From assembly GCA_016195815.1 (NCBI GenBank), contig JACPYX010000001.1, positions 109,955 through 173,954 of the forward strand: a stretch of DNA of 64,000 nucleotides. Direction: 5' to 3'. The translations under genes were made by a program, and so were the position numbers. Source of the stretch: Chloroflexota bacterium. GTDB taxonomy: Bacteria; Chloroflexota; Anaerolineae; Anaerolineales; Villigracilaceae. This document shows, piece by piece, positions 1-64,000 of this stretch. Below the pieces are notes generated by a model. That model did no database searches, was not told the origin of the DNA, and saw only the letters and a list, made by a program, of their open reading frames with translations. The stretch's first letter is position 1; the number at the start of each line of letters is the position of its first letter.

Positions 1-1083
1 CGGTTGGGCAATTCCATAGCCGATCACGAACAAGAACTGCACAAGCGGATTCATCTTTGAAAATATATTCTGTATCTGGCCTGAACCGCGCTCGAGCAGA
101 TAGATAACATATTTGACCGAATCGCGAATCCAGTTCAAGATCACACCGACGGGCGAGCCGCCGCCAAAATCATGCTGACGGCTGAGGCTCCATGCCAGCA
201 ACAACACGCCGACAAGGAACACGCCTCCCACTCCGACCAAAACCTGCCACGGCAGGCGGGCCTTTTCTCCCCTCAGCCACAACCAGCCGCCGAACAGAAC
301 CAGTAACGCCAACGCCATCGCCGGGGAGACGAGCAGCAAGCCTGCGATGCCAATTCCGAGCCAAAGCCAAACACTTTTATTTTTCTCGCCCGACTCGCTT
401 TGTTTCAGCCAATTGGCAAACCCCCAAAAGGCAATTGCGATGAACGTCAGCAGAAAAGGCTCGCGCATCTGCGCCCCGCCCGTCAACACGGACTCTGGAT
501 AGAGAACGAAAAGCCACGAGGAAACAGCGGCCAGCTTTCCGTCCCAGAGAAGGCGCGTGGATTTATAGAAAAATGGCACACCCAAAGCGGCGGTCAAAGC
601 CGCCAGCGTGAGAACCAGCAACGGGCGCTGGACATCCGGCGACAAATAACGATACATGAACGCGCTCAACGCCAGCAGTCCGCCATATTGATCGGCCGCG
701 TAAGATTTATCGAACGCCGACCAAAGCGGCTTGTTCGAACTCGCCAGCCCCCAAGCCTGGTCGTCGCGGCGATGCGCGTCGGTGAATATATAACCGGCTT
801 TATCGTCTGGCACATCATAGCCATTAACTGGCAGGGCAAAATAAACAGCCATACCGGCCGCGAGGCGAAGGATGAACGCCAGAGCCGTCATCCAGGCCAG
901 GGCCTTGCCGCCGCCCCAACGCCAGGCGGCCACAAGAGCAGATAAGCCAACTAATAACAAAAGCGAGAAGCCAAACAAACCAATCCAATAGATTCCGTCC
1001 TGCAGGGCGGCCAATCCGGCGCCGGCAATGAAAGCAGTTGGAATAATAAAAAAGAAATCTTTTGTGAAAATATATTTGTTCAT
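1..1083 (-). CDS. Multi-pass membrane protein, possibly a glycosyltransferase of the GT39/ArnT type; runs off the left edge (C-terminus missing)
   Basis: Not in the ORF track because it has no stop inside the window. Reading the minus strand from the ATG at 1083 gives MNKYIFTKDFFFIIPTAFIAGAGLAALQDGIYWIGLFGFSLLLLVGLSALVAAW..., open to position 1 and very hydrophobic; overlaps the next gene by 4 bp. Confidence 0.6.
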   Translation of the reverse strand, partial: MNKYIFTKDFFFIIPTAFIAGAGLAALQDGIYWIGLFGFSLLLLVGLSALVAAWRWGGGKALAWMTALAFILRLAAGMAVYFALPVNGYDVPDDKAGYIFTDAHRRDDQAWGLASSNKPLWSAFDKSYAADQYGGLLALSAFMYRYLSPDVQRPLLVLTLAALTAALGVPFFYKSTRLLWDGKLAAVSSWLFVLYPESVLTGGAQMREPFLLTFIAIAFWGFANWLKQSESGEKNKSVWLWLGIGIAGLLLVSPAMALALLVLFGGWLWLRGEKARLPWQVLVGVGGVFLVGVLLLAWSLSRQHDFGGGSPVGVILNWIRDSVKYVIYLLERGSGQIQNIFSKMNPLVQFLFVIGYGIAQP

Positions 1084-2207
1084 GACATGTTTTCCAAAGC
1101 GCGTTGCGCGCGCGCAAGCCAGGTATATTTCCCGATGGCGCGCCGCGCATTTGCCGCCAGCGTTGCGCGCCGTTTTTCATCAGACAATAGTTTTTTGACC
1201 GCGGATGTCCATGCGCTCACGTCGCCTGGCTCACAAAAAACGGCGCGCGTCTCATCCAACACTTCGCGGATCACGGGCAGGTCAGCGGTGATCATCGGGC
1301 GGCCGGCGGCCATGTACTCAAACATTTTCATCGGGTTGATCACCTCGGCAATATTCTGCCCGCTGCTGGCAGAGATGGCGCGGCCATATGGCATCAACAA
1401 GACATCTGCCGCAGACTGATAAAGCGGCAGGCGCGAATTTTCAATGAAGCCGGTCAAGGTTACGTTCGATGCGCGCACCGCATTTAATTTTGCACGCCAT
1501 TCTTCAACCGCGTCCGGTGTGCCGCCGGCCCACAAAAAATTAACATCGGGCAAAGCGCGCGCCAACTCGAACAGCAGATCCATGCCGCGGCCGGCGTAGA
1601 AATGCCCGCTGAATCCAACGGTCAAACCGTCTTTCAGATTCAATTGGCGGCGCGCTTCGGCGGGAGCTGGCAGATTTGCGTATCGGTCGAGGTCAACGCC
1701 GTTCGGGGCCGCCTGCACCGCCTCGTCCGGGAACTGGAGGCGGGTTGACCGTTCGAGGGCCTTTCTCAACGCCTGAGTCGTGACTAACATCCGCTTGTGC
1801 CCGCGGCTCATCCAAAACTGACGAAGCCACCACGCGCCGAATCGTCCGGCGGTATCCGCGTGCATTTCCAGCACAACGGGATAGCCGCTCCACAATCCGA
1901 ACGCGGCCGATTGCGGGAGCCAGGTGTAAATTAAATCGGCTTTGAACTTTCGCGCGGCGGACTGAGCATACCATATAAAATCAAAACGCTTGAATGCGCG
2001 CAATGATGAGAGCCATGTGATCTGGAATGTGTTTCGTATTCCGTAATGCGTAAGGAGCGCGGCAGGCAAAATGGGTTGAGTCTCGGCTGGAGCAAACACG
2101 CGCAGATCGTGACCAAGCTGTGCCAGCGCGTCGCAGACCTTCATGGCCTGGATCGAATTTGCCGTCAGCGACGGGATGCGGGAATTGGTAATGACTGCAA
2201 TTTTCAT
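1080..2207 (-). CDS. Glycosyltransferase, GT4-like (group 1)
   Basis: ORF 375 aa; NGVDLDRY, GFSGHFYAGRGMDLL and EYMAAGRPMITADLPVIREVL are typical of GT-B group 1 glycosyltransferases. Confidence 0.85.
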   Translation of the reverse strand: MKIAVITNSRIPSLTANSIQAMKVCDALAQLGHDLRVFAPAETQPILPAALLTHYGIRNTFQITWLSSLRAFKRFDFIWYAQSAARKFKADLIYTWLPQSAAFGLWSGYPVVLEMHADTAGRFGAWWLRQFWMSRGHKRMLVTTQALRKALERSTRLQFPDEAVQAAPNGVDLDRYANLPAPAEARRQLNLKDGLTVGFSGHFYAGRGMDLLFELARALPDVNFLWAGGTPDAVEEWRAKLNAVRASNVTLTGFIENSRLPLYQSAADVLLMPYGRAISASSGQNIAEVINPMKMFEYMAAGRPMITADLPVIREVLDETRAVFCEPGDVSAWTSAVKKLLSDEKRRATLAANARRAIGKYTWLARAQRALENMS

Positions 2208-2280
2208 CTATATATCTTTCGACACAAATATCTCGAATTGACGAATGGCGCGAAATTCGTCCATTGGTGCTGTTCGTATT

Positions 2281-3024
2281 TCAGGCCATCGCCGCGATCT
2301 CGATGTTTTGTTTTTCCAGCGCGGCGCGGATGAGACGCACATTTCCGGCGGCATGAACATGATCTCCGTGCAGGCACAAAGTGTCCGCCTTCACGCGCCG
2401 GCCCAAAAAATCGATTCCATTTTTTGCAAGGCTTACCGCGTGCGCCGTGACTTCATCCGGCGATTCGATGACGGCATTCGATTGTCGACGCGAGACCAAT
2501 GTACCATCAGGATTATATCTGCGGTCTGGGAATCCTTCGTTCGCCACGCGCAGGCCCGCATCCGCTCCCGCCTCGATCAGACTTGAACCGGCCAGCCCGA
2601 CCAGAATCAAATCCACGCTGAAAGCTTTTACCGCGCGTGCGATGGCATCCGCCAGCGAGCGGTCTTTCGCGGCCTGATTGTATAGCGCGCCGTGCGGCTT
2701 GACATGACGAAGCTCCGCGCCCTCCGCTTTTGCAAATGCGGCCAGCGCGCCGATTTGATAAAGCGTGAACGCTTCGGCCTCATCAGGAGAAAGATTCATC
2801 TCGCGCCGGCCAAAGCCCTGCAGATCCGGCCAGCCCGGATGCGCGCCGATTGCCACATGAAATTGTTTCGCAAGCCGAATCGTTTTCCGTATCACCTGCG
2901 GATCGCCTGCGTGGAATCCGCAGGCGATATTGGCAGACGTGATGAACGGCATGACGGCTTCATCGTCTCCAAGTTTGTATTGACCGAAACTTTCGCCCAT
3001 GTCGCAGTTGAGATCAATTTTCAT
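2281..3024 (-). CDS. pxpA: 5-oxoprolinase subunit A (LamB/YcsF family)
   Basis: MKIDLNCDMGESFGQYKLGDDEAVMPFITSANIACGFHAGDP is the hallmark N-terminus; adjacent to pxpC and pxpB. Confidence 0.94.
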   Translation of the reverse strand: MKIDLNCDMGESFGQYKLGDDEAVMPFITSANIACGFHAGDPQVIRKTIRLAKQFHVAIGAHPGWPDLQGFGRREMNLSPDEAEAFTLYQIGALAAFAKAEGAELRHVKPHGALYNQAAKDRSLADAIARAVKAFSVDLILVGLAGSSLIEAGADAGLRVANEGFPDRRYNPDGTLVSRRQSNAVIESPDEVTAHAVSLAKNGIDFLGRRVKADTLCLHGDHVHAAGNVRLIRAALEKQNIEIAAMA

Positions 3025-3034
3025 TTTGGCTCCA

Positions 3035-3074
3035 TGTCATTGCGAGCGGCGCCACCATCGCCCTCGCAATGACA
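3035..3074. repeat. Palindromic intergenic repeat, TGTCATTGCGAG...CTCGCAATGACA family
   Basis: 12-bp arms TGTCATTGCGAG (3035-3046) and CTCGCAATGACA (3063-3074); the same arm recurs at 60305. Confidence 0.85.
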
Positions 3075-4040
3075 TCATGAGTCTACAATACCATTCTTCA
3101 TCTTTTCCATCAACGCACGAAATTTCTCCTGCGCGGCTTCGACGGTCGTCGCGCGAAAACGAACGGAATCTTTCCCCGGCGCGCATTGCGCCAGCAAAGG
3201 CAAATCCGCGCTGATGACCGATGCAATCTTTGGATATCCGCCCGCCGTCGCGCAATCCGCCATCATCACAATCGGCTGGCCGTCCGCCGGGACCTGCACC
3301 GCGCCCGCCATCATCCCTTCGCTGGTGAGGTCCGCGCCGCCAATGTGATTCGAGCGCGGACCTTCCAACCTGTATCCCATTCTGTCGGACAAATGATTGA
3401 CTTTATAGGAACTCGATAAAAAAGTCTGAATGTTCTTTTCATCGAAGCGTTCTGTTTGCGGGCCGAGAATTACATCAACCATTGGATTCTCGTTATAAGC
3501 TGGGCGCGCTTCTTCAATTAAAGTTCGCGCCGCCAATTCGTCAAGAGCGCGCGCAGGTCTTCCGCTTCGCAAAACATCACCGGCTTGCAGTAATCGCCCG
3601 TCGAGTCCGCCGAAATGTCCGCGCAAATACGTTGAACGCGAACCCAGAACTGATTCGATTTCAAGCCCGCCCGCGAACGCCAGATACGCCCACATACCGA
3701 AGTCCGCTGTTCTTTGCGGAAAGCCGGATTTGTTCAATCGAATGGTCCAGCCTGCGCGCACAAAACACGAATCCCAAAGTGGAAATGTCCAGGTGAAAAC
3801 AGATAAAGAATATCCTGCGCCCGCCGCGGCGATCACGCAATCGTTCAGCGCGCGCAATTCGATCTCGCCCGCGCCGATTTCAAGCGCGGCGGCGTCCATC
3901 GAATTGCCAGCCAAAAGATTCGCGGCGCGAAATGCAAACGAGTCCATCGGTCCCGAGGCCGGCACGCCAAATCGTCTCCAGCCGGCGCGCCCCAAATCCT
4001 GGATCGTTGCAAATCCGCTTACATCTAAAACTTCAAACAT
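3075..4040 (-). CDS. pxpC: 5-oxoprolinase subunit C (biotin-dependent carboxyltransferase/KipA family)
   Basis: FATIQDLGRAGWRRFGVPASGPMDSFAFRAANLL; DLTSEGMMAGAVQVPADGQPIVMMADCATAGGYPKIASVI. Confidence 0.94.
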   Translation of the reverse strand: MFEVLDVSGFATIQDLGRAGWRRFGVPASGPMDSFAFRAANLLAGNSMDAAALEIGAGEIELRALNDCVIAAAGAGYSLSVFTWTFPLWDSCFVRAGWTIRLNKSGFPQRTADFGMWAYLAFAGGLEIESVLGSRSTYLRGHFGGLDGRLLQAGDVLRSGRPARALDELAARTLIEEARPAYNENPMVDVILGPQTERFDEKNIQTFLSSSYKVNHLSDRMGYRLEGPRSNHIGGADLTSEGMMAGAVQVPADGQPIVMMADCATAGGYPKIASVISADLPLLAQCAPGKDSVRFRATTVEAAQEKFRALMEKMKNGIVDS

Positions 4041-4683
4041 CCGCCGCCTCGATCACGAATCGCACGAGATCGCCGGGAGAAAATAAAAAGGGCGGATCAG
4101 ATTTCAGGTCGAAAAGCCGGCTCGAGGTCCGGCCAATGATGCGCCAGCCGCCTGGAGAATCAATGGGGTAAATTCCCGTCTGCGCGCCGGCGATCCCAAC
4201 CGATCCCGCGCTCACGCGCGTGCGCGGCGTTTCGAGCCGCGGCGTCGCAATCGCGTCGTCGAGTTTGCCCATGTACGCGAAGCCCGGCGTGAAGCCCATC
4301 ATGTAGACGGTGTATTCGCGGCCGGCGTGGATGTTGACGACTTCGCGGGCGCGGATGCGATGATAGGCCGCGACAAAATCCAAATCTTCGCCGCCGTATC
4401 GCACCGGGACCTGGATGCGGCGCGGCTTGCGAGTTGCATTTGATTCAACCCGATCCATTTGCGCGCCGACCCACGCTGAAACTTGCGCGTACGTCAACGC
4501 GAGCGGATCATAATGAACGAGCAACGCCGCATAGGCCGGGACAGTTTCGATCACGCCCGCAATTCGATTCGCAGATAAAAGCGCGTCCAAAACCTGGACG
4601 CGTTGATTGATGACAGGGTCAATTTCATCGCCGAACTTAACGAGCAAAGCCGAATCGCCGAACGGAACGAGGCTTGCTTTCAT
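4033..4683 (-). CDS. pxpB: 5-oxoprolinase subunit B (KipI family)
   Basis: FTPGFAYMGKLD and SVGIAGAQTGIYPIDSPGGWRIIGRT motifs; overlaps pxpC. Confidence 0.94.
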   Translation of the reverse strand: MKASLVPFGDSALLVKFGDEIDPVINQRVQVLDALLSANRIAGVIETVPAYAALLVHYDPLALTYAQVSAWVGAQMDRVESNATRKPRRIQVPVRYGGEDLDFVAAYHRIRAREVVNIHAGREYTVYMMGFTPGFAYMGKLDDAIATPRLETPRTRVSAGSVGIAGAQTGIYPIDSPGGWRIIGRTSSRLFDLKSDPPFLFSPGDLVRFVIEAADV

Positions 4684-6011
4684 TTTTCAAACAGGCTGAT
4701 GCTTTCGATGTGATAGGTTTGCGGAAAAAGATCGAACGGCGTGACATCCATAAGTTTATAGCCGCCATTGATCAAGCGCGCCGCGTCGCGCGCCAGCGTG
4801 GACGGATCGCACGAGACATACGCGATCACTTTTGGATTCAATTTGAGGATGGCATCCAGCGCTTGCTTCTCCAGGCCCGCACGCGGCGGATCAACGAGAA
4901 TAATATCGGGCTTTAATTTCAAGGCGGGCAAAACGTTTTCTGCCAGATCTTCGTACAGTTCGACGTTATCAAACTCGTCGAGGTTAACCGCGAAATCTTC
5001 GCAGGCCGAAGCCGACGATTCGATCCCGATCAGTTGTTTGCATTTCGGCGCAAGGAACGCACTGAACAATCCTGCGCCGCAATAAACATCGAGGACGGTG
5101 GATTGGGAAATCGGCAATCGGTTGAGAAGATGCCGAACCATTTTCTCCGCCATGGCCGTGTTGACTTGAAAGAACGACGCCGCCAAAACATGAAACTCGC
5201 GGTCCAAAACTTTGATTATGATGTGGTCGTCGCCTGCGATGACAACCACGCTGTCTTCAAAAACATGCGATATTGAAACATCCGCCTCGATGTCAATCTC
5301 AGGCGTTTCGGGCGAATCAGATTCGAGAACAAGCATTAATTCATCATCCGTCCCCGTGCGGAGCGAGACGCGTTCGATATTGGTATCCGCTTCAAATTCA
5401 ATCTGCGGCCAAAAGGCATTGATGGACGCTTCGGGTAAATGGCATTCGGTGATGGGGATTATCGCCTCACCCCTGCGCCCCTGTCCCAAATCGGGGAGAG
5501 GGGAAACGAATCCCAATTTTCCATCCTCCGTCAAATGAAATTGTATATGGTTGCGATAATTCCACTCACTCGGACTCGCCACCGCCGCCTTGACTGGCGG
5601 ATTCTCGATCCTGCCAATTCTCTGCAATTGATCGCGCAGAATATCGGCCTTGACTTTCAATTGCATCTCGTAAGGCATGTGCTGGTAATGACATCCGCCG
5701 CACCAGCCAAAATGTTTACAGCGCGGCGCAATTCTCTGCGGCGAAGCCTGCAAAATTTCAACGATCTCACCGCGCGCGAAGCCGCGCTTCTCCTCCGTCA
5801 ACCGGACGCGCACGCGCTCGCCCGGCAGTCCGAACGGGACAAAAACGGCGCGTGAATCGGGAAGCCGTCCCAACGCGTCGCCGCCATAGGTCAGGGTTGT
5901 GAGCGTGAGTTCGTAAGTCTGCGGATCCACATAAACCTTTTGAAAAACATAATGCGTAATTCGTAAAACGTACACCTGCCCTGCGTGCAAATGCAGGGAA
6001 GTGCGCTCCAC
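4680..6011 (-). CDS. rlmD: 23S rRNA (uracil-5-)-methyltransferase, RlmD/RumA type
   Basis: TRAM-like N-terminus, Fe-S cysteines (CKHFGWCGGCHYQH), VDPPRAGL and YVSCDPSTLARD. The first ~25 aa of the track ORF are repeat-derived, so the real start is probably internal. Confidence 0.87.
   Translation of the reverse strand: MERTSLHLHAGQVYVLRITHYVFQKVYVDPQTYELTLTTLTYGGDALGRLPDSRAVFVPFGLPGERVRVRLTEEKRGFARGEIVEILQASPQRIAPRCKHFGWCGGCHYQHMPYEMQLKVKADILRDQLQRIGRIENPPVKAAVASPSEWNYRNHIQFHLTEDGKLGFVSPLPDLGQGRRGEAIIPITECHLPEASINAFWPQIEFEADTNIERVSLRTGTDDELMLVLESDSPETPEIDIEADVSISHVFEDSVVVIAGDDHIIIKVLDREFHVLAASFFQVNTAMAEKMVRHLLNRLPISQSTVLDVYCGAGLFSAFLAPKCKQLIGIESSASACEDFAVNLDEFDNVELYEDLAENVLPALKLKPDIILVDPPRAGLEKQALDAILKLNPKVIAYVSCDPSTLARDAARLINGGYKLMDVTPFDLFPQTYHIESISLFEK
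5463..5512. repeat. In-frame repeat insertion in rlmD (peptide SPLPDLGQGRRGE)
   Basis: tcacccctgcgcccctgtcccaaatcggggagaggggaaacg reads in frame as a low-complexity insert between KLGF and IIPITECHL. Confidence 0.6.
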
Positions 6012-6022
6012 GAATTACGCAT
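5952..6022. repeat. Inverted repeat with ATGCGTAATTCGT / ACGAATTACGCAT arms
   Basis: 13-bp perfect arms at 5952-5964 and 6010-6022; related arms occur at 58666-58715. Confidence 0.8.
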
Positions 6023-6048
6023 CTTCGAATTTCGAATATGAATATGGT

Positions 6049-6222
6049 TTATTTGATGAAGAACGAAAGAACGATCAGGATCACGAAGAAACTGCCAGCC
6101 AATATCCCGATGCGGCCGAGGTCTCGTTTGGTCTGTGTGTAATCGGGGTTGAATTCGGTTGGGCGCGGCGCATTCACAAAAGCTGCAGACCTGCCCACCT
6201 GTCGTCTATTTTTCTTTGCCAT
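6049..6222 (-). CDS. Small single-pass membrane protein, 57 aa
   Basis: Reading the minus strand gives MAKKNRRQVGRSAAFVNAPRPTEFNPDYTQTKRDLGRIGILAGSFFVILIVLSFFIK*; purine-rich RBS (AAAAGGAGATTCTT) upstream; below the track's length cutoff. Confidence 0.65.
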   Translation of the reverse strand: MAKKNRRQVGRSAAFVNAPRPTEFNPDYTQTKRDLGRIGILAGSFFVILIVLSFFIK

Positions 6223-6319
6223 AAGAATCTCCTTTTAATTTCGTTTCAAACTTGCAATCCACAGATGATGCAGATTATACGGGTCTTTTCTGCCGCGGAA
6301 TCTGCGTAACCTGCGGATA

Positions 6320-7222
6320 TTAATTTTGTAACCGCGCAAAAACCACAATACGCTGGTTATCAATCAGGTATGGATAACAGGATATCAACGTCACGGTCGG
6401 CGCGCCGGTGGACGCCATCACTTCCACCGCGGTCGGTTCAACCACTTGCGTACGGTCTACAATGTAAACGTACTGGCGCTGCTGCGTGTACAAGATCACC
6501 TGGTCGCCCGGCTGAAGTTTATCCAGATAACGAAACAACTCGCCATACACGTCATTGTGCGCCGAAAGCACCACGTTGCCTGACTGTCCCGGATCCGCCG
6601 AACCGATGAGTTGTCCCACGCCCTTCTTCAACTGCTCCCAGCCAACGCCCTGCACCACCGGCGCGTCAATCTGGATCGCCGGGATTTGAATCCGAATCGC
6701 CTGCTCAATGCTTGGCGTGGGCGCGGGGATGTTCGCCAGCGACTGCACCATTGGCCGCAAATTTTCGGGAATCTCGGCATCGTTCGGCCGCGTGTTGCCT
6801 TGCGCGTCGGGAGGCGTATGACCGGATGGCAGGACAACCGCCATGACCAGCGGTGTGGGCGTCGGCGTGACGGGATTCAAAGCCGCAGCGACTTCTTTAT
6901 TCAAATCGCGCAACATGCCGAGACCGCTGAGCAGGACGCCGGCCAGTCCGATCACTGCAAAAACTTCGATGGCAAACAGAAGCCTATCCAGCATACGCCG
7001 CCGCTTCGTTTCCGGGACCTGAAGCGGCTCACTGCTTTCATCGGGCGTATCCACCACCCGTGCAAACTCCAGCCCATCGGCCGCATCCGGCGCGACCGTG
7101 AGCACGCGTCCGGTCTGGCGAAAATGTTCCAGTCGTTCGCGTCGCACGCCGCGGCGCTTTTCGATCAAGAGTCGCCGCAATTCATCAACAGAAAAATCTT
7201 GAGGTGCTTTGCGTCTGGCCAT
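6320..7222 (-). CDS. Sortase family protein with N-terminal TM segment
   Basis: IQIPAIQIDAPVVQGV, LSAHNDVYGELFRYLDKLQPGD and TLISCYPY (catalytic His and Cys regions of sortases). Confidence 0.87.
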   Translation of the reverse strand: MARRKAPQDFSVDELRRLLIEKRRGVRRERLEHFRQTGRVLTVAPDAADGLEFARVVDTPDESSEPLQVPETKRRRMLDRLLFAIEVFAVIGLAGVLLSGLGMLRDLNKEVAAALNPVTPTPTPLVMAVVLPSGHTPPDAQGNTRPNDAEIPENLRPMVQSLANIPAPTPSIEQAIRIQIPAIQIDAPVVQGVGWEQLKKGVGQLIGSADPGQSGNVVLSAHNDVYGELFRYLDKLQPGDQVILYTQQRQYVYIVDRTQVVEPTAVEVMASTGAPTVTLISCYPYLIDNQRIVVFARLQN

Positions 7223-7292
7223 CGCACGGGCGATTATACCGCGCTAATTTGCGCGCTTGGCGGTTTAGAAAAATCAAACGTATAATCGGCGC

Positions 7293-7712
7293 ATGTCTGA
7301 ATACAAATTCTTTCATCCCACCGAAGTCCGCTACGGCGATCTCGACCCGCAGGGACATGTCAACAACGCCAAGTATCTGACTTATTTCGAGCAGGCGCGC
7401 GTCTACTATCTCATTCATCTCGGCCTATTTGGCAAGGACCAATCCTTCATGGACATCGGCCTTATCGTCGCCGACGTTCACATTGCTTACCACGCCCCCA
7501 CACATTACGGCGACGAGATCAAAACCGGCGTGCGGACGAAGAAGATCGGCGGCAAATCCATCATCATGGAGCAAAGTGTTGTTGATACCAAGACCGGCGC
7601 GGAAATGGCAAAAGGCGAAGTGGTGATGGTGGCGTTTGATTACCGCGCGCAGAAGACGATCTCTGTGCCCGATGAATGGCGGAAGAAGATTTCCGAATTC
7701 GAGGGATTATGA
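7293..7712 (+). CDS. Acyl-CoA thioesterase, 4HBT (hotdog) family
   Basis: EVRYGDLDPQGHVNNAKYLTYFEQAR motif. Confidence 0.88.
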   Translation: MSEYKFFHPTEVRYGDLDPQGHVNNAKYLTYFEQARVYYLIHLGLFGKDQSFMDIGLIVADVHIAYHAPTHYGDEIKTGVRTKKIGGKSIIMEQSVVDTKTGAEMAKGEVVMVAFDYRAQKTISVPDEWRKKISEFEGL

Positions 7713-7736
7713 AATCAAAAGTCGAAAAACGCTCAC

Positions 7737-7839
7737 CTTGAAGGAAAAGCCGCTTCGTTATGCAGGCCAATCTCTCGACGATCAGATTCTGGATAAACGA
7801 GATGAGAATATCGAAAAGGAACTTTCCAATTTCAAGTAG
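7737..7839 (+). pseudogene. Short gene remnant (possible N-terminus of a NERD-like protein)
   Basis: LKEKPLRYAGQSLDDQILDKRDENIEKELSNFK* with no convincing start or C-terminal domain; assignment from recall only. Confidence 0.25.
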
Positions 7840-7971
7840 CTAAAACTTTCGCGCACACGCAAAGGCGCGCTGATTGCCGAGACAAATTGGATTTGTGCCC
7901 GCCTGTTTTCAAAGTAATTAAGCGCTGTTCTCCGTCGTCTTGGGAAAAGATCAAATTCTAGGAAAGCAAAC

Positions 7972-8451
7972 ATGGACATAGACACCATTGAATCAAAGAT
8001 CGGCTCACACGCGCCGGATTTTCGTCTGCCAGCCACCAGTGGGAACGAGATCGGGCTTTCTGATTTTCGCGGCAGAAAAAATGTCGTGCTGTTTTTTGTG
8101 CGCGAATTCAACTGAATGCAGTGCCGCGCGCACGTCGCCCAGTTGGGGCGCATGTATGAAAAGTTCCGCGAAGCAGGCGCAGAGATCATCGTAATTTTAG
8201 GTGACACAATGGAACGCGCCCGGCAATATGTTAAATCCGTGAATGCCCCATTTCCCATCCTGAGCGATCCCGAACGCGAAGTCTATCGGATTTATGAATT
8301 GGAAAAATATTTCCTGCTCGTTCAACGCACTGCATCGCTGGTGATTGACCACGACGGCATCGTCCGCTATCTCAAGCGGACTACCATCCCGAACGTCTGG
8401 CTGCAGGAAAGCCGCGAGATCTTCGGCTTCATAGACAGCCTGAACGCGTAA
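7972..8451 (+). CDS. Peroxiredoxin-like (AhpC/TSA) protein with in-frame TGA at 8113-8115; candidate selenoprotein
   Basis: [47 protein letters not shown]-[TGA][31 protein letters not shown]... The same frame is open on both sides, and the TGA occupies the first position of a CxxC/UxxC motif at the expected peroxidatic site. Confidence 0.75.
8113..8155 (+). promoter_or_regulatory. Candidate bacterial SECIS element downstream of the in-frame UGA
   Basis: UGA, then 25 nt to the apical loop; stem ACGU-CGCCC (8132-8140), loop AGUUG (8141-8145), GGGCG-(C)-AUGU (8146-8155). Confidence 0.6.
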
Positions 8452-8522
8452 CCTAATCAAAGGTTCGACAAGTCTGATACACTTGTCGAACCTTTTTGAT
8501 TTGATAGATCCGTGAGGTTATT

Positions 8523-9551
8523 ATGCAATTTGACGCAGCTTTACCGCCCGTTCCATTGAAAGATATTCCCGCGATTGCCAAATCCGCCGAGGAAATCGGC
8601 TTCGCTTCTCTCTGGACCTCCGAGACTCAACACGACCCATTCCTGCCCTGCGCGTTGATCGCGGAACACACCGCGCGCATGCAATTCGGCACGGCCATCG
8701 CGGTCTCGTTCGCGCGCTCGCCTGCCACGTTGGCCTACACCGCCTGGGATTTGGCCGCGCAATCAAACGGACGATTCATCCTCGGACTCGGCACGCAGGT
8801 CAAGGCGCACATTGAACGCCGCTTCGGAATGCAGTGGCCCGAGTCTGTGACCGGAAAACTGCGCGAGCAGATCCTTGCCATCCGCGCTTTGTGGGACACG
8901 TGGCAAAACGGGACGAAATTAAACTTCCGCGGCGAGTATTACAAACTGACACTGATGTCGCCGTTTTTCAATCCAGGGCCATTGCCGCCTTCTCCTAAAG
9001 GAGAAGGGCTGGGAGTGAGGTCAATTCCAATTTACATTGCCGGCGTAAACAGGGGACTGGCAAAACTCGCAGGCGGACTATGCGAGGGATTCCACGCGCA
9101 CCCGTTCAACAGTCCGCGCTATTTGGGCGAAGTCATGTTGCCGGCGATTGAAGAAGGTGCAACAAAAGAAGGAAGAAAGAGAAAAGATATTTCAGTTTCC
9201 GCGACTGCTTTCGTTGCAACGTCCTCCGAAGAAGAAAATTTTGCGCGGACACAAATTGCCTTTTACGCGTCCACACCATCTTATCGCGCCGTGATGAATT
9301 TCCACGGCTGGGGCGATGTGGCCGAGAAGTTATCGGCTCATGCGGCTAAAGGCGCATGGCCTGAAATGCCCATGCTCATCACGGATGAGATGTTGCATGA
9401 GTTTTGTCTCGTGACTTCGCCGGAAAAATTGGCCGATGGTTTGAAAAAGCGTTACGATGGAATCGCAGACCGGCTAACTTTATATACCCCATTCGTGCCG
9501 GGCGAGAGGGATGAATGGTGGAGGAAACTGGCGAATTCTTTTATGAAGTAG
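8523..9551 (+). CDS. LLM class F420-dependent oxidoreductase (TIGR03617-like)
   Basis: GFASLWTSETQHDPFLPCALIAEHT, LGLGTQVKAHIERRFGM and PIYIAGVNRGLAKLAGGLCEGFHAHPF. Confidence 0.88.
   Translation: MQFDAALPPVPLKDIPAIAKSAEEIGFASLWTSETQHDPFLPCALIAEHTARMQFGTAIAVSFARSPATLAYTAWDLAAQSNGRFILGLGTQVKAHIERRFGMQWPESVTGKLREQILAIRALWDTWQNGTKLNFRGEYYKLTLMSPFFNPGPLPPSPKGEGLGVRSIPIYIAGVNRGLAKLAGGLCEGFHAHPFNSPRYLGEVMLPAIEEGATKEGRKRKDISVSATAFVATSSEEENFARTQIAFYASTPSYRAVMNFHGWGDVAEKLSAHAAKGAWPEMPMLITDEMLHEFCLVTSPEKLADGLKKRYDGIADRLTLYTPFVPGERDEWWRKLANSFMK
8973..9021. repeat. In-frame palindromic repeat insertion (PLPPSPKGEGLGVR)
   Basis: CCTTCTCCT AA AGGAGAAGG palindrome (8988-9007) encoding PPSPKGEG inside the LLM oxidoreductase ORF. 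Confidence 0.75.
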
Positions 9552-9626
9552 AATTCGGGCAAAATTGCAAAACGCAAATCTAATCTGCGTTTATCTGCAT
9601 TCATCTGTGGTTAAAACCGGAGAAAT

Positions 9627-9956
9627 ATGAACTTTACCGATTATCAAACCAAGTCCCGCGCCACTGCCAAGTATCCCGCCATCGGACACGGCCTCATCTA
9701 TCCCACACTTGGGCTGGTCAACGAGGCCGGCGAGGTGGCGGGCAAGATCAAAAAAGTATTCCGCGATAAAGACGGCCTCATCAGCGAAGAAACGCGCGAA
9801 GCCCTCAAAGCCGAACTCGGCGACGTGCTTTGGTATTTGGCGCAGGTCGCAACTGAATTAAATTTATCCCTTGACGAAATCGCCGAATACAATCTCGCCA
9901 AACTGCTCGACCGCCAGGCGCGCGGCAAGATCAAAGGCGACGGCGATAATCGCTAA
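9627..9956 (+). CDS. MazG-like nucleotide pyrophosphohydrolase
   Basis: LGLVNEAGEVAGKIKK...LKAELGDVLWYLAQVATELNLSLDEIAEYNLAKL: EExxE/ExxD pattern of the MazG fold. Confidence 0.88.
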   Translation: MNFTDYQTKSRATAKYPAIGHGLIYPTLGLVNEAGEVAGKIKKVFRDKDGLISEETREALKAELGDVLWYLAQVATELNLSLDEIAEYNLAKLLDRQARGKIKGDGDNR

Positions 9957-10116
9957 AAGTATCAGGTTCCAAGCATCGCGCTCAACCTGATACCTTAAAC
10001 CGGCAGCCTGAAACCTATCCAAACTCTAATCTTTCTCCTACACAGACTCCCTTCTCTTTTTGGTAGAATCAAACACGACCCAAACTATCTAATTGGGTCG
10101 AGGAGAGACACACACT

Positions 10117-12606
<2,490 letters not shown>

Positions 12607-12616
12607 ATCGCAAGCA

Positions 12617-12655
12617 AGACCCTAAAGGTCTGACAGATCTTTAGGGTCTTTTTGT
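12617..12655 (+). terminator. Rho-independent terminator after clpC
   Basis: AGACCCTAAAG (12617-12627) ... CTTTAGGGTCT (12639-12649) then a T-rich tract. Confidence 0.88.
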
Positions 12656-12742
12656 TTTGTTATCCTCTCTTAATAATATTTCCTACTCACGCCGCATCTT
12701 ATCAGCACGGACCGGAAGATTATTTTAGAAGGAGACTTTATC

Positions 12743-13294
12743 ATGAGCAACCAATTTGAAACCGCAACACTGGCCGGGGGCTGCTTCTGGTGTTTGGAAG
12801 CCGTTTTCGATGATGTCAAAGGCGTGCAATCTGTCGAGTCTGGTTATGCAGGCGGGACAAAAGCTAATCCATCTTATCGTGAAGTCTGCACCGGCGTGAC
12901 CGGCCACGCGGAAGTTGTGCAGGTCAAATTTGATCCGCAGGTTGTTTCCTTCAAGGACATTTTGAATGTATTCTTTGCCATCCACGACCCGACCACGCTC
13001 AACCGTCAAGGCGCGGATGTTGGCGCGCAATATCGCTCAGCCATCTTTTATCACAGCGACGAGCAAAAGAGAATCGCAACCGAACTCATCAACGAGTTGA
13101 ACGCCCAGAAGATCTGGGACAAGCCCATCGTGACCGAAGTTACTCTCTTCGACAAGTTCTACACGGCCGAAGAGTATCACCAGGAATATTTTGCCAATAA
13201 TCCCAATCAGCCATATTGCCAGGCCGTAATCGCGCCGAAGGTGGCCAAGTTTCGCAAGCACCATTTGGAGATGCTGAAGAAGCAGGCGGCGTAA
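12743..13294 (+). CDS. msrA: Peptide-methionine (S)-S-oxide reductase
   Basis: TLAGGCFWCLEAVFDDVKGVQSVESGYAGG; YHQEYFANNPNQPYC. Confidence 0.96.
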   Translation: MSNQFETATLAGGCFWCLEAVFDDVKGVQSVESGYAGGTKANPSYREVCTGVTGHAEVVQVKFDPQVVSFKDILNVFFAIHDPTTLNRQGADVGAQYRSAIFYHSDEQKRIATELINELNAQKIWDKPIVTEVTLFDKFYTAEEYHQEYFANNPNQPYCQAVIAPKVAKFRKHHLEMLKKQAA

Positions 13295-13351
13295 AGGGTT
13301 AAGATTTTCCGTTATACTGTGGGCGGGCGAAATTCGTCCGCTCTTTTATTT

Positions 13352-14317
13352 ATGGAACAACAAATATCCATTCCCAACTTCTCCATCCGCGACATCCCCA
13401 TCTACGGCGATGCGATCCTCGCGCCCATGGACGGCTATTCCGACTGGCCGTTCCGCTCGCTGTGCCGTGAGTTGGGTTCGGCCATGAGTTACACCGAATT
13501 CGTGCAGGTGGAAAAGATTCTCAGCCGCTCCAAACGTCCGCTGGCGAAACTGCATTATGAAGAGATCGAGCGTCCGGTCACGTTCCAGATTTACGGCGAC
13601 GACCCTGACACGATCCTGAAAGCCGCGCTAAAAATCGAAGCGCTCGGCCCGGACATTATTGACATCAACATGGGTTGTCCGGCCAAGACCGTGTCGAGCC
13701 GCGGCGCGGGCGTGGGCATGATGCGCACGCCCTTGAAGATCGCGCACACCTTCAAGAAATTGACATCCGCGCTCAAAGTTCCAGTCACAGGAAAGATTCG
13801 TTTGGGTTGGGAAAATTATCGCTCGTATAAACTCATTGCCCGCATCGTCGAGGAGAACGGCGGCTCACTGATCGCCATTCATGGACGCACCAAAGAGCAA
13901 AGTTACAGCGGCATGGCAGATTGGGACGCGATTGCCGAGGTCAAAGGCGCAGTCAAGATTCCGGTCATCGGAAGCGGGGACGTCAAAACGGTCGCGGATA
14001 TTGAACGGATGAAGAAACACACCGGCTGTGACGCGGTGATGATTGGCCGCGCCGCTATCGCTAACCCGTGGATCTTTTCGCGCCTCGACCGGGATCAGGT
14101 CACGCCCGGGCAAGTCCGCCAAACGGTCCGCCAGCATCTAGAGCGCAGTGTCAAATTTTATGGGCCGGAGGATGGTCAGAGGTTGTTCCGAAAATATGCG
14201 GTGCAATATTTGCTGTTAAGAAGTCTTGACCGGGAAGCTCGCAAGCAAATCCTGCGCGAGCGGCCGAGCGGAGAATTTTTATCAATGCTCGACCAAATCT
14301 ACGCCGTAACAGCTTAG
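13352..14317 (+). CDS. dus: tRNA-dihydrouridine synthase
   Basis: APMDGYSDWPFR, NMGCPAKTVSSRGAGVGMM, IAIHGRTKEQ, VIGSGDV, MIGRAAIANPW. The track ORF begins at an upstream GTG; ATG at 13352 preferred. Confidence 0.94.
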   Translation: MEQQISIPNFSIRDIPIYGDAILAPMDGYSDWPFRSLCRELGSAMSYTEFVQVEKILSRSKRPLAKLHYEEIERPVTFQIYGDDPDTILKAALKIEALGPDIIDINMGCPAKTVSSRGAGVGMMRTPLKIAHTFKKLTSALKVPVTGKIRLGWENYRSYKLIARIVEENGGSLIAIHGRTKEQSYSGMADWDAIAEVKGAVKIPVIGSGDVKTVADIERMKKHTGCDAVMIGRAAIANPWIFSRLDRDQVTPGQVRQTVRQHLERSVKFYGPEDGQRLFRKYAVQYLLLRSLDREARKQILRERPSGEFLSMLDQIYAVTA

Positions 14318-14382
14318 AATATGGTTTCCTTACAAGCTATGCCATGCTTTTTGCTCATGTTCGAATATCCCCAAAAGGCAGG

Positions 14383-14411
14383 TTGACCTGACCTTTGTTT
14401 CCTCTTACAAT
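14383..14411 (+). promoter_or_regulatory. Predicted housekeeping-sigma promoter for kamA
   Basis: TTGACC - 17 nt - TACAAT; implies a ~150 nt 5' UTR before the ATG at 14567. Confidence 0.55.
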
Positions 14412-14566
14412 GGTAGGGCAAGCACTACCACTCTACTATAAATGGCATGTAACTACTTCGCAGGTTTTTTTCGCCCCGACCACGATCCTCCGTATAGGTT
14501 GGTTCGCATATCTGCCTGACTTTAGCGTTTATTCACACTTTTAGCTGATTTTCGGAGGAAAATCCT

Positions 14567-15910
14567 ATGCCTACCCCTATCGTTTCCAAACGTGCCCCTA
14601 TTTACGCCGATGTTCCCGATGAAAAGTGGAATGACTGGCGCTGGCAATTAAGCCATCGTCTCAACACGGCTGAAGACATCGAAAAAGTTCTGCCTCTCAC
14701 CGATTCTGAACGCAAAGCGCTCAACACCAGCGGACTATTCCGCGTGGACGTAACGCCTTACTTTATTTCCCTGATAGATCCGGACGACCCTAACGACCCG
14801 ACCCGCATGCAGATCATCCCGCGCTCAGAGGAGATGCAAGCCTTCACCGCCATGATGGAAGATTCGCTGGCGGAGGACCGCCACTCTCCCGTGCCGGGCC
14901 TTGTTCACCGGTATCCTGACAGGGTCCTTATGCTGGTAACCACGCAGTGCGCGTCGTACTGCCGCTATTGCACGCGCTCGCGCATCGTCGGCGACCCCGG
15001 ACAGACTTTCTCGCGCCAGGAATTTGAAGCGCAGATCGAATACCTCAAGCGCACGCCGCAAGTGCGCGACGTCCTGCTTTCCGGCGGCGACCCACTCGTG
15101 CTGGCGCCGAAAATACTGGAAGAGATACTCACGCGTCTGCGCGAGATTCCGCACATCGAGATCGTCCGCATTGGCTCGCGCGTGCCGGTCTTCATGCCGA
15201 TGCGCATTACGCAGGAATTGTGTGATATGCTCGCGAAATTCCATCCGTTGTGGCTGAACATCCACGTCAATCATCCGAACGAGATCACGAAGGAATTGGC
15301 CGAAGCCTGCGACCGCATGAGCCGCGCGGGCATCCCGCTTGGAAACCAGTCCGTGCTATTAGCCGGGATCAATGACTGTGTTCACATCCAACGCGAATTG
15401 GTCCAGAAGTTGACGCGGATTCGCGTCCGCCCATATTATCTGTACCAGTGTGACTTGGTCGAAGGTGCGGGACATTTCCGTACACCTGTCGCAAAAGGCA
15501 TCGAGATCATCGAAGGCCTGCGCGGACACACATCCGGTTACGCCGTGCCGCAATTCATCGTGGACGCTCCAGGCGGCGGAGGAAAAATACCGGTCATGCC
15601 GAATTATTTGTTGAGCATGTCCGATCACAAAGTGATCGTCCGTAACTACGAAGGTTACGTTACGACTTATGAAGAGCCGACCGAATACAAGTCGCATGAC
15701 CCGAAAACCTGCAAGTTCTGTCAGAGCAAGCGCCCCGAGGTCGGCCAGACCGGGCTTACAGGTTTGCTCGACGGCGAAGAGATGTTCATCAAGCCGATTG
15801 GATTTGACGAGATGCACAACCGCCACGGTGTTCAACATCGTTTGAAAGACGCAAAGAAATGGCAGCCTTTGGGCATCGGCGCGGGCGGCCCGCCAAACGA
15901 AGAAGCCTAA
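14567..15910 (+). CDS. kamA: KamA family radical SAM protein (lysine 2,3-aminomutase-like)
   Basis: CASYCRYCTRSRIVG radical SAM motif; LLSGGDPLVL; YYLYQCDLVEGAGHFRTPVAKGIEII. Confidence 0.93.
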   Translation: MPTPIVSKRAPIYADVPDEKWNDWRWQLSHRLNTAEDIEKVLPLTDSERKALNTSGLFRVDVTPYFISLIDPDDPNDPTRMQIIPRSEEMQAFTAMMEDSLAEDRHSPVPGLVHRYPDRVLMLVTTQCASYCRYCTRSRIVGDPGQTFSRQEFEAQIEYLKRTPQVRDVLLSGGDPLVLAPKILEEILTRLREIPHIEIVRIGSRVPVFMPMRITQELCDMLAKFHPLWLNIHVNHPNEITKELAEACDRMSRAGIPLGNQSVLLAGINDCVHIQRELVQKLTRIRVRPYYLYQCDLVEGAGHFRTPVAKGIEIIEGLRGHTSGYAVPQFIVDAPGGGGKIPVMPNYLLSMSDHKVIVRNYEGYVTTYEEPTEYKSHDPKTCKFCQSKRPEVGQTGLTGLLDGEEMFIKPIGFDEMHNRHGVQHRLKDAKKWQPLGIGAGGPPNEEA

Positions 15911-15933
15911 TTAAAAAGTCAAGGAGATATTAA

Positions 15934-16710
15934 ATGGTCAAAGAACGAACCACATTGGTCAAAGAACGAACCACTTTGCAAGCTTTACGAAAATTCTTGA
16001 TCCTGGCATTGACCCTCACGATCGCATTGGCGGCATGCGCGCCGCAACAAGCTACGGAAAGTCCTGAACGACAGGTCGCCACATTCGTTGCGATGACTGT
16101 ATCTGCACAAAATGCCGAGACCGCCGCGGCTCAACCCCTCACCACCGCAACAACCGCACCGACTGAAGCACAGGCGCTCGTCCTTCCTACCCTGACTCCC
16201 ATCATCCTGCCGACCGTGACGCCCTTTGTGGCGTCATCTGGTTCCGGCGGATCAAGTGGAGGGTCGAGCGGCGGCTCCGGCAGCGGAGGCAGTTCGTCTG
16301 GCAGTCAGAAATATCTTTGCACTCTCGTAAGCCAGACGCCCAACGACGGCAGTCCTGCTACAATCCTGAAAGTCGGCGACACGCTCGACGTCAAATGGAC
16401 GCTCAGGAACGACGGCACCAAGACTTGGGAATCCACCTGGCCCTGGTCTTTCTACTCCTCTGCGGTTGACACAAACGTCCCGTCTAACTCCACTCTGACA
16501 ATGTCCTCTGTCGGATCCCAAACTTCGCTCGGAACGAATGTGGAGCCAGGCAAGATGATCACACTGGGCGTCGAACTGACCGCTCCCGGTAATTTCGATG
16601 GCCGAGATCCAATCCGCATAGGAACTGCATGGACGATCATTGGCGATGGAACAAAATTCTGCAAAGTAGATATTAACGTGGAAGTCATCCGCCCAGGCAT
16701 GACGCCATAA
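15934..16710 (+). CDS. Lipoprotein with Gly/Ser-rich linker and C-terminal NBR1 (N_BRCA1_IG)-like Ig domain
   Basis: Lipobox-like LTIALAAC; GSGGSSGGSSGGSGSGGSSSGS linker; KVGDTLDVKWTLRNDGTKTWESTWPWSFYS; starts with a 7-aa tandem repeat (VKERTTL x2). Confidence 0.75.
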   Translation: MVKERTTLVKERTTLQALRKFLILALTLTIALAACAPQQATESPERQVATFVAMTVSAQNAETAAAQPLTTATTAPTEAQALVLPTLTPIILPTVTPFVASSGSGGSSGGSSGGSGSGGSSSGSQKYLCTLVSQTPNDGSPATILKVGDTLDVKWTLRNDGTKTWESTWPWSFYSSAVDTNVPSNSTLTMSSVGSQTSLGTNVEPGKMITLGVELTAPGNFDGRDPIRIGTAWTIIGDGTKFCKVDINVEVIRPGMTP

Positions 16711-16746
16711 TGGCCGTACCGGCAGAAACGGCTAGGAGTCTACCGA

Positions 16747-17472
16747 ATGAAATTGCGAAAGCGCGTTGCATATTTTTGGCCGGTCGTCACAATCTTTATG
16801 TTCGCTTGTAACGTTTCGACCTTCGCGCCGCCTCAGCAGATCCCAACATCCGCACCCGGCATCGTGAATACGATCGTAGTCCAAACTGCGGCGGCTGCAT
16901 CTACACAGACGGCGGCCCTCATTCGTCCCTCCCTGACGCCATCTTTCACCCCGTTCCCCACTAAAACGGCCAGCATCACGCCTGCCCCAACCCAGACTTT
17001 TATCTTTAAACTCCCGACGTTTACTCCGATCCCCACCAAACCTTTGCCAACCAAAACCCCCAAAGGCAAAGGCGGAGGTGGAGGTGGAGGTGGCGGAGGA
17101 GGTGGAGGAGGTGGCGGCGGAGGCGGTGGCCCTAAGCCTGTCGTGAAATGGTCATGTAATTTGATCAGCCAGGATCCTGCCAACTTTACAAACATGGCGC
17201 CCGGGAAAATCTTTATTGCAAATTGGACTGTACAAAACACGGGCGACCAGGCCTGGTTACACACAACCATAGATATCGTCTATTCCAGCGGCGCAAATCT
17301 ATCAACCCTATCATTGTATGACACCACAACAGACACCAATGTCGGCAGTAATTATGTTGTGTCCGTTCCAATGATAGCCCCATCCTCGTCCGGGACGTAT
17401 TCAACGACCTGGGCATTGAGAGTAGGCAATACTTTGTTTTGCGGAATGCCGCTTACCATCATAGTGCCATAA
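16747..17472 (+). CDS. Lipoprotein with polyglycine linker and NBR1-like Ig domain, paralog of the preceding gene
   Basis: FMFACNV lipobox; Pro/Thr-rich region; 20 consecutive Gly codons at 17071-17130; APGKIFIANWTVQNTGDQAWLHTTIDIVYSSG. Confidence 0.75.
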   Translation: MKLRKRVAYFWPVVTIFMFACNVSTFAPPQQIPTSAPGIVNTIVVQTAAAASTQTAALIRPSLTPSFTPFPTKTASITPAPTQTFIFKLPTFTPIPTKPLPTKTPKGKGGGGGGGGGGGGGGGGGGGGPKPVVKWSCNLISQDPANFTNMAPGKIFIANWTVQNTGDQAWLHTTIDIVYSSGANLSTLSLYDTTTDTNVGSNYVVSVPMIAPSSSGTYSTTWALRVGNTLFCGMPLTIIVP

Positions 17473-17506
17473 CATCGTGCGGAGATATTGACAGCACAAA
17501 CAAAAA

Positions 17507-17545
17507 AATTCGGGACGGCCGCGTATGGCCGTCCCGAATTTTTTA
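17507..17545. terminator. Strong bidirectional terminator
   Basis: AATTCGGGACGGCC-GCGTAT-GGCCGTCCCGAATT, 14-bp perfect arms, A-tract before and T-tract after; lies between convergent genes. Confidence 0.9.
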
Positions 17546-17554
17546 TTGCAAGCA

Positions 17555-17842
17555 TTACGATGCCGGTGGGATTGGTCCGCTGGGCGGCGTAATTATCGTC
17601 GCAGTGGGCTTCCTGCGTAACATAAAGAATCCAACTGCGACCGGGATGAGAATGAAGATCAATGACAGGCACACAAGCACAAAACCAACTGTGGGCGGAA
17701 TACCGCCGCTCTGATCGCCGAGGCTGAATGTCCCGCCGCCAAATGCGGATATTGCTCCGAATAGAAGCAGAAACAGCCCGGGGCACCCGCACAGAACAGC
17801 GGATGCAATGGTTGCGATGATGCCGGTATTTTTATTGTTCAT
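17555..17842 (-). CDS. Small membrane protein, 95 aa
   Basis: Two or three hydrophobic segments, RBS-like GGAGGAGAAA upstream. Confidence 0.6.
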   Translation of the reverse strand: MNNKNTGIIATIASAVLCGCPGLFLLLFGAISAFGGGTFSLGDQSGGIPPTVGFVLVCLSLIFILIPVAVGFFMLRRKPTATIITPPSGPIPPAS

Positions 17843-17920
17843 TATTTTCTCCTCCGAAAATTTTCCTCGATTATACGTACATAATAAAGCGATGCAAGTT
17901 TTCAGCGCGAACCATTGGTA

Positions 17921-20587
17921 CTAACTTCGCAATTTCGCGCCGACTTCCTGTTCCAGCCGCTTCACAATTTTATTGCGGATCGCGGCGGCCTCGGCGTCGG
18001 TCATGGTTTTATCGGCGGCCTGATACGTCAGACTGTAAGCCAGACTCTTTTTGCCCGCGCCGACCTGATCGCCGCGATAGACATCGAACAGGCGGACGTT
18101 TGTCACGTTCTTTCCGCCCGTTTGGCGGATCAATACTTCGAGGCGCGACGCGGCAACTGATTCATCCACGATGACAGCGATGTCTTCCAGAATAGGCGGA
18201 AATTCAGGCACGGGCGCGATGGCATACATCGGTGCGATACCGCGCAAGATTTCAAGATCGAATTCCGCGACGAGGACCGGCGCATCACCGAGTTCATATT
18301 TTTCCCTGACCAGCGGATGCAGTTCGCCGAACGCGCCGACGGCTTGTCCATTGACTTGGACTTGCGCTGCTTTGCCTGGGTGCAGGTAATTAACGGAATC
18401 GGTCGAAGCGAAGGAAATGTCTGTAAAACCGAGTCCGCTCAAAAGGAGTTCGATGCGGCCCTTCATATCGTAGAAGTCCAACGCGGGGGAGTCTTTCATA
18501 TCCCAGGCTGCCGCGTCGCGCAGGCCGGTCATCGCGACGGCAAGTCTGCGCGGCTCGTTAGGCAGGTCATTCTTGAGAGGCTCGAAGACGGGGCCGATCT
18601 CAAAGAACGAAAGCGACTCACTGAGATGAATATTCTTTTCCAGCGCGTCAAGCACAGATGCGGCGAGGCTGCGGCGCAAAATACTTTTCTCCGGCGCGAT
18701 GGGATTCGCGATACGGACATATTCATTGTGCGCGATCACGCGGCTTTCGCGTTCGACCGAAGTCATGCGATACGTAACAACTTCCTGTAAACCGAGCGCA
18801 ACGAGCAGATCACGCAGGTGCTCCTCCCATTCATTGACGGGGTTGCCGATTTGCGGCGGGAGCGCATCAGCCATGCGCGTTTCGGGGATGCGATCATAAC
18901 CATACGAGCGCGCCACTTCTTCCAACACATCTGCCAGGCCGATTGTGCCTTGGCCGATGTCGAGGCGATGCGGCGGGGCGGTAACGGTGATTTGGGAGTC
19001 GGGAGTCGGGAGTCGGGAGTCGGTTTTCTTTGACGATTTCCGATTCCCGATTTCCGATTCCCGAACCTTACATTTGAATTCAAGCCGTTCAAGCAGATCA
19101 ACGATTTCCTGCGCGCTCAATTCAATGCCCAACAGGCGTTTGACATCTTTCGGCCTGACTTCGACGACCGAATCTTTTGGCTTGAGCGGATATTCGTCCA
19201 CGAGACCGGGCGCGATATTTCCACCAGACCATTCAGCCATGAGTTGCAGTCCGCGCTTGACTCCCTGCTCGGCCAAAGCGGGATGCACGCCGCGCGAGAA
19301 TCGGAACGAGGCTTCGGATGGCAGGTTGTGTTGTTTGGCCGTGCGGCGGATGTTGATGAAGTTCCAGGCCGCGCCTTCGAGCAAAATGGTAGTAGTACTC
19401 CGGCCTCGGATGCTGATTTTGCCTTGAGGTGTCGCGCCAGCTTTTAATTCGATGCCTTTTGCATCGAGCACTTCCTTTGATGCATCGTATACTTCGCTTT
19501 CCGCACCGCCCATCACGCCCGCGATGGACAGCGGTCCGCTTTCATCGCAGACGAGCATATTCATGGATGTAAGTTTGCGATCCACACCATCGAGCGTGAT
19601 GAGTTTTTCTCCATCCTTTGCGGTACGTGTGATGATCCTTACATTTTTATTTCCGGCGCGTTCTTTCAAGACATCATAATCGAACGCGTGGAGCGGCTCG
19701 CCGAGTTCGAGCATGGCGTAGTTGGTCGCGTCCACGATGTTATTGATCGGACGCATGCCCGCCAGTTTGAGTCGCCGCTGGATTTGATATGGGCTGGGTT
19801 TGATCTCCACATCGCGAATGAGTCCAAGCACAAAACGAGGGTTGAGTTCGGGGTCGGTGATTTCGATGGAGACAAGTTTATCAATTGAATCGCCGCTGGT
19901 CTTGAATTTGATAGCCGGTTTTTTTAATTCGCGCCCGGTTAACGCGGCCAGTTCGCGCGCCACGCCAATCACGTTGGCGTTGCGCGCCATATTCGGCAGA
20001 ATGGAAATGTCCAGCACTGCGTCACCCATGTAGTCCGCCAGCGGCATCCCGACCGGCGCGTCGTCGTCCAGCAGGATGATGCCCTCGTGATCTTCGGCGA
20101 TGCCCAGTTCTTTCTCCGAGCAGACCATCGAATATGAATCCACGCCGCGGATCTTGGCGCGCTTGAGCGTCATCAACTGCAAGCCCTCGGCGTGACCGTC
20201 GTACAACGCCGCGCCTTCCTTGGCGTACGCGACCTTGATCGGCTTGGGTAGTTTGCCCTGCCCTTTCAAGTGGAAAATATTCGGCGCGCCGGTGAGAACG
20301 GTTTGGGCTTGCTGACCGTCGAATAGATCGAGCAGAGTCAATCGGTCCGCGTTGGGATGCGGATTTACTTCGCGAATCTCCGCCACGACGATCTTTTCTT
20401 TATCCCACGCAATGCCGCTGGTTTTGAATTCGTGCTTTTCGCCATCTTGATAAACTGGCATGGGCAGGCCGACATACTTGATCTCGTCCACTTCCAAACC
20501 GGCCAAAGTTAACTTGCGCGCAATGTCTTCAACGGACAGGCCGTCGAGGTCAATGAAATCTTTTAACCAGGATAGAGGTATCTTCAT
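17921..20587 (-). CDS. pheT: Phenylalanine--tRNA ligase beta subunit
   Basis: MKIPLSWLKDFIDLDGLSVEDIARKLTLAGLEV; B3/B4, B5 and FDX-ACB regions recognisable. Confidence 0.96.
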   Translation of the reverse strand: MKIPLSWLKDFIDLDGLSVEDIARKLTLAGLEVDEIKYVGLPMPVYQDGEKHEFKTSGIAWDKEKIVVAEIREVNPHPNADRLTLLDLFDGQQAQTVLTGAPNIFHLKGQGKLPKPIKVAYAKEGAALYDGHAEGLQLMTLKRAKIRGVDSYSMVCSEKELGIAEDHEGIILLDDDAPVGMPLADYMGDAVLDISILPNMARNANVIGVARELAALTGRELKKPAIKFKTSGDSIDKLVSIEITDPELNPRFVLGLIRDVEIKPSPYQIQRRLKLAGMRPINNIVDATNYAMLELGEPLHAFDYDVLKERAGNKNVRIITRTAKDGEKLITLDGVDRKLTSMNMLVCDESGPLSIAGVMGGAESEVYDASKEVLDAKGIELKAGATPQGKISIRGRSTTTILLEGAAWNFINIRRTAKQHNLPSEASFRFSRGVHPALAEQGVKRGLQLMAEWSGGNIAPGLVDEYPLKPKDSVVEVRPKDVKRLLGIELSAQEIVDLLERLEFKCKVRESEIGNRKSSKKTDSRLPTPDSQITVTAPPHRLDIGQGTIGLADVLEEVARSYGYDRIPETRMADALPPQIGNPVNEWEEHLRDLLVALGLQEVVTYRMTSVERESRVIAHNEYVRIANPIAPEKSILRRSLAASVLDALEKNIHLSESLSFFEIGPVFEPLKNDLPNEPRRLAVAMTGLRDAAAWDMKDSPALDFYDMKGRIELLLSGLGFTDISFASTDSVNYLHPGKAAQVQVNGQAVGAFGELHPLVREKYELGDAPVLVAEFDLEILRGIAPMYAIAPVPEFPPILEDIAVIVDESVAASRLEVLIRQTGGKNVTNVRLFDVYRGDQVGAGKKSLAYSLTYQAADKTMTDAEAAAIRNKIVKRLEQEVGAKLRS
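18991..19066. repeat. In-frame short-sequence repeat insertion in pheT (GGGAGTC...GATTCCC type)
   Basis: gggagtcgggagtcgggagtcgggagtcgg...gatttccgattcccgatttccgattccc; encodes RESEIGNRKSSKKTDSRLPTPDSQ between KCKV and TVTAPPHRLDI. Confidence 0.8.
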
Positions 20588-20684
20588 AATTCAGTTTCCT
20601 TCTTTGAACCGCGAAGCTCGCGAAGAGCGCAAAGCTTCTTTCTTCTTTCCCTTCGCGTCTTTTGTGTTCCTCGCGGTTAATCGT

Positions 20685-21743
20685 TTAGAACTGTTCCAAA
20701 AATCTCACATCGTTGCCCCAGAAATAACGAATGTCTTCGATCTTGTAGCGCAGCATCAACTGGCGTTCCGGCCCCATGCCCCAGGCGAAGCCGGAATAAA
20801 TTTTCGGGTCGTATCCGCCGTTTTGCAAAACGACCGGATGCACCATGCCGCAGCCGAGAATTTCGAGCCAGCCGGAATTTTTGCACACGGCACAGCCTTT
20901 GCCTCCGCACACAAAACATTCCACGTCCATTTCAGCAGAAGGTTCCGTGAACGGAAAATACGAAGCGCGAAAACGCGTGCGCGCATTCTGCCCGAACATG
21001 CGATGCGCGAAATCAATCAGCGTGCCTTTCAAGTTGCTGAATGTAATGCCTTTGCCGACCGCGAGTCCTTCCACTTGATTGAACTGAATTTCGGAGCGCG
21101 CCGTGATCTGCTCGTAACGAAAACACATGCCAGGCAATGCAATGCGAATAGACGGCGGGTCTTTTGGATTCATGGCCGCGAACTCGCGCATGGCATGGAT
21201 CTGCCCCGGCGATGTATGTGTTCTCATCAAAACGGGATTCTCTTCACGGCCTTCTGCTTCGACGTAAAACGAATCCTGCATTTCACGCGCGGGATGATGC
21301 GGCGGGAAGTTAAGCAGTTGGAAATTCATTTCGTCGGTCTCAACTTCGCGCGAGGTATAAACCTGGAATCCCATCTCGGCCAGAATGGACAACACGCGCC
21401 GCAGTTGTTGTGTGGATGGATGCAAGCGTCCATGATGGATTGTGCGGCCGGGCAGGGTCACATCCAGTTTTTCCCCGCTCAACGAGCGCTCCAACGCGGA
21501 CCGTTTGACGGCTTCCGTTTTTTCGGCTAAAGCCGCTTCGAGCGCCGCCTTGACCTTGTTCGCGGCCTGCCCGACGATTGGCCGTTCCTCTTTCGACAAC
21601 GCGCCGAATCCGCTGAAGACCTGCATCAGCGGCGAACTGCGTCCAAGTTGCGCGACCCGCCACGCGTCGAGGGAGGATGCGTCTTGTACAGATCCCAGCG
21701 CATCCAGCGCGGTCTTTTCGATCTCGCTTAATTTATCCAGCAT
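20685..21743 (-). CDS. pheS: Phenylalanine--tRNA ligase alpha subunit
   Basis: RTHTSPGQIHAM, CFRYEQITARSEIQFNQVEGL, GFAWGMGPERQLMLRYKIEDIRYFW. Confidence 0.96.
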   Translation of the reverse strand: MLDKLSEIEKTALDALGSVQDASSLDAWRVAQLGRSSPLMQVFSGFGALSKEERPIVGQAANKVKAALEAALAEKTEAVKRSALERSLSGEKLDVTLPGRTIHHGRLHPSTQQLRRVLSILAEMGFQVYTSREVETDEMNFQLLNFPPHHPAREMQDSFYVEAEGREENPVLMRTHTSPGQIHAMREFAAMNPKDPPSIRIALPGMCFRYEQITARSEIQFNQVEGLAVGKGITFSNLKGTLIDFAHRMFGQNARTRFRASYFPFTEPSAEMDVECFVCGGKGCAVCKNSGWLEILGCGMVHPVVLQNGGYDPKIYSGFAWGMGPERQLMLRYKIEDIRYFWGNDVRFLEQF

Positions 21744-21754
21744 TCACACCTCCG

Positions 21755-21814
21755 TTATTCGATACTCGATATTCGTTCTTCATCAATCGAGTATCGTTGT
21801 CTCGAATATCGAAA
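21755..21814. repeat. Repeat cluster of CGATACTCGATATTCG/CGAGTATCG type
   Basis: ttattcgatactcgatattcgttcttcatcaatcgagtatcgttgtctcgaatatcga; same vocabulary as the insert in metH (36200-36273). Confidence 0.65.
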
Positions 21815-21817
21815 AAT

Positions 21818-22150
21818 AAAACCTCCCGTCCACACAATGGGACGGGAGGCGCTTATGCGTCCCGCGGTACCACCCAAGTTGACTCACATGAGTCCACTTT
21901 GCGCCGACGATGATCGGCCTCCCGCGTAACGCTGGGATTGCGGCTCAAACTACTTTGCAACGCAAGATATTATCTTGCCCTGTGTTCACCCGAGCGGCTC
22001 GAGAGGGAACTTCGATTGGCTTGTGCCGGGCGCAAGTTCCAACTTTACTCTTGCGCTTCTCTGGCGGCGTCCACCGATCTACTTTCCTCTGTCACTGCCT
22101 TTGTATAGGCTCGCCTGTTGGCTCTTATTATCTGCAAAAACATTGCGCTG
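21818..22150 (-). promoter_or_regulatory. T-box leader controlling pheST
   Basis: Minus strand contains AACTTGGGTGGTACCGCGGGACGC (T-box core GGGTGGTACCGCG, 21863-21875) followed by terminator CCTCCCGTCC...GGACGGGAGG and a T-tract (21818-21849), upstream of pheS. Confidence 0.93.
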
Positions 22151-22161
22151 TCAAGTGCGGG

Positions 22162-22953
22162 TTAGACGACTCGATTCCCGCCGGTCTGTTTGGCTTTATA
22201 CAATGCCAAATCCGCATTTTGGAGAATGTTATCCAGTGTGTTGACCTTCGGACTGAACATGTACAAACCGATGCTCACTTTGGGATGGATTTCAACATCT
22301 GCGCGGATGGTGATCTCGGAGATTTTGCTCATTACTCTGTCCAAACATTCCCTGGCCCGCGTCTCGTCGGTTTGAGGGAATAAAAAGACGAATTCATCGC
22401 CGCCATATCTTGCAAACACATCGTTCTCGCGGATGTTTTCCATGCAGGCTTTGCTTACCTGCTGGAGCGCCTGATCACCTGCAATGTGACCGTATGTGTC
22501 GTTGACCATTTTGAAATTATCGAAATCCAGGATGGCGATGGAACAAATCCCGGCGTATCGTTCGATGCGCGTGATTTCATTGTTCGCCAGTTCGAAGAAA
22601 TGACGGCGGTTGTAGGCTCCGGTCAGGTCGTCGGTGATGGATAGGATTCTCAATTGTTGTTCTGTTTTATCCAGCTGATCGAGCAGAAAAAGGGAGCGAT
22701 ATTCAAAGAGAGGAGCAATGAGGACCGGCGTAATGACGGAAAGCAAAAAGGCTGTCCCCGAAAAACTTCCATTCAGCGCAAAATTTACGGAGGCTGTCAC
22801 AGCCACGGAAAGCACAACCGCCATGACCGTAACGACAATCGTGGTCTTGATCACGCCGAAGCGCCGCAGTAACGGGCGGATAGCCATTTTACTTTCCCGA
22901 AAAGCCTGGATCACAGAAATTTCTGGCATTGCGTCCTCCAAGAGGCTGGTCAT
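22162..22953 (-). CDS. Membrane-anchored diguanylate cyclase (GGDEF variant)
   Basis: DDLTGAYNRRHFFEL, DFDNFKMVNDTYGHIAGDQAL, ARYGGDEFVFLFP. Confidence 0.92.
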   Translation of the reverse strand: MTSLLEDAMPEISVIQAFRESKMAIRPLLRRFGVIKTTIVVTVMAVVLSVAVTASVNFALNGSFSGTAFLLSVITPVLIAPLFEYRSLFLLDQLDKTEQQLRILSITDDLTGAYNRRHFFELANNEITRIERYAGICSIAILDFDNFKMVNDTYGHIAGDQALQQVSKACMENIRENDVFARYGGDEFVFLFPQTDETRARECLDRVMSKISEITIRADVEIHPKVSIGLYMFSPKVNTLDNILQNADLALYKAKQTGGNRVV

Positions 22954-23330
22954 CGGATTCCACTATCATAGACCACATCCACGCGCGTAAACTGGCGATC
23001 AGTTACAGTAAAAGGAATCTCCGCCGCGCGCGGCATGACGTTCGGCGATTCGGGACGCAGGATATATTCGCCGGGCGCCAGCGCGGCGCGAAAATATCCG
23101 TTCGCGTCGGTTTTGAATTGTATAACTTTGCGGCGAGTGGTGGTTGTCAAAATCGTAAGGGTGGCTTGATAGGGTTTATCCGGGCACGGATTGTTGACCT
23201 GCACCACCGGGCACATCGGGCCGATGGTCACATTGCCATCCACGCCGCTATCGGTTGGGGTGGGCGCGAGGAAAGGTGAACAGGCGGTAACAAAGAGGAA
23301 GGCCACAAGAAAAATATATTTTGGGCGCAT
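22950..23330 (-). CDS. Lipoprotein with carboxypeptidase-regulatory-like domain
   Basis: MRPKYIFLVAFLFVTACSPF lipoprotein signal; KTDANGYFRAALAPGEYILRPES. Confidence 0.65.
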   Translation of the reverse strand: MRPKYIFLVAFLFVTACSPFLAPTPTDSGVDGNVTIGPMCPVVQVNNPCPDKPYQATLTILTTTTRRKVIQFKTDANGYFRAALAPGEYILRPESPNVMPRAAEIPFTVTDRQFTRVDVVYDSGIR

Positions 23331-23471
23331 GGCAAACTCCTTTTGACGTAAAGACCGACGCCGCCAGTCGTTTGTTCCAAAAAACAAGGGCATGATTCAT
23401 CCTGCCCCTGGAAATCATGTTTCGGCGCACAATTCGTCTATTCATTGCGCGAAGCGCTCCGCTCCCGAAGA

Positions 23472-24452
23472 TTATGGCGTCTTCGTCGGATATTGTGTGT
23501 AGGTTGGAATCGGTGTGCGCGACGGCATGGGTGTAATCGTTGGCGTATCGGTTGGCAAAAAGATCGGGTCGCCCTGCCACGGCAGGAAGCGGATGAAACT
23601 TTTCGCGTCATCGCTGCCTTTGATCTCAGAGCGTTGCAAAACATACAAATTACTTTTCCCCTGATCTGCAGTGAAGCCAGTGGCGCCCATGCCGGCGATA
23701 TACCCCGCGAACTTGACGTAATCCACTGTGGCGTTTCCCACGTTGCCGAACGGATATGCAAAGGTCAGGATGGGAAGACCCAGCAGGTCTTCCAACTTCT
23801 TGCGCGATTCGACAACCTCAGCGCGCAAACGCGGCTCATCCAAAACGGCCAGGTTGGGATGAGTGAGGCTGTGGCTTCCCAATTCCCAGCCGGCGGCGGT
23901 CATTTCTTTGATCTGATCAACGGTCAGATATCCATCCAGGCCGATGCGGGTGTACGGAAGATACAACACGCCGGTCATGCCGTATTTTTTCATGATCGGA
24001 AAAGCGTTGGTGTAATTATCTTCGTTGGCGTCGTCGAAGGTGAGGATGATCGGGCGCGGCGGGAGCGATGCGCCGTTTTGAATCGCGTTCACCAGCATCG
24101 AGGTGGTGATCGGTGTATATTCCCAATCGCGAAGCAAACGGATTTCGTCTTCGAACTTTTCAGGCGAGACGTAATAACGGCTGTTAATCGGCGAGACCGC
24201 GATGTGATGATAGAGCAGGATCGGCACCTCGACCGCACCCGGGCCCTGCGTCACCCAGGTCGGCGTGGCTGTCGGTGAGGGAGTAAAGGTCGGGGTGATG
24301 GATGGAGTCAATGTAACGGTGGCCGTTTCGGTCGGGGGAGGAAGCGTGGCCGTTTCGGTGGCGGTCGGCGCGGGCGCAGCAAAAACATTTGCGCCGCAGC
24401 CAGCCAGCAGGGCAGGCGTCAATAAAAGAAAAACTAAAATGTGTAATTTCAT
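23472..24452 (-). CDS. Polysaccharide deacetylase family lipoprotein
   Basis: LLAGCGAN lipobox; PIILTFDDANEDNYTNAFPIMKKYGM; WELGSHSLTHPNL. Confidence 0.9.
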   Translation of the reverse strand: MKLHILVFLLLTPALLAGCGANVFAAPAPTATETATLPPPTETATVTLTPSITPTFTPSPTATPTWVTQGPGAVEVPILLYHHIAVSPINSRYYVSPEKFEDEIRLLRDWEYTPITTSMLVNAIQNGASLPPRPIILTFDDANEDNYTNAFPIMKKYGMTGVLYLPYTRIGLDGYLTVDQIKEMTAAGWELGSHSLTHPNLAVLDEPRLRAEVVESRKKLEDLLGLPILTFAYPFGNVGNATVDYVKFAGYIAGMGATGFTADQGKSNLYVLQRSEIKGSDDAKSFIRFLPWQGDPIFLPTDTPTITPMPSRTPIPTYTQYPTKTP

Positions 24453-24486
24453 GGGCGGGATTTTACATCAATTTGATGAGAGTGCT

Positions 24487-25251
24487 TTAACGATTGAGTT
24501 CCCAAATGATTCGCAGGCCGTCGAGCGTGAGCCACGGCGCGAGGACGTTGATGACTTTGGTTTCTTGCGCGATGATTTCGGCCAGGCCGCCGGTGGCGAC
24601 GACTTTCATCTCGCTTCCCAACTCGGACTTGAAGCGGGCCACCATGCCCTCGACCATGCTCACGTACCCGAAGAGCAGTCCCGATTGCATGGCGTGGACA
24701 GTGTTGCGGCCAATGACGGACGGCGGGCGCTGCAGGTCAATGCGCTGAAGTTTGGCGGTGTGCGTAAAAAGCGCGTCGGCGGCGAGATGGATTCCGGCGG
24801 TGATCGCACCGCCGAGATAATCGCCGTCTTTGGTGAGGGCGTTGAACGTGGTGGCTGTGCCGAAATCCACGATGCAGGCCGGGCCGCCGTATAGTTTCAG
24901 CGTGGCGACCGCGTCCGCCACCCGGTCTGCACCGACGGCTTTCGGGTCCTCATAGCGGATGCGGATACCGGTTTTAATTCCGGTGTCCACCACCAGCGGT
25001 TCCTGCTTAAGATATTCGCGGCAGGCCTGTACCACGCGCTGGGTCAATTGCGGAACGACGGATGCAAGACAAATACCACTCAAGTCTTTGACGGATTTTC
25101 CTGCATGTTGAAGCAGGCCAAGCAATTGCAAGCCGTATTCATCGGGCATGCGGTTGTGATCGGTGGCAAGCCGCCAGTGCGGATTGAGTTTATCGCCTTC
25201 GTAGAGGCCGAGGGTCAGATTGGTGTTGCCGACATCAATGGCGAGCAGCAT
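24487..25251 (-). CDS. coaX: Type III pantothenate kinase
   Basis: MLLAIDVGNTNLTLGLYEG; KAVGADRVADAVATLKLYGGPACIVDFGTATTFN. Confidence 0.95.
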   Translation of the reverse strand: MLLAIDVGNTNLTLGLYEGDKLNPHWRLATDHNRMPDEYGLQLLGLLQHAGKSVKDLSGICLASVVPQLTQRVVQACREYLKQEPLVVDTGIKTGIRIRYEDPKAVGADRVADAVATLKLYGGPACIVDFGTATTFNALTKDGDYLGGAITAGIHLAADALFTHTAKLQRIDLQRPPSVIGRNTVHAMQSGLLFGYVSMVEGMVARFKSELGSEMKVVATGGLAEIIAQETKVINVLAPWLTLDGLRIIWELNR

Positions 25252-26653
25252 GGTTTGCTCCGATTTGATTTGATTCAAAAACAGTTTCCGGCGCCTGGCT
25301 GGCGCACAAAATCAGAAACGTGATCAACGGAAACACTTGCAGGACGATGCGCTGGCCCGAGTAACTCAAATGCCAGTTCAGATCGTAAGGCGTGATGAGA
25401 TAGACCGCGTAATCGCCGAGCGCTTGTACGACCAGAATTGTAATCCCAGCGATGTAAGCCCGGCGATGTTGCGCCTGGATCGGGGAACGGAAGAGCAGAA
25501 AGTAGGTCAGCAGAATGGGAAAGACTCCGATTGCCAGAGATATGCCGGTCCAACTGCCGAAGCGGATGAATTGATTCCAGAAGAATTTTATTATTTCAGC
25601 ATGGCGCGAAAGATCGAGAATCTGCTGGAGCGATTTTGCCGCGCCGCTGCTCAACACGTCGCTGGGCGGGGCGAGGAAGAGTTTGAAATATAAAGTGATT
25701 GCAAATGGGGAGGTGAGTCCCAACGCATAAAAGAAAAGAACTCGGAACGGTTTTTGTCTGAAAAAGGCGATGGTCAGCGCGACGCCGACCGCAACGACGA
25801 ACAGACCGCCTTCGTTCTTCGTCCACGCGGCGAAACCGGCACTGAGACCGGCCAGCGCGATCAGGGCCGGTTTTTTATGCAGGACATAAAAATAGATGAG
25901 AACAACTGTGGCCAGCATGAAAAAAGCCAGCGGCACGTCTGCCAGTTCACGCGCGCCTTCGTTGACCAGCACGGGCGTGCCCCATAATATGATTGCTCCC
26001 AGCGCGGCCTGTCCCGTTGACTTGATCGAAGCCAGCGCGCCGACTGCCAGGCCAAGCACACCGACCGCGAACAACGCGCTCTGGATCATAGGCACGCGCG
26101 GGGTTTCCGCGCCGAGCGTATCCCAGCCGGAGGCGGTGTTCATCGCCAGAAGCAACGGATAATCGGCGTGGAAGATCGGGTCCATTTGACGCGAGAAGGA
26201 TTCCAGCCAGTTCGCCTGATCGCGGTAGACGAAGCGCGCGGCGCGGTTGTACATCATCCAGGCGTCCCAGTCTCCCTGCTTGCGGCGCAGAAGATAACTG
26301 ACTGTGCTGGCCAGAGAAATCAAAAAGATGATCAACGCAACGGCTGAAAGAATCGTTTGCGTGCGCGTCAAGTTCCAGCGCGGCAGCACAGGCCAGGCCT
26401 GCTTTCTTTCTTTCCAAATCGTGATTGTCAAAAGAATCGCGAAGATCCCCAGTTGGACGAAGATGAACCAGCGCCCTCCCGCGAAGAAAAACAAATAGAG
26501 AAAATACAGCAGGGATGAAAGTCCAAGCCCGAGGCCGATTCCCAAAAAGGCTTTGAAGAACAGAATCTTGAAATCCCGTTCGGGCCACAGGAGATGAACG
26601 AGCATCCCGCCGATCAGAATCGGTAAAAGAAAAATAACGGCGAGCAGAATCAT
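25235..26653 (-). CDS. Polytopic membrane protein, glycosyltransferase (GT39/PMT-like)
   Basis: ~470 aa, >10 hydrophobic segments, N-terminal loop with acidic residues (KQGDWDAWMMYNRAARF). Confidence 0.65.
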   Translation of the reverse strand: MILLAVIFLLPILIGGMLVHLLWPERDFKILFFKAFLGIGLGLGLSSLLYFLYLFFFAGGRWFIFVQLGIFAILLTITIWKERKQAWPVLPRWNLTRTQTILSAVALIIFLISLASTVSYLLRRKQGDWDAWMMYNRAARFVYRDQANWLESFSRQMDPIFHADYPLLLAMNTASGWDTLGAETPRVPMIQSALFAVGVLGLAVGALASIKSTGQAALGAIILWGTPVLVNEGARELADVPLAFFMLATVVLIYFYVLHKKPALIALAGLSAGFAAWTKNEGGLFVVAVGVALTIAFFRQKPFRVLFFYALGLTSPFAITLYFKLFLAPPSDVLSSGAAKSLQQILDLSRHAEIIKFFWNQFIRFGSWTGISLAIGVFPILLTYFLLFRSPIQAQHRRAYIAGITILVVQALGDYAVYLITPYDLNWHLSYSGQRIVLQVFPLITFLILCASQAPETVFESNQIGANHAARH

Positions 26654-27075
26654 TTGCTCACCCTGTGAAAAAGATAGATGTTGCCCTTGAACGCGATGAC
26701 TTCAAACTTTCCCACATTGGACTGGCTCCAGACTTTATAAGCCTCTCGACTCAAATTGCCGATGTTCCATTCATGGTCCGTGCCTTTGACAATGATGATG
26801 GGCGACATCACATACTGCGCCAGCACATATTCGCCCTCATCGTTGGCTGCATCGTAACTCACGCCGGGGATGCTCGAATCGGAAATATAGCCAACGACTC
26901 CGCGTTGAAATGGAAGCCGCTCCTTCAGCGGCGCGAAGCGTGTTTCCCAATCCGCGACCGGATCGTCGCTTGCGCTTCCCAAATCTTTTGTGGAGATCAG
27001 TGTTTGAATGCTTGCAAAAAGACTCGCGATCACAATCAGTACAAGGAAAAGTCTCTGCGCCCATTTCATCTTCAT
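26650..27075 (-). CDS. Conserved hypothetical protein with N-terminal signal/TM
   Basis: ORF in operon-like arrangement (4-bp overlaps) with its neighbours; no domain recognised. Confidence 0.55.
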   Translation of the reverse strand: MKMKWAQRLFLVLIVIASLFASIQTLISTKDLGSASDDPVADWETRFAPLKERLPFQRGVVGYISDSSIPGVSYDAANDEGEYVLAQYVMSPIIIVKGTDHEWNIGNLSREAYKVWSQSNVGKFEVIAFKGNIYLFHRVSK

Positions 27076-28931
27076 GCGGCTCTCTGCGGCTCTTTCACTT
27101 TGTCAATGATGTCTGCGATCAGATCGAAGCGGCTGAACTGCGGCATAATGTAAATGCCCTGCGCCCACGGCTTGATCTGTTCGACCAATTCTACCGCGAT
27201 GCGCACGCCCTCCTGCGCGGCGCGCTCGCCCGCTTTTTCCATGCGCGCGATGATTTCATCGGGAATCGAAATGCCCGGCACTTCATGATTCAAAAAGTTG
27301 GCGTGCTTCAAACTGACCAGCGGCAGAACACCGACCAGCACCGGACGATTAAGCGGCCCATGTTTCAATTCATTTTTCGCCAAAAATCCTTCGCCGTCTT
27401 TGGCCTGATAAATGGGCTGGGTGATGAAGAAATCCGTTCCGGCCTTGACCTTGCGTTGAAGATTCTTCATCTCGTGATCCGCGTCGGGCGGACAAAGATT
27501 CAGCGCCGCGCCGACGAAGAAACTGGTCGGCTGCCCGATGCTCGTGCCGGAATGATCCACGCCGGCATTGAATCCCTGCTTGATGAGTTTGATCAAGCCG
27601 GATGGCACGAGGTCATAATTATCCGTCGCTTCGGGATAATCGCCGATGGCAGTCGGGTCGCCCATCACCACGAACACGTTGCGGATGCCGAGCGCGTGCG
27701 CCGCCAGCAGGTCGCCCTGCACTCGCAGCAGATTCCGGCCGCGGGTCGGGAAGTGAAGCGTGGTCTCCACGTTGACTTTGCGCTGCACCACGTCGCACAC
27801 CGCCCAGGCCGACATTCTCATGCGCGCCATCGGCGAGTCTGCCACGTTGATCACGTCCGCGCCGGCTTCGGTCAACAGCGAGGCGCCCGCCAGAAGTTTG
27901 TGAGTCGAAAGGCCGCGCGGCGGGTCCATCTCGACCGAGACTGCAAATTTGCCCGCCGCCAGTTTCTGCGCGAACTGCGTGGGCTGTTCCTGCGCGGTCT
28001 CGACGATTTCCTCGGCGGGCAGCATCGTGATGTGCATCGGGTTGATTTCCGGCGCGGTGTCGAGCGCCTTGCGCATGGCCGCGATGTGTTGAGGCGTTGT
28101 GCCGCAGCACCCGCCGACGATGCAGGCGCCCGCCTCGCGGAACGAAAGCGCGTAATCGCCAAAGTAATCCGGGTCAGCCGGATACATGATGCGCCCGCCG
28201 ACCTGTTCAGGCCAGCCCGCGTTCGGCTTGACCCAGAACTTTCCATCCGGCGCGGCATGACGCATCTGTTTCAAAATGCGAAGCAGCTGCGCCGGGCCGC
28301 CGGAGCAGTTGACGCCGAGGATGTCCGCGCCCGCATCGTGCAGAGTGCGCGCCACTTTCATCGGATCGTCGCCCAGCACGGTGCAGTCATCGCGCGTGAA
28401 CGTGACGGACGCGACCACTGGCAATTTGCAAGTTTGTTTCGCGGCCTTGATCGCCTCGCGGATTTCATGCAGATCGGTCATGGTTTCGATCACGATCAAA
28501 TCCGCGCCGGCCTCGCACAACGCGCGGATCTGTTCCGCGAACGCTTCGCGCGCCGCCTCGGGCTGGACGCGCCCGAACGGAGCGATGCGCACACCCAGCG
28601 GGCCAATATCGCCCGCGATCAACACGTTTTTAAAAGATGCGGCCACGCTGCGCTTCGCCAATTCCACACCCGCTTTGTTGATATCCGTGACTTTTTTATC
28701 GAGGCCGTGCTTGCCCAGTTTGAATCGATTCGCGCCGAAGGTGTTGGTCAACACCAATTGCGCGCCGGCTTCAATATATTCACGATGAACATCGGCAACC
28801 GCCGCAGGGTTGGTTAGATTCAACTCATCGAAACATTTGTCGAAACTCACGCCGCGGCTGTGAAGCATGGTGCCCATCGCGCCGTCGGCCAGGATCACTT
28901 CAAAATTGAGACGTTCGAGTAAATTGCTCAT
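27072..28931 (-). CDS. Bifunctional homocysteine S-methyltransferase / methylenetetrahydrofolate reductase
   Basis: DGAMGTMLHSRGVSFDKCFDELNLTNP, VGGCCGTTPQHIAAM, then an MTHFR domain (SVEMDPPRGLSTHKLLAGASLL..., FFITQPIYQ). Confidence 0.92.
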   Translation of the reverse strand: MSNLLERLNFEVILADGAMGTMLHSRGVSFDKCFDELNLTNPAAVADVHREYIEAGAQLVLTNTFGANRFKLGKHGLDKKVTDINKAGVELAKRSVAASFKNVLIAGDIGPLGVRIAPFGRVQPEAAREAFAEQIRALCEAGADLIVIETMTDLHEIREAIKAAKQTCKLPVVASVTFTRDDCTVLGDDPMKVARTLHDAGADILGVNCSGGPAQLLRILKQMRHAAPDGKFWVKPNAGWPEQVGGRIMYPADPDYFGDYALSFREAGACIVGGCCGTTPQHIAAMRKALDTAPEINPMHITMLPAEEIVETAQEQPTQFAQKLAAGKFAVSVEMDPPRGLSTHKLLAGASLLTEAGADVINVADSPMARMRMSAWAVCDVVQRKVNVETTLHFPTRGRNLLRVQGDLLAAHALGIRNVFVVMGDPTAIGDYPEATDNYDLVPSGLIKLIKQGFNAGVDHSGTSIGQPTSFFVGAALNLCPPDADHEMKNLQRKVKAGTDFFITQPIYQAKDGEGFLAKNELKHGPLNRPVLVGVLPLVSLKHANFLNHEVPGISIPDEIIARMEKAGERAAQEGVRIAVELVEQIKPWAQGIYIMPQFSRFDLIADIIDKVKEPQRAA

Positions 28932-28941
28932 TGTTTCTCCA

Positions 28942-30735
28942 TCAGGGTTTCTTGATCACCGTTAAAAGTGAGCCATCACGCTCGATCGTGTAAACGATCG
29001 GCGCGTCGGGGTATGACTGCAAATCCAAGTTGTAGCGAGTCAGCGCAACCACATAATCATAACGGTCGGCGCGTTCGGCTTCATAGGTTGAATAAAGCTT
29101 CAAGTCCGGGCGCAGGTACAAGCCGAGCAAATGCGCCGGGCCTTCGGCCCAAATATTCGCGTTGGCGGGCGCGTTGGCGTTCAACCAATCCGCGGCTTCG
29201 CGGTACGAGATGCCCCAATAATCCAATTCAAATTTTCGGAACGCGCCCGCCTCACCGCCGATGAAGCGGTTGTAATAAATGTATTCATAAGGATGCAAGC
29301 GCGCGCCGTCAATGATGCCGGGCAGAACGACCAGAGCGATCAAAGCAATTTGCAGCACGGGGCGTTTGATTTTTTCAAACACGACTCCTGCCATCAGAAA
29401 CACCGGCGGCAGGATAAAAAATATCTGGCGGAAATTATCGTACAACGGCGAACGCGTGACGACGAATCCGGTCAGCGGCAGGATGAACCAGATCAGAGTC
29501 AGTGCGATCAGTTCCCGCTTCTCTCTGAACCGGATAATGGCCGCCGCCAAACCGGCCGCGAATAAAACCCAGACCGGTTCCGTTAATTGGATTCCCAGCA
29601 GGACAGGCAGATACGAAGCCGGCAATCCCGCGGATGAATAGTCCGCGCCGTTGAACAGCACTTGTCCCTGCCAGGGATACGCTGACATGACGCGCACACT
29701 CTGGATGAAATTGCCAATTGGATCGAGCCATAAATAAGGCCAGGTCAGATAGGTAACGAAGAGCGCGACGACCGCGTAGACAATCAACGCGGGAACGGCT
29801 TGCTTTCCTCGTTTGTGTAACGCGTAAAGCGTAACAATTAAAGCGGCGAAGGGTGCGAGCACGCGAATGGATGTGGCGACTCCAAAAAGAAGCGCGGGGA
29901 AGAGAATGGGGAATAGAGAATGGAGAATGGTTGGCGCGTATCGGCGATAGAGGAAAAATAAAATGAAAGAAGAAAGAAGAAAGAAGGCAGAGCGCGCCCA
30001 CAGAAAATAAACAAAATATTTCTGGATATAAATCTCAGGCTTGACCTTATCAATATCCGAGGCGATGGATGAAATGATATTCGTCTGCCCGGCGGCCGCG
30101 GCGCGCACCAGGCCCTCGATCCAGGCGCGGATGGCCGGGGTGGCGACGATGAGTCCGAAGACGGAAGCCAGCCACAGTGCGGTCAGAACGAGCAGAGTCC
30201 ACTTGAGGCGGGGGGAAAGGTCGTTCAGCGAAATCGGTTCGAGCGAATCAACAAATCTCAATCCAAATAATAAAGAAAGAAGAAAGAAGGAAAGAAAGGG
30301 AATATCTTTTGGACTGATAAAAGCATGGCCCCACAAAAGAGGCTGTGTCGCGAAAAGCAGGGTCGCGCCGATGGCCGGGATTTGTGAGAGCCAACGCTTG
30401 GCAAGCGCGTAAAAGGCCCAGAGGCCGATGAGATAAGTGAGGAAGTAAAGCCAATGACGAAGGTCGGAGAGACTCCACCGAAAAATGGGCTGAAGGATTT
30501 TTGCCCCCAGTTCAACAGCCATCACAAAGGCCGGGCCGTAGTTGTCGTAGGTGTTGCCGGTCAGTTCGATCTGCCCGGTGCGCGGCCAGGACGAATACGC
30601 AGCGAGGGCGCGGTCGGCGTATTTATAGAATTGCAATTCGTCCCACGATTCGCCATATTGGCGCGTGATGATGATGCCAAAGATGCTAACGACTAAAAAA
30701 ATGATAAGGAGAGAATGTTTCTTAAAAGCGGCCAT
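28942..30735 (-). CDS. Polytopic glycosyltransferase family 39-like protein (copy 1)
   Basis: YGESWDELQFYKYADRALAAY and GHAFISPKDIPF; start set to MAAFKKH because MRKFAKIGGKKP in the track ORF is repeat-derived. Confidence 0.75.
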   Translation of the reverse strand: MAAFKKHSLLIIFLVVSIFGIIITRQYGESWDELQFYKYADRALAAYSSWPRTGQIELTGNTYDNYGPAFVMAVELGAKILQPIFRWSLSDLRHWLYFLTYLIGLWAFYALAKRWLSQIPAIGATLLFATQPLLWGHAFISPKDIPFLSFFLLSLLFGLRFVDSLEPISLNDLSPRLKWTLLVLTALWLASVFGLIVATPAIRAWIEGLVRAAAAGQTNIISSIASDIDKVKPEIYIQKYFVYFLWARSAFFLLSSFILFFLYRRYAPTILHSLFPILFPALLFGVATSIRVLAPFAALIVTLYALHKRGKQAVPALIVYAVVALFVTYLTWPYLWLDPIGNFIQSVRVMSAYPWQGQVLFNGADYSSAGLPASYLPVLLGIQLTEPVWVLFAAGLAAAIIRFREKRELIALTLIWFILPLTGFVVTRSPLYDNFRQIFFILPPVFLMAGVVFEKIKRPVLQIALIALVVLPGIIDGARLHPYEYIYYNRFIGGEAGAFRKFELDYWGISYREAADWLNANAPANANIWAEGPAHLLGLYLRPDLKLYSTYEAERADRYDYVVALTRYNLDLQSYPDAPIVYTIERDGSLLTVIKKP

Positions 30736-30746
30736 AGGTTTTTTTC

Positions 30747-30792
30747 CGCCAATCTTCGCGAATTTACGCAAATCAATTCGCGAAGATTGGCG
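30747..30792. repeat. Long perfect inverted repeat CGCCAATCTTCGCGAATT / AATTCGCGAAGATTGGCG
   Basis: 18-bp arms at 30747-30764 and 30775-30792. Confidence 0.9.
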
Positions 30793-30804
30793 TTAACTCA
30801 CAGA

Positions 30805-30909
30805 TCATTTCATCAATTGTTCCACGCGGCTTTCACCGACGCTGTAATATTTGGCATCTTTGTGATGGACGATGATCGCGGCGGTGGATTGTTTAGGGAT
30901 CGGTTGATA
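30805..30909 (-). pseudogene. Detached copy of the metH 3' end (C-terminal ~34 codons)
   Basis: Minus-strand reading YQPIPKQSTAAIIVHHKDAKYYSVGESRVEQLMK* versus the real MetH end YQLIPEQSTAAIIVHHKDAKYYSVGESRVEQLMK*; 58 nt identical (30836-30893 = 33054-33111). Confidence 0.92.
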
Positions 30910-31055
30910 TATGTTGATAGCCTTGTTCCAATGTGAGAGCAATCTTTCGTCACTAAGCACCTGCGTTCAGACTAAAAGCAAGCAAAACTGGAATAGAAAA
31001 GTGTTTAAATCGCACAAGCTTCTTCGTGATCATTTGATACTCGGAGGTATCATCT

Positions 31056-33011
31056 TCAGCGTCCCTGCTTAACTAAGATAAATATATTGCTATCGCGCTC
31101 TACTGTAAAAACGGTTGGCCATTCCGTAAATTGTTTTGTATCTCGGTCGCCCCGCGTGCTAATCACCGCATAGTCATATTCTGTATCAGCATCAAAGCGC
31201 GGTTTGTTGCGTGGATCTATGATTAGATCGGGGCGGGCATAGCGTACTACCATGTCCACGGTGTTTCCGGCAGTGTAAATGATCACATGGGCGTTTTCAG
31301 GCGCGACGCGGTTAATATACTCGATCGCTTCCCGAGAGGATGTAGCCAGATAATCTGATTCGAATCGGCGATAAGCACCCTGTAGCCCGCCAGCGAAGGA
31401 GTTGTAATATACGTACTGATAGGGATGTAAGTGAATGATGGGGTAAATGCCTGCCAGAAGAAATAATGCAGTGACGGGCAATTGCAGATACCATCTGCCA
31501 AGTTTTTGCCACAGTTTCTGCACTGCCAAGCCGGCGAGCAAAAATAAAGGTGGAACGATGAAAAGAATCTGTCTGATATTATCGTAAAGAGACGGTCGAA
31601 GAATTGCAAAGGCGGCGAAAGGCAGTGCGCCCCAGAGCAGCACAATTGCAGAAAAATCGAAATCCGCCTGCCTCTTCCAAAGTTGAAAGCTAAACAGCCC
31701 TAGGCCGAAGATAAATAATAACACGACTGGCTCTGTAAATTGAATTCCAAATAGCAGAGGGACGTAGTTCCAAGGCAATTGATCAGAGGTGTAATAATTG
31801 CCGTTGAAAAGAACCTTTCCGTCCCAGGGGAAATTGGACATGATCATCAAACTGGTTCTGAAGCGGCCGACTGGATCAGGCCAAAGGTAAGGCCAAGTCA
31901 GGTATATTGCCAGGGCCGCAATCACAATGTATGCCAAAAGCGCTGGCAAAGCGTCCTGTTTAGCTCGGTTAAAAATAAGGATTCCAACGATTAATCCGGC
32001 AAATGGACCCAAGATACGAATGGAGGCTGTTAGGCCCAAAAGAATGCCTGAAAAGAGAATGGCTGGATTTCCCAAGTAGCCAAGTAAGTTCTTGGCAAAT
32101 CGGGGAAATACTCCGAGCTTTGAGTGAAAAAGCAAATTTTCAAACATTCTCCGGAGATGCCGCAGAGTGAAAAGAATAACCACAATTTCCAGAATCGTAG
32201 CTACTAGGTTCAACGCCTTTCGAACATAGGATTCTGCATAGAGTAGAGTATCCCCCTGCACAAAAAATGAAAATAGCTTGCCAAGTCCATTTCCTATATT
32301 AGATGGCTGGAGTAGTACAGTCACCCAACTCGAAATAAATCCTACGAACCAGAACCTGCTTATAAAAAGTGCGATTGGCAGAGCAATCATGCAAACAAGC
32401 AACCAAACTGCTATGCTACGGTCGGTTGATTTAGAGTTCATCCATACTTGTTTAATTTCCGCCCATTTTGAAAAGCTCCAAGGTGTGACTGTTGGAAATA
32501 GTCGGTCGCGCATTTGTAGTCCAACGAGTACGCTGATCAAAAAGAACGCCATAAAAGGGACGTCTTTTGGATTGATAAAAGCCTGTCCCCATAGTAGAGG
32601 CTGAAATAGAAATAGCAAAGATGTGATTAGAGCGGCAGGTGTGCTGAACCAGCGTCTGGCCAACAGGTATAGACTGATAGTAGACACATCAAAGGAGAGG
32701 AAAGATGCGAGATGCCATGTATCTGCTCCGGCTGCATTACCTGTGACTGCATTCCAAAGACGCACAAAGAGATTAGCTGTCATCAAAAAGGCCGGACCGT
32801 AATATCGATAGTTGCCTTTTCCAAGATCAGGAGCAAGATTTCCCATCATGAGATCATGATAGGCCCTCAACGAGAAATCGGAGTAAGAGCGAAGAGGGCT
32901 TTCATCTAGGCTCTCGCCATAATCACGATATGTTAAGATGCCAATCATTAGTATAGTTATAGCTAGAAGAGTGGTTGTGACTCGAACACCGATTTTTATG
33001 TTTTGCATCAA
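31056..33011 (-). CDS. Polytopic glycosyltransferase family 39-like protein (copy 2)
   Basis: YGESLDESPLRSYSDFSLRAY and GQAFINPKDVPFMAFFLISVL align with copy 1; appears less GC-rich than its neighbours by eye. Confidence 0.75.
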   Translation of the reverse strand: MMQNIKIGVRVTTTLLAITILMIGILTYRDYGESLDESPLRSYSDFSLRAYHDLMMGNLAPDLGKGNYRYYGPAFLMTANLFVRLWNAVTGNAAGADTWHLASFLSFDVSTISLYLLARRWFSTPAALITSLLFLFQPLLWGQAFINPKDVPFMAFFLISVLVGLQMRDRLFPTVTPWSFSKWAEIKQVWMNSKSTDRSIAVWLLVCMIALPIALFISRFWFVGFISSWVTVLLQPSNIGNGLGKLFSFFVQGDTLLYAESYVRKALNLVATILEIVVILFTLRHLRRMFENLLFHSKLGVFPRFAKNLLGYLGNPAILFSGILLGLTASIRILGPFAGLIVGILIFNRAKQDALPALLAYIVIAALAIYLTWPYLWPDPVGRFRTSLMIMSNFPWDGKVLFNGNYYTSDQLPWNYVPLLFGIQFTEPVVLLFIFGLGLFSFQLWKRQADFDFSAIVLLWGALPFAAFAILRPSLYDNIRQILFIVPPLFLLAGLAVQKLWQKLGRWYLQLPVTALFLLAGIYPIIHLHPYQYVYYNSFAGGLQGAYRRFESDYLATSSREAIEYINRVAPENAHVIIYTAGNTVDMVVRYARPDLIIDPRNKPRFDADTEYDYAVISTRGDRDTKQFTEWPTVFTVERDSNIFILVKQGR

Positions 33012-33022
33012 GATCTCCTGCT

Positions 33023-36000
33023 CTACTTCATCAACTGCTCAACTCTCGACTCGCCGACGCTGTAATATTTGGCATCTTTGTGATGGACGATGATCGCGGC
33101 GGTGGATTGTTCGGGAATCAGTTGATATGCGGCGGAGAGAGTCATGCCGAGTTCTTTTTCGACAGGAAGTAACTCAAAGACTTTTTTATGGTCTTCGAGT
33201 TCGGGAATGGCGGGATAGCCCCAAGAATAACGTTTACCCTGATTCTCGGCAATGCCCAATTCGCGGCGGATATGTTCGTGCAAATAATTAGCGGTCGCTT
33301 CCGCGGTCTGGACGGCGAGTCCGTGTGTGAAGTAGCCTTCGGAGTAATCGCCTGCAGCCTGGAGTTTATCGAAGCGTTCAGTGGCTTCGAGTCCAACAGT
33401 GACAACCTGGAATGCGACCACATCCATTTTGCCGGATTCGACCGAAGCGAAGTAATCGGACAGTGCCAGGTGGTCATCGTAAGGCTGGCGCGGAAAAGAA
33501 AAACGGATCTTTTCCAACGGACTTTGCAACGGATTCGCGGATGAAACGGATGCCGGATCGTAGACGATCAATTCATCGCCATCCGATTGGCACGGGAAGA
33601 ATCCATAGACAGCCTGCGGCTTGAGCCACTTGTCACGCAACGCGTCCTTCGTCATCTTCTGCAGACGCGCGTCAAACTCTTTCTTCAACTTGTCCCATTC
33701 CGAACCGTGCGAATTTTTTGCGCCCCACGAGAGACGATATAACTCATTGATGTTGAGGTGTTTGAGCACCATTTCGAGCGGCATATCTTTGACGACGCGC
33801 GCGCCCCACTTGATTGGATGCGTGATCGGCTCAGGCTGGACCGTGGAGCGGGTCGCCGTTGTTTTGCGGTGTTCCGGCGTTTGGGAGGCGCGGCCCATTT
33901 CCAAGTCCGCTTCGCGGCGGACGCGGGCGAGCAGTTCTTTGCGTTTCTCAGGGACGATGAGTTGGTCCATCGTTTCGAGTCCCTCGAACGCGTCCTTGCA
34001 ATAAAAGACTCCGGGTTCGTGGGCATTGCCATCTTCCGCAAAAAGTATGCGGCGTCCAAAGCGGCGATTGATCGCCGCGCCGCCGACGAGCACGGGAAAT
34101 TTCAATTTGCGGCGATGCAGTTCATTGATGATGAGCGGCATTTGCTTTGAGGTGCTTACCAGCAGCGCGGATAATCCAATCGCGGTGGCATTCGCTTCAA
34201 CGGCTTTAGTGATGATGGTTTCCGCAGGAACCTGCTTGCCGAGGTCAATCACGGTATAGCCGTTATTGGCGAGAATCGTTTTGACAAGATTCTTGCCGAT
34301 GTCATGCACGTCGCCATAGACAGTGGCAATGACGACTGTGCCTTTGGTGACTCCTTCAACTTTCTCAAGATAATTTTCAAGATGGGCGACAGTCTTCTTC
34401 ATCACTTCGGCGGACTGCAACACGAAGGGCAAAATCAATTCGCCCGCGCCGAATTTGTCGCCGACTTCCTTCATGGCGGGGAGGAGGACGTTGTTGAGAG
34501 TGTGGACAGCTATCTCATGTTGTGCAGAGTGTGATGCATTGGGCGTGCGATTAATGATCTCGTCAATATCTGCTTCGACGCCTTCCTTGTGGCGATGGAC
34601 GATCTTCCAGTGCAGGCGTTGTTCGGGAGTCATGCCTTCGGTGGGATCAACCAGAGTTGACTCGGCGGTGGGTGTGACATTTTCAAAATGTTCAATGAAG
34701 CGTTGTAAGGCATCTGCGCGACGATTAAAGATTAAGTCTTCGCAGAGTTCTTTTTCTTCGGCAGGGATGTCTGCATAGGCGGTGACATGCGCCGGATTCA
34801 CAATTGCCATATCCAAACCGGCCTGTACGCAGTGATACAACATGATCGAGTTCAAAGCCGGGCGGGCTTGCGGCGCAAATCCAAAGGAAAGATTGCTCAC
34901 ACCGAGGGACGCCATCACACCCGGCAGGTTTTGTTTGATGAGGCGAATGCCTTCGATGGTTTCGATGGCGGAGTTGACAAATTCCTGATCGCCAGTTGCC
35001 AGCGTAAACGTCAGCGCGTCGTAGACCAGATCTTCGGGCTTGAGTCCATGTTCGTTGACGGCGATGTCGTAGATGCGTTTGGCGACTTCGAGTTTTTTCT
35101 CACGAGTCTTTGCCATGCCGTTTTCGTCAATGGTCAACACGATGACGGCGGCGTTGTGTTCTTTTGCCAATGCAAAAACTTTATCGGCTTTGGTACGTCC
35201 TGCTTCGAGATGCGTTGAGTTGATCAAACATCGTCCAGGCGCGGTTTTGAGGGCGACTTCGAGAACATCGAGTTCGGTGGTGTCAATGACCAATGGAACA
35301 TCCACGCCCATTTCAAGTTTCTTGACAACCTTGCGCATGAGTTCCACTTCATCGGGGCGTTCGGTGACGGCGCAGGAAATGTCGAGCGCGTGCGCGCCGC
35401 CGTCCACTTGTTCGCGCGCCAGTTCAAGAATGCCATCATAATCTTCCTCGAGCAACATTTTCTTGAATTTGCGCGAGCCTTGCGCGTTGCAGCGTTCGCC
35501 GAGCAGGGTTGGCGGAGGATCCTGCCGCATGTCCAAGGCTGACATGGCGGAAGCAAGCTGAGGCGTGGAGTGAAGCGGGCGTTTCGTCGCAGGACGCGCA
35601 TCCAATTTTTGAATCAAGAGTCGCAGGTGTTCGGGAGTCGTCCCACAACATCCGCCGACGATTGAGATGTTGTGTTTGGTGACAAATTCATAAAGATCAT
35701 TCGCAAACGGCTCGGGTTCAAGCGGATAGACGGCTTGTCCATCAACGTTCAATGGAAGTCCCGCGTTGGGGATGCACGAAACAGGGAGCGTGGAATTTTC
35801 GCCGAGGATGCGGATGGGCTCGCGCATGTGCTCGGGGCCGGTGGAACAGTTGAGGCCGATGACATCAATGCCCATGCCTTCGAGAATGGCAAGCGCGGCG
35901 CTGACGTCGGTGCCAAGCAACATGCGGCCGGTCGTATCGAGCGTGACCTGAGCCTGGATCGGCAAATAGATTTGAGTCTCGTCGAAGGCTTTGTGAATGC

Positions 36001-36622
36001 CGGTGATGGCGGCTTTGACTTCGAGAATATCCTGCGATGTTTCGATGAGCAGCACGTCCACGCCGCCGCGCATCAGACCGATGGCCTGTTCGCGAAAAAC
36101 GTCGGCGAGTTCATCGAAGCTGACGTTGGAGAGTTCGGGATCGTTTGCGGATGGAAGTTTGCCCGAGGGGCCGATTGAACCTGCGACAAAGCGAGGGTGC
36201 GATATTCGGGATTCGATATTCGAGATTCGAGAATGGTTATTCGGGCTTCGAGTATCGAGTATCGAATATTCGTCAGCCAGTCTTCTAGCCAATCTTGCGG
36301 CAGTCTCATTGATCTCGAGCACTCGGTCTTGCAGACCATATTCCTTCATTGTGATGCGGTTCGAGCGGAAGGTGTTCGTCTCGATCACGTCCACGCCGAC
36401 CTCGAGGAAGGAGCGATGGACTTTTTCCACGGCTTCAGGATACGAGATAACGAGGAAGTCGTTGCATCCGTTGTATTGTTCGCCGCCAAAATGTTCGGCG
36501 GTAAGATGTTGGTTTTGCAGGCTGGTTCCCATCGCGCCGTCAAAGACGAGGACTTTCTGTTCGAGGGCGTCGAGGTATTTTCTGTTTGTATATTTTCGAT
36601 TCATATTGCTCCTACATTTCAT
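33023..36622 (-). CDS. metH: Cobalamin-dependent methionine synthase
   Basis: DGAMGTSLQNQHLTAEHFGG; GGCCGTTPEHLRLL; VYGDVHDIGKNLVKTILANNGYTVIDLGKQVP; C-terminal activation domain. Confidence 0.96.
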   Translation of the reverse strand: MKCRSNMNRKYTNRKYLDALEQKVLVFDGAMGTSLQNQHLTAEHFGGEQYNGCNDFLVISYPEAVEKVHRSFLEVGVDVIETNTFRSNRITMKEYGLQDRVLEINETAARLARRLADEYSILDTRSPNNHSRISNIESRISHPRFVAGSIGPSGKLPSANDPELSNVSFDELADVFREQAIGLMRGGVDVLLIETSQDILEVKAAITGIHKAFDETQIYLPIQAQVTLDTTGRMLLGTDVSAALAILEGMGIDVIGLNCSTGPEHMREPIRILGENSTLPVSCIPNAGLPLNVDGQAVYPLEPEPFANDLYEFVTKHNISIVGGCCGTTPEHLRLLIQKLDARPATKRPLHSTPQLASAMSALDMRQDPPPTLLGERCNAQGSRKFKKMLLEEDYDGILELAREQVDGGAHALDISCAVTERPDEVELMRKVVKKLEMGVDVPLVIDTTELDVLEVALKTAPGRCLINSTHLEAGRTKADKVFALAKEHNAAVIVLTIDENGMAKTREKKLEVAKRIYDIAVNEHGLKPEDLVYDALTFTLATGDQEFVNSAIETIEGIRLIKQNLPGVMASLGVSNLSFGFAPQARPALNSIMLYHCVQAGLDMAIVNPAHVTAYADIPAEEKELCEDLIFNRRADALQRFIEHFENVTPTAESTLVDPTEGMTPEQRLHWKIVHRHKEGVEADIDEIINRTPNASHSAQHEIAVHTLNNVLLPAMKEVGDKFGAGELILPFVLQSAEVMKKTVAHLENYLEKVEGVTKGTVVIATVYGDVHDIGKNLVKTILANNGYTVIDLGKQVPAETIITKAVEANATAIGLSALLVSTSKQMPLIINELHRRKLKFPVLVGGAAINRRFGRRILFAEDGNAHEPGVFYCKDAFEGLETMDQLIVPEKRKELLARVRREADLEMGRASQTPEHRKTTATRSTVQPEPITHPIKWGARVVKDMPLEMVLKHLNINELYRLSWGAKNSHGSEWDKLKKEFDARLQKMTKDALRDKWLKPQAVYGFFPCQSDGDELIVYDPASVSSANPLQSPLEKIRFSFPRQPYDDHLALSDYFASVESGKMDVVAFQVVTVGLEATERFDKLQAAGDYSEGYFTHGLAVQTAEATANYLHEHIRRELGIAENQGKRYSWGYPAIPELEDHKKVFELLPVEKELGMTLSAAYQLIPEQSTAAIIVHHKDAKYYSVGESRVEQLMK
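36200..36273. repeat. In-frame repeat insertion in metH (ATTCGAGTATCG-type units)
   Basis: gatattcgggattcgatattcgagattcgagaatggttattcgggcttcgagtatcgagtatcgaatattcg; encodes EYSILDTRSPNNHSRISNIESRIS before the conserved RFVAGSIGPSGK. Confidence 0.8.
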
Positions 36623-36654
36623 TTACCAGAGATGACAGAGATTCGATGAGCAAC

Positions 36655-36795
36655 AAAAACGCCTCTCACATGAGAGGCGACATTATTATAAAGCCATCTC
36701 TCATCTCCCAGACGAATGTCTGCCGAAATTGGCACCGCTTGAACGGTTGCCGAGGCTTCAAAGGGTCGGTCCCTCAGCCTCTCTGGATGAGTACA
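36655..36795 (-). promoter_or_regulatory. SAM-I (S-box) riboswitch with terminator, upstream of metH
   Basis: Minus strand: CCAGAGAGGCTGAGGGACCGACCCTTTGAAGCCTCGGCAACC...CGGTGCCAATTTCGGCAGAC...GGGAGATGAGAGATGGC then CGCCTCTCATGTGAGAGGCGTTTTT. Confidence 0.95.
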
Positions 36796-36856
36796 GTTTA
36801 TTAAATTGTTCCCGTTTTATAACACAAGCCGGAGAGCGTGTCAAACAAAAATTCGC

Positions 36857-36885
36857 TTGACACTTATCGAAATCACATTTAGACT
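36857..36885 (+). promoter_or_regulatory. Predicted promoter for the tup regulator
   Basis: TTGACA - 17 nt - TAGACT. Confidence 0.5.
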
Positions 36886-36910
36886 TACGGTTAAGTTTTT
36901 CCTTAATCGC

Positions 36911-37885
36911 ATGGACAACATCCAGACCCTGCGCGCTTTCGACCAGATCAAGTTATTAGCCGACTCGCACCGGATGCAGATCCTGCGCCTGTTGATGGCG
37001 CAGCCAGCCACGCTCACGCACCTGGCGCGGACCCTCAAGCGGTCACCGGCGTGGATTCGTCACCACATCAAGACGCTTGAATCCGCCAGCCTGGTCGAGA
37101 TGGTCGAGGTGCGCACGACGGGCAAAGTGACGGAAAAGTTTTATCGAGCAAAAGCCGGCGCGCTGCTTTTGCAGGAAATCATCCTGCCAAAAACAAGGAA
37201 GCCTGTCATCATTTTTTCGGGCAGTCATGACCTTGCCATCGAAGGCATTGCCGGGCATATCACAAAATATGTGGCCTTGCTGAATCTGCCCGTCGGTTCG
37301 CTGGACGGTCTCGTCAATCTCCGTCAGGGTTTATGCCAGGTCTCGGGCTCACACCTGCTTGACGAAAGCGGCGAATACAACACACCCACTGTCCGCCGTC
37401 TATTTCCCGATCGGGAAATGGAAGTAGTTACACTCGCCAACCGCACTCAAGGCCTTATGCTTGCTGGCGGAAATCCAAAAGGACTTAAGCGCATCGCCGA
37501 TATAGCGCGCACGAAGATCCGCTTTGTGAATCGCAACGCTGGCTCCGGTACGCGTCTATGGCTGGACAGGGAACTCAAGCGGCTCGCTATTTCATCTGAA
37601 AAAATTAACGGCTATGACCATGTTGTGAAAACACACAGCGATGCCGCTTCTTTAATTGAAGCGGGCAAAGCAGATGTATCTCTCGGCCTGCAAGCCGCTG
37701 CGCATCAACATCATCTTGATTTCATTCCGTTGTTCGAAGAACGATACGACCTTGTTCTGCCGCGCGAAAATGAAAAGGCTCTCACTCCCCTGCTCGACTA
37801 TTTACAGACAGCGGCCTTTCGAACTGAACTCAACATGCTGACGGGCTACAGTTCCTTTCACAGTGGTAAGCAAATTTCACTCTAA
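36911..37885 (+). CDS. Transcriptional regulator: ArsR-like winged HTH fused to a periplasmic-binding-protein-like domain
   Basis: FDQIKLLADSHRMQILRLLMAQPATLTHLARTLKRSPAWIRHHIKTLE (HTH) followed by a PBP-like region (FVNRNAGSGTRLWLDRELKRLAIS, GYDHVVKTHSDAASLIEAGKADVSLGLQAAA). Confidence 0.85.
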   Translation: MDNIQTLRAFDQIKLLADSHRMQILRLLMAQPATLTHLARTLKRSPAWIRHHIKTLESASLVEMVEVRTTGKVTEKFYRAKAGALLLQEIILPKTRKPVIIFSGSHDLAIEGIAGHITKYVALLNLPVGSLDGLVNLRQGLCQVSGSHLLDESGEYNTPTVRRLFPDREMEVVTLANRTQGLMLAGGNPKGLKRIADIARTKIRFVNRNAGSGTRLWLDRELKRLAISSEKINGYDHVVKTHSDAASLIEAGKADVSLGLQAAAHQHHLDFIPLFEERYDLVLPRENEKALTPLLDYLQTAAFRTELNMLTGYSSFHSGKQISL

Positions 37886-37897
37886 AGGGAAAGAGAA

Positions 37898-38752
37898 ATG
37901 AAACGATTAATTTTCGTTTTTTTTATTGGCATCCTGCTTTCAGCTTGCGCACCTGCCACTGCACCGGCGCCCGCCAACCAGACCCTGATTTTAGCAACCA
38001 CCACTTCCACGCAGGACTCCGGCCTGCTGGACGTGTTGATCCCACTCTTTGAAACAGAGACCGGCTACAAGGTCCAGACAGTAGCGGTGGGAACAGGCCA
38101 GGCATTGAAGATGGGCGAAGAGGGCAACGCGGATGTCCTGCTCGTCCACGCGCCGTCATCCGAAAAAAACTTTATGGATGGCCGCTTCGGCAAGGACCGC
38201 GCATTGGTCATGCATAATGATTTTATTATTGTTGGCCCGGCCGCTGACCCCGCCGGCATCAAGGGCAAATCCGTTGCGGATGCCCTGAAGGCGATCTATG
38301 CAAACGGCGCGACGTTTGTTTCGCGCGGCGATGATTCTGGAACCAATAAAGCCGAGTTGACTTTGTGGACAAAAGTAAAACTCGATCCCAAAACCGAGAA
38401 GCCAGCCTGGTATCTCGAAACGGGCCAGGGCATGGGCGCAACACTGACAGTTGCATCTGAAAAAAACGCATATACATTGACCGACCGGGCTACGTATCTT
38501 GCCAGCAAGGCTGGTCTGCAGCTTGATATTCTGGTCGAGAAGGATAATGCGTTACTCAACGTTTACCACGTCATTACGGTTAATCCTGAGAAATGGCCCA
38601 AGGTCAATTACGACGGCGCCATTGCATTCTATAAATTTATGACGGAGGCTTCAACGCAGGATGTCATCGGCAGGTTTGGTGTGGATAAATACGGGCAACA
38701 GTTATTCGTCCCCGATGCGGGCAAGACGGATGCAGACCTGGGTTTGCCGTAA
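37898..38752 (+). CDS. tupA: Tungstate ABC transporter substrate-binding lipoprotein
   Basis: LILATTTSTQDSGLLDVLIPLFETETGYKVQTVAVGTGQALKMGEEGNADVLLVHAPSSE: the TTTSTxDSGL motif is typical of TupA. Confidence 0.93.
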   Translation: MKRLIFVFFIGILLSACAPATAPAPANQTLILATTTSTQDSGLLDVLIPLFETETGYKVQTVAVGTGQALKMGEEGNADVLLVHAPSSEKNFMDGRFGKDRALVMHNDFIIVGPAADPAGIKGKSVADALKAIYANGATFVSRGDDSGTNKAELTLWTKVKLDPKTEKPAWYLETGQGMGATLTVASEKNAYTLTDRATYLASKAGLQLDILVEKDNALLNVYHVITVNPEKWPKVNYDGAIAFYKFMTEASTQDVIGRFGVDKYGQQLFVPDAGKTDADLGLP

Positions 38753-38762
38753 AATACCAATC

Positions 38763-39416
38763 ATGTTCCTTGATCCTGAAATCTGGCAGATCACCCTGCT
38801 CTCGTTGCAGGTCTCTGTGCTGGCGACCAGCATCAGCTTGTTGATTGGTCTGCCGTTCGGCACCTGGCTCGCGCTTGGAAATTTTCGCGGGCGTTCCTTT
38901 ATCCTAAGCATTATCAACACCGGCATGGCACTCCCGCCAGTAGTGGTGGGCCTAGTGGTCGCGATGACGTTATGGCGCTCGGGTCCGCTCGGGGACCTAA
39001 AGCTGATTTACACGCCGATGGCGATCATCATCGCCCAGACCGTGATTGCCGCGCCCGTTGTGACGGGACTGACAGCCGCCGCGCTCGAAGCCCTCGACCC
39101 GCGCCTGCAACAACAATTGCTCGGCCTTGGCGCATCGCACCTGCAAATGATCTGGATGTTGTGGCGCGAAGCGCGCCTGCCTTTGCTGGCCGCGCTGATG
39201 GCTGGGTTTGGAAGTGTCATCTCCGAAGTCGGCGCGTCCATGATGGTGGGCGGCAACATAAAAGGGCAGACGCGCGTTTTAACGACTGCCATCGTTTTGG
39301 AAACCAGCAAAGGCGGGTTCAACCAGGCGTTGGCGCTTAGTGCGCTCCTGCTGGTTATAACTTATCTGATCAATCTTGCGCTTACCGCGATCCAACAGCG
39401 GGGGACAAAACGATGA
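38763..39416 (+). CDS. tupB: Tungstate ABC transporter permease
   Basis: LPPVVVGLVVAMTLWRSGPLGDL; EVGASMMVGGNIKGQTRVLTTAIVLETSKG. Confidence 0.92.
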   Translation: MFLDPEIWQITLLSLQVSVLATSISLLIGLPFGTWLALGNFRGRSFILSIINTGMALPPVVVGLVVAMTLWRSGPLGDLKLIYTPMAIIIAQTVIAAPVVTGLTAAALEALDPRLQQQLLGLGASHLQMIWMLWREARLPLLAALMAGFGSVISEVGASMMVGGNIKGQTRVLTTAIVLETSKGGFNQALALSALLLVITYLINLALTAIQQRGTKR

Positions 39417-40138
39417 AAGCCCTGATCGAGATACACGATCTGCATATCCGGCGTAATGGGAGGGATGTGCTGGCGATTCCTGCATTGGAAATCCCGCGCG
39501 GTGAGACGCTGGCCGTAGTCGGCCCGAACGGGTCGGGAAAGAGCACATTTCTATTGGCGCTGGCGCATTTGCTAATCCCCGTCAGCGGCGGCATTTTTTT
39601 TGAGGGTAAATCACTTGAATGCTGGAATGATCTGGCATACCGCCGCAAGCTATCATTTATTTTTCAAGACCCTTTACTGCTCGACATGACGGTTGAACAA
39701 AACGTCGAACTGGGACTCAAATTTCGCGGACTGCCGAAGGATCAGATTCAAGCGCGGGTGGAGAAGTGGTTGAAACAATTGGGGATAGAGTCGCTGGCGA
39801 AACGGCGGGCCGGCCAGTTATCCGGCGGCGAAGCGCAGAGAGTCAGCCTGGCAAGATCGTTTGTGTTGGAGCCAGAATTAATTTTGCTTGACGAGCCGTT
39901 CTCATCGCTTGATCCGCCCACGCGCGCAAATCTGCTTGAAGGTTTATCTACATTGCTGGCAAAGGATCATCGCACCGCGGTCTTCGTCACGCATAATCTG
40001 AACGAGGCCGCGAAGTTAAGTCATCGCATCGCGGTGATGGTCAAAGGCATGTTGCGGCAGGTTGGCCCGGCGCGGCAGATCAAATCGAAACCAACAGATG
40101 AAGCAGTGGCATCTTTTTTGAAAGGATTGACCAATTAA
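39413..40138 (+). CDS. tupC: Tungstate ABC transporter ATP-binding protein
   Basis: VGPNGSGKSTFLLALA Walker A; LSGGEAQRVSLARSFVLEPELILLDEPFSSLD. Confidence 0.93.
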   Translation: MKALIEIHDLHIRRNGRDVLAIPALEIPRGETLAVVGPNGSGKSTFLLALAHLLIPVSGGIFFEGKSLECWNDLAYRRKLSFIFQDPLLLDMTVEQNVELGLKFRGLPKDQIQARVEKWLKQLGIESLAKRRAGQLSGGEAQRVSLARSFVLEPELILLDEPFSSLDPPTRANLLEGLSTLLAKDHRTAVFVTHNLNEAAKLSHRIAVMVKGMLRQVGPARQIKSKPTDEAVASFLKGLTN

Positions 40139-40140
40139 GC

Positions 40141-40268
40141 ATCCCTGTCCTTCGGACAAGAGGGTGGCTTAACGGCATACCCCGCGATCACTCGCGGGGC
40201 AGCCAAAGACCAACTCAGAGGGAGGAGAAAGAGTCTACCAAGCAGGCTTCGGAGGAAGCATGCCTAGT
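40141..40268 (+). ncRNA. Candidate structured RNA or 3' UTR element, unidentified
   Basis: Successive hairpins: GTCCTTCGGAC; CCCCGCGA-TCAC-TCGCGGGG nested in GGCT/AGCC; GCAGGCTTC-GGAG-GAAGCATGC. Confidence 0.3.
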
Positions 40269-40487
40269 TCACAAAGGTTGATGGTCGGGGTTGGTGCCGC
40301 ACCAGACACAAACGGGCTGATCGAACTGGTTGCAAACGATGGCATTGGAACAGCGGCGAGCGACCACTCTCGGCGGCTGTTCGGGCAGGTTCTCGGCGGG
40401 ATAAATCACTTCGGTCTCCAGCGCAATCTCATGCCCAACATGTTGACAATATTTTACCTTGCTAACTTGCCAGGTGCGAACTGCCAT
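40269..40487 (-). CDS. Small Cys-containing protein, 72 aa, unknown function
   Basis: MAVRTWQVSKVKYCQHVGHEIALETEVIYPAENLPEQPPRVVARRCSNAIVCNQFDQPVCVWCGTNPDHQPL; four or more Cys plus His, RBS-like GGAGGTG upstream. Confidence 0.6.
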   Translation of the reverse strand: MAVRTWQVSKVKYCQHVGHEIALETEVIYPAENLPEQPPRVVARRCSNAIVCNQFDQPVCVWCGTNPDHQPL

Positions 40488-40589
40488 CTGACACCTCCAA
40501 ATTACCTTTACAGTTTAAAGCATGTCAGACAAGCCTGCCAGTGACAGGCTTCCTAAAGGCGCGTGACAAATTGCCCAATTTTAGGACTA

Positions 40590-40618
40590 AAAAGGCCAGG
40601 TTTGTAACCTGGCCTTTT
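40590..40618. terminator. Terminator hairpin
   Basis: AAAAGGCCAGGTT-TGT-AACCTGGCCTTTT, 13-bp perfect arms, just past the 3' end of the minus-strand sugar dehydrogenase gene. Confidence 0.9.
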
Positions 40619-40621
40619 GCT

Positions 40622-41854
40622 TTATTTTCCAAGGCGATAAATGGCGCCGCCGCGGTCGGCGAGATAGATTTCGCCGGACGGATCCTGGCCGAAGGATGTG
40701 ATGTTGAAGCCCGTCTCAAACAGGATTTGAGACTGCCAGCCACCCTGAGAGCGGATCAAGCCCCAAACTTTTCCGCTGCAAAAATCTCCGTAAAGATAGA
40801 TGCCCTGCCATTCAGGCATCGCGCCGCGATAGACGTATCCGCCGGTGACAGCGCATCCGCCCTCGGCGTGACTATATTCGGCGACGGGCATGGTGATGCT
40901 GATTCCAGCGGGCGGCTGGCCGGCATATCGATGCGACCCCTCATAATAATTCCATCCAAAATTCAAGCCCGGCGCGTTGGGCGCGGCGACATTTATTTCC
41001 TCCCATGTATCCTGACCAACATCGGCGATGTAAAGATCTCCCGTTGCGCGGTCAAAAGAAAAGCGCCACGGATTACGCAATCCATAGGCCCAGACTTCGG
41101 GCCTGCCGCCGCCGTTGACGAACGGATTGTCATTTGGAATTGCGTATGGATCGCCGCGATCAACATCTATCCGTAAGATCTTGGCGAGCAGGACATCCTT
41201 GTTCTGGCCGTTTCCGTTTGGATCGCCCTGCGAACCGCCGTCGCCGAGTCCCAAGTAAAGATACCCGTCCGGGCCGAAGATCATTTCACCACCGTTGTGG
41301 TTGGCGAATGGCTGGTCCACTTGCAGGAGGATTTTTTCACTGTTGGGGTCAGCCGTGTTTCCGGCGGCCTGGAAGCGCGCAATGACGGTGTCGCCGTTAT
41401 TGTCGGTATAGTTGATGTAGAAGTATGGGTTGTCTTTGAAGTTTGGATGAAAGGCCAGGCCAAGCAATCCCTGTTCGTTGCCCGTGCTTCCGACGCGACC
41501 GGTGATATCGAGGAAAGGCGTTTCGAGCAGTTGACCATTTTCCACTACGCGGATGCGCCCAACCTGCTCGAGAACAAACATGCGGCCTGAGCTGTCATCC
41601 GGGAATTGAATATCCACGGGTGAGTCAAAACCGGAGGCAACTTGAGTCCATTTGTATAAAGTTGAATCCGGGAATGATGCGGCGTTGGGTGGCGCGGGAG
41701 TAACTGTCGCGGTGGGCGGGGCGGGCGTAAAGGTTTGAGATGAGGAAACGCTCGGGGTATCGGCGGGCGCTTTCGGCGTGAGGGGAGGAGGCGTTTTTAA
41801 TCCCGCGCAGGCAGTTACAAATAACACCAATAAAACTGGCAGGATGAGCTTCAT
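40622..41854 (-). CDS. PQQ-dependent sugar dehydrogenase-like (GSDH/sorbosone dehydrogenase) lipoprotein
   Basis: LLGLAFHPNFKDNPYFYINYTD, HNGGEMIFGPDGYLYLGLGDGG, WAYGLRNPWRFSFDRATGDLYIADVGQDTWEEIN. Confidence 0.93.
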   Translation of the reverse strand: MKLILPVLLVLFVTACAGLKTPPPLTPKAPADTPSVSSSQTFTPAPPTATVTPAPPNAASFPDSTLYKWTQVASGFDSPVDIQFPDDSSGRMFVLEQVGRIRVVENGQLLETPFLDITGRVGSTGNEQGLLGLAFHPNFKDNPYFYINYTDNNGDTVIARFQAAGNTADPNSEKILLQVDQPFANHNGGEMIFGPDGYLYLGLGDGGSQGDPNGNGQNKDVLLAKILRIDVDRGDPYAIPNDNPFVNGGGRPEVWAYGLRNPWRFSFDRATGDLYIADVGQDTWEEINVAAPNAPGLNFGWNYYEGSHRYAGQPPAGISITMPVAEYSHAEGGCAVTGGYVYRGAMPEWQGIYLYGDFCSGKVWGLIRSQGGWQSQILFETGFNITSFGQDPSGEIYLADRGGAIYRLGK

Positions 41855-41859
41855 ATGTT

Positions 41860-42222
41860 TTACTGTTTGCCCTCTTTTATCTCGACCGAGTCGGCATCAA
41901 CCACATCATCCTGACCATCAGCGATATCTGAATTACCGGCAAGTTTTTTCATGTGTTCCTGAACGACATCCTGCGGAGATAGCTCGATGAAAAGATAGTA
42001 TCCGAGGCTCAAAACTGCCACATCATCCACTGCATCCAAACCAGGAATACCTGGGATCAGGTCGAAAGGCCATATCCAATATGCCAACGCCCCGATGGGT
42101 ATGAGTTTTGTCCAGAAACTAACGCGTCGATCTCCCAATAGGCGGAGAGTTAATTTTACACTCGTTGCAACTCCTCGCAGAAAACCTTGTCGAGGAATTA
42201 TCATGTCTTTTTTATCGGCCAT
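41860..42222 (-). CDS. YkvA family (DUF1232) membrane protein
   Basis: WTKLIPIGALAYWIWPFDLIPGIPGLDAVDDVAVLSLGYYLFIEL. Confidence 0.88.
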   Translation of the reverse strand: MADKKDMIIPRQGFLRGVATSVKLTLRLLGDRRVSFWTKLIPIGALAYWIWPFDLIPGIPGLDAVDDVAVLSLGYYLFIELSPQDVVQEHMKKLAGNSDIADGQDDVVDADSVEIKEGKQ

Positions 42223-42329
42223 GTCATACTCCTGTCGTGCCAGAATTCATTATATTATACACGCGGAAGATTTTTGAGTTTTGCCGCGTCAATTGGACGT
42301 ACAAAAAATATTTTTGGGAGTGGCAAAAA

Positions 42330-42708
42330 ATGGAAATTATCATTGATTTTCCGGGTGGATCAAAAGTGGATGCGCATTGGGGGGCCGTTCAGTGTACAAA
42401 CCGACCAGCCTCCTGCGGCGTCCGCGCCGACACCGTTCGAGATCTTTCTTTCTTCGATTGGAACCTGCGCCGGGATTTACGTGCTGGGCTTTTGCAAACA
42501 GCGCGGGCTTTCAACGGAGGGAATGAAGATCGTCCAGCGCGTGTCCAGCAATCCGATGAGCGGCATGGTGGAGAAGATTGATTTGGAGATACAACTGCCG
42601 CAGGGTTTTCCAGAGAAATATCGCGAGGCAGTCATCAACTCGGCGCAGTTATGTACGGTGAAGAAACACCTGGAGAATCCGCCGAAGTTTGAAGTCACGA
42701 CAAAATAA
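42330..42708 (+). pseudogene. OsmC family protein gene disrupted by a +1 shift in a G6 tract
   Basis: MEIIIDFPGGSKVDAHWG in frame 0, then GPFSVQTDQPPAASAPTPFEIFLSSIGTCAGIYVLGFCKQRGL... in frame +1; G run at 42380-42385. Confidence 0.8.
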
Positions 42709-42786
42709 TTTTATAAAGGCACGGCAAGGATACCGCGAACATGTTGCAGGAACCCTTGGCCGTGCCCTTACGCTATAATCGGGGCA

Positions 42787-43248
42787 ATGCCTTACCTGAT
42801 TGACGGCCATAACCTGATCCCAAAACTCGGCCTGCGTTTGGATGCACCCGACGATGAAATGGAATTGGTGGCGATCCTGCAGGAGTTTTCGCGCCTCTCG
42901 CGGCGCGAAGCGGAAGTTTATTTCGATGGCGCGCCGAGCGCTCAGGCGCGCACACAAAAATTTGGCACAGTAACCGCTCACTTTATCCGGCTGGGTGTGA
43001 CGGCAGATTCAGCCATCAAAGCCCGCCTTCAAAAAATGGGGCGCGGGGCGCGCAACTGGGTGGTGGTCAGTTCGGATCATGAGGTACAAAACGCGGCCCA
43101 AAAAGCTCACGCCGAATCTATTTCATCAGATTTATTTGCGGGGCAACTCAAACACGCGCAAGCATCCGCGCCCCAGGCAACAGGCGAACGAATACTTTCA
43201 GCCGAGGAAATTGATGAATGGTTAAAGTTCTTCGATAAGAAAGAATAA
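42787..43248 (+). CDS. YacP-like NYN-domain RNase
   Basis: MPYLIDGHNLIPKLG and VVVSSDHEVQNAAQKAHAESISSDLFAGQL. Confidence 0.87.
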   Translation: MPYLIDGHNLIPKLGLRLDAPDDEMELVAILQEFSRLSRREAEVYFDGAPSAQARTQKFGTVTAHFIRLGVTADSAIKARLQKMGRGARNWVVVSSDHEVQNAAQKAHAESISSDLFAGQLKHAQASAPQATGERILSAEEIDEWLKFFDKKE

Positions 43249-43679
43249 AAAATCAGACAAGTCGTCTCCGATTTCTAATCCAGGGTTAATGTAATCTGGA
43301 CAAATCGGATGTATATTTGCACCAAGACACCTGCCCTCCCTTTTACTGGTATTCAAGGTGTCAACCACCTGAAAGCAGTCTGCATGCCCCCCCCATGTCG
43401 GCTGACGGTGGTGTCCCTCCCCCTCAAGGTGACAGGCGCGTCTTTTATGATGCGCCTGTCAACCGTTTAAAGACTCTGCTCCGACGCTCGTTGTCAGGAC
43501 ATCTTTCACTGATGCTCTTCCCGCCTCAGGCAGGACTTTGGACTGTGCGCGGTATTGAGCGGATTCAGCCTGCCCCTATCAATTCAGTGTTCCCTTTTTT
43601 GAGCCAGAAAACTATCCAGGGCTCAAGCTTGCAAGACGACGCAACCCCAAATAATATAGTGGATCAGGAAATTTAGACA

Positions 43680-43900
43680 GGAAAACGGGCATAATTGGGG
43701 TGAACTTTCCGGAGAAAGACATGCCCAAACGAAAACGCTTATCTGCCAGCCAAAAGGCACAAATCGTTTTGGAAGCCATCCGAGAGGAAAAGAGTGTCGC
43801 TCAGATCGCAGCTGAGAACAGCCTCCACCCGAACACGAAAAACAACTGAACGAACTGTATGCCGAGATTGGGCGCTTGAGCGCCCAATTGTCCTGCTCAC
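43680..43900 (+). mobile_element. Degenerate IS3-family remnant (OrfA fragment)
   Basis: MPKRKRLSASQKAQIVLEAIREEKSVAQIAAENSLHPNT, then a stop or deletion, then out-of-frame LNELYAEIGRLSAQLS; no OrfB. Confidence 0.75.
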
Positions 43901-44033
43901 CTTCCTCGATCAACAATTTGTCGCTTTTTCTCATCCGCAAAACTACTTGTCCGAGGATCGCGCCATTTTGCCTGTATCGAAATCGGCAAAGCGGCGCTAG
44001 CGGGGTGAAGTTTTGAAGCGTATCATCAGAATG

Positions 44034-44600
44034 ATGACCGTTACCCTGACCAAACTCAACTGCCCCAATTGCGGCGCGCCGATCAATTGGGATGGCTCGT
44101 ACGGCAAGCCCGTCACCTGTCCCTATTGCGGCTCGACTTTCATGCCGGGTGCGACAGATGTGGACGACGTGTGGCTCTTTACGGACCCGGTGGCGCGCGC
44201 CCGCTACGAGTTCAACGGCACGCTCGACAAACTCGAACACGACATCCGCTACGAAGTTTTGCGCGGCGGGACATGGAGTGACCTTGACCGCCAATGCAAG
44301 CACGAACTCGACCGCCTTGAGCGCGAGGGCGCCATCCGCAAACTGGCATCGTTCTGGAGTCTCTCGCCGTTCCCGCCGGTCTATCGCGCAAAACAGGATG
44401 GGGAGTTGAATCTCGGCGGTAAACGTTTCCCGTTTAAAAAAGGACAGGAACTCGTCTGGGCCTGCCCGATGACCCGCGATCGTTTTGAATTGGATGATCC
44501 CATCTTCATTGGCGATTTTAATTCCGAGCGTGTACAGCGCACTTGCGGCGAGATGGCGCAGGCAATGATGGGACGTATGAAAACCATGATGGAGGAATGA
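44034..44600 (+). CDS. Uncharacterised protein with N-terminal zinc ribbon (paralog 1)
   Basis: KLNCPNCGAPINWDGSYGKPVTCPYCGSTF then DDVWLFTDPVARARYEFNGTLDKLEHDIRYEVLRGG. Confidence 0.75.
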   Translation: MTVTLTKLNCPNCGAPINWDGSYGKPVTCPYCGSTFMPGATDVDDVWLFTDPVARARYEFNGTLDKLEHDIRYEVLRGGTWSDLDRQCKHELDRLEREGAIRKLASFWSLSPFPPVYRAKQDGELNLGGKRFPFKKGQELVWACPMTRDRFELDDPIFIGDFNSERVQRTCGEMAQAMMGRMKTMMEE

Positions 44601-44603
44601 CCC

Positions 44604-45122
44604 ATGTATAATTTATTTAAATCCCTGCTCGGCACAGCAGACTTTGTCTCGCGCGCCGACACAACCGCCGACAGTCCCGACCCCGATCCGAACGATGTGT
44701 GGGCTTTCACCGATCCCGATGCCCGCGATGGATATGCCCGGGATGGCAAACAAAAGCGCCTCGAGCAGGACATCCGTTTCGAGGTCATGCGCGCAGGCGG
44801 CTGGCAGGCTGATGAATTGGAATTCAAGTCCGAGATCCGCCGCTTGTTGCGTGAGGGCGTCATCCGCGATAAGGGCGCGTACTGGTTTCGCAGTCCACAT
44901 CCAACAGTGTATCGCGCCGAGCGCGATGGCGGGTTGAGCGTGGCCGGAAAAACAGTCCGCTTTCGCGCCGGCGATGATATCGTCTTTCAATGCCGCATGG
45001 AACGCGATGAAAGCCGCGGCGACGATGTTCCCGTGCTGGTTGCCCGGTTGCAACCCACCCAGGACGCGAAATTATGCAGTGATATGTCTAATGCCATGAA
45101 GGGCATGGGCGGAATGGAGTGA
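44604..45122 (+). CDS. Uncharacterised protein, tandem paralog lacking the zinc ribbon (paralog 2)
   Basis: NDVWAFTDPDARDGYARDGKQKRLEQDIRFEVMRAGGW aligns with the preceding ORF along its length. Confidence 0.75.
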   Translation: MYNLFKSLLGTADFVSRADTTADSPDPDPNDVWAFTDPDARDGYARDGKQKRLEQDIRFEVMRAGGWQADELEFKSEIRRLLREGVIRDKGAYWFRSPHPTVYRAERDGGLSVAGKTVRFRAGDDIVFQCRMERDESRGDDVPVLVARLQPTQDAKLCSDMSNAMKGMGGME

Positions 45123-45124
45123 TA

Positions 45125-45988
45125 ATGACAAAACAATTAAACACACTTAACTTTTTTGAAACCGGCCTCACAGATGGACCAACGCTGGTCTTCATTCCCG
45201 GCCTGAGCGGCACGACGCGCTACTGGCAGGGAGGACGGCTGGGCGATCTCGAAAAGAAATACCGAATCCTGGTGATAGACCCGCTCGGCTTCGGCGATTC
45301 GCCCAAGCCCTGGTCGCGCTATACGGTTGACAGTCATGTGGATGCGCTGTATGAGACTTTGAAAAACGAAAAGCAATTTGCGCTCGTCGGTCATTCAATG
45401 GGAACACTGCTCGCCATCGGTTACGCCGCGCGTCATCCCGAACAAGTGGAAAGACTCGTGTTATTAAGCACTCCCTTCTTTGGCAGTGCAAAAGAAGCGC
45501 GTCGTTTCTTTAGCAGCCAGCCCGTTCCGACTGGATGGTTCTTCTCGAACATGGTGCTGGCAGCAGTCATCTGTATCATTACGCGGCGCATCTTTGGTTG
45601 GTTAATGCCTTATTTTCGGCCCGACCTGCCGCGCGAAGTCGCGGCGGATATTGTCAAACATTCGTGGCGCTCGTTCACTTCATCGTTTTGGGAAGTCATC
45701 TGCAATTACGACGCAAAAAAAGATGCTGACGCTCTCGGTGATCTTCCCGTTCTGTGCATTCACGGCGATCAGGATGAGACCGCTCCGTTTGCCGGCGCGC
45801 TGGCGCTCGCGGCTGGACGCCCGAGCTGGCAGGTGCAGATTCTTCCAGGCGTGGATCATCAGCCCTGGCTGCGCGCCCCTCAGACCTGCCAGGAAGCTGT
45901 GGCCTCTCCATTTATCGCTGGTAACGTAGAGCTTTATGCGCGCCCCGTTGACTTTGTACAATCCTCGAAAGCGGCGGTTATAATATAG
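45125..45988 (+). CDS. Alpha/beta hydrolase
   Basis: LVFIPGLSGTTRYWQGG, LVGHSMGTLLAIGYAARHPEQVERLVLLSTP, GDQDETAPF. Confidence 0.92.
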   Translation: MTKQLNTLNFFETGLTDGPTLVFIPGLSGTTRYWQGGRLGDLEKKYRILVIDPLGFGDSPKPWSRYTVDSHVDALYETLKNEKQFALVGHSMGTLLAIGYAARHPEQVERLVLLSTPFFGSAKEARRFFSSQPVPTGWFFSNMVLAAVICIITRRIFGWLMPYFRPDLPREVAADIVKHSWRSFTSSFWEVICNYDAKKDADALGDLPVLCIHGDQDETAPFAGALALAAGRPSWQVQILPGVDHQPWLRAPQTCQEAVASPFIAGNVELYARPVDFVQSSKAAVII

Positions 45989-46015
45989 AACATAAAAATC
46001 CAACGTGAGGTAACT

Positions 46016-46525
46016 ATGGATATTTTGCTCGCCTTCTATATTATTACTGGCGTCATTATGTTGTTGGCCGCCATTGCAATGGTCAACACACGGAACATGG
46101 TCTACAGCGCCTTGTACATGGTAGTGGTCTTTCTGGCTACAGCGGTGCTTTACTTGATCTATCAGGCGCCTCTGATTGCCATGATCCAAATTACCGTGTA
46201 CGCCGGCGGAATTATGGTGCTTTTCGTATTCGTTATCATGCTGATCGGAACAGATAAGATGATCCATGAAGAACACATACGCTGGCATCGGCCTTTGGCG
46301 TTTATCTTAACGTTCGCATTGGTGGCAGAGACCGCTTATCTGGCTGTCTATAGATTCGGGCAGCCAACCCTGACTCTTGTTAACCAGGATTTCGGCAGCC
46401 CCAATGAGATCGGGCTGGCGTTGTTCCAAAAATATGTTTTGCCGGTGGAAGTTACTTCCGTATTACTTCTGGTGGCAATGGTGGGAACCATCGTACTGGC
46501 GTTCCGAAAGGAGAAAATGAAATGA
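46016..46525 (+). CDS. nuoJ: NADH-quinone oxidoreductase subunit J
   Basis: AMVNTRNMVYSALYMVVVFLATAVLYLIYQAPLIAMIQITVYAGGIMVLFVFVIMLIG. Confidence 0.92.
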   Translation: MDILLAFYIITGVIMLLAAIAMVNTRNMVYSALYMVVVFLATAVLYLIYQAPLIAMIQITVYAGGIMVLFVFVIMLIGTDKMIHEEHIRWHRPLAFILTFALVAETAYLAVYRFGQPTLTLVNQDFGSPNEIGLALFQKYVLPVEVTSVLLLVAMVGTIVLAFRKEKMK

Positions 46526-46824
46526 TCCCGCTTAACGTTTCACTTTTGCTGAGTGCGGCGCTCTTTGCGATTGGGGTGATTGGATTCGTTATTCGCCGCA
46601 ATGCGATCATGATCTTCATGTGCGTGGAATTAATGCTTAATGCGGCCAACATTCTTTTCATCGCCTTTGCCCAGGCCTATGGACAGATAGGCGGACAGAT
46701 CTTTGTGTTCTTCACGATCACTGTCGCGGCTGCTGAGGTTGCCATTGGGCTGGCATTGATTGTTGCGATCTACCGTTCACGACACACATTGGATGTGGAT
46801 GGCCTGAATGAACTACACGGGTAA
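46522..46824 (+). CDS. nuoK: NADH-quinone oxidoreductase subunit K
   Basis: SAALFAIGVIGFVIRRNAIMIFMCVELMLNAANILFIAFA...FFTITVAAAEVAIGLALIVAIYR. Confidence 0.94.
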   Translation: MIPLNVSLLLSAALFAIGVIGFVIRRNAIMIFMCVELMLNAANILFIAFAQAYGQIGGQIFVFFTITVAAAEVAIGLALIVAIYRSRHTLDVDGLNELHG

Positions 46825-46929
46825 AGCATGAGCGCCGCCAGTTCGCCCCTTTTTTGTTCAGGGCGGCCTTGATATTGTCAGAGGCTGCAGAGATGGACGC
46901 TGCATACATTTTTATAAAGAGGAGGCACC

Positions 46930-48321
46930 GTGTCTACGCGTCTAAGTTTCCTCGGCGCGGCCGGGACTGTGACCGGCTCCCGTTTTCTGCTCGAAGTCAA
47001 AGATCATCGGTATTTAATTGACTGCGGCCTCTTTCAGGGAGGGCGATCCGAAAAAGTTTTGAATTGGGAGGCGTTTCCCATTCCTCCCGAACGCATTGAC
47101 GCAGTCCTGCTCACCCATGCACACATTGATCATGTTGGCTACCTGCCGCGCCTGCTGCGCCAGGGATTTCGCGGCCCGGTCTACGCCACCGATGCAACGC
47201 AGGCTTTGCTGGAAATCGTCCTGCCGGATTCGGCGCATCTGCAGGAACAGGACGCGCTCTACGCCAATAAAAAAGGATACAGCCGTCACAAACCCGCTCT
47301 GCCTTTATACACTGCCGCGGATGCCGAAGAAGCATTGAAGTTGATCCGCGGCGTTTCCTTCGATAGCCCGCTGAAATTGGATGGCGTTACTATCACCTGG
47401 AGACCGGCTGGACATATCCTCGGCTCGGCTACTTTGGATGTTGAGATCACAAACGGCGGCGGAACGCGCCGCGTCGTTTTTTCAGGCGACTTGGGGCGAT
47501 ACGAAAGCGAAGTGATGCGCCCGCCGGTGAGTCTCGCCGATGCGGATGTGTTGCTGGTGGAGTCAACATACGGGGATCGACTCCATTCAGAGGAACCCAT
47601 CCAGAAGGTCCTGGGTGAGGCGCTCGATCACATCATCAAAAGCGGGGGCGTTCTCCTGATTCCCGCCTTCGCGGTGGGACGCACACAGGAAGTCCTGTAT
47701 CACCTCCGTCAGTTGCAGGAAAGTGGGCGCGTGCCTGATTTGCCGATTTTTGTTGACAGCCCGATGGCAGTGGACGTGAGTCACATTTACTGCCGCTTCG
47801 GGAACGACCACAACCTGGATATCAACCTGCTGATGGATCAAAACGAATGTCCATTGCGCTGCCGCGATACACGCTTCGTGCGCGATGTGGAAGAATCCAA
47901 GCAACTCAATACGCGCGCCGGCCCGGCGGTGATCATCTCCGCCAGCGGAATGGTCAACGGCGGTCGCATCATGCACCACCTCAAATGGCGTCTGCCCGAT
48001 AAACGTAACGCGCTGCTCTTTGTCGGTTATCAGGCGGAAGGGACGAAGGGACGCTTATTGCTGGAAGGTGCAGAACGAATCCGCATTCATGGAGAAGAAG
48101 TTCCCGTGCGCGCCCACATCTTCCAGGCGCACGCGCTTTCAGCTCACGCCGACCGCGATGAAATTCTGCGCTGGCTGGGCGGCTTTTCAAGACCGCCGCG
48201 CCGCACATTTGTTGTACATGGCGAACCGAAAAGCAGTCAGGCTTTGCAGGAACATATTCGCAAGCGCTTTGGATGGGAAGTGAGCGCTCCGAGAACCGGC
48301 GAAGTACATGAGATAGTGTGA
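46930..48321 (+). CDS. MBL-fold beta-CASP ribonuclease/metallohydrolase (YSH1-like)
   Basis: LTHAHIDHVGYLPRLLRQGF, VFSGDLGRYESEVMRPP, VESTYGDRLH, IISASGMVNGGRIMHHLK, AHALSAHADRDEIL. Confidence 0.94.
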   Translation: MSTRLSFLGAAGTVTGSRFLLEVKDHRYLIDCGLFQGGRSEKVLNWEAFPIPPERIDAVLLTHAHIDHVGYLPRLLRQGFRGPVYATDATQALLEIVLPDSAHLQEQDALYANKKGYSRHKPALPLYTAADAEEALKLIRGVSFDSPLKLDGVTITWRPAGHILGSATLDVEITNGGGTRRVVFSGDLGRYESEVMRPPVSLADADVLLVESTYGDRLHSEEPIQKVLGEALDHIIKSGGVLLIPAFAVGRTQEVLYHLRQLQESGRVPDLPIFVDSPMAVDVSHIYCRFGNDHNLDINLLMDQNECPLRCRDTRFVRDVEESKQLNTRAGPAVIISASGMVNGGRIMHHLKWRLPDKRNALLFVGYQAEGTKGRLLLEGAERIRIHGEEVPVRAHIFQAHALSAHADRDEILRWLGGFSRPPRRTFVVHGEPKSSQALQEHIRKRFGWEVSAPRTGEVHEIV

Positions 48322-48453
48322 TTTCATCGTGGGCCAGGATGAACCACCGTGAAATCTAAGCTGCAATTGCGGTGGCTTTGAAATGGATCGTGCCGGGCCG
48401 GATATGGAGGAGAGGCTGGTTATAAGCGCGGAAGATGGCGGGAAAAGCGTTCT

Positions 48454-49224
48454 CTAAAATTTCAAATGCCTGACTGTCTGCCCATTGTTAATCAATTCTT
48501 TTAGCGAATCGATGCCGATGCGCAGGTGCATGTCGAGATATTTCCGGGCGACTCTTTTGTCACTGGCCGCGGTCTTGATGCCGCCATGAATCATCGGCTG
48601 GTCTGACACCAGCAGCAAGGCCCCGGTTGGGATCTTGTTGAAGAAGCCGGTGCTGAAAAGGGTGGCCGTTTCCATATCAACGGCCATGGCACGGATGCGG
48701 CGCAAGTAGGCCTTGAATGCCTCGTCGTGCTCCCAGACGCGGCGGTTGGTCGTGTAAACGGTGCCCGTCCAATAGTCGCGATCATATTCGCGGATGGTGG
48801 TCGAGACCGCTTTTTGCAGATTGAAAGCGGGCAGGGCCGGGACCTCGGGCGGGAAATAGTCGTTCGATGTGCCTTCGCCGCGGATGGCGGCAATCGGCAG
48901 GATCAAGTCACCGAGCTTGTTCTTTCTTTTGAGTCCGCCACACTTCCCGAGGAACAGGCTGGCCTCCGGTTGGATGGCGCTTAACAGGTCCATGACTGTG
49001 GCTGCATTGGCGCTGCCCATCCCGAAGTTGATCAGCGTAATTCCCTCGGCAGTAACGTTGGGCATGGGTTTCTCTTGCCCGCGAATGGGGACGTTGTACC
49101 ATTCCGAAAACATGTGCAGGTAGTCTTCAAAGTTGACCAGCAAAATATATTTGCCGAAGTCCGCAAGAGGTGTATCTGTGTAACGGGGAAGCCAGTTGGT
49201 TACGATTTCTCGCTTGGTTCTCAT
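48454..49224 (-). CDS. amn: AMP nucleosidase
   Basis: LINFGMGSANAATVMDLLSAIQPEASLFLGKCGGL; RAMAVDMETATLFSTGFFNKIPTGALLLVSDQPM. Confidence 0.88.
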   Translation of the reverse strand: MRTKREIVTNWLPRYTDTPLADFGKYILLVNFEDYLHMFSEWYNVPIRGQEKPMPNVTAEGITLINFGMGSANAATVMDLLSAIQPEASLFLGKCGGLKRKNKLGDLILPIAAIRGEGTSNDYFPPEVPALPAFNLQKAVSTTIREYDRDYWTGTVYTTNRRVWEHDEAFKAYLRRIRAMAVDMETATLFSTGFFNKIPTGALLLVSDQPMIHGGIKTAASDKRVARKYLDMHLRIGIDSLKELINNGQTVRHLKF

Positions 49225-49468
49225 GGGTCTCCTGAAATTTATGTCCGGAAAGGAACATCAAGGTCTATCTTACTTGATCTTACCTTATTGTAGATCGCCG
49301 TTCAACCTGCCGTCCCATTCCATTTTGGGCAAACTCAGAGTGATTGGAGGATAAAGACATCATTCACTTTAGTTCTTACATAATTAATTGTCTTGGTGAG
49401 CGCGAGTTGTTGCGCGCGTTTCCAGGGATAAAGTTAATTTATTTGTTTCCGATTGGGCAGTCTTCCCC

Positions 49469-49496
49469 TTGACTTATTTTTGAATGCGCATATAAT
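49469..49496 (+). promoter_or_regulatory. Predicted promoter of the ilv-leu operon
   Basis: TTGACT - 16 nt - TATAAT. Confidence 0.65.
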
Positions 49497-49515
49497 CCAG
49501 CGAAATCTTCAAGCC

Positions 49516-49617
49516 ATGAATACAATCTTCACTCTTTCCCTTATTGTCGTCATTCTTGCGGTCCTTATTATTAAGGACCTGTTTGAGTTTGGGATGGCAA
49601 CGGTGAAGGTGAAGTAA
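49516..49617 (+). CDS. Putative ilv operon leader peptide, 33 aa
   Basis: ATG AAT ACA ATC TTC ACT CTT TCC CTT ATT GTC GTC ATT CTT GCG GTC CTT ATT ATT AAG ... TAA = [33 protein letters not shown]; 10 of 11 residues from L9 to I19 are I/L/V. Confidence 0.65.
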
Positions 49618-49640
49618 GCGTAACGCACACCATAAACGTA

Positions 49641-49672
49641 GAGAGCCGCCCAAACAGGCGGCTCTCTTTTTT
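49641..49672 (+). terminator. Attenuator terminator upstream of ilvD
   Basis: GAGAGCCGCC (49641-49650) CAAACA GGCGGCTCTC (49657-49666) TTTTTTT; 10-bp perfect stem located before ilvD. Confidence 0.88.
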
Positions 49673-49705
49673 TACCTAATCCACCTCGGAAGAGAAAAGA
49701 GAGCC

Positions 49706-51373
49706 ATGCGATCAGATACCGTCAAGCAAGGTTTTGAGAAAGCCCCCCATCGAGCATTATTGCGCGCTGCCGGCGTAAGGGAAGAAGATATGGCGAAACC
49801 ATTCGTGGCAATCGTCAATTCATATGTTGACATTGTGCCCGGGCATGTGCATTTGCAGGAGTTTAGCAAACAGATAAAAGAAGCTGTTCGGGCGGCAGGC
49901 GGTGTGCCATTTGAATTCAATACGATAGGCGTTGACGATGGCATCGCGATGGGACACTTGGGGATGAAGTACTCGCTTCCTTCGCGGGAACTGATAGCGG
50001 ATTCCGTTGAGACGATGATCGAAGCCCATCGCTTCGACGCGATGGTGTGCATCCCCAATTGTGACAAGATCGTGCCGGGCATGTTGATGGCCGCCATGCG
50101 TGTCAATATCCCGACGATCTTCATCTCAGGCGGGCCGATGGCCGCGGGCAGGACGCCCGAAGGCGAAACGATTGATTTGATCTCTGTGTTCGAAGGCGTG
50201 GGGGCTTTTCAAGCCGGAAAGATTGACGAAAAGCGACTGACAACTTTGGAAAGATTTGCCTGCCCATCGTGCGGATCTTGTTCGGGCATGTTCACGGCCA
50301 ACAGTATGAACTGTTTGATGGAAGTCATCGGGCTGGCGTTGCCGTATAACGGCTCCGCGCTGGCGAAAACAGCAGAGCGCGATGCGCTGGCAAAAACAGC
50401 CGCGGCGCAGATCATGACTTTGTTCGAGCGCGGCATCAAGCCGCGCGATATTGTCACCGCCGATGCGATTGACGATGCGTTCGCCCTGGACATGGCGATG
50501 GGCGGCTCGACCAACACGGTTTTGCACACGCTGGCCCTGGCGCATGAAGCCGGCGTGGAATATTCACTGGAACGCATCAACAGCGTAGCGGAACGTGTGC
50601 CGCATATCTGCAAAGTTTCCCCGGCTGGCAAGTGGCACATGGAAGATGTCCATCGCGCGGGCGGGATTCCCGCCATCTTGAACGAAGTCCAGCGCGGGAC
50701 GCAGATGCTGCACTTCGACCGAATGACCGTCAGCGGCATGACGTTGGGAGAATCGATCAAGGGCGCGCAAATCAAAGAGGAGGATGTCATCCGCCGTTAC
50801 GATAATGCCCATTCGAAGCGCGGAGGATTGGCGGTTTTATTTGGCAATCTCGCGCCCAAAGGTGCGGTGGTCAAGGTTGGAGGCGTGAGTGCGGCGATGA
50901 TGAAGTTCGCCGGGCCGGCGGTCATTTTTGAATCGCAGGAAGAATCAATGGCGGGAATTCTCGGCGGCAAGGTCAAGGCCGGGGATGTGGTAGTTGTCCG
51001 CTATGAGGGGCCAAAGGGCGGGCCGGGGATGCAGGAGATGCTCTCGCCGACAAGTGCCATCATGGGCATGGGGCTGGGCGACAAAGTCGCGCTCATCACG
51101 GATGGCCGTTTTAGCGGAGGCACGCGCGGGGCGTGTATCGGCCACGTTTCACCTGAAGCCGCTGCGGGCGGGCCGATTGGCGCACTCAAGGCCGGGGACG
51201 TGATCGAAATTGATTTAGCGGAACGCAGGCTCGAGGTCCGTTTGAGCGAGGCGGAAATTCGTCAACGCTTGAGGGAACTGCCTCCGTTCCGGCCTAATGT
51301 CGAAAGCAAATGGCTCAAACGTTATTCACATTTTGTGACCAGCGCAGATACCGGCGCAGTTTTGGAATCTTAG
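49706..51373 (+). CDS. ilvD: Dihydroxy-acid dehydratase
   Basis: [63 protein letters not shown]. Confidence 0.97.
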
Positions 51374-51394
51374 TTTGAAACGGAGGAGGTACGA

Positions 51395-53110
51395 ATGAAA
51401 AGAACCGGCGCCCAAATTGTTTGGGAATGTTTGGTGAAGGAAGGGGTGCAGGTCGTATTCGGTTATCCGGGCGGCGCGAACCTGCCGATCTACGATGCCA
51501 TGCGCGCTTATCCGGGTATTCATCATGTTCTGCCGCGGCATGAGCAGGGCGGCGCACACATGGCGGATGGATATGCGCGTGTGAGCGGCAAGGTCGGTGT
51601 TGCAATGGGAACGTCGGGGCCGGGCGCGACGAATCTTGTGACGGGCATTGCCACCGCGCAAATGGACTCTATCCCGATGGTCTTCATCACGGGACAGGTT
51701 TCCAGCAAGCTGATCGGCTACGACGCCTTTCAGGAAACAGACGTGACCGGCATCACGCTCCCGATCACCAAACATAATTATCTCGTGACGGATGTGAACG
51801 ACATCATGCCCGCACTGCGCGAAGCGTTTTACGTGGCGCGTTCGGGCCGTCCCGGCCCGGTTCTGGTGGACATTACGAAGGATGCCCAGCAGGCCGTGGT
51901 TGAGAATTGGCAATACGATGCCAGCCCGATCCGCTTGAAGGGCTATCGTCCCGATCTGCGTCCGGCTTCAGCCAGCCTGCAAAAAGCCATTGAACTGATC
52001 AACTCTGCCAGTCGTCCGTTGATCCTGGCCGGCCATGGCGTTTTGATGAGCAATGCCATGCAAGAGCTGCGCGGCTTTGCCGAGAAAGCCAATGCGCCAG
52101 TGGCGGTCACTTTGCTGGGCATCGGCGCACTGCCTGCCAGCCATCCGCTCAATCTGGGCATGATGGGTATGCACGGTGAGACCTGGGTTAATCATGCCGT
52201 CCAGGAAGCCGATCTATTGCTGGCTTTTGGAATGCGCTTCGATGACCGCGTGACCGGCAATTTAAAAACGTACGCGCCGAACGCGAAAAAGATACATATC
52301 GAAATTGATCCGTCCGAGATCAATAAGAACGTCAAAGTGGATGTGAGCCTGGTCGGTGATCTGAAGGATATTTTGCGGCAGGTTAATCCATTGGTGAAGC
52401 CGGGCGAGCGCGCGGAGTGGCTGAATCACATTGCCGATATGAAAGGCGATAGCGCGGTGCGTGATATTCAAAACCTGCCCGATAACGGGCATCTCTATGC
52501 GGCGCATGTCATCAACGATCTGTGGCGTTTCACCGGCAGGGACACCGTCATCACCACCGATGTGGGACAGCATCAGATGTGGGCCGCGCAATATTTTCGT
52601 ATGGATAAACCGCATCGCTGGGTGACTTCGGGCGGGCTCGGGACAATGGGCTTCGGTCTCCCCGCTGCCATCGGCGCAAAATTCGCCAGCCCTCAGAGCG
52701 AAGTGTGGACCGTGGTCGGCGACGGCGGTTTCCAGATGACCATGCCTGAGTTATGCACTGCGGCGCAGGAAGGCATCAAGGTGAATGTCGCCATCATCAA
52801 CAATGGTTTTCTTGGCATGGTGCGCCAGTGGCAGGAATTTTTCTACGACAAAAATTATGAGTCCACGCCGATGAAAAGCCCGGACTTTGTAAAGATCGCC
52901 GAAGCCAATGGCTTAAAAGGCATCCGTGTAACGGAGCGTTCACAGGTCGAAGCCGCGATCCGTGAAGCGCAGGCGGCCGACGGCACAGTCGTTATTGATT
53001 TCCGTGTGGAGCAGGAAGATTCCGTGTATCCGATGGTTCCTGCGGGCGCAGATTTACATGCCATGATCCAACGTCCCAGTGCGTTGGTGGAAACCCCGCA
53101 GGATGTTTAG
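51395..53110 (+). CDS. ilvB: Acetolactate synthase large subunit
   Basis: GYPGGANLPIYDAMRAYPGIHHVLPRHEQGGAHMADGYAR; TPP motif GDGGFQMTMPEL...INNGFLGMVRQWQE. Confidence 0.97.
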   Translation: MKRTGAQIVWECLVKEGVQVVFGYPGGANLPIYDAMRAYPGIHHVLPRHEQGGAHMADGYARVSGKVGVAMGTSGPGATNLVTGIATAQMDSIPMVFITGQVSSKLIGYDAFQETDVTGITLPITKHNYLVTDVNDIMPALREAFYVARSGRPGPVLVDITKDAQQAVVENWQYDASPIRLKGYRPDLRPASASLQKAIELINSASRPLILAGHGVLMSNAMQELRGFAEKANAPVAVTLLGIGALPASHPLNLGMMGMHGETWVNHAVQEADLLLAFGMRFDDRVTGNLKTYAPNAKKIHIEIDPSEINKNVKVDVSLVGDLKDILRQVNPLVKPGERAEWLNHIADMKGDSAVRDIQNLPDNGHLYAAHVINDLWRFTGRDTVITTDVGQHQMWAAQYFRMDKPHRWVTSGGLGTMGFGLPAAIGAKFASPQSEVWTVVGDGGFQMTMPELCTAAQEGIKVNVAIINNGFLGMVRQWQEFFYDKNYESTPMKSPDFVKIAEANGLKGIRVTERSQVEAAIREAQAADGTVVIDFRVEQEDSVYPMVPAGADLHAMIQRPSALVETPQDV

Positions 53111-53124
53111 CAGGAAAGATAAAC

Positions 53125-53652
53125 ATGTTACATACACTTGTAATTCTCGTGGAAGATAAACCCGGTGTGTTGAACCGCGTGGCTTCTTTATTTCGCCGGC
53201 GCGCCTTCAATATCGAATCGCTGACCGTCGGCCACACACATACAGAGGGACTCTCGCGCATGACCGTGACCGTCGAAGGGGATGAGCATCACATCGAGCG
53301 CCTGACTTCGTATTTATACAAACTGGTTAATGTGATCCAGATCGAAGACCTGACCGGCAAACAAATGGTGACGCGTGATCTGGCGCTGATCAAGGTCAAC
53401 ACGGCCTCGGAGAAGCGCTCTGAAATCTTTCAAATGGTGGAAGTATTCCGCGCCCGCATTGTGGACGTGACCAGCCATTCGGTCATCGTCGAGATCACCG
53501 GCGACGGCGAAAAGATTGACGGTTTTGTAGATGTGCTCAGACCGCTCGGTATCGTCGAAATGGTGCGAACCGGCGCGATTGCAATGGAGCGCGGCAGTGA
53601 CAGCCTGATCAATACCAGCGAACTGCTCTTTGATTCGGCTGCAGTCGCTTAA
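53125..53652 (+). CDS. ilvN: Acetolactate synthase small (regulatory) subunit
   Basis: ACT domain: LVEDKPGVLNRVASLFRRRAFNIESLTVGHTHTEGLSRMT. Confidence 0.96.
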   Translation: MLHTLVILVEDKPGVLNRVASLFRRRAFNIESLTVGHTHTEGLSRMTVTVEGDEHHIERLTSYLYKLVNVIQIEDLTGKQMVTRDLALIKVNTASEKRSEIFQMVEVFRARIVDVTSHSVIVEITGDGEKIDGFVDVLRPLGIVEMVRTGAIAMERGSDSLINTSELLFDSAAVA

Positions 53653-53678
53653 CAAAAAACAAAAGGAGAGATTATCTT

Positions 53679-54731
53679 ATGGCAAAGATCAATTTTGGCG
53701 GCACGGTTGAGGAGGTCGTTACGCGCGACGAGTTTTCACTCGACAAAGCCCGCGAAGTTTTAAAGAACGAAGTCGTTGCGGTTCTGGGTTACGGAGTTCA
53801 AGGCCCGGCGCAGGCTATGAATATGCGCGATAACGGTCTCAACGTGATCGTCGGCCAACGTGCAGGGACGAAGAATTGGGACAAGGCCCTCGCCGATGGC
53901 TGGGTTCCCGGCGAGACTCTTTTCTCTGTGGAAGAAGCCGCCGAACGCGGAACGGTCATTCAATATCTTTTGTCGGATGCGGGACAGCGTTCGCAATGGC
54001 CGAAAATCGTGGAAGCTCTTAATGAAGGCGACATGCTTTATTTCTCGCATGGATTTTCCATCACTTTCAAAGATGATACGGGCGTGATTCCGCCACCGCA
54101 GGTGGACGTGGCGCTGGTCGCGCCGAAAGGTTCGGGACGCAGTGTGCGCACGAATTTCCTGGATGGTTCAGGTATCAATGCCAGCTTCGCTGTTCATCAG
54201 GATGCAACTGGCAAGGCTTATGAACGCACGATCGCGTTAGGCATCGCCATCGGCGCGGGATATTTATTCCCGACCACGTTTGAAAAAGAAGTTTATTCCG
54301 ACCTGACAGGCGAGCGCGGCGTTTTGATGGGCGCGTTGGCCGGTGTGATGGAGGCGCAATACAACACATTGCGTTCGCATGGACACTCCCCGTCCGAGGC
54401 CTTTAATGAAACAGTTGAGGAACTCACGCAATCACTGATTCGCCTCGTCGGACAGAACGGCATGGATTGGATGTATGCCAACTGCTCGACCACCGCCCAA
54501 CGCGGCGCGCTGGATTGGAAGAATAAATTCCGCGAGGCGGTGGCTCCTGTCTTCAGCGATCTTTATCAAAGCGTGCTGACCGGCAACGAAGCCCGCATCA
54601 CGCTTGAAGCCAACAGCCGGCCTGATTACCGCGAAAAGCTGGATAAGGAATTAGCCGCCATACGCGATTCTGAAATGTGGCAGGCCGGCGCGGCGGTGCG
54701 TTCGTTGAGGCCGGAGAATTGGAAGAAATAG
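53679..54731 (+). CDS. ilvC: Ketol-acid reductoisomerase
   Basis: VAVLGYGVQGPAQAMNMRDNGLNVIVGQR; LYFSHGFSITFKDDTGVIPP; DLTGERGVLMGALAGVMEAQY. Confidence 0.97.
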   Translation: MAKINFGGTVEEVVTRDEFSLDKAREVLKNEVVAVLGYGVQGPAQAMNMRDNGLNVIVGQRAGTKNWDKALADGWVPGETLFSVEEAAERGTVIQYLLSDAGQRSQWPKIVEALNEGDMLYFSHGFSITFKDDTGVIPPPQVDVALVAPKGSGRSVRTNFLDGSGINASFAVHQDATGKAYERTIALGIAIGAGYLFPTTFEKEVYSDLTGERGVLMGALAGVMEAQYNTLRSHGHSPSEAFNETVEELTQSLIRLVGQNGMDWMYANCSTTAQRGALDWKNKFREAVAPVFSDLYQSVLTGNEARITLEANSRPDYREKLDKELAAIRDSEMWQAGAAVRSLRPENWKK

Positions 54732-54829
54732 CAAATAGTGAGCAGAGAGTAGTGAGTAATTACTGATCATCCAACCTCTAATTATCTAATCTCTAACCAT
54801 CCAGTCTCTTTCCTTGAAAGGAAGACTCT

Positions 54830-56470
54830 ATGTCAATTACCAACTATGTAAAGATTTTCGATACCACTTTGCGCGACGGCGAGCAATCCCCGGGCGCCAC
54901 GATGACCTCCGCTGAAAAACTGGAAGTGGCGCGTTCGCTGGCGCGCATGGGCGTTGACATTATCGAAGCCGGATTCCCCGCCGCTTCACCGGACGATCTC
55001 GAAGCTGTCAGGCGGATTGCGGTCGAAGTGGGCAATCCGCCCAAGGGTGAGCCCGATGCGGGAGTCCCGGTTATCACCGGCCTGGCGCGCGCCAACAAAT
55101 CCGATATTGATAAAGCCTGGGAAGCCATTCAGGACGCGCAGAAACCGCGCATCCACACTTTTTTGGCGACATCTGAAATTCACATGAAGCACAAATTAAA
55201 AATGGATGCGGAGGAAGTGATCCAGCGCGTTTCAGAAATGGTGGCGTACGCGCGCACGCTGTGCGCCGACGTGGAGTTTTCTCCGGAAGATGCCGGACGC
55301 TCTGATCCGGAATTTTTGTATGTGGTGTTGGGCGAAGCCATCAAATCCGGCGCGACCACGTTGAACATTCCCGATACAGTGGGGTACACCACCCCCGATG
55401 AATTTTATAAATTGATTGACGGCATCATCAAGAATACGCCGGGCATGAGTGAAAATATAACCGTGTCCGTGCATTGCCACGATGACCTTGGCCTGGCGAC
55501 GGCGAATACGCTTGCTGGAATCCGCGCCGGCGCGCGCCAGGCCGAGGTGACCATCAATGGAATCGGCGAGCGCGCGGGTAACACATCGCTCGAAGAAGTG
55601 GTGATGGCGCTCAAGACGCGTCACCCGGTTTTTGGTTTGGAAACGGGAATCGAAACGAAACAACTTTTGCGCGTCAGCAGGTTGGTCAGCAATTACACGG
55701 GCATTGTCGTGCAGCCGAATAAAGCCATCGTCGGCGCGAATGCGTTCGCGCATGAAGCGGGCATTCACCAAGACGGAATGCTCAAACACCAGACCACGTA
55801 TGAGATCATGCGCCCTGAAGATGTGGGCGTCAACCAAACCACGCTGGTGATGGGCAAACATTCCGGTCGCCATGCGTTGCGCTCGCGCCTCGCCGCAATG
55901 GGACATTCACTCGACGAAGGCGAGCTGGATAAGGCCTTCGCGCGTTTCAAAGAATTGGCCGACCGCAAGAAGGTCATCACCGACGCCGATCTCGAAGCCG
56001 TCATTGCCGATGAGTTCTATCGTCCGCGCGATGTATATTATCTCGAAGGTTTGCAGGTTTCATGCGGCACGCTGGGTTTGCCCACTGCCACGGTCCGTTT
56101 GCGCGGCCCCGACCGCGCGGTTCACGTTCATGCTTCAATGGGCAGCGGCCCGGTGGACGCAACGTATAAGGCCATTGATGCCATCGTTAAGATGCCGAAC
56201 AAACTGCTGGAGTTCAACATCCACGCCATTACCGAAGGCATTGACGCTCTTGGTGAAGTCACCGTTCGCATTCAAAGCGGCAATGGCGATAGCACAATGG
56301 ACGCGCAGAAAGAAATTGAGTTCTCGCGCGTCTACGGCGGTCACGGCGCAGATATGGACATCATCGTCGCCAGCGCCAGGGCGTATATCAACGCCATCAA
56401 CAAATTGATCATCGCCCAAACCGAAGGACTGCAAGTGGTCCAAAATAATTTTGGCGTGATGTTGGGATGA
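54830..56470 (+). CDS. leuA: 2-isopropylmalate synthase
   Basis: [66 protein letters not shown]. Confidence 0.96.
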
Positions 56471-56614
56471 AGCACAGCGCTTCATTCTTGACCGGCGGTT
56501 GATTCCAGCCAATGAGCATTTAACTCCATCCCAACAGAATCCAGCCAACCGCAAAGAAAGATTTTCCTGGCGTTCTACTTATTCCTGGATGTTCAAAAAA
56601 GGTTTTTATAAACA

Positions 56615-58024
56615 ATGCCCAAAACGCTCTTTCAAAAAATCTGGGACTCGCACGTTGTTACTGAACAACCCGATTCCCCGGCTGTCCTCTACATTGACCT
56701 TCATCTTGTGCATGAAGTCACCTCGCCGCAGGCTTTCACCGGCCTGCGCCAGCGCGGACTCAAAGTCCGCCGCCCCGACAAAACCCTGGCGACGATGGAC
56801 CATTCGATTCCGACCACGCCGCTCGACGTCCCGATTGCGGACGCGCTGGCCGCCGCGCAGATCAAGCAAATGGAGACCAACGCCGCCGAATTTGGAATCA
56901 CACTGCACGGCATGAACAGTCCGCAGCGCGGCATTGTGCATGTCATCGGCCCCGAACTCGGACGCACCCAGCCGGGCATGACCATCGTGTGCGGCGATAG
57001 TCACACTGCCACGCACGGCGCGTTCGGTGCATTGGCTTTTGGTATCGGCACGTCCGAAGTGGAGCATGTGCTTGCCACGCAATGCCTGTTACAGCGCAAA
57101 CCTAAAACGTATGAAGTCCGTGTAAATGGAAAAATATCCAAAGGCGTTTCGGCCAAAGATATTATTCTCGCGCTCATCGCCAGGATCGGCGTTGGCGGGG
57201 GAACGGGACATGTCTTTGAATTCACCGGCGAAGCCATCCGCGGCCTGACGATGGAACAACGCATGACGATCTGCAATATGTCCATCGAAGGCGGCGCGCG
57301 CGCCGGCATGATCGCGCCCGACGACAATACGTTTGAATATCTGGCGGGCCGCGAATTTTCTCCGAAGAACGAAGAATGGGACAAGGCGGTTGCGCGCTGG
57401 CAACAATTGCCAAGTGATGAAGGCGCAACTTATGATAAGTCCATCACGCTGAATGCTTTTGAAATCGAGCCGATGATCACCTACGGCACAAATCCCGGCA
57501 TGGGCATGAAGATCACGGATCGAGTTCCGACCGCCGAGTCTTTTTCCGACGCTTCGCAAAAAGCCGCATTTGAAAAAGCATTAACTTACATGGGGCTTCA
57601 ACCCGGACAATCTTTGCTCGGCCAAAAAGTGGATGTGGTCTTCATCGGTTCATGCACAAACTCGCGTATTTCTGATCTGCGTTTGGCCGCTTCAATGCTC
57701 AAAGGCCGCAAAGTTTCTGAAAGCACGCGCGTGATGGTCGTGCCCGGTTCACAGGATGTCAAAAAACAAGCCGAGCAGGAAGGCCTTGATAAAATCTTCA
57801 AAGAATCCGGCGCGGAATGGCGCGAAGCCGGATGCAGTATGTGTATCGCGATGAACGGCGATGAATTGAAGCCCGGACAATACGCCGTCTCTACCAGCAA
57901 TCGCAACTTTGAGGGCCGTCAGGGAAAAGGCGGGCGAACATTTTTGGCGAGTCCGTTAACTGCCGCGGCAAGCGCGATTTCCGGCGCGGTCTCTGATCCG
58001 CGCGCAATACTCAATAATCTTTAA
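56615..58024 (+). CDS. leuC: 3-isopropylmalate dehydratase large subunit
   Basis: [68 protein letters not shown]. Confidence 0.97.
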
Positions 58025-58076
58025 TTTGATAATCGAGTGTCGAACATCCAATATCGAATTATCTGAAACGGAACCT

Positions 58077-58658
58077 ATGGCTCAATTTACAACCCTTACT
58101 TCCCGCATACTCCCTCTGCCCGTCAACGACATTGATACGGACCAGATCATCCCGGCGCGTTTCCTCAAAGCCACCGACAAAAAGGGCATGGGCGATAATC
58201 TCTTCGCCGATTGGCGCTACAACCCGGACGGCTCGCCAAAGCCGGGCTTTGTTCTGAACAAGCCCGAGTCAAAGGGCGCGCAAATTTTATTAGCCGGTGA
58301 CAACTTCGGCTGTGGTTCGAGCCGCGAGCACGCTCCCTGGGCGCTGATAGGTTTTGGATTCCATGCCGTTATCAGCACATCCTTCGCCGATATTTTCCGC
58401 AATAACGCCTTGAAGAACGGCCTCATCCCCATCATCGTGGATGAAGCCACGCACAAAATGTTATTCGATCTGGTCGAAGAAATTCCCAATGCCGAATTCA
58501 CGGTTGATCTCGCCACGCAATCGCTTTTGTTCCCAAACGGCTCTGTGAATTTCCCGATTGACCCATTCAACAAAACCTGCCTGCTCAACGGCGTGGATGA
58601 ACTTGGCTACATTATGGGATTTGAAAAACAAATCAGTGTGTTTGAGTCAAGAGCGTAG
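58077..58658 (+). CDS. leuD: 3-isopropylmalate dehydratase small subunit
   Basis: LPVNDIDTDQIIPARFLK; GDNFGCGSSREHAPWALIGFG. Confidence 0.96.
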   Translation: MAQFTTLTSRILPLPVNDIDTDQIIPARFLKATDKKGMGDNLFADWRYNPDGSPKPGFVLNKPESKGAQILLAGDNFGCGSSREHAPWALIGFGFHAVISTSFADIFRNNALKNGLIPIIVDEATHKMLFDLVEEIPNAEFTVDLATQSLLFPNGSVNFPIDPFNKTCLLNGVDELGYIMGFEKQISVFESRA

Positions 58659-58665
58659 TCCGTAA

Positions 58666-58715
58666 TTCGTAATGCGTAAAAAGATTCTTACGGATTACAT
58701 ATCACGCATTACGAA
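58666..58715. repeat. Inverted repeat TTCGTAATGCGT ... ACGCATTACGAA
   Basis: 12-bp arms 58666-58677 and 58704-58715; same family as 5952-6022. Confidence 0.85.
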
Positions 58716-58736
58716 ATTCACAACACGGAATAACTT

Positions 58737-60293
58737 ATGGCCATCATCCAAATCTACGACACAACTTTGCGCGACGGCACGCAGTCTGAAGGCTTTACGC
58801 TTTCGGCCAATGACAAGGTCCGCATCGCACAGCGGCTCGACGATCTCGGCGTGGCCTTCATCGAAGGCGGCTGGCCGGGTTCGAATCCGAAAGACGTTGA
58901 GTTCTTCGAGCGCGCCCGCGACATGCAATGGAACAATGCGCTTATCGCGGCATTCGGTTCGACGTGCCGCGTCAAAGGAGGCCCCGAAGACGACGCCAAC
59001 ATCAAAGCGCTGCTCGATTCGCACACGCCCGTCTGCACCATCTTTGGCAAGACCTGGACCCTTCACGTCAGGGAAGTTTTGCAGACCACGCCCGAAGATA
59101 ATCTCCGCATCATCGAGCAATCGGTCGCGTATCTTAAATCAAATAACAAACGCGTCATCTATGACGCCGAACATTTTTTCGACGGGTACAAAGCGGATTC
59201 ATCCTACGCACTCGAGACTCTGCAAGCCGCTATTCGCGGCGGTGCGGAGACGGTCGTTTTATGCGATACCAACGGCGGGACCTTGCCCTGGGAATTGGAA
59301 CGCATCATTCGGGACCTGAAGCCTGTTCTCGCTCATCCATTCGGAATCCATACTCACAACGATTCCGAGTGCGCCGTGATCAATTCGCTGGCCGCTGTCC
59401 GCGAGGGCGCAATGCAGGTTCAAGGCACGATCAACGGAGTTGGCGAACGCTGCGGAAATGCCAATTTGATTTCCATCATCGCCGACCTTGAACTCAAAAT
59501 GGGCTGTCAATGCCTGCCCAAAGGAAACATTGGCAAGTTGTACGATCTTTCGCATTTCGTGGCGGAGGTCGCCAATATCAGCCCCGATGAACATTTGCCG
59601 TTCGTCGGCAAATCCGCGTTCGCACACAAAGGCGGCGTGCACGTCGCCGCGATGAGACGCAGCGCACAATCTTATCAACACATCGAGCCGGAAAAAGTCG
59701 GCAACAAAATGCGCGTGGTGGTCTCTGATCTTTCGGGCCGCGGCAATTTATTAAGCAAGGCTGAAGAACACGGCGTTGAAGTGGATGGCGAAGAAGTGCT
59801 TGGCGTGCTTAACGACATCAAGGAACTCGAGGCACGCGGCTTTTCATTTGAAGCCGCCGAAGCCTCCGTGACCATGATGTTGAAGCGGCAGGAATATAGC
59901 TACAAGGCGCCCTTTGAATTGATTGATTTTTTTGTCAATGTCGAGCATCGTCAGGGGCGCGGCATCTTCGCCGAAGCAATGGTCAAAGTGCGCGTGCAAG
60001 GCGAACTGCTTCACACTGCGGCGGAAGGTAACGGCCCTGTTAACGCAATGGACAATGCTTTGCGAAAGGCCCTGGTTGGTTATTATCCCCAAATCGCCCA
60101 ATTCCATTTGTCCGATTACAAAGTCCGCATCCTGGATTCGGATCACGGCACTGAAGCCATCACGCGCGTATTGATTGACACGCGTAATAACGCCAGCCGC
60201 TGGAGCACCGTCGGCGCAAGCACGAATATCATCGAAGCGTCGTGGCGCGCGCTGGCGGACTCAGTGGAATACGGTTTGATGGTGGCACATTAA
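58737..60293 (+). CDS. cimA: (R)-citramalate synthase (LeuA-like)
   Basis: IYDTTLRDGTQSEGFTLSANDKVRIAQRLDDLGVAFIEGGWPGSNPKD; TFGKTW-like IFGKTWTLHV; HNDSECAVINSLAAVREGAMQVQGTINGVGERCGN. Confidence 0.93.
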   Translation: MAIIQIYDTTLRDGTQSEGFTLSANDKVRIAQRLDDLGVAFIEGGWPGSNPKDVEFFERARDMQWNNALIAAFGSTCRVKGGPEDDANIKALLDSHTPVCTIFGKTWTLHVREVLQTTPEDNLRIIEQSVAYLKSNNKRVIYDAEHFFDGYKADSSYALETLQAAIRGGAETVVLCDTNGGTLPWELERIIRDLKPVLAHPFGIHTHNDSECAVINSLAAVREGAMQVQGTINGVGERCGNANLISIIADLELKMGCQCLPKGNIGKLYDLSHFVAEVANISPDEHLPFVGKSAFAHKGGVHVAAMRRSAQSYQHIEPEKVGNKMRVVVSDLSGRGNLLSKAEEHGVEVDGEEVLGVLNDIKELEARGFSFEAAEASVTMMLKRQEYSYKAPFELIDFFVNVEHRQGRGIFAEAMVKVRVQGELLHTAAEGNGPVNAMDNALRKALVGYYPQIAQFHLSDYKVRILDSDHGTEAITRVLIDTRNNASRWSTVGASTNIIEASWRALADSVEYGLMVAH

Positions 60294-60304
60294 ATAAAAT
60301 CCAA

Positions 60305-60382
60305 TGTCATTGCGAGGGCGTTTTTTGCCCGAAGCAATCCCTTCGGAGTTTGGGAGATTGCTTCGCTTCGCCCGCAATGACA
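60305..60382. repeat. Nested palindromic repeat, TGTCATTGCGAG.../...GCAATGACA with inner GAAGCAATC/GATTGCTTC
   Basis: Outer arm identical to 3035-3046; inner 9-bp arms at 60331-60339 and 60356-60364. Confidence 0.85.
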
Positions 60383-60398
60383 TCAACAAGGAAAACAC

Positions 60399-61457
60399 AT
60401 GAATTTCAAAATAACCCTCCTCCCCGGCGACGGCATCGGTCCCGAAGTGGTCGCCGAGGCTGTCCGCGTGCTGGATGCCATTGCCAGTAAGCACGGACAT
60501 TCATTCAAATTTACCGAACGATTGATGGGCGGCTGTTCGATTGATAAATTCGGTTCGTCGCTCACAGATGAAACTCTTGCCGATTGCAAATCTGCAGACG
60601 CGGTTTTGCTCGGCGCAGTCGGCGGCCCAAAGTGGGACGACCCGTCCGCGAAGGACCGCCCCGAACGCGGATTGCTTGCGTTGCGAAAAGGCCTCGGCGT
60701 GTTCGCGAATCTTCGTCCTGTGAAAGCGCATTCGGCGCTGATGGAATGGTCGCCGCTCAAGCCGGAGAAACTCAAGGGCGTGGATATCATGGTCGTGCGC
60801 GAACTGACGGGCGGTTTATATTTTGGCTGGCCGAAGGGACGCGATGTCAAAGATGGCCGCGAACGCGCGGTGGATACGCTCGAATATTACGATTACGAAG
60901 TCAAACGCGTGATGGAGCTTGCATTTAAATTGGCGAAAGGCAGGAAGAAAAAAGTTGCCTCAGTGGATAAAGCCAACGTCCTGGAATCATCCCGCTTATG
61001 GCGGCAGATTGCGGCTCAAACCGGAAAAGAGAATCCCGGCATCGAACTTGAACACGTTTTGGTGGATACCGCTTCGATGAAACTGATAACTTCACCTGCA
61101 TCGTTTGACGTGGTCGTCACCGAAAACATGTTCGGCGATATTCTCACAGACGAGGCGTCTGTGTTGGCGGGTTCTATGGGGATGTTGCCGTCGGCCAGTT
61201 TAGGAGAGTCCGGCGCGGGGTTGTTCGAGCCGGTGCATGGGTCCGCACCGGATATTGCAGGCAGGGGAATCGCAAATCCGATTGGCGCGATTCTTTCGTC
61301 GGCAATGATGCTGCGCCATTCATTCAAACTCGAGGCCGAAGCCGCGTCCATTGAAAAGGCCGTGGACGATGTGATAACATCCGGCGCGCGTACTGCCGAC
61401 ATTGGCGGCAAGTTAACGACCCGTCAAATGACGGATGAAATCATCAAAAGAATGTAG
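60399..61457 (+). CDS. leuB: 3-isopropylmalate dehydrogenase
   Basis: [65 protein letters not shown]. Confidence 0.96.
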
Positions 61458-61469
61458 AGGAAAATTATC

Positions 61470-62390
61470 ATGGGCATGGAATCGAAGTTCATCTGGATGA
61501 ACGGTGAAATGGTGCCGTTCGAAAAAGCAACCCTGCATTTTCTCACGCCCGCACTGCATTATGGCGCGGCAGTGTTCGAGGGAATTCGAGCATATAACAC
61601 GGCGAAAGGGCCGGCGGTCTTTCGCTTGAATGAACATACCGAGCGCTTGTTCGACTCGGCGCGCGTGCTTGGCTTTCGTGAATTCCCGTGGACGGCGGCG
61701 CAGGTGAGCGCGGCTGTCAAGCAGACTGTGAAGGCGAACGGTTTTGCCGATTGCTACATCCGCCCGCTTCTGTACCTGGACGGCGGCGGCTGGAACCTGA
61801 ACGTGGATTTTGGCAAGCCCAGCCTGGCGATTGCTGTGTGGGAATGGGCGAACTATCTCGGCGAGGAAGCGCTCGCAAAAGGGATTCGCGCCAACATCTC
61901 GTCGTTCACGCGCCATCATCCGAATGTTTCAATGACCAAGGCCAAGATCGCAGGCAACTATGTCAACAGCATTCTCGCCAAAACCGAGTCGCAGCGGCTT
62001 GGATTTGAAGAAGCCATCATGCTTGATCCGCAGGGATACATTGCGGAATGCACCGGCGAGAATCTATTCCTGGTGCGCGATGGAAAAGTCATCACGCCGT
62101 CCACTGCGCCCGTGCTGGAAGGCATCACGCGTCACACGATTTTGACGATTGCAAAAGATTTGGGTTATGAAATTCTCGAACAACCGGTTTCCCGCGACCA
62201 GCTCTATGTTGCCGACGAAGTATTTGTGTGCGGAACGGCTGCCGAGTGCATTGGCCTGAGCGAAATTGACTTCCGCAAGATCGGCGATGGAAAATCCGGC
62301 AGGATCACGCGTGAGATTCAAAATGTGTATCACGACGCGATCCGTGGAAAGATCGCAAAATATGAGTCGTGGTGTGATTACGTTGGGTAA
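61470..62390 (+). CDS. ilvE: Branched-chain amino acid aminotransferase
   Basis: LTPALHYGAAVFEGIRAYNTAKGPAVFRLNEHTERLFDSARVL; GYIAECTGENLFLVRDGKVITP. Confidence 0.96.
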   Translation: MGMESKFIWMNGEMVPFEKATLHFLTPALHYGAAVFEGIRAYNTAKGPAVFRLNEHTERLFDSARVLGFREFPWTAAQVSAAVKQTVKANGFADCYIRPLLYLDGGGWNLNVDFGKPSLAIAVWEWANYLGEEALAKGIRANISSFTRHHPNVSMTKAKIAGNYVNSILAKTESQRLGFEEAIMLDPQGYIAECTGENLFLVRDGKVITPSTAPVLEGITRHTILTIAKDLGYEILEQPVSRDQLYVADEVFVCGTAAECIGLSEIDFRKIGDGKSGRITREIQNVYHDAIRGKIAKYESWCDYVG

Positions 62391-62440
62391 AATCGGATTG
62401 CTGAACTTGTGAGAGAAAAGAAGAACGGAAGATTCGATGG

Positions 62441-62475
62441 AATTGCCCGACTCACAAATGAGTCGGGCAATTTTG
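62441..62475. terminator. Terminator at the end of the ilv-leu operon
   Basis: AATTGCCCGACTCA-CAAA-TGAGTCGGGCAATT-TT, 14-bp perfect arms; also serves the convergent minus-strand gene. Confidence 0.9.
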
Positions 62476-62504
62476 AAACGCGTGATCCATTGCAGCCAGA
62501 AAGT

Positions 62505-63263
62505 TTATCGCGCATCCTGCCCTGCTTCTTTCTCGTTCTCCCGCTGCAGGATCATCACGCGATACGATTCTGAAAACTCGATGCCTTTTTCTTTGCCGCT
62601 TTCCCGCGCCCAATCGCGCATCCATTGATCTACATCGTGCGTGTCGCCCTGGCTGACGTGTTTCTTCAGCGCTTCGATTTTGATATCAATGGTTTCACGA
62701 ATGTCCACCCACGTATCGGGCTTTTCATTCCCGTGAATGTACAACCGTTTAACGTTGTGCGGTTCATACCCCGCCGATAACAGTTCCGGGAAAATGAGCC
62801 GCGTCCCCGCTGACGGGAAGACCGCGTACGTGGCGGCTTCGGCCGCGGCGCGATGATCGGGATGGTTGATGTACTCATTGCCATAAAACCATCCGCTTGG
62901 GTCGCCGGTAATCACTACATCCGGTTTGTGCTGGCGGATGAGACGCGTCAGGTCTTTGCGAAGTCCGAGCGTAGCCACCAGTTCGCCGTCGGGGTAGCGG
63001 AGAAAGACCGTCTGCTTGATCCCGAGTACTTTATTGGCGGCCAGTTGCTCGTCCTCGCGCAGTTGCGCCAGCCTGGGCTTGTAATCCACATCATGCTCGA
63101 TGCTGTTCGAGCCTGAGTCTCCACTGGTGATAAGCACGGAAACGATATCACAGCCTGCCTTTGCCCATTTGGCAAGCGTGCCGGCAACAGTAAAATCCTG
63201 GTCGTCAGGATGGGCTTGAATGCTCATGGCTCGTTTGGGGACGTATTCGGTTTTGTTATCCAT
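62505..63263 (-). CDS. PIG-L family deacetylase
   Basis: AMSIQAHPDDQDFTVAGTLAKWAKAGCDIVSVLITSGDSGS (AHPDD motif); EYINHPDHRAAAEAATYAVFPSA. Confidence 0.92.
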   Translation of the reverse strand: MDNKTEYVPKRAMSIQAHPDDQDFTVAGTLAKWAKAGCDIVSVLITSGDSGSNSIEHDVDYKPRLAQLREDEQLAANKVLGIKQTVFLRYPDGELVATLGLRKDLTRLIRQHKPDVVITGDPSGWFYGNEYINHPDHRAAAEAATYAVFPSAGTRLIFPELLSAGYEPHNVKRLYIHGNEKPDTWVDIRETIDIKIEALKKHVSQGDTHDVDQWMRDWARESGKEKGIEFSESYRVMILQRENEKEAGQDAR

Positions 63264-63409
63264 AGGGGGTGATTTTACCCGCTTTCATATCTTATGGTTA
63301 AGGCTGTAATTCAATCTGCCGTGTCTGATACAATATTTTGGGGCGCCAATGACAAACCATGTTCTGGCACGTGCGGCTTGGCATATATGCGGCTGATGGA
63401 GATCAATAA

Positions 63410-63733
63410 ATGATGGACAGACTCGCGAACAAAAAACTTTTTTGGATTTGGCTGCTGGTGGCGGCAATTCTTTTGAGCATCGCATCGGTATATGCCCAGG
63501 TGGACTATCTTGGTCTCCGTTTCTTGAAAGTGCAACAAGTAAAAGTTCACGGGCAGATGATGGAAGGTGTGGCGGGCAATCCGTGGCAATATCGGATACT
63601 AGCCGATCTGGCGGTTGAGCAATTCATCAAATTATTTAATAAGGCTGGTGTTTCCAGCCCGGCAGTTTCAGCCTTCATAACTTTTAGGTTTCTGCAAAAC
63701 CTGTTGATTTTCTTGTTCGCAGGGATTTACTAG
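63410..63733 (+). pseudogene. Membrane protein, apparently truncated at the IS element boundary
   Basis: MMDRLANKKLFWIWLLVAAILLSIASVYAQVDYLGL...FRFLQNLLIFLFAGIY* ends in mid-hydrophobic segment exactly where the IS-like sequence (TAGACCCCTTGCAAAAG) begins. Confidence 0.5.
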
Positions 63734-64000
63734 ACCCCTTGCAAAAGTCAGTTTGGGTTGAGTTCGAGGTTGTAAATTGCAGCGATCAAATTGAAGCGTA
63801 AGGCAAATCTCTTTCTGCGATTGCGATACTTCTCACTCAGGATACGAAACACTTTCAATTTACGAAAAATATGTTCGATCAAAATGCGTTTTCTAGCCAA
63901 GACACGATTTCTCTGCTGCTCTCTTTGCGTCAGAGCATGATATTTGGATTTCTTGAACGGGGTCTGACAGTTCTCATGAAGTTCTGCCAAACCTTGGTAA
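63731..64000 (-). mobile_element. IS5-like insertion sequence, transposase C-terminus; runs off the right edge
   Basis: Minus-strand YQGLAELHENCQTPFKKSKYHALTQREQQRNRVLARKRILIEHIFRKLKVFRILSEKYRNRRKRFALRFNLIAAIYNLELNPN; typical C-terminal DDE region (E-H-x-x-R-K-L-K-x-F-x-I). Confidence 0.8.

Follow-up and report, generated by a model that had tools for sequence, protein, structure and literature searches.

A peroxiredoxin-like UxxC selenoprotein gene in a Chloroflexota bacterium, with apparent repeated replacement of its selenocysteine by cysteine among relatives

The window, which is the whole 64,000-nucleotide stretch of DNA analyzed here, contains a peroxiredoxin-like reading frame with an in-frame TGA. 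Does this locus encode a complete enzyme in which the UGA is read as selenocysteine (Sec), or is the gene broken? The first-pass annotation had described one frame from ATG 7972 to the stop at 8449-8451, with the TGA at 8113-8115 as the sole interruption, and the coordinates, the TGA context, and the stop are all as it described. The ATG matches the N-termini of the closest relatives. Read through the TGA, the product carries the motif NUMQCRAH and an AhpC-TSA domain (99.1 bits against a Pfam gathering score of 26). The ORF track had been said to split the gene, and standard calling indeed yields just 8116-8451, the 111-aa 3′ part. The features of the locus are collected in Table 1. Based on the evidence below, we assign a probability of about 0.96 to the explanation that the gene encodes a Prx-fold thiol/selenol oxidoreductase, in which UGA 8113 is decoded as Sec through SelB and a hairpin and a Sec48-Cys51 cycle would operate.

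Table 1. Features of the selenoprotein locus and its immediate neighbors, in window coordinates
Feature	Coordinates	Strand	Description
Upstream neighbor, 4HBT-type thioesterase	7293..7712	+	Context, not part of the selenoprotein
Shine-Dalgarno-like AGGAAAG	7960..7966	+	From the sequence; 5 nt upstream of the ATG
Prx-like UxxC selenoprotein gene	7972..8451	+	159 aa including Sec48; stop TAA 8449-8451; Pfam AhpC-TSA 2.2e-28; dN/dS far below 1 on either side of the UGA
Sec48 UGA codon	8113..8115	+	59 relatives with TGA and 23 with TGC/TGT here; full Sec machinery in the genome
Cys51 (TGC)	8122..8124	+	Sole Cys of the protein; second UxxC residue; same alignment position as the peroxiredoxin peroxidatic Cys
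SECIS hairpin within the coding region	8132..8155	+	ACGTCGCCC / loop AGTTG (8141-8145) / GGGCG-(bulged C 8151)-ATGT; 5/7 pairs with compensatory changes in Sec genes, none in Cys genes
Downstream neighbor, luciferase-like monooxygenase	8523..9551	+	Context

To determine whether the frame is maintained, substitution rates were compared on the two sides of the UGA. When the window gene is compared with the two relatives nearest to it, dN is ~0.1 and dS is 0.9-1.4 both 5′ and 3′ of the codon. Purifying selection thus acts on both sides (dN/dS ~0.1), which rules out a decaying gene and agrees with the earlier claim that the quality of the frame is preserved around the TGA. Relatives were then sought in 396 genomes of the class, in 400 of the order, and in one scan of a public collection. 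The site could be read in 82 distinct relatives (duplicates left out, the window's own gene counted); the Sec codon is TGA in 59 of them and TGC or TGT in 23, and no other amino acid is encoded. Thr or Ser occupies this position solely in distant PrxQ-type paralogues. The alignment of homologues that the first-pass annotation had proposed as a check therefore places either TGA or a Cys codon at the site. The TGA relatives are spread over many families of the class, and their assemblies include a complete single-contig genome (G213). The identical TGA in 59 relatives excludes a miscalled base in practice. A pseudogene or a sequencing error, with the UGA a real stop or the codon in truth TGC/TGT, might be suspected in a draft genome of 23 contigs, and one relative (L080, in G626) has an extra TAA in its match. 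Given the recurrence of the TGA, the low dN/dS on its flanks, and the retention of the SECIS, this explanation is left with hardly any probability. As a separate observation, four genomes (G679, G592, G061, and G027) carry a Cys version (L075, L076, L079, and L082) plus a second, TGA-containing copy elsewhere, with its SECIS intact.

The same comparisons bear on the alternative that the UGA is a normal stop and that the 111-aa ORF past it encodes a functional protein of its own. An ATG follows the TGA immediately in most UMQC relatives, and the 111-aa protein is the product that gene callers would give. However, this protein would be missing both the strands at the N-terminus of the fold and the first residue of the active site, and the codons upstream of the UGA are equally constrained. 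Moreover, the codon after the TGA is CTG, ATA, or CCN rather than ATG in some relatives, and the frame is uninterrupted in the Cys relatives. A separate 111-aa protein is therefore very improbable, and the product of the gene is almost certainly a full-length enzyme whose predicted active site holds Sec.

Decoding of the UGA requires the Sec machinery, and the first-pass annotation had named the absence of selB or selC as grounds for abandoning its proposal. In the host genome (3.16 Mb, 23 contigs, 97.9% complete), selA (538 bits), selB (352 bits, full length, profile positions 2-580), selD (349 bits), and tRNA-Sec (69.8 bits against a cut-off of 47; ARAGORN tRNA-SeC, anticodon tca) are all present, each match exceeding its curated cut-off. 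Furthermore, selD itself carries an in-frame TGA (CAG-U-ASK) followed by the hairpin GGCGCAG-GTT-CTGCGCC, and the host SelD is probably a selenoprotein as well. This gene (L018, G000:C5:18226-19158, minus strand) has a clear SECIS, and its GTT loop is common to the Prx-like gene of the same genome. The complete machinery and the TGA-bearing selD indicate that UGA recoding is available in this genome. The best formate dehydrogenase match in the genome, considered as a further selenoprotein, is without an in-frame TGA. A code change, with UGA sense throughout, was considered and rejected, as TGA is the normal stop of 16 of the 48 window genes.

The hairpin just downstream of the UGA was described earlier with a bulged C, a loop 25 nt after the UGA, and a G at the second loop position, and it is present at 8132-8155 in this form: the apical loop begins at 8141, and the G lies at 8142. 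The fold energy of the single sequence was rejected as evidence for a SECIS, because, when the peptide was recoded at random with synonymous codons 5000 times, 733 of the versions (~15%) folded at least as stably. An Rfam scan of the region returned no family covering the hairpin and nothing relevant. Comparison among relatives was informative. Across the 19 Sec genes in the subfamily of the window gene, 84% of cells pair in the seven-pair stem, and five of the seven pairs are altered on both sides somewhere in the set. Their covariation score was reached by none of 500 shuffles, and slid registers scored far lower. In L073, the second pair from the loop is G-C instead of the C-G of the others, and this swap costs a Gly-to-Ala change at a position where Gly is otherwise constant in the subfamily. 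In contrast, the same structure imposed on 22 Cys genes is paired in 47% of cells, with zero compensatory change; L057, which has exactly the hairpin of L024, was omitted from this set. TTG encodes the loop Leu in 17 of 19 subfamily Sec genes and in 2 of 23 genes with Cys (p = 1e-7, uncorrected for relatedness); TTG makes up 24% of Leu codons within the window. In these alignments, the hairpin is decayed in the Cys genes and covarying in the TGA genes, which shows that the hairpin itself, besides the peptide, was under selection. Collectively, the conserved TGA, the covariation, and the conserved loop codon across relatives are far beyond chance, and the reading of UGA 8113 as selenocysteine is strongly supported by sequence comparison. 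These results, together with the machinery and the codon survey, bear out the earlier proposal of a genuine Sec gene.

In a few TGA-carrying genomes, parts of the machinery were undetected: selB and tRNA-Sec in G558 (95% complete) and G732 (78% complete), and tRNA-Sec in G280 (99% complete) and G626 (89% complete). Given their completeness, G558 and G280 are awkward cases; the conclusion on the window gene is independent of them. The copy in G558 (L077) has an intact TGA and a clean SECIS, yet selB and tRNA-Sec were undetected there.

To place Sec48 in the fold, the product was aligned with PrxQ-type relatives and PDB sequences and modeled with AlphaFold (pLDDT 86). Sec48 falls at the Thr/Ser that opens the peroxiredoxin TxxC motif, and the peroxidatic Cys is matched by Cys51. 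In both the alignments and the model, UMQC occupies the position of the thioredoxin CxxC as a UxxC motif, and residue 48 lies at the start of helix 49-67. The first-pass annotation was thus right to take the TGA as the first residue of a CxxC-type motif, and its placement at the peroxidatic Cys does not hold. The alignment assigns the protein to the thioredoxin-like UxxC type rather than to the TxxU peroxiredoxins, in line with the literature, which separates TxxU Prx from UxxC Prx-like proteins (PMC1088965, PMC13188914). A true Sec-peroxiredoxin, with Sec as the peroxidatic residue of PxxxTxxU, would fit the Pfam AhpC-TSA assignment and the Prx-like predicted fold, and PrxU shares this fold and superfamily. 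However, Sec48 falls on the TxxC Thr of PrxQ/Bcp and archaeal Prx with Cys51 on their peroxidatic Cys; the Sec is displaced by three residues relative to PrxU, the PxxxT context is missing (VREFNU), and the NCBIfam PrxU model gives 41 bits against a cut-off of 270. We consider a true Sec-peroxiredoxin unlikely.

The substrate bears on a further alternative. The best Foldseek PDB matches of the model are Bcp/PrxQ, AhpC-like, and ResA structures. A ResA/TlpA-like thiol:disulfide oxidoreductase acting on protein disulfides, and not as a peroxidase, would be in keeping with the UxxC/CxxC motif and with strong ResA matches by both sequence and fold. In contrast, ResA/TlpA act outside the membrane and neither a signal peptide nor a membrane anchor is apparent in the sequence, and the Bcp/PrxQ fold scores are somewhat better; we hold the ResA/TlpA-like function to be a tentative possibility, at somewhat under even odds. 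For the UxxC oxidoreductase as a whole, the following mechanism is proposed. SelA and SelD would produce Sec-tRNA(Sec), and SelB would bind the hairpin (GUU loop ~25 nt past the UGA) and then deliver Sec-tRNA(Sec), yielding a 159-aa Prx-fold thiol/selenol oxidoreductase that is probably cytosolic. The selenolate of Sec48, at the N-terminus of helix 1, would most likely attack the oxidized substrate, either a peroxide or a disulfide. Cys51 would then form a Sec48-Cys51 selenenylsulfide, which thioredoxin or a similar donor may reduce. Such a selenenylsulfide cycle, with thioredoxin as the reductant, is the mechanism that we consider likely.

To relate the gene to known systems, we compared it with described selenoprotein families. 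It belongs to a known kind of selenoprotein, Prx-like UxxC, which is listed as a UxxC Prx-like thiol:disulfide oxidoreductase (PF00578) in Table 1 of PMC13188914, as "Prx-like 1" in PMC2398784, and as "Prx-like protein" in PMC1088965. The window gene and this family share an AhpC-TSA domain, Sec as the first residue of UxxC, a bacterial SECIS right after the UGA, and known Cys homologues. In contrast to that family at large, the window subfamily (FVREFNUMQCRxHVAQLG) was found mainly in the host's order, with occurrences in a few further families of the class; the window protein lies below every curated NCBIfam cut-off. The best NCBIfam match is the SelL-related redox protein NF040769 (75.6 bits, below the curated cut-off of 120), which all 33 tested relatives also match. 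SelL proper has a UxxU motif, whereas the window motif is UxxC. Also related to the window gene are the UPFC/UPYC Prx-like selenoproteins of the class (L036-L049, L086-L112), which share the Sec position, mostly CRxH and a GTT loop, and ~33-47% identity with the window protein. Their SECIS stem, however, is in another register (GGCGC-AGTT-GCGCC, 4-nt loop), and a Cys version was not seen among the sampled UPFC/UPYC genes. Within the window's own family group, five UPYC/UPHC-type Sec genes (L048, L092, L093, L099, and L110) are without a GTT loop or a clean stem at the usual place. One UPFA variant (L039) has Ala as the second UxxC residue, so that Sec there would act without the usual resolving Cys.

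The neighboring genes provide context. The thioesterase is also upstream of the Cys orthologue in L053 but is non-adjacent there. A gene of the luciferase-like monooxygenase type follows directly in L053, and in L024/L052 one begins downstream. Elsewhere in the window, translations read by eye suggest a tungstate/molybdate-type-looking ABC transporter (binding protein, permease, and ATPase) preceded by a regulator that has a substrate-binding-like domain (36806-40138) and a long run resembling branched-chain amino-acid biosynthesis (ilvD, ilvB/N, ilvC, leuA, leuC/D, leuB, and ilvE; 49706-62390).

To trace the exchange between Sec and Cys, a subfamily tree was built with the Sec/Cys site masked. 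It shows three changes between Sec and Cys genes, and the outer UPFC-type relatives are all Sec; together these point to three Sec-to-Cys replacements, in L056, in L057, and in a large Cys clade. We infer that Sec is the ancestral state and that Cys replaced it about three times in hosts keeping the Sec machinery; nearly all hosts in the comparison keep selB and tRNA-Sec. The inner branches of the tree have modest support, with 86/90 at the large Cys clade. The clearest case appears in sister genomes: L024 (G213, TGA) and L057/L052 (G621, TGT) are 97.8% identical over 3.5 kb, a single base differs at the Sec codon, and the next 54 bases, including the SECIS, are identical. Both genomes keep selB and tRNA-Sec. 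In the first tree, this TGA/TGT pair was nested within the Cys genes with weak support, whereas after masking of the site and removal of distant rows it comes out as sister to the Cys genes (86/90); its exact place differs between the two trees. The survey of Zhang and colleagues in 2006 found Sec-to-Cys replacement to be a rare event and included no case from the Prx-like family (PMC1794560). In contrast to that picture of rare events in a few other families, it is probable that ancestral Sec gave way to Cys on three or more occasions in bacteria retaining the machinery, leaving relic SECIS elements, with the TGA/TGT sister pair a switch caught in the act. The repeated switching is a real addition to the 2006 picture, but not a new kind of system.

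For annotation, the window gene would be recorded wrongly as a 111-aa fragment, and many of the 59 TGA relatives are likely to be affected in the same way. For the biology of the family, the sister genomes with TGA or TGT ahead of an identical SECIS offer a natural experiment, one base in size, on what makes a lineage retain or lose Sec, and this near-identical Sec/Cys pair makes the contribution of selenium to the enzyme directly testable.

Follow-up and report, generated by a model that had tools for sequence, protein, structure and literature searches.

Known Attenuators of Branched-Chain Amino Acid Operons

The ilvGMEDA and ilvBN operons of enterobacteria are preceded by attenuators that combine isoleucine, leucine and valine (I/L/V) control codons with alternative 1:2, 2:3 and 3:4 helices and a terminator before the first ilv gene. 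In S. aureus, the ilv-leu operon is long and begins with ilvD. Its attenuator peptide is leucine-rich according to the title of the paper that describes it (PMC5794164). The Corynebacterium ilvB-II motif or ilvBNC uORF comprises a short I/L/V ORF, a terminator and an antiterminator 5' of the ilv operon (PMC10272879, PMC11857589), and in other Actinobacteria the ilvB leaders likewise combine a short I/L/V-containing ORF with a terminator at that place (PMC1262725). Leader-peptide attenuation has been described for amino acid operons of Proteobacteria, Actinobacteria and some Firmicutes; a 2010 survey, which contributed the Firmicutes, knew of no case outside the other two phyla until then (PMC2965389). 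Chloroflexota are not mentioned in PMC10272879 or PMC1262725, and no ilv attenuator of this phylum was found in the open literature searched (the broad 2010 prediction survey by Lopatovskaya et al. could list some). Here we describe a leader upstream of ilvD in a stretch of 64,000 nucleotides from a Chloroflexota bacterium, which as a whole is called the window. The mechanism appears to be classical and the leader family appears to be new.

Leader and Operon in the Window

Direct reading of the sequence placed the promoter, ORF, hairpin, terminator, both antiterminator strands and the start of ilvD where an earlier sequence-only reading of this DNA had put them. The locus contains the following elements:

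49469-49496, + strand: sigma-70-type promoter, TTGACT-N16-TATAAT, matching the consensus at 11 of 12 positions
49516-49617, + strand: leader ORF of 33 codons with start and stop, without Shine-Dalgarno sequence; relatives have homologous leaders with an I/L/V run
49540-49572, + strand: control codons L9 to I19, of which 10 of 11 encode I, L or V; positional I/L/V enrichment over 95 leaders
49544-49555, + strand: region 1, the codon-run strand predicted to pair with region 2 (1:2, sequestering) in minimum-energy folds
49560-49579, + strand: hairpin P1, 8 bp with a UUAU loop, within the codon run; compensatory changes in relatives
49587-49598, + strand: region 2, putative antiterminator 5' strand; duplex covariation with region 3
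49645-49655, + strand: region 3, putative antiterminator 3' strand, overlapping the terminator 5' arm and loop; covariation with region 2
49640-49673, + strand: intrinsic terminator with an 11-bp stem, a 6-nt loop and a T run, region 4 being the 3' arm
49706-51373, + strand: ilvD, dihydroxy-acid dehydratase, first structural gene (TIGR00110, 835 bits)
51395-62390, + strand: ilvB, ilvH, ilvC, leuA, leuC, leuD, cimA, leuB and ilvE (NCBIfam equivalog matches)

The promoter ranks first among 11 promoter-like sites in the 12 kb scanned, and a promoter of the form TTGAC(G/T)-N16/17-TATAAT is kept at the same place across the window's family. P1 (GGTCCTTA-TTAT-TAAGGACC) shows double-sided changes among relatives and is a candidate RNA polymerase pause hairpin. 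Between GTTTGGGATGGC of region 2 and GCCGCCCAAAC of region 3, 11 pairs are possible, and this antiterminator takes up six of the ten bases of the terminator 5' arm. The arms of the terminator stem (49640-49650 and 49657-49667) form 11 pairs and the T run ends at 49673. The fold of the leader RNA (49503-49674) has a z-score of -6.1 relative to dinucleotide shuffles, none of 200 being equally stable. A small hairpin around the stop codon (GGTG...CACC) was dropped as a part of the leader design, since it occurs in only 16 of 43 family leaders. Downstream, ten genes follow in one run (ilvD-ilvB-ilvH-ilvC-leuA-leuC-leuD-cimA-leuB-ilvE); they make up the branched-chain pathway and their product set is isoleucine, leucine and valine.

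Like the enterobacterial ilvGMEDA and ilvBN leaders, the window leader has I/L/V codons, predicted alternative helices and a terminator before the first ilv gene. It differs from them in the placement of region 2 within the ORF, beginning some 30 nt ahead of the stop codon, in the separate hairpin P1 within the control codons, in the lack of a Shine-Dalgarno sequence combined with a very short predicted 5' UTR, and in its ilvD-first, ten-gene ilv-leu operon, with no match to any Rfam leader family. The ilvB leaders of Corynebacterium and other Actinobacteria share the I/L/V ORF and the terminator with the window leader, but belong to a different phylum and are a different RNA. The S. aureus ilv-leu operon resembles the window in having a leader peptide 5' of a long ilvD-first operon; the two are set apart here by description, the S. 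aureus peptide being leucine-rich by title (PMC5794164) whereas that of the window is mixed I/L/V. Rfam contained no family for the leader at gathering or permissive thresholds: Phe_leader (RF01859) reached 26.4 bits at the window where 55 are required, Leu_leader (RF00512) scored only at L018, with 29.7 bits against the 50 required, and the T-box (RF00230) had no match at 49400-49720.

Elsewhere in the window, a T-box leader (RF00230, 103 bits; 21835-22104, - strand) lies upstream of pheS and a SAM riboswitch (RF00162; 36698-36793, - strand) lies 5' of metH, the gene for B12-dependent methionine synthase. The genome seems to use both T-box and leader-peptide control by amino acids.

Distribution in Chloroflexota

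A DNA search of 61 genomes recovered the arrangement at 70-81% nucleotide identity in many family members, with a short I/L/V-rich ORF followed by a GC-rich terminator at nearly every inspected locus; almost all homologous leaders had the terminator. A covariance model built from 23 leader sequences matched in 89 of 250 genomes of the window's order and in 40 of 399 genomes sampled across the phylum, with matches in further families of the class and in classes beyond it; the leaders are phylogenetically related and these counts are not independent. The gene directly downstream is almost always ilvD or ilvB, and once ilvE. Named genomes with the leader include MAGs of Anaerolineales and Anaerolineae, and cultured carriers, with the leader 5' of ilvD, are Bellilinea caldifistulae, Ornatilinea apprima and Thermanaerothrix daxensis.

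Within the window's family, the leader was present in 32 of the 33 genomes with ilvD and in none of the 10 without (250-genome sample). In the single miss, L149, the leader follows the same design but is divergent (MPFNAFVLILVSLIILVLIIGIEKSPRVWVTRIALSKQ), and a terminator is present. The distribution suggests that branched-chain amino acid synthesis was repeatedly lost together with the leader. Close relatives without an ilvD match, same-genus members among them, are G002, G004, G005, G007, G010, G017, G019, G022 and others.

The leader was not found 5' of the ilvD homologs of Paenibacillus, Cohnella and other Firmicutes from the same search, and the lone weak partial match in the Firmicutes set, in L233, sits away from the position upstream of ilvD. 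Weak model matches in L119 and L121, which have neither a proper I/L/V leader nor a good antiterminator, were discarded as false.

Covariation of the Antiterminator

RNAalifold on alignment A2 recovered nothing beyond P1 and the terminator, since a single alignment cannot represent a competing helix and the subgroups are offset from each other by one base in region 3. The antiterminator was therefore tested through the energy of the duplex, by exchanging partners and by counting pairs in an anchored register. The duplex of regions 2 and 3 had a mean energy of -19.2 kcal/mol, compared with -12.0 kcal/mol when the upstream sequence was shuffled, and swapping partners between genomes weakened it to -12.9 from a native -19.3 kcal/mol (106 distinct pairs). 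An anchored 7-bp helix was canonical at 94.8% over 58 distinct versions and at 52.5% after re-dealing of partners, the register being anchored on the predicted duplex, which biases the native counts upwards; every position of this helix shows all six standard pair types. Examples are GTTTGGG-A-TGGC with GCCGCCCAAAC in the window and, at other loci, GGTTAGG-A-TGGC with GCCG-C-CCTAACC, GTTTGAGGCGGC with GCCGCCTCAAAC, TTTGGGCGGT with ACCGCCCAA and GTTTGGGAGG with CCTCCCAAAC. By these sequence comparisons the antiterminator is strongly covarying, and its formation would exclude the terminator and vice versa. The sequence-only reading had named as its comparative test that orthologous leaders keep the I/L/V run together with a covarying terminator and antiterminator, and this is what was found.

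Codon Geometry and Ribosome Position

In the 95 distinct ILV leaders, I/L/V accounts for a fraction of 0.85-0.88 of the codons lying 18-44 nt before region 2 and for 0.31 of those nearer than 18 nt, values that have to be read with the partial selection of the leader ORFs for I/L/V density in mind. A ribosome, with the footprint assumed here, extends roughly 12-15 nt ahead of its A-site codon, and therefore the drop at 18 nt would separate stalls that leave region 2 exposed from those in which it is covered. Folding of the part of the window leader left free ahead of a ribosome gave an antiterminator probability of about 0.99 with the ribosome on codons 7-20 and 0.94 on codon 21, and the antiterminator was lost from codon 22 onwards; with no ribosome it was 0.65. 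At equilibrium the complete terminator wins in every ribosome state, and the switch must therefore be kinetic, as is usual for attenuators. Codon usage in leaders from many genomes (CTT 41%, ATT 72%) differs from that in ten genes of the window (11% and 32%).

It had been proposed earlier that a ribosome stalled on the ILV codons leaves 49587-49598 free and that one at the stop codon covers it. The first part agrees with the folding, but the second does not hold: if a standard footprint is assumed, the trailing edge of a ribosome that has reached the stop codon (49615) lies near 49597, past most of region 2, which is covered while codons 22-31 are read. Termination would therefore rest on masking during passage and on later 1:2 pairing.

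Minimum-energy folds without a ribosome pair 49544-49555 with 49585-49600 around P1, and this codon-run pairing is predicted to reseal region 2 behind the ribosome, as the equivalent of the classical 1:2 helix. Region 2 paired with region 1 at a mean probability of 0.68 compared with 0.60 when the codon order was shuffled (97 leaders), and the native value was the higher one in 77 of the 97. In the window itself the probability was 0.70 native and 0.74 shuffled. The effect is modest, partly inherent in I/L/V codons and invisible in the window alone. Tuning of synonymous codon choice for 1:2 pairing found little support, as synonymous versions paired equally well in a median of about 30 of 100 cases.

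The same geometry bears on the nature of the ORF. Its I/L/V-rich stretch resembles a membrane helix, and members of the family share a conserved peptide sequence, as would be expected of a functional small membrane protein with one hydrophobic helix, in which case the terminator would merely lower operon expression constitutively. However, the peptides vary freely in length (about 21-44 aa) and in sequence outside the codon run, the I/L/V run stops at a fixed distance from an RNA element, and the C-terminal part of the peptide follows the RNA complementarity of region 2. Moreover, some loci carry Trp/Tyr-rich versions 5' of transporters, and in L135 and L137 the ORF ends before region 2. It seems very improbable that the ORF is kept as a membrane protein, and a role as a leader peptide is favored.

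Translation Start

In the window, the start codon lies about 20 nt from the -10 hexamer; the median of this distance over 90 leaders is 22 nt. With transcription starts predicted from promoter matches, the 5' UTR of the window leader would be about 13-15 nt long; some leaders from other families of the class have a distance of 13 nt and a predicted 5' UTR of about 6 nt. A Shine-Dalgarno-like tetramer precedes 18 of 118 leaders, compared with 53 of 68 ilvD starts at the same loci. As Shine-Dalgarno sequences are rare across the leaders, their absence is a conserved property and not a flaw of the window copy. The caveat raised in the sequence-only reading, that the ORF has no Shine-Dalgarno sequence and a very short 5' UTR, was correct and applies to the relatives in common. 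One may ask how, lacking a Shine-Dalgarno sequence, such a leader initiates efficiently enough to work.

A start of this kind would also suit a translation-independent RNA switch (a riboswitch, a T-box or a protein-bound antiterminator) with a fortuitous ORF, and riboswitches and T-boxes likewise use alternative antiterminator and terminator structures. Yet no Rfam family scored above its gathering threshold at the leader while a T-box and a SAM riboswitch were detected elsewhere in the window, the I/L/V-rich ORF is kept across the phylum despite nucleotide change, and the codon run is placed by ribosome geometry. We consider such a switch highly unlikely and favor one that depends on translation of the leader.

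Proposed Mechanism

What is observed at these loci comprises the sequence elements with their conservation and covariation, the geometry of the codons and the gene context, and the window leader is very probably a ribosome-mediated transcription attenuator of the classical leader-peptide type. We infer from its design that the leader ORF is translated, that ribosomes stall on it, and which kinetics and physiological response follow. RNA polymerase would start about 7 nt past the TATAAT, and a ribosome would begin translating the ORF after a very short 5' UTR. When Ile-, Leu- or Val-tRNA is scarce, the ribosome would stall on codons 9-19 and occupy region 1, so that region 2 (49587-49598) would be available for pairing with region 3 (49645-49655) once this is made. 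The 2:3 pairing would occupy the terminator 5' arm and allow transcription into ilvD and the nine genes behind it. When charged tRNAs are plentiful, the ribosome would pass, and region 2 would be covered and then resealed by the codon run. With region 2 sequestered, the 3:4 terminator could form and transcription would stop before ilvD.

The attenuator might mainly sense translation initiation or global ribosome supply, or one amino acid and not all three. All three residues occur in the run and folding cannot tell which limitation matters; in addition, with an antiterminator probability of 0.65 in the absence of a ribosome, low initiation could also give read-through. Against this, the run is rich in each of the three residues in nearly all leaders, and all three amino acids are products of the controlled operon. 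We regard such narrower or more general sensing as unlikely, and a response to all three amino acids as the preferred reading.

Variants of the Leader

Several loci carry variants of the leader, for which the positions within each locus are:

L013 1115-1444, L014 1100-1428, L015 1099-1431, L025 1267-1603, L108 520-858, and L110 (two matches): tandem leaders
L100 2201-2335: ilvE leader with 14 of 15 codons I/L/V and a weak antiterminator
L111 701-832 and L118 2201-2330: Tyr-containing leader (AYY stretch) 5' of an ECF transporter S component and its ATPase

The tandem leaders listed lie 5' of ilvD and comprise two ORFs, with one antiterminator and one terminator per ORF. At L158, L182, L206, L194 and L214, ilvD is likewise preceded by two ORFs and two model matches, and tandem duplication apparently arose more than once. 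In G031, a second leader (L100) precedes ilvE, the gene for the branched-chain aminotransferase, and the same genome has an ilvD leader; 76 of 100 shuffles were as good as the L100 antiterminator. In one family of the order, Trp/Tyr/Phe-rich leaders lie 5' of LivJ/LivH-like ABC transporter genes (L063, L064, L099, L101-L103), and ilvD is missing from most genomes with these ABC-transporter leaders. Their codons predict regulation by aromatic amino acids.

It is possible, and we propose it tentatively, that one frame of P1, regions 2 and 3 and terminator acts as a recodable cassette throughout Chloroflexota, with I/L/V codons for ilvD, ilvB and ilvE, Trp/Tyr/Phe codons for transporters, and some copies in tandem. 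If true, the control codons would predict the amino acid sensed by the regulation of a transporter. For the phylum at large, a covarying attenuator that keeps ribosome-spacing geometry would amount to strong sequence evidence that transcription and translation are closely coupled in Chloroflexota. It would likewise provide regulatory annotation for a large number of uncultured genomes and hint at the specificity of transporters.
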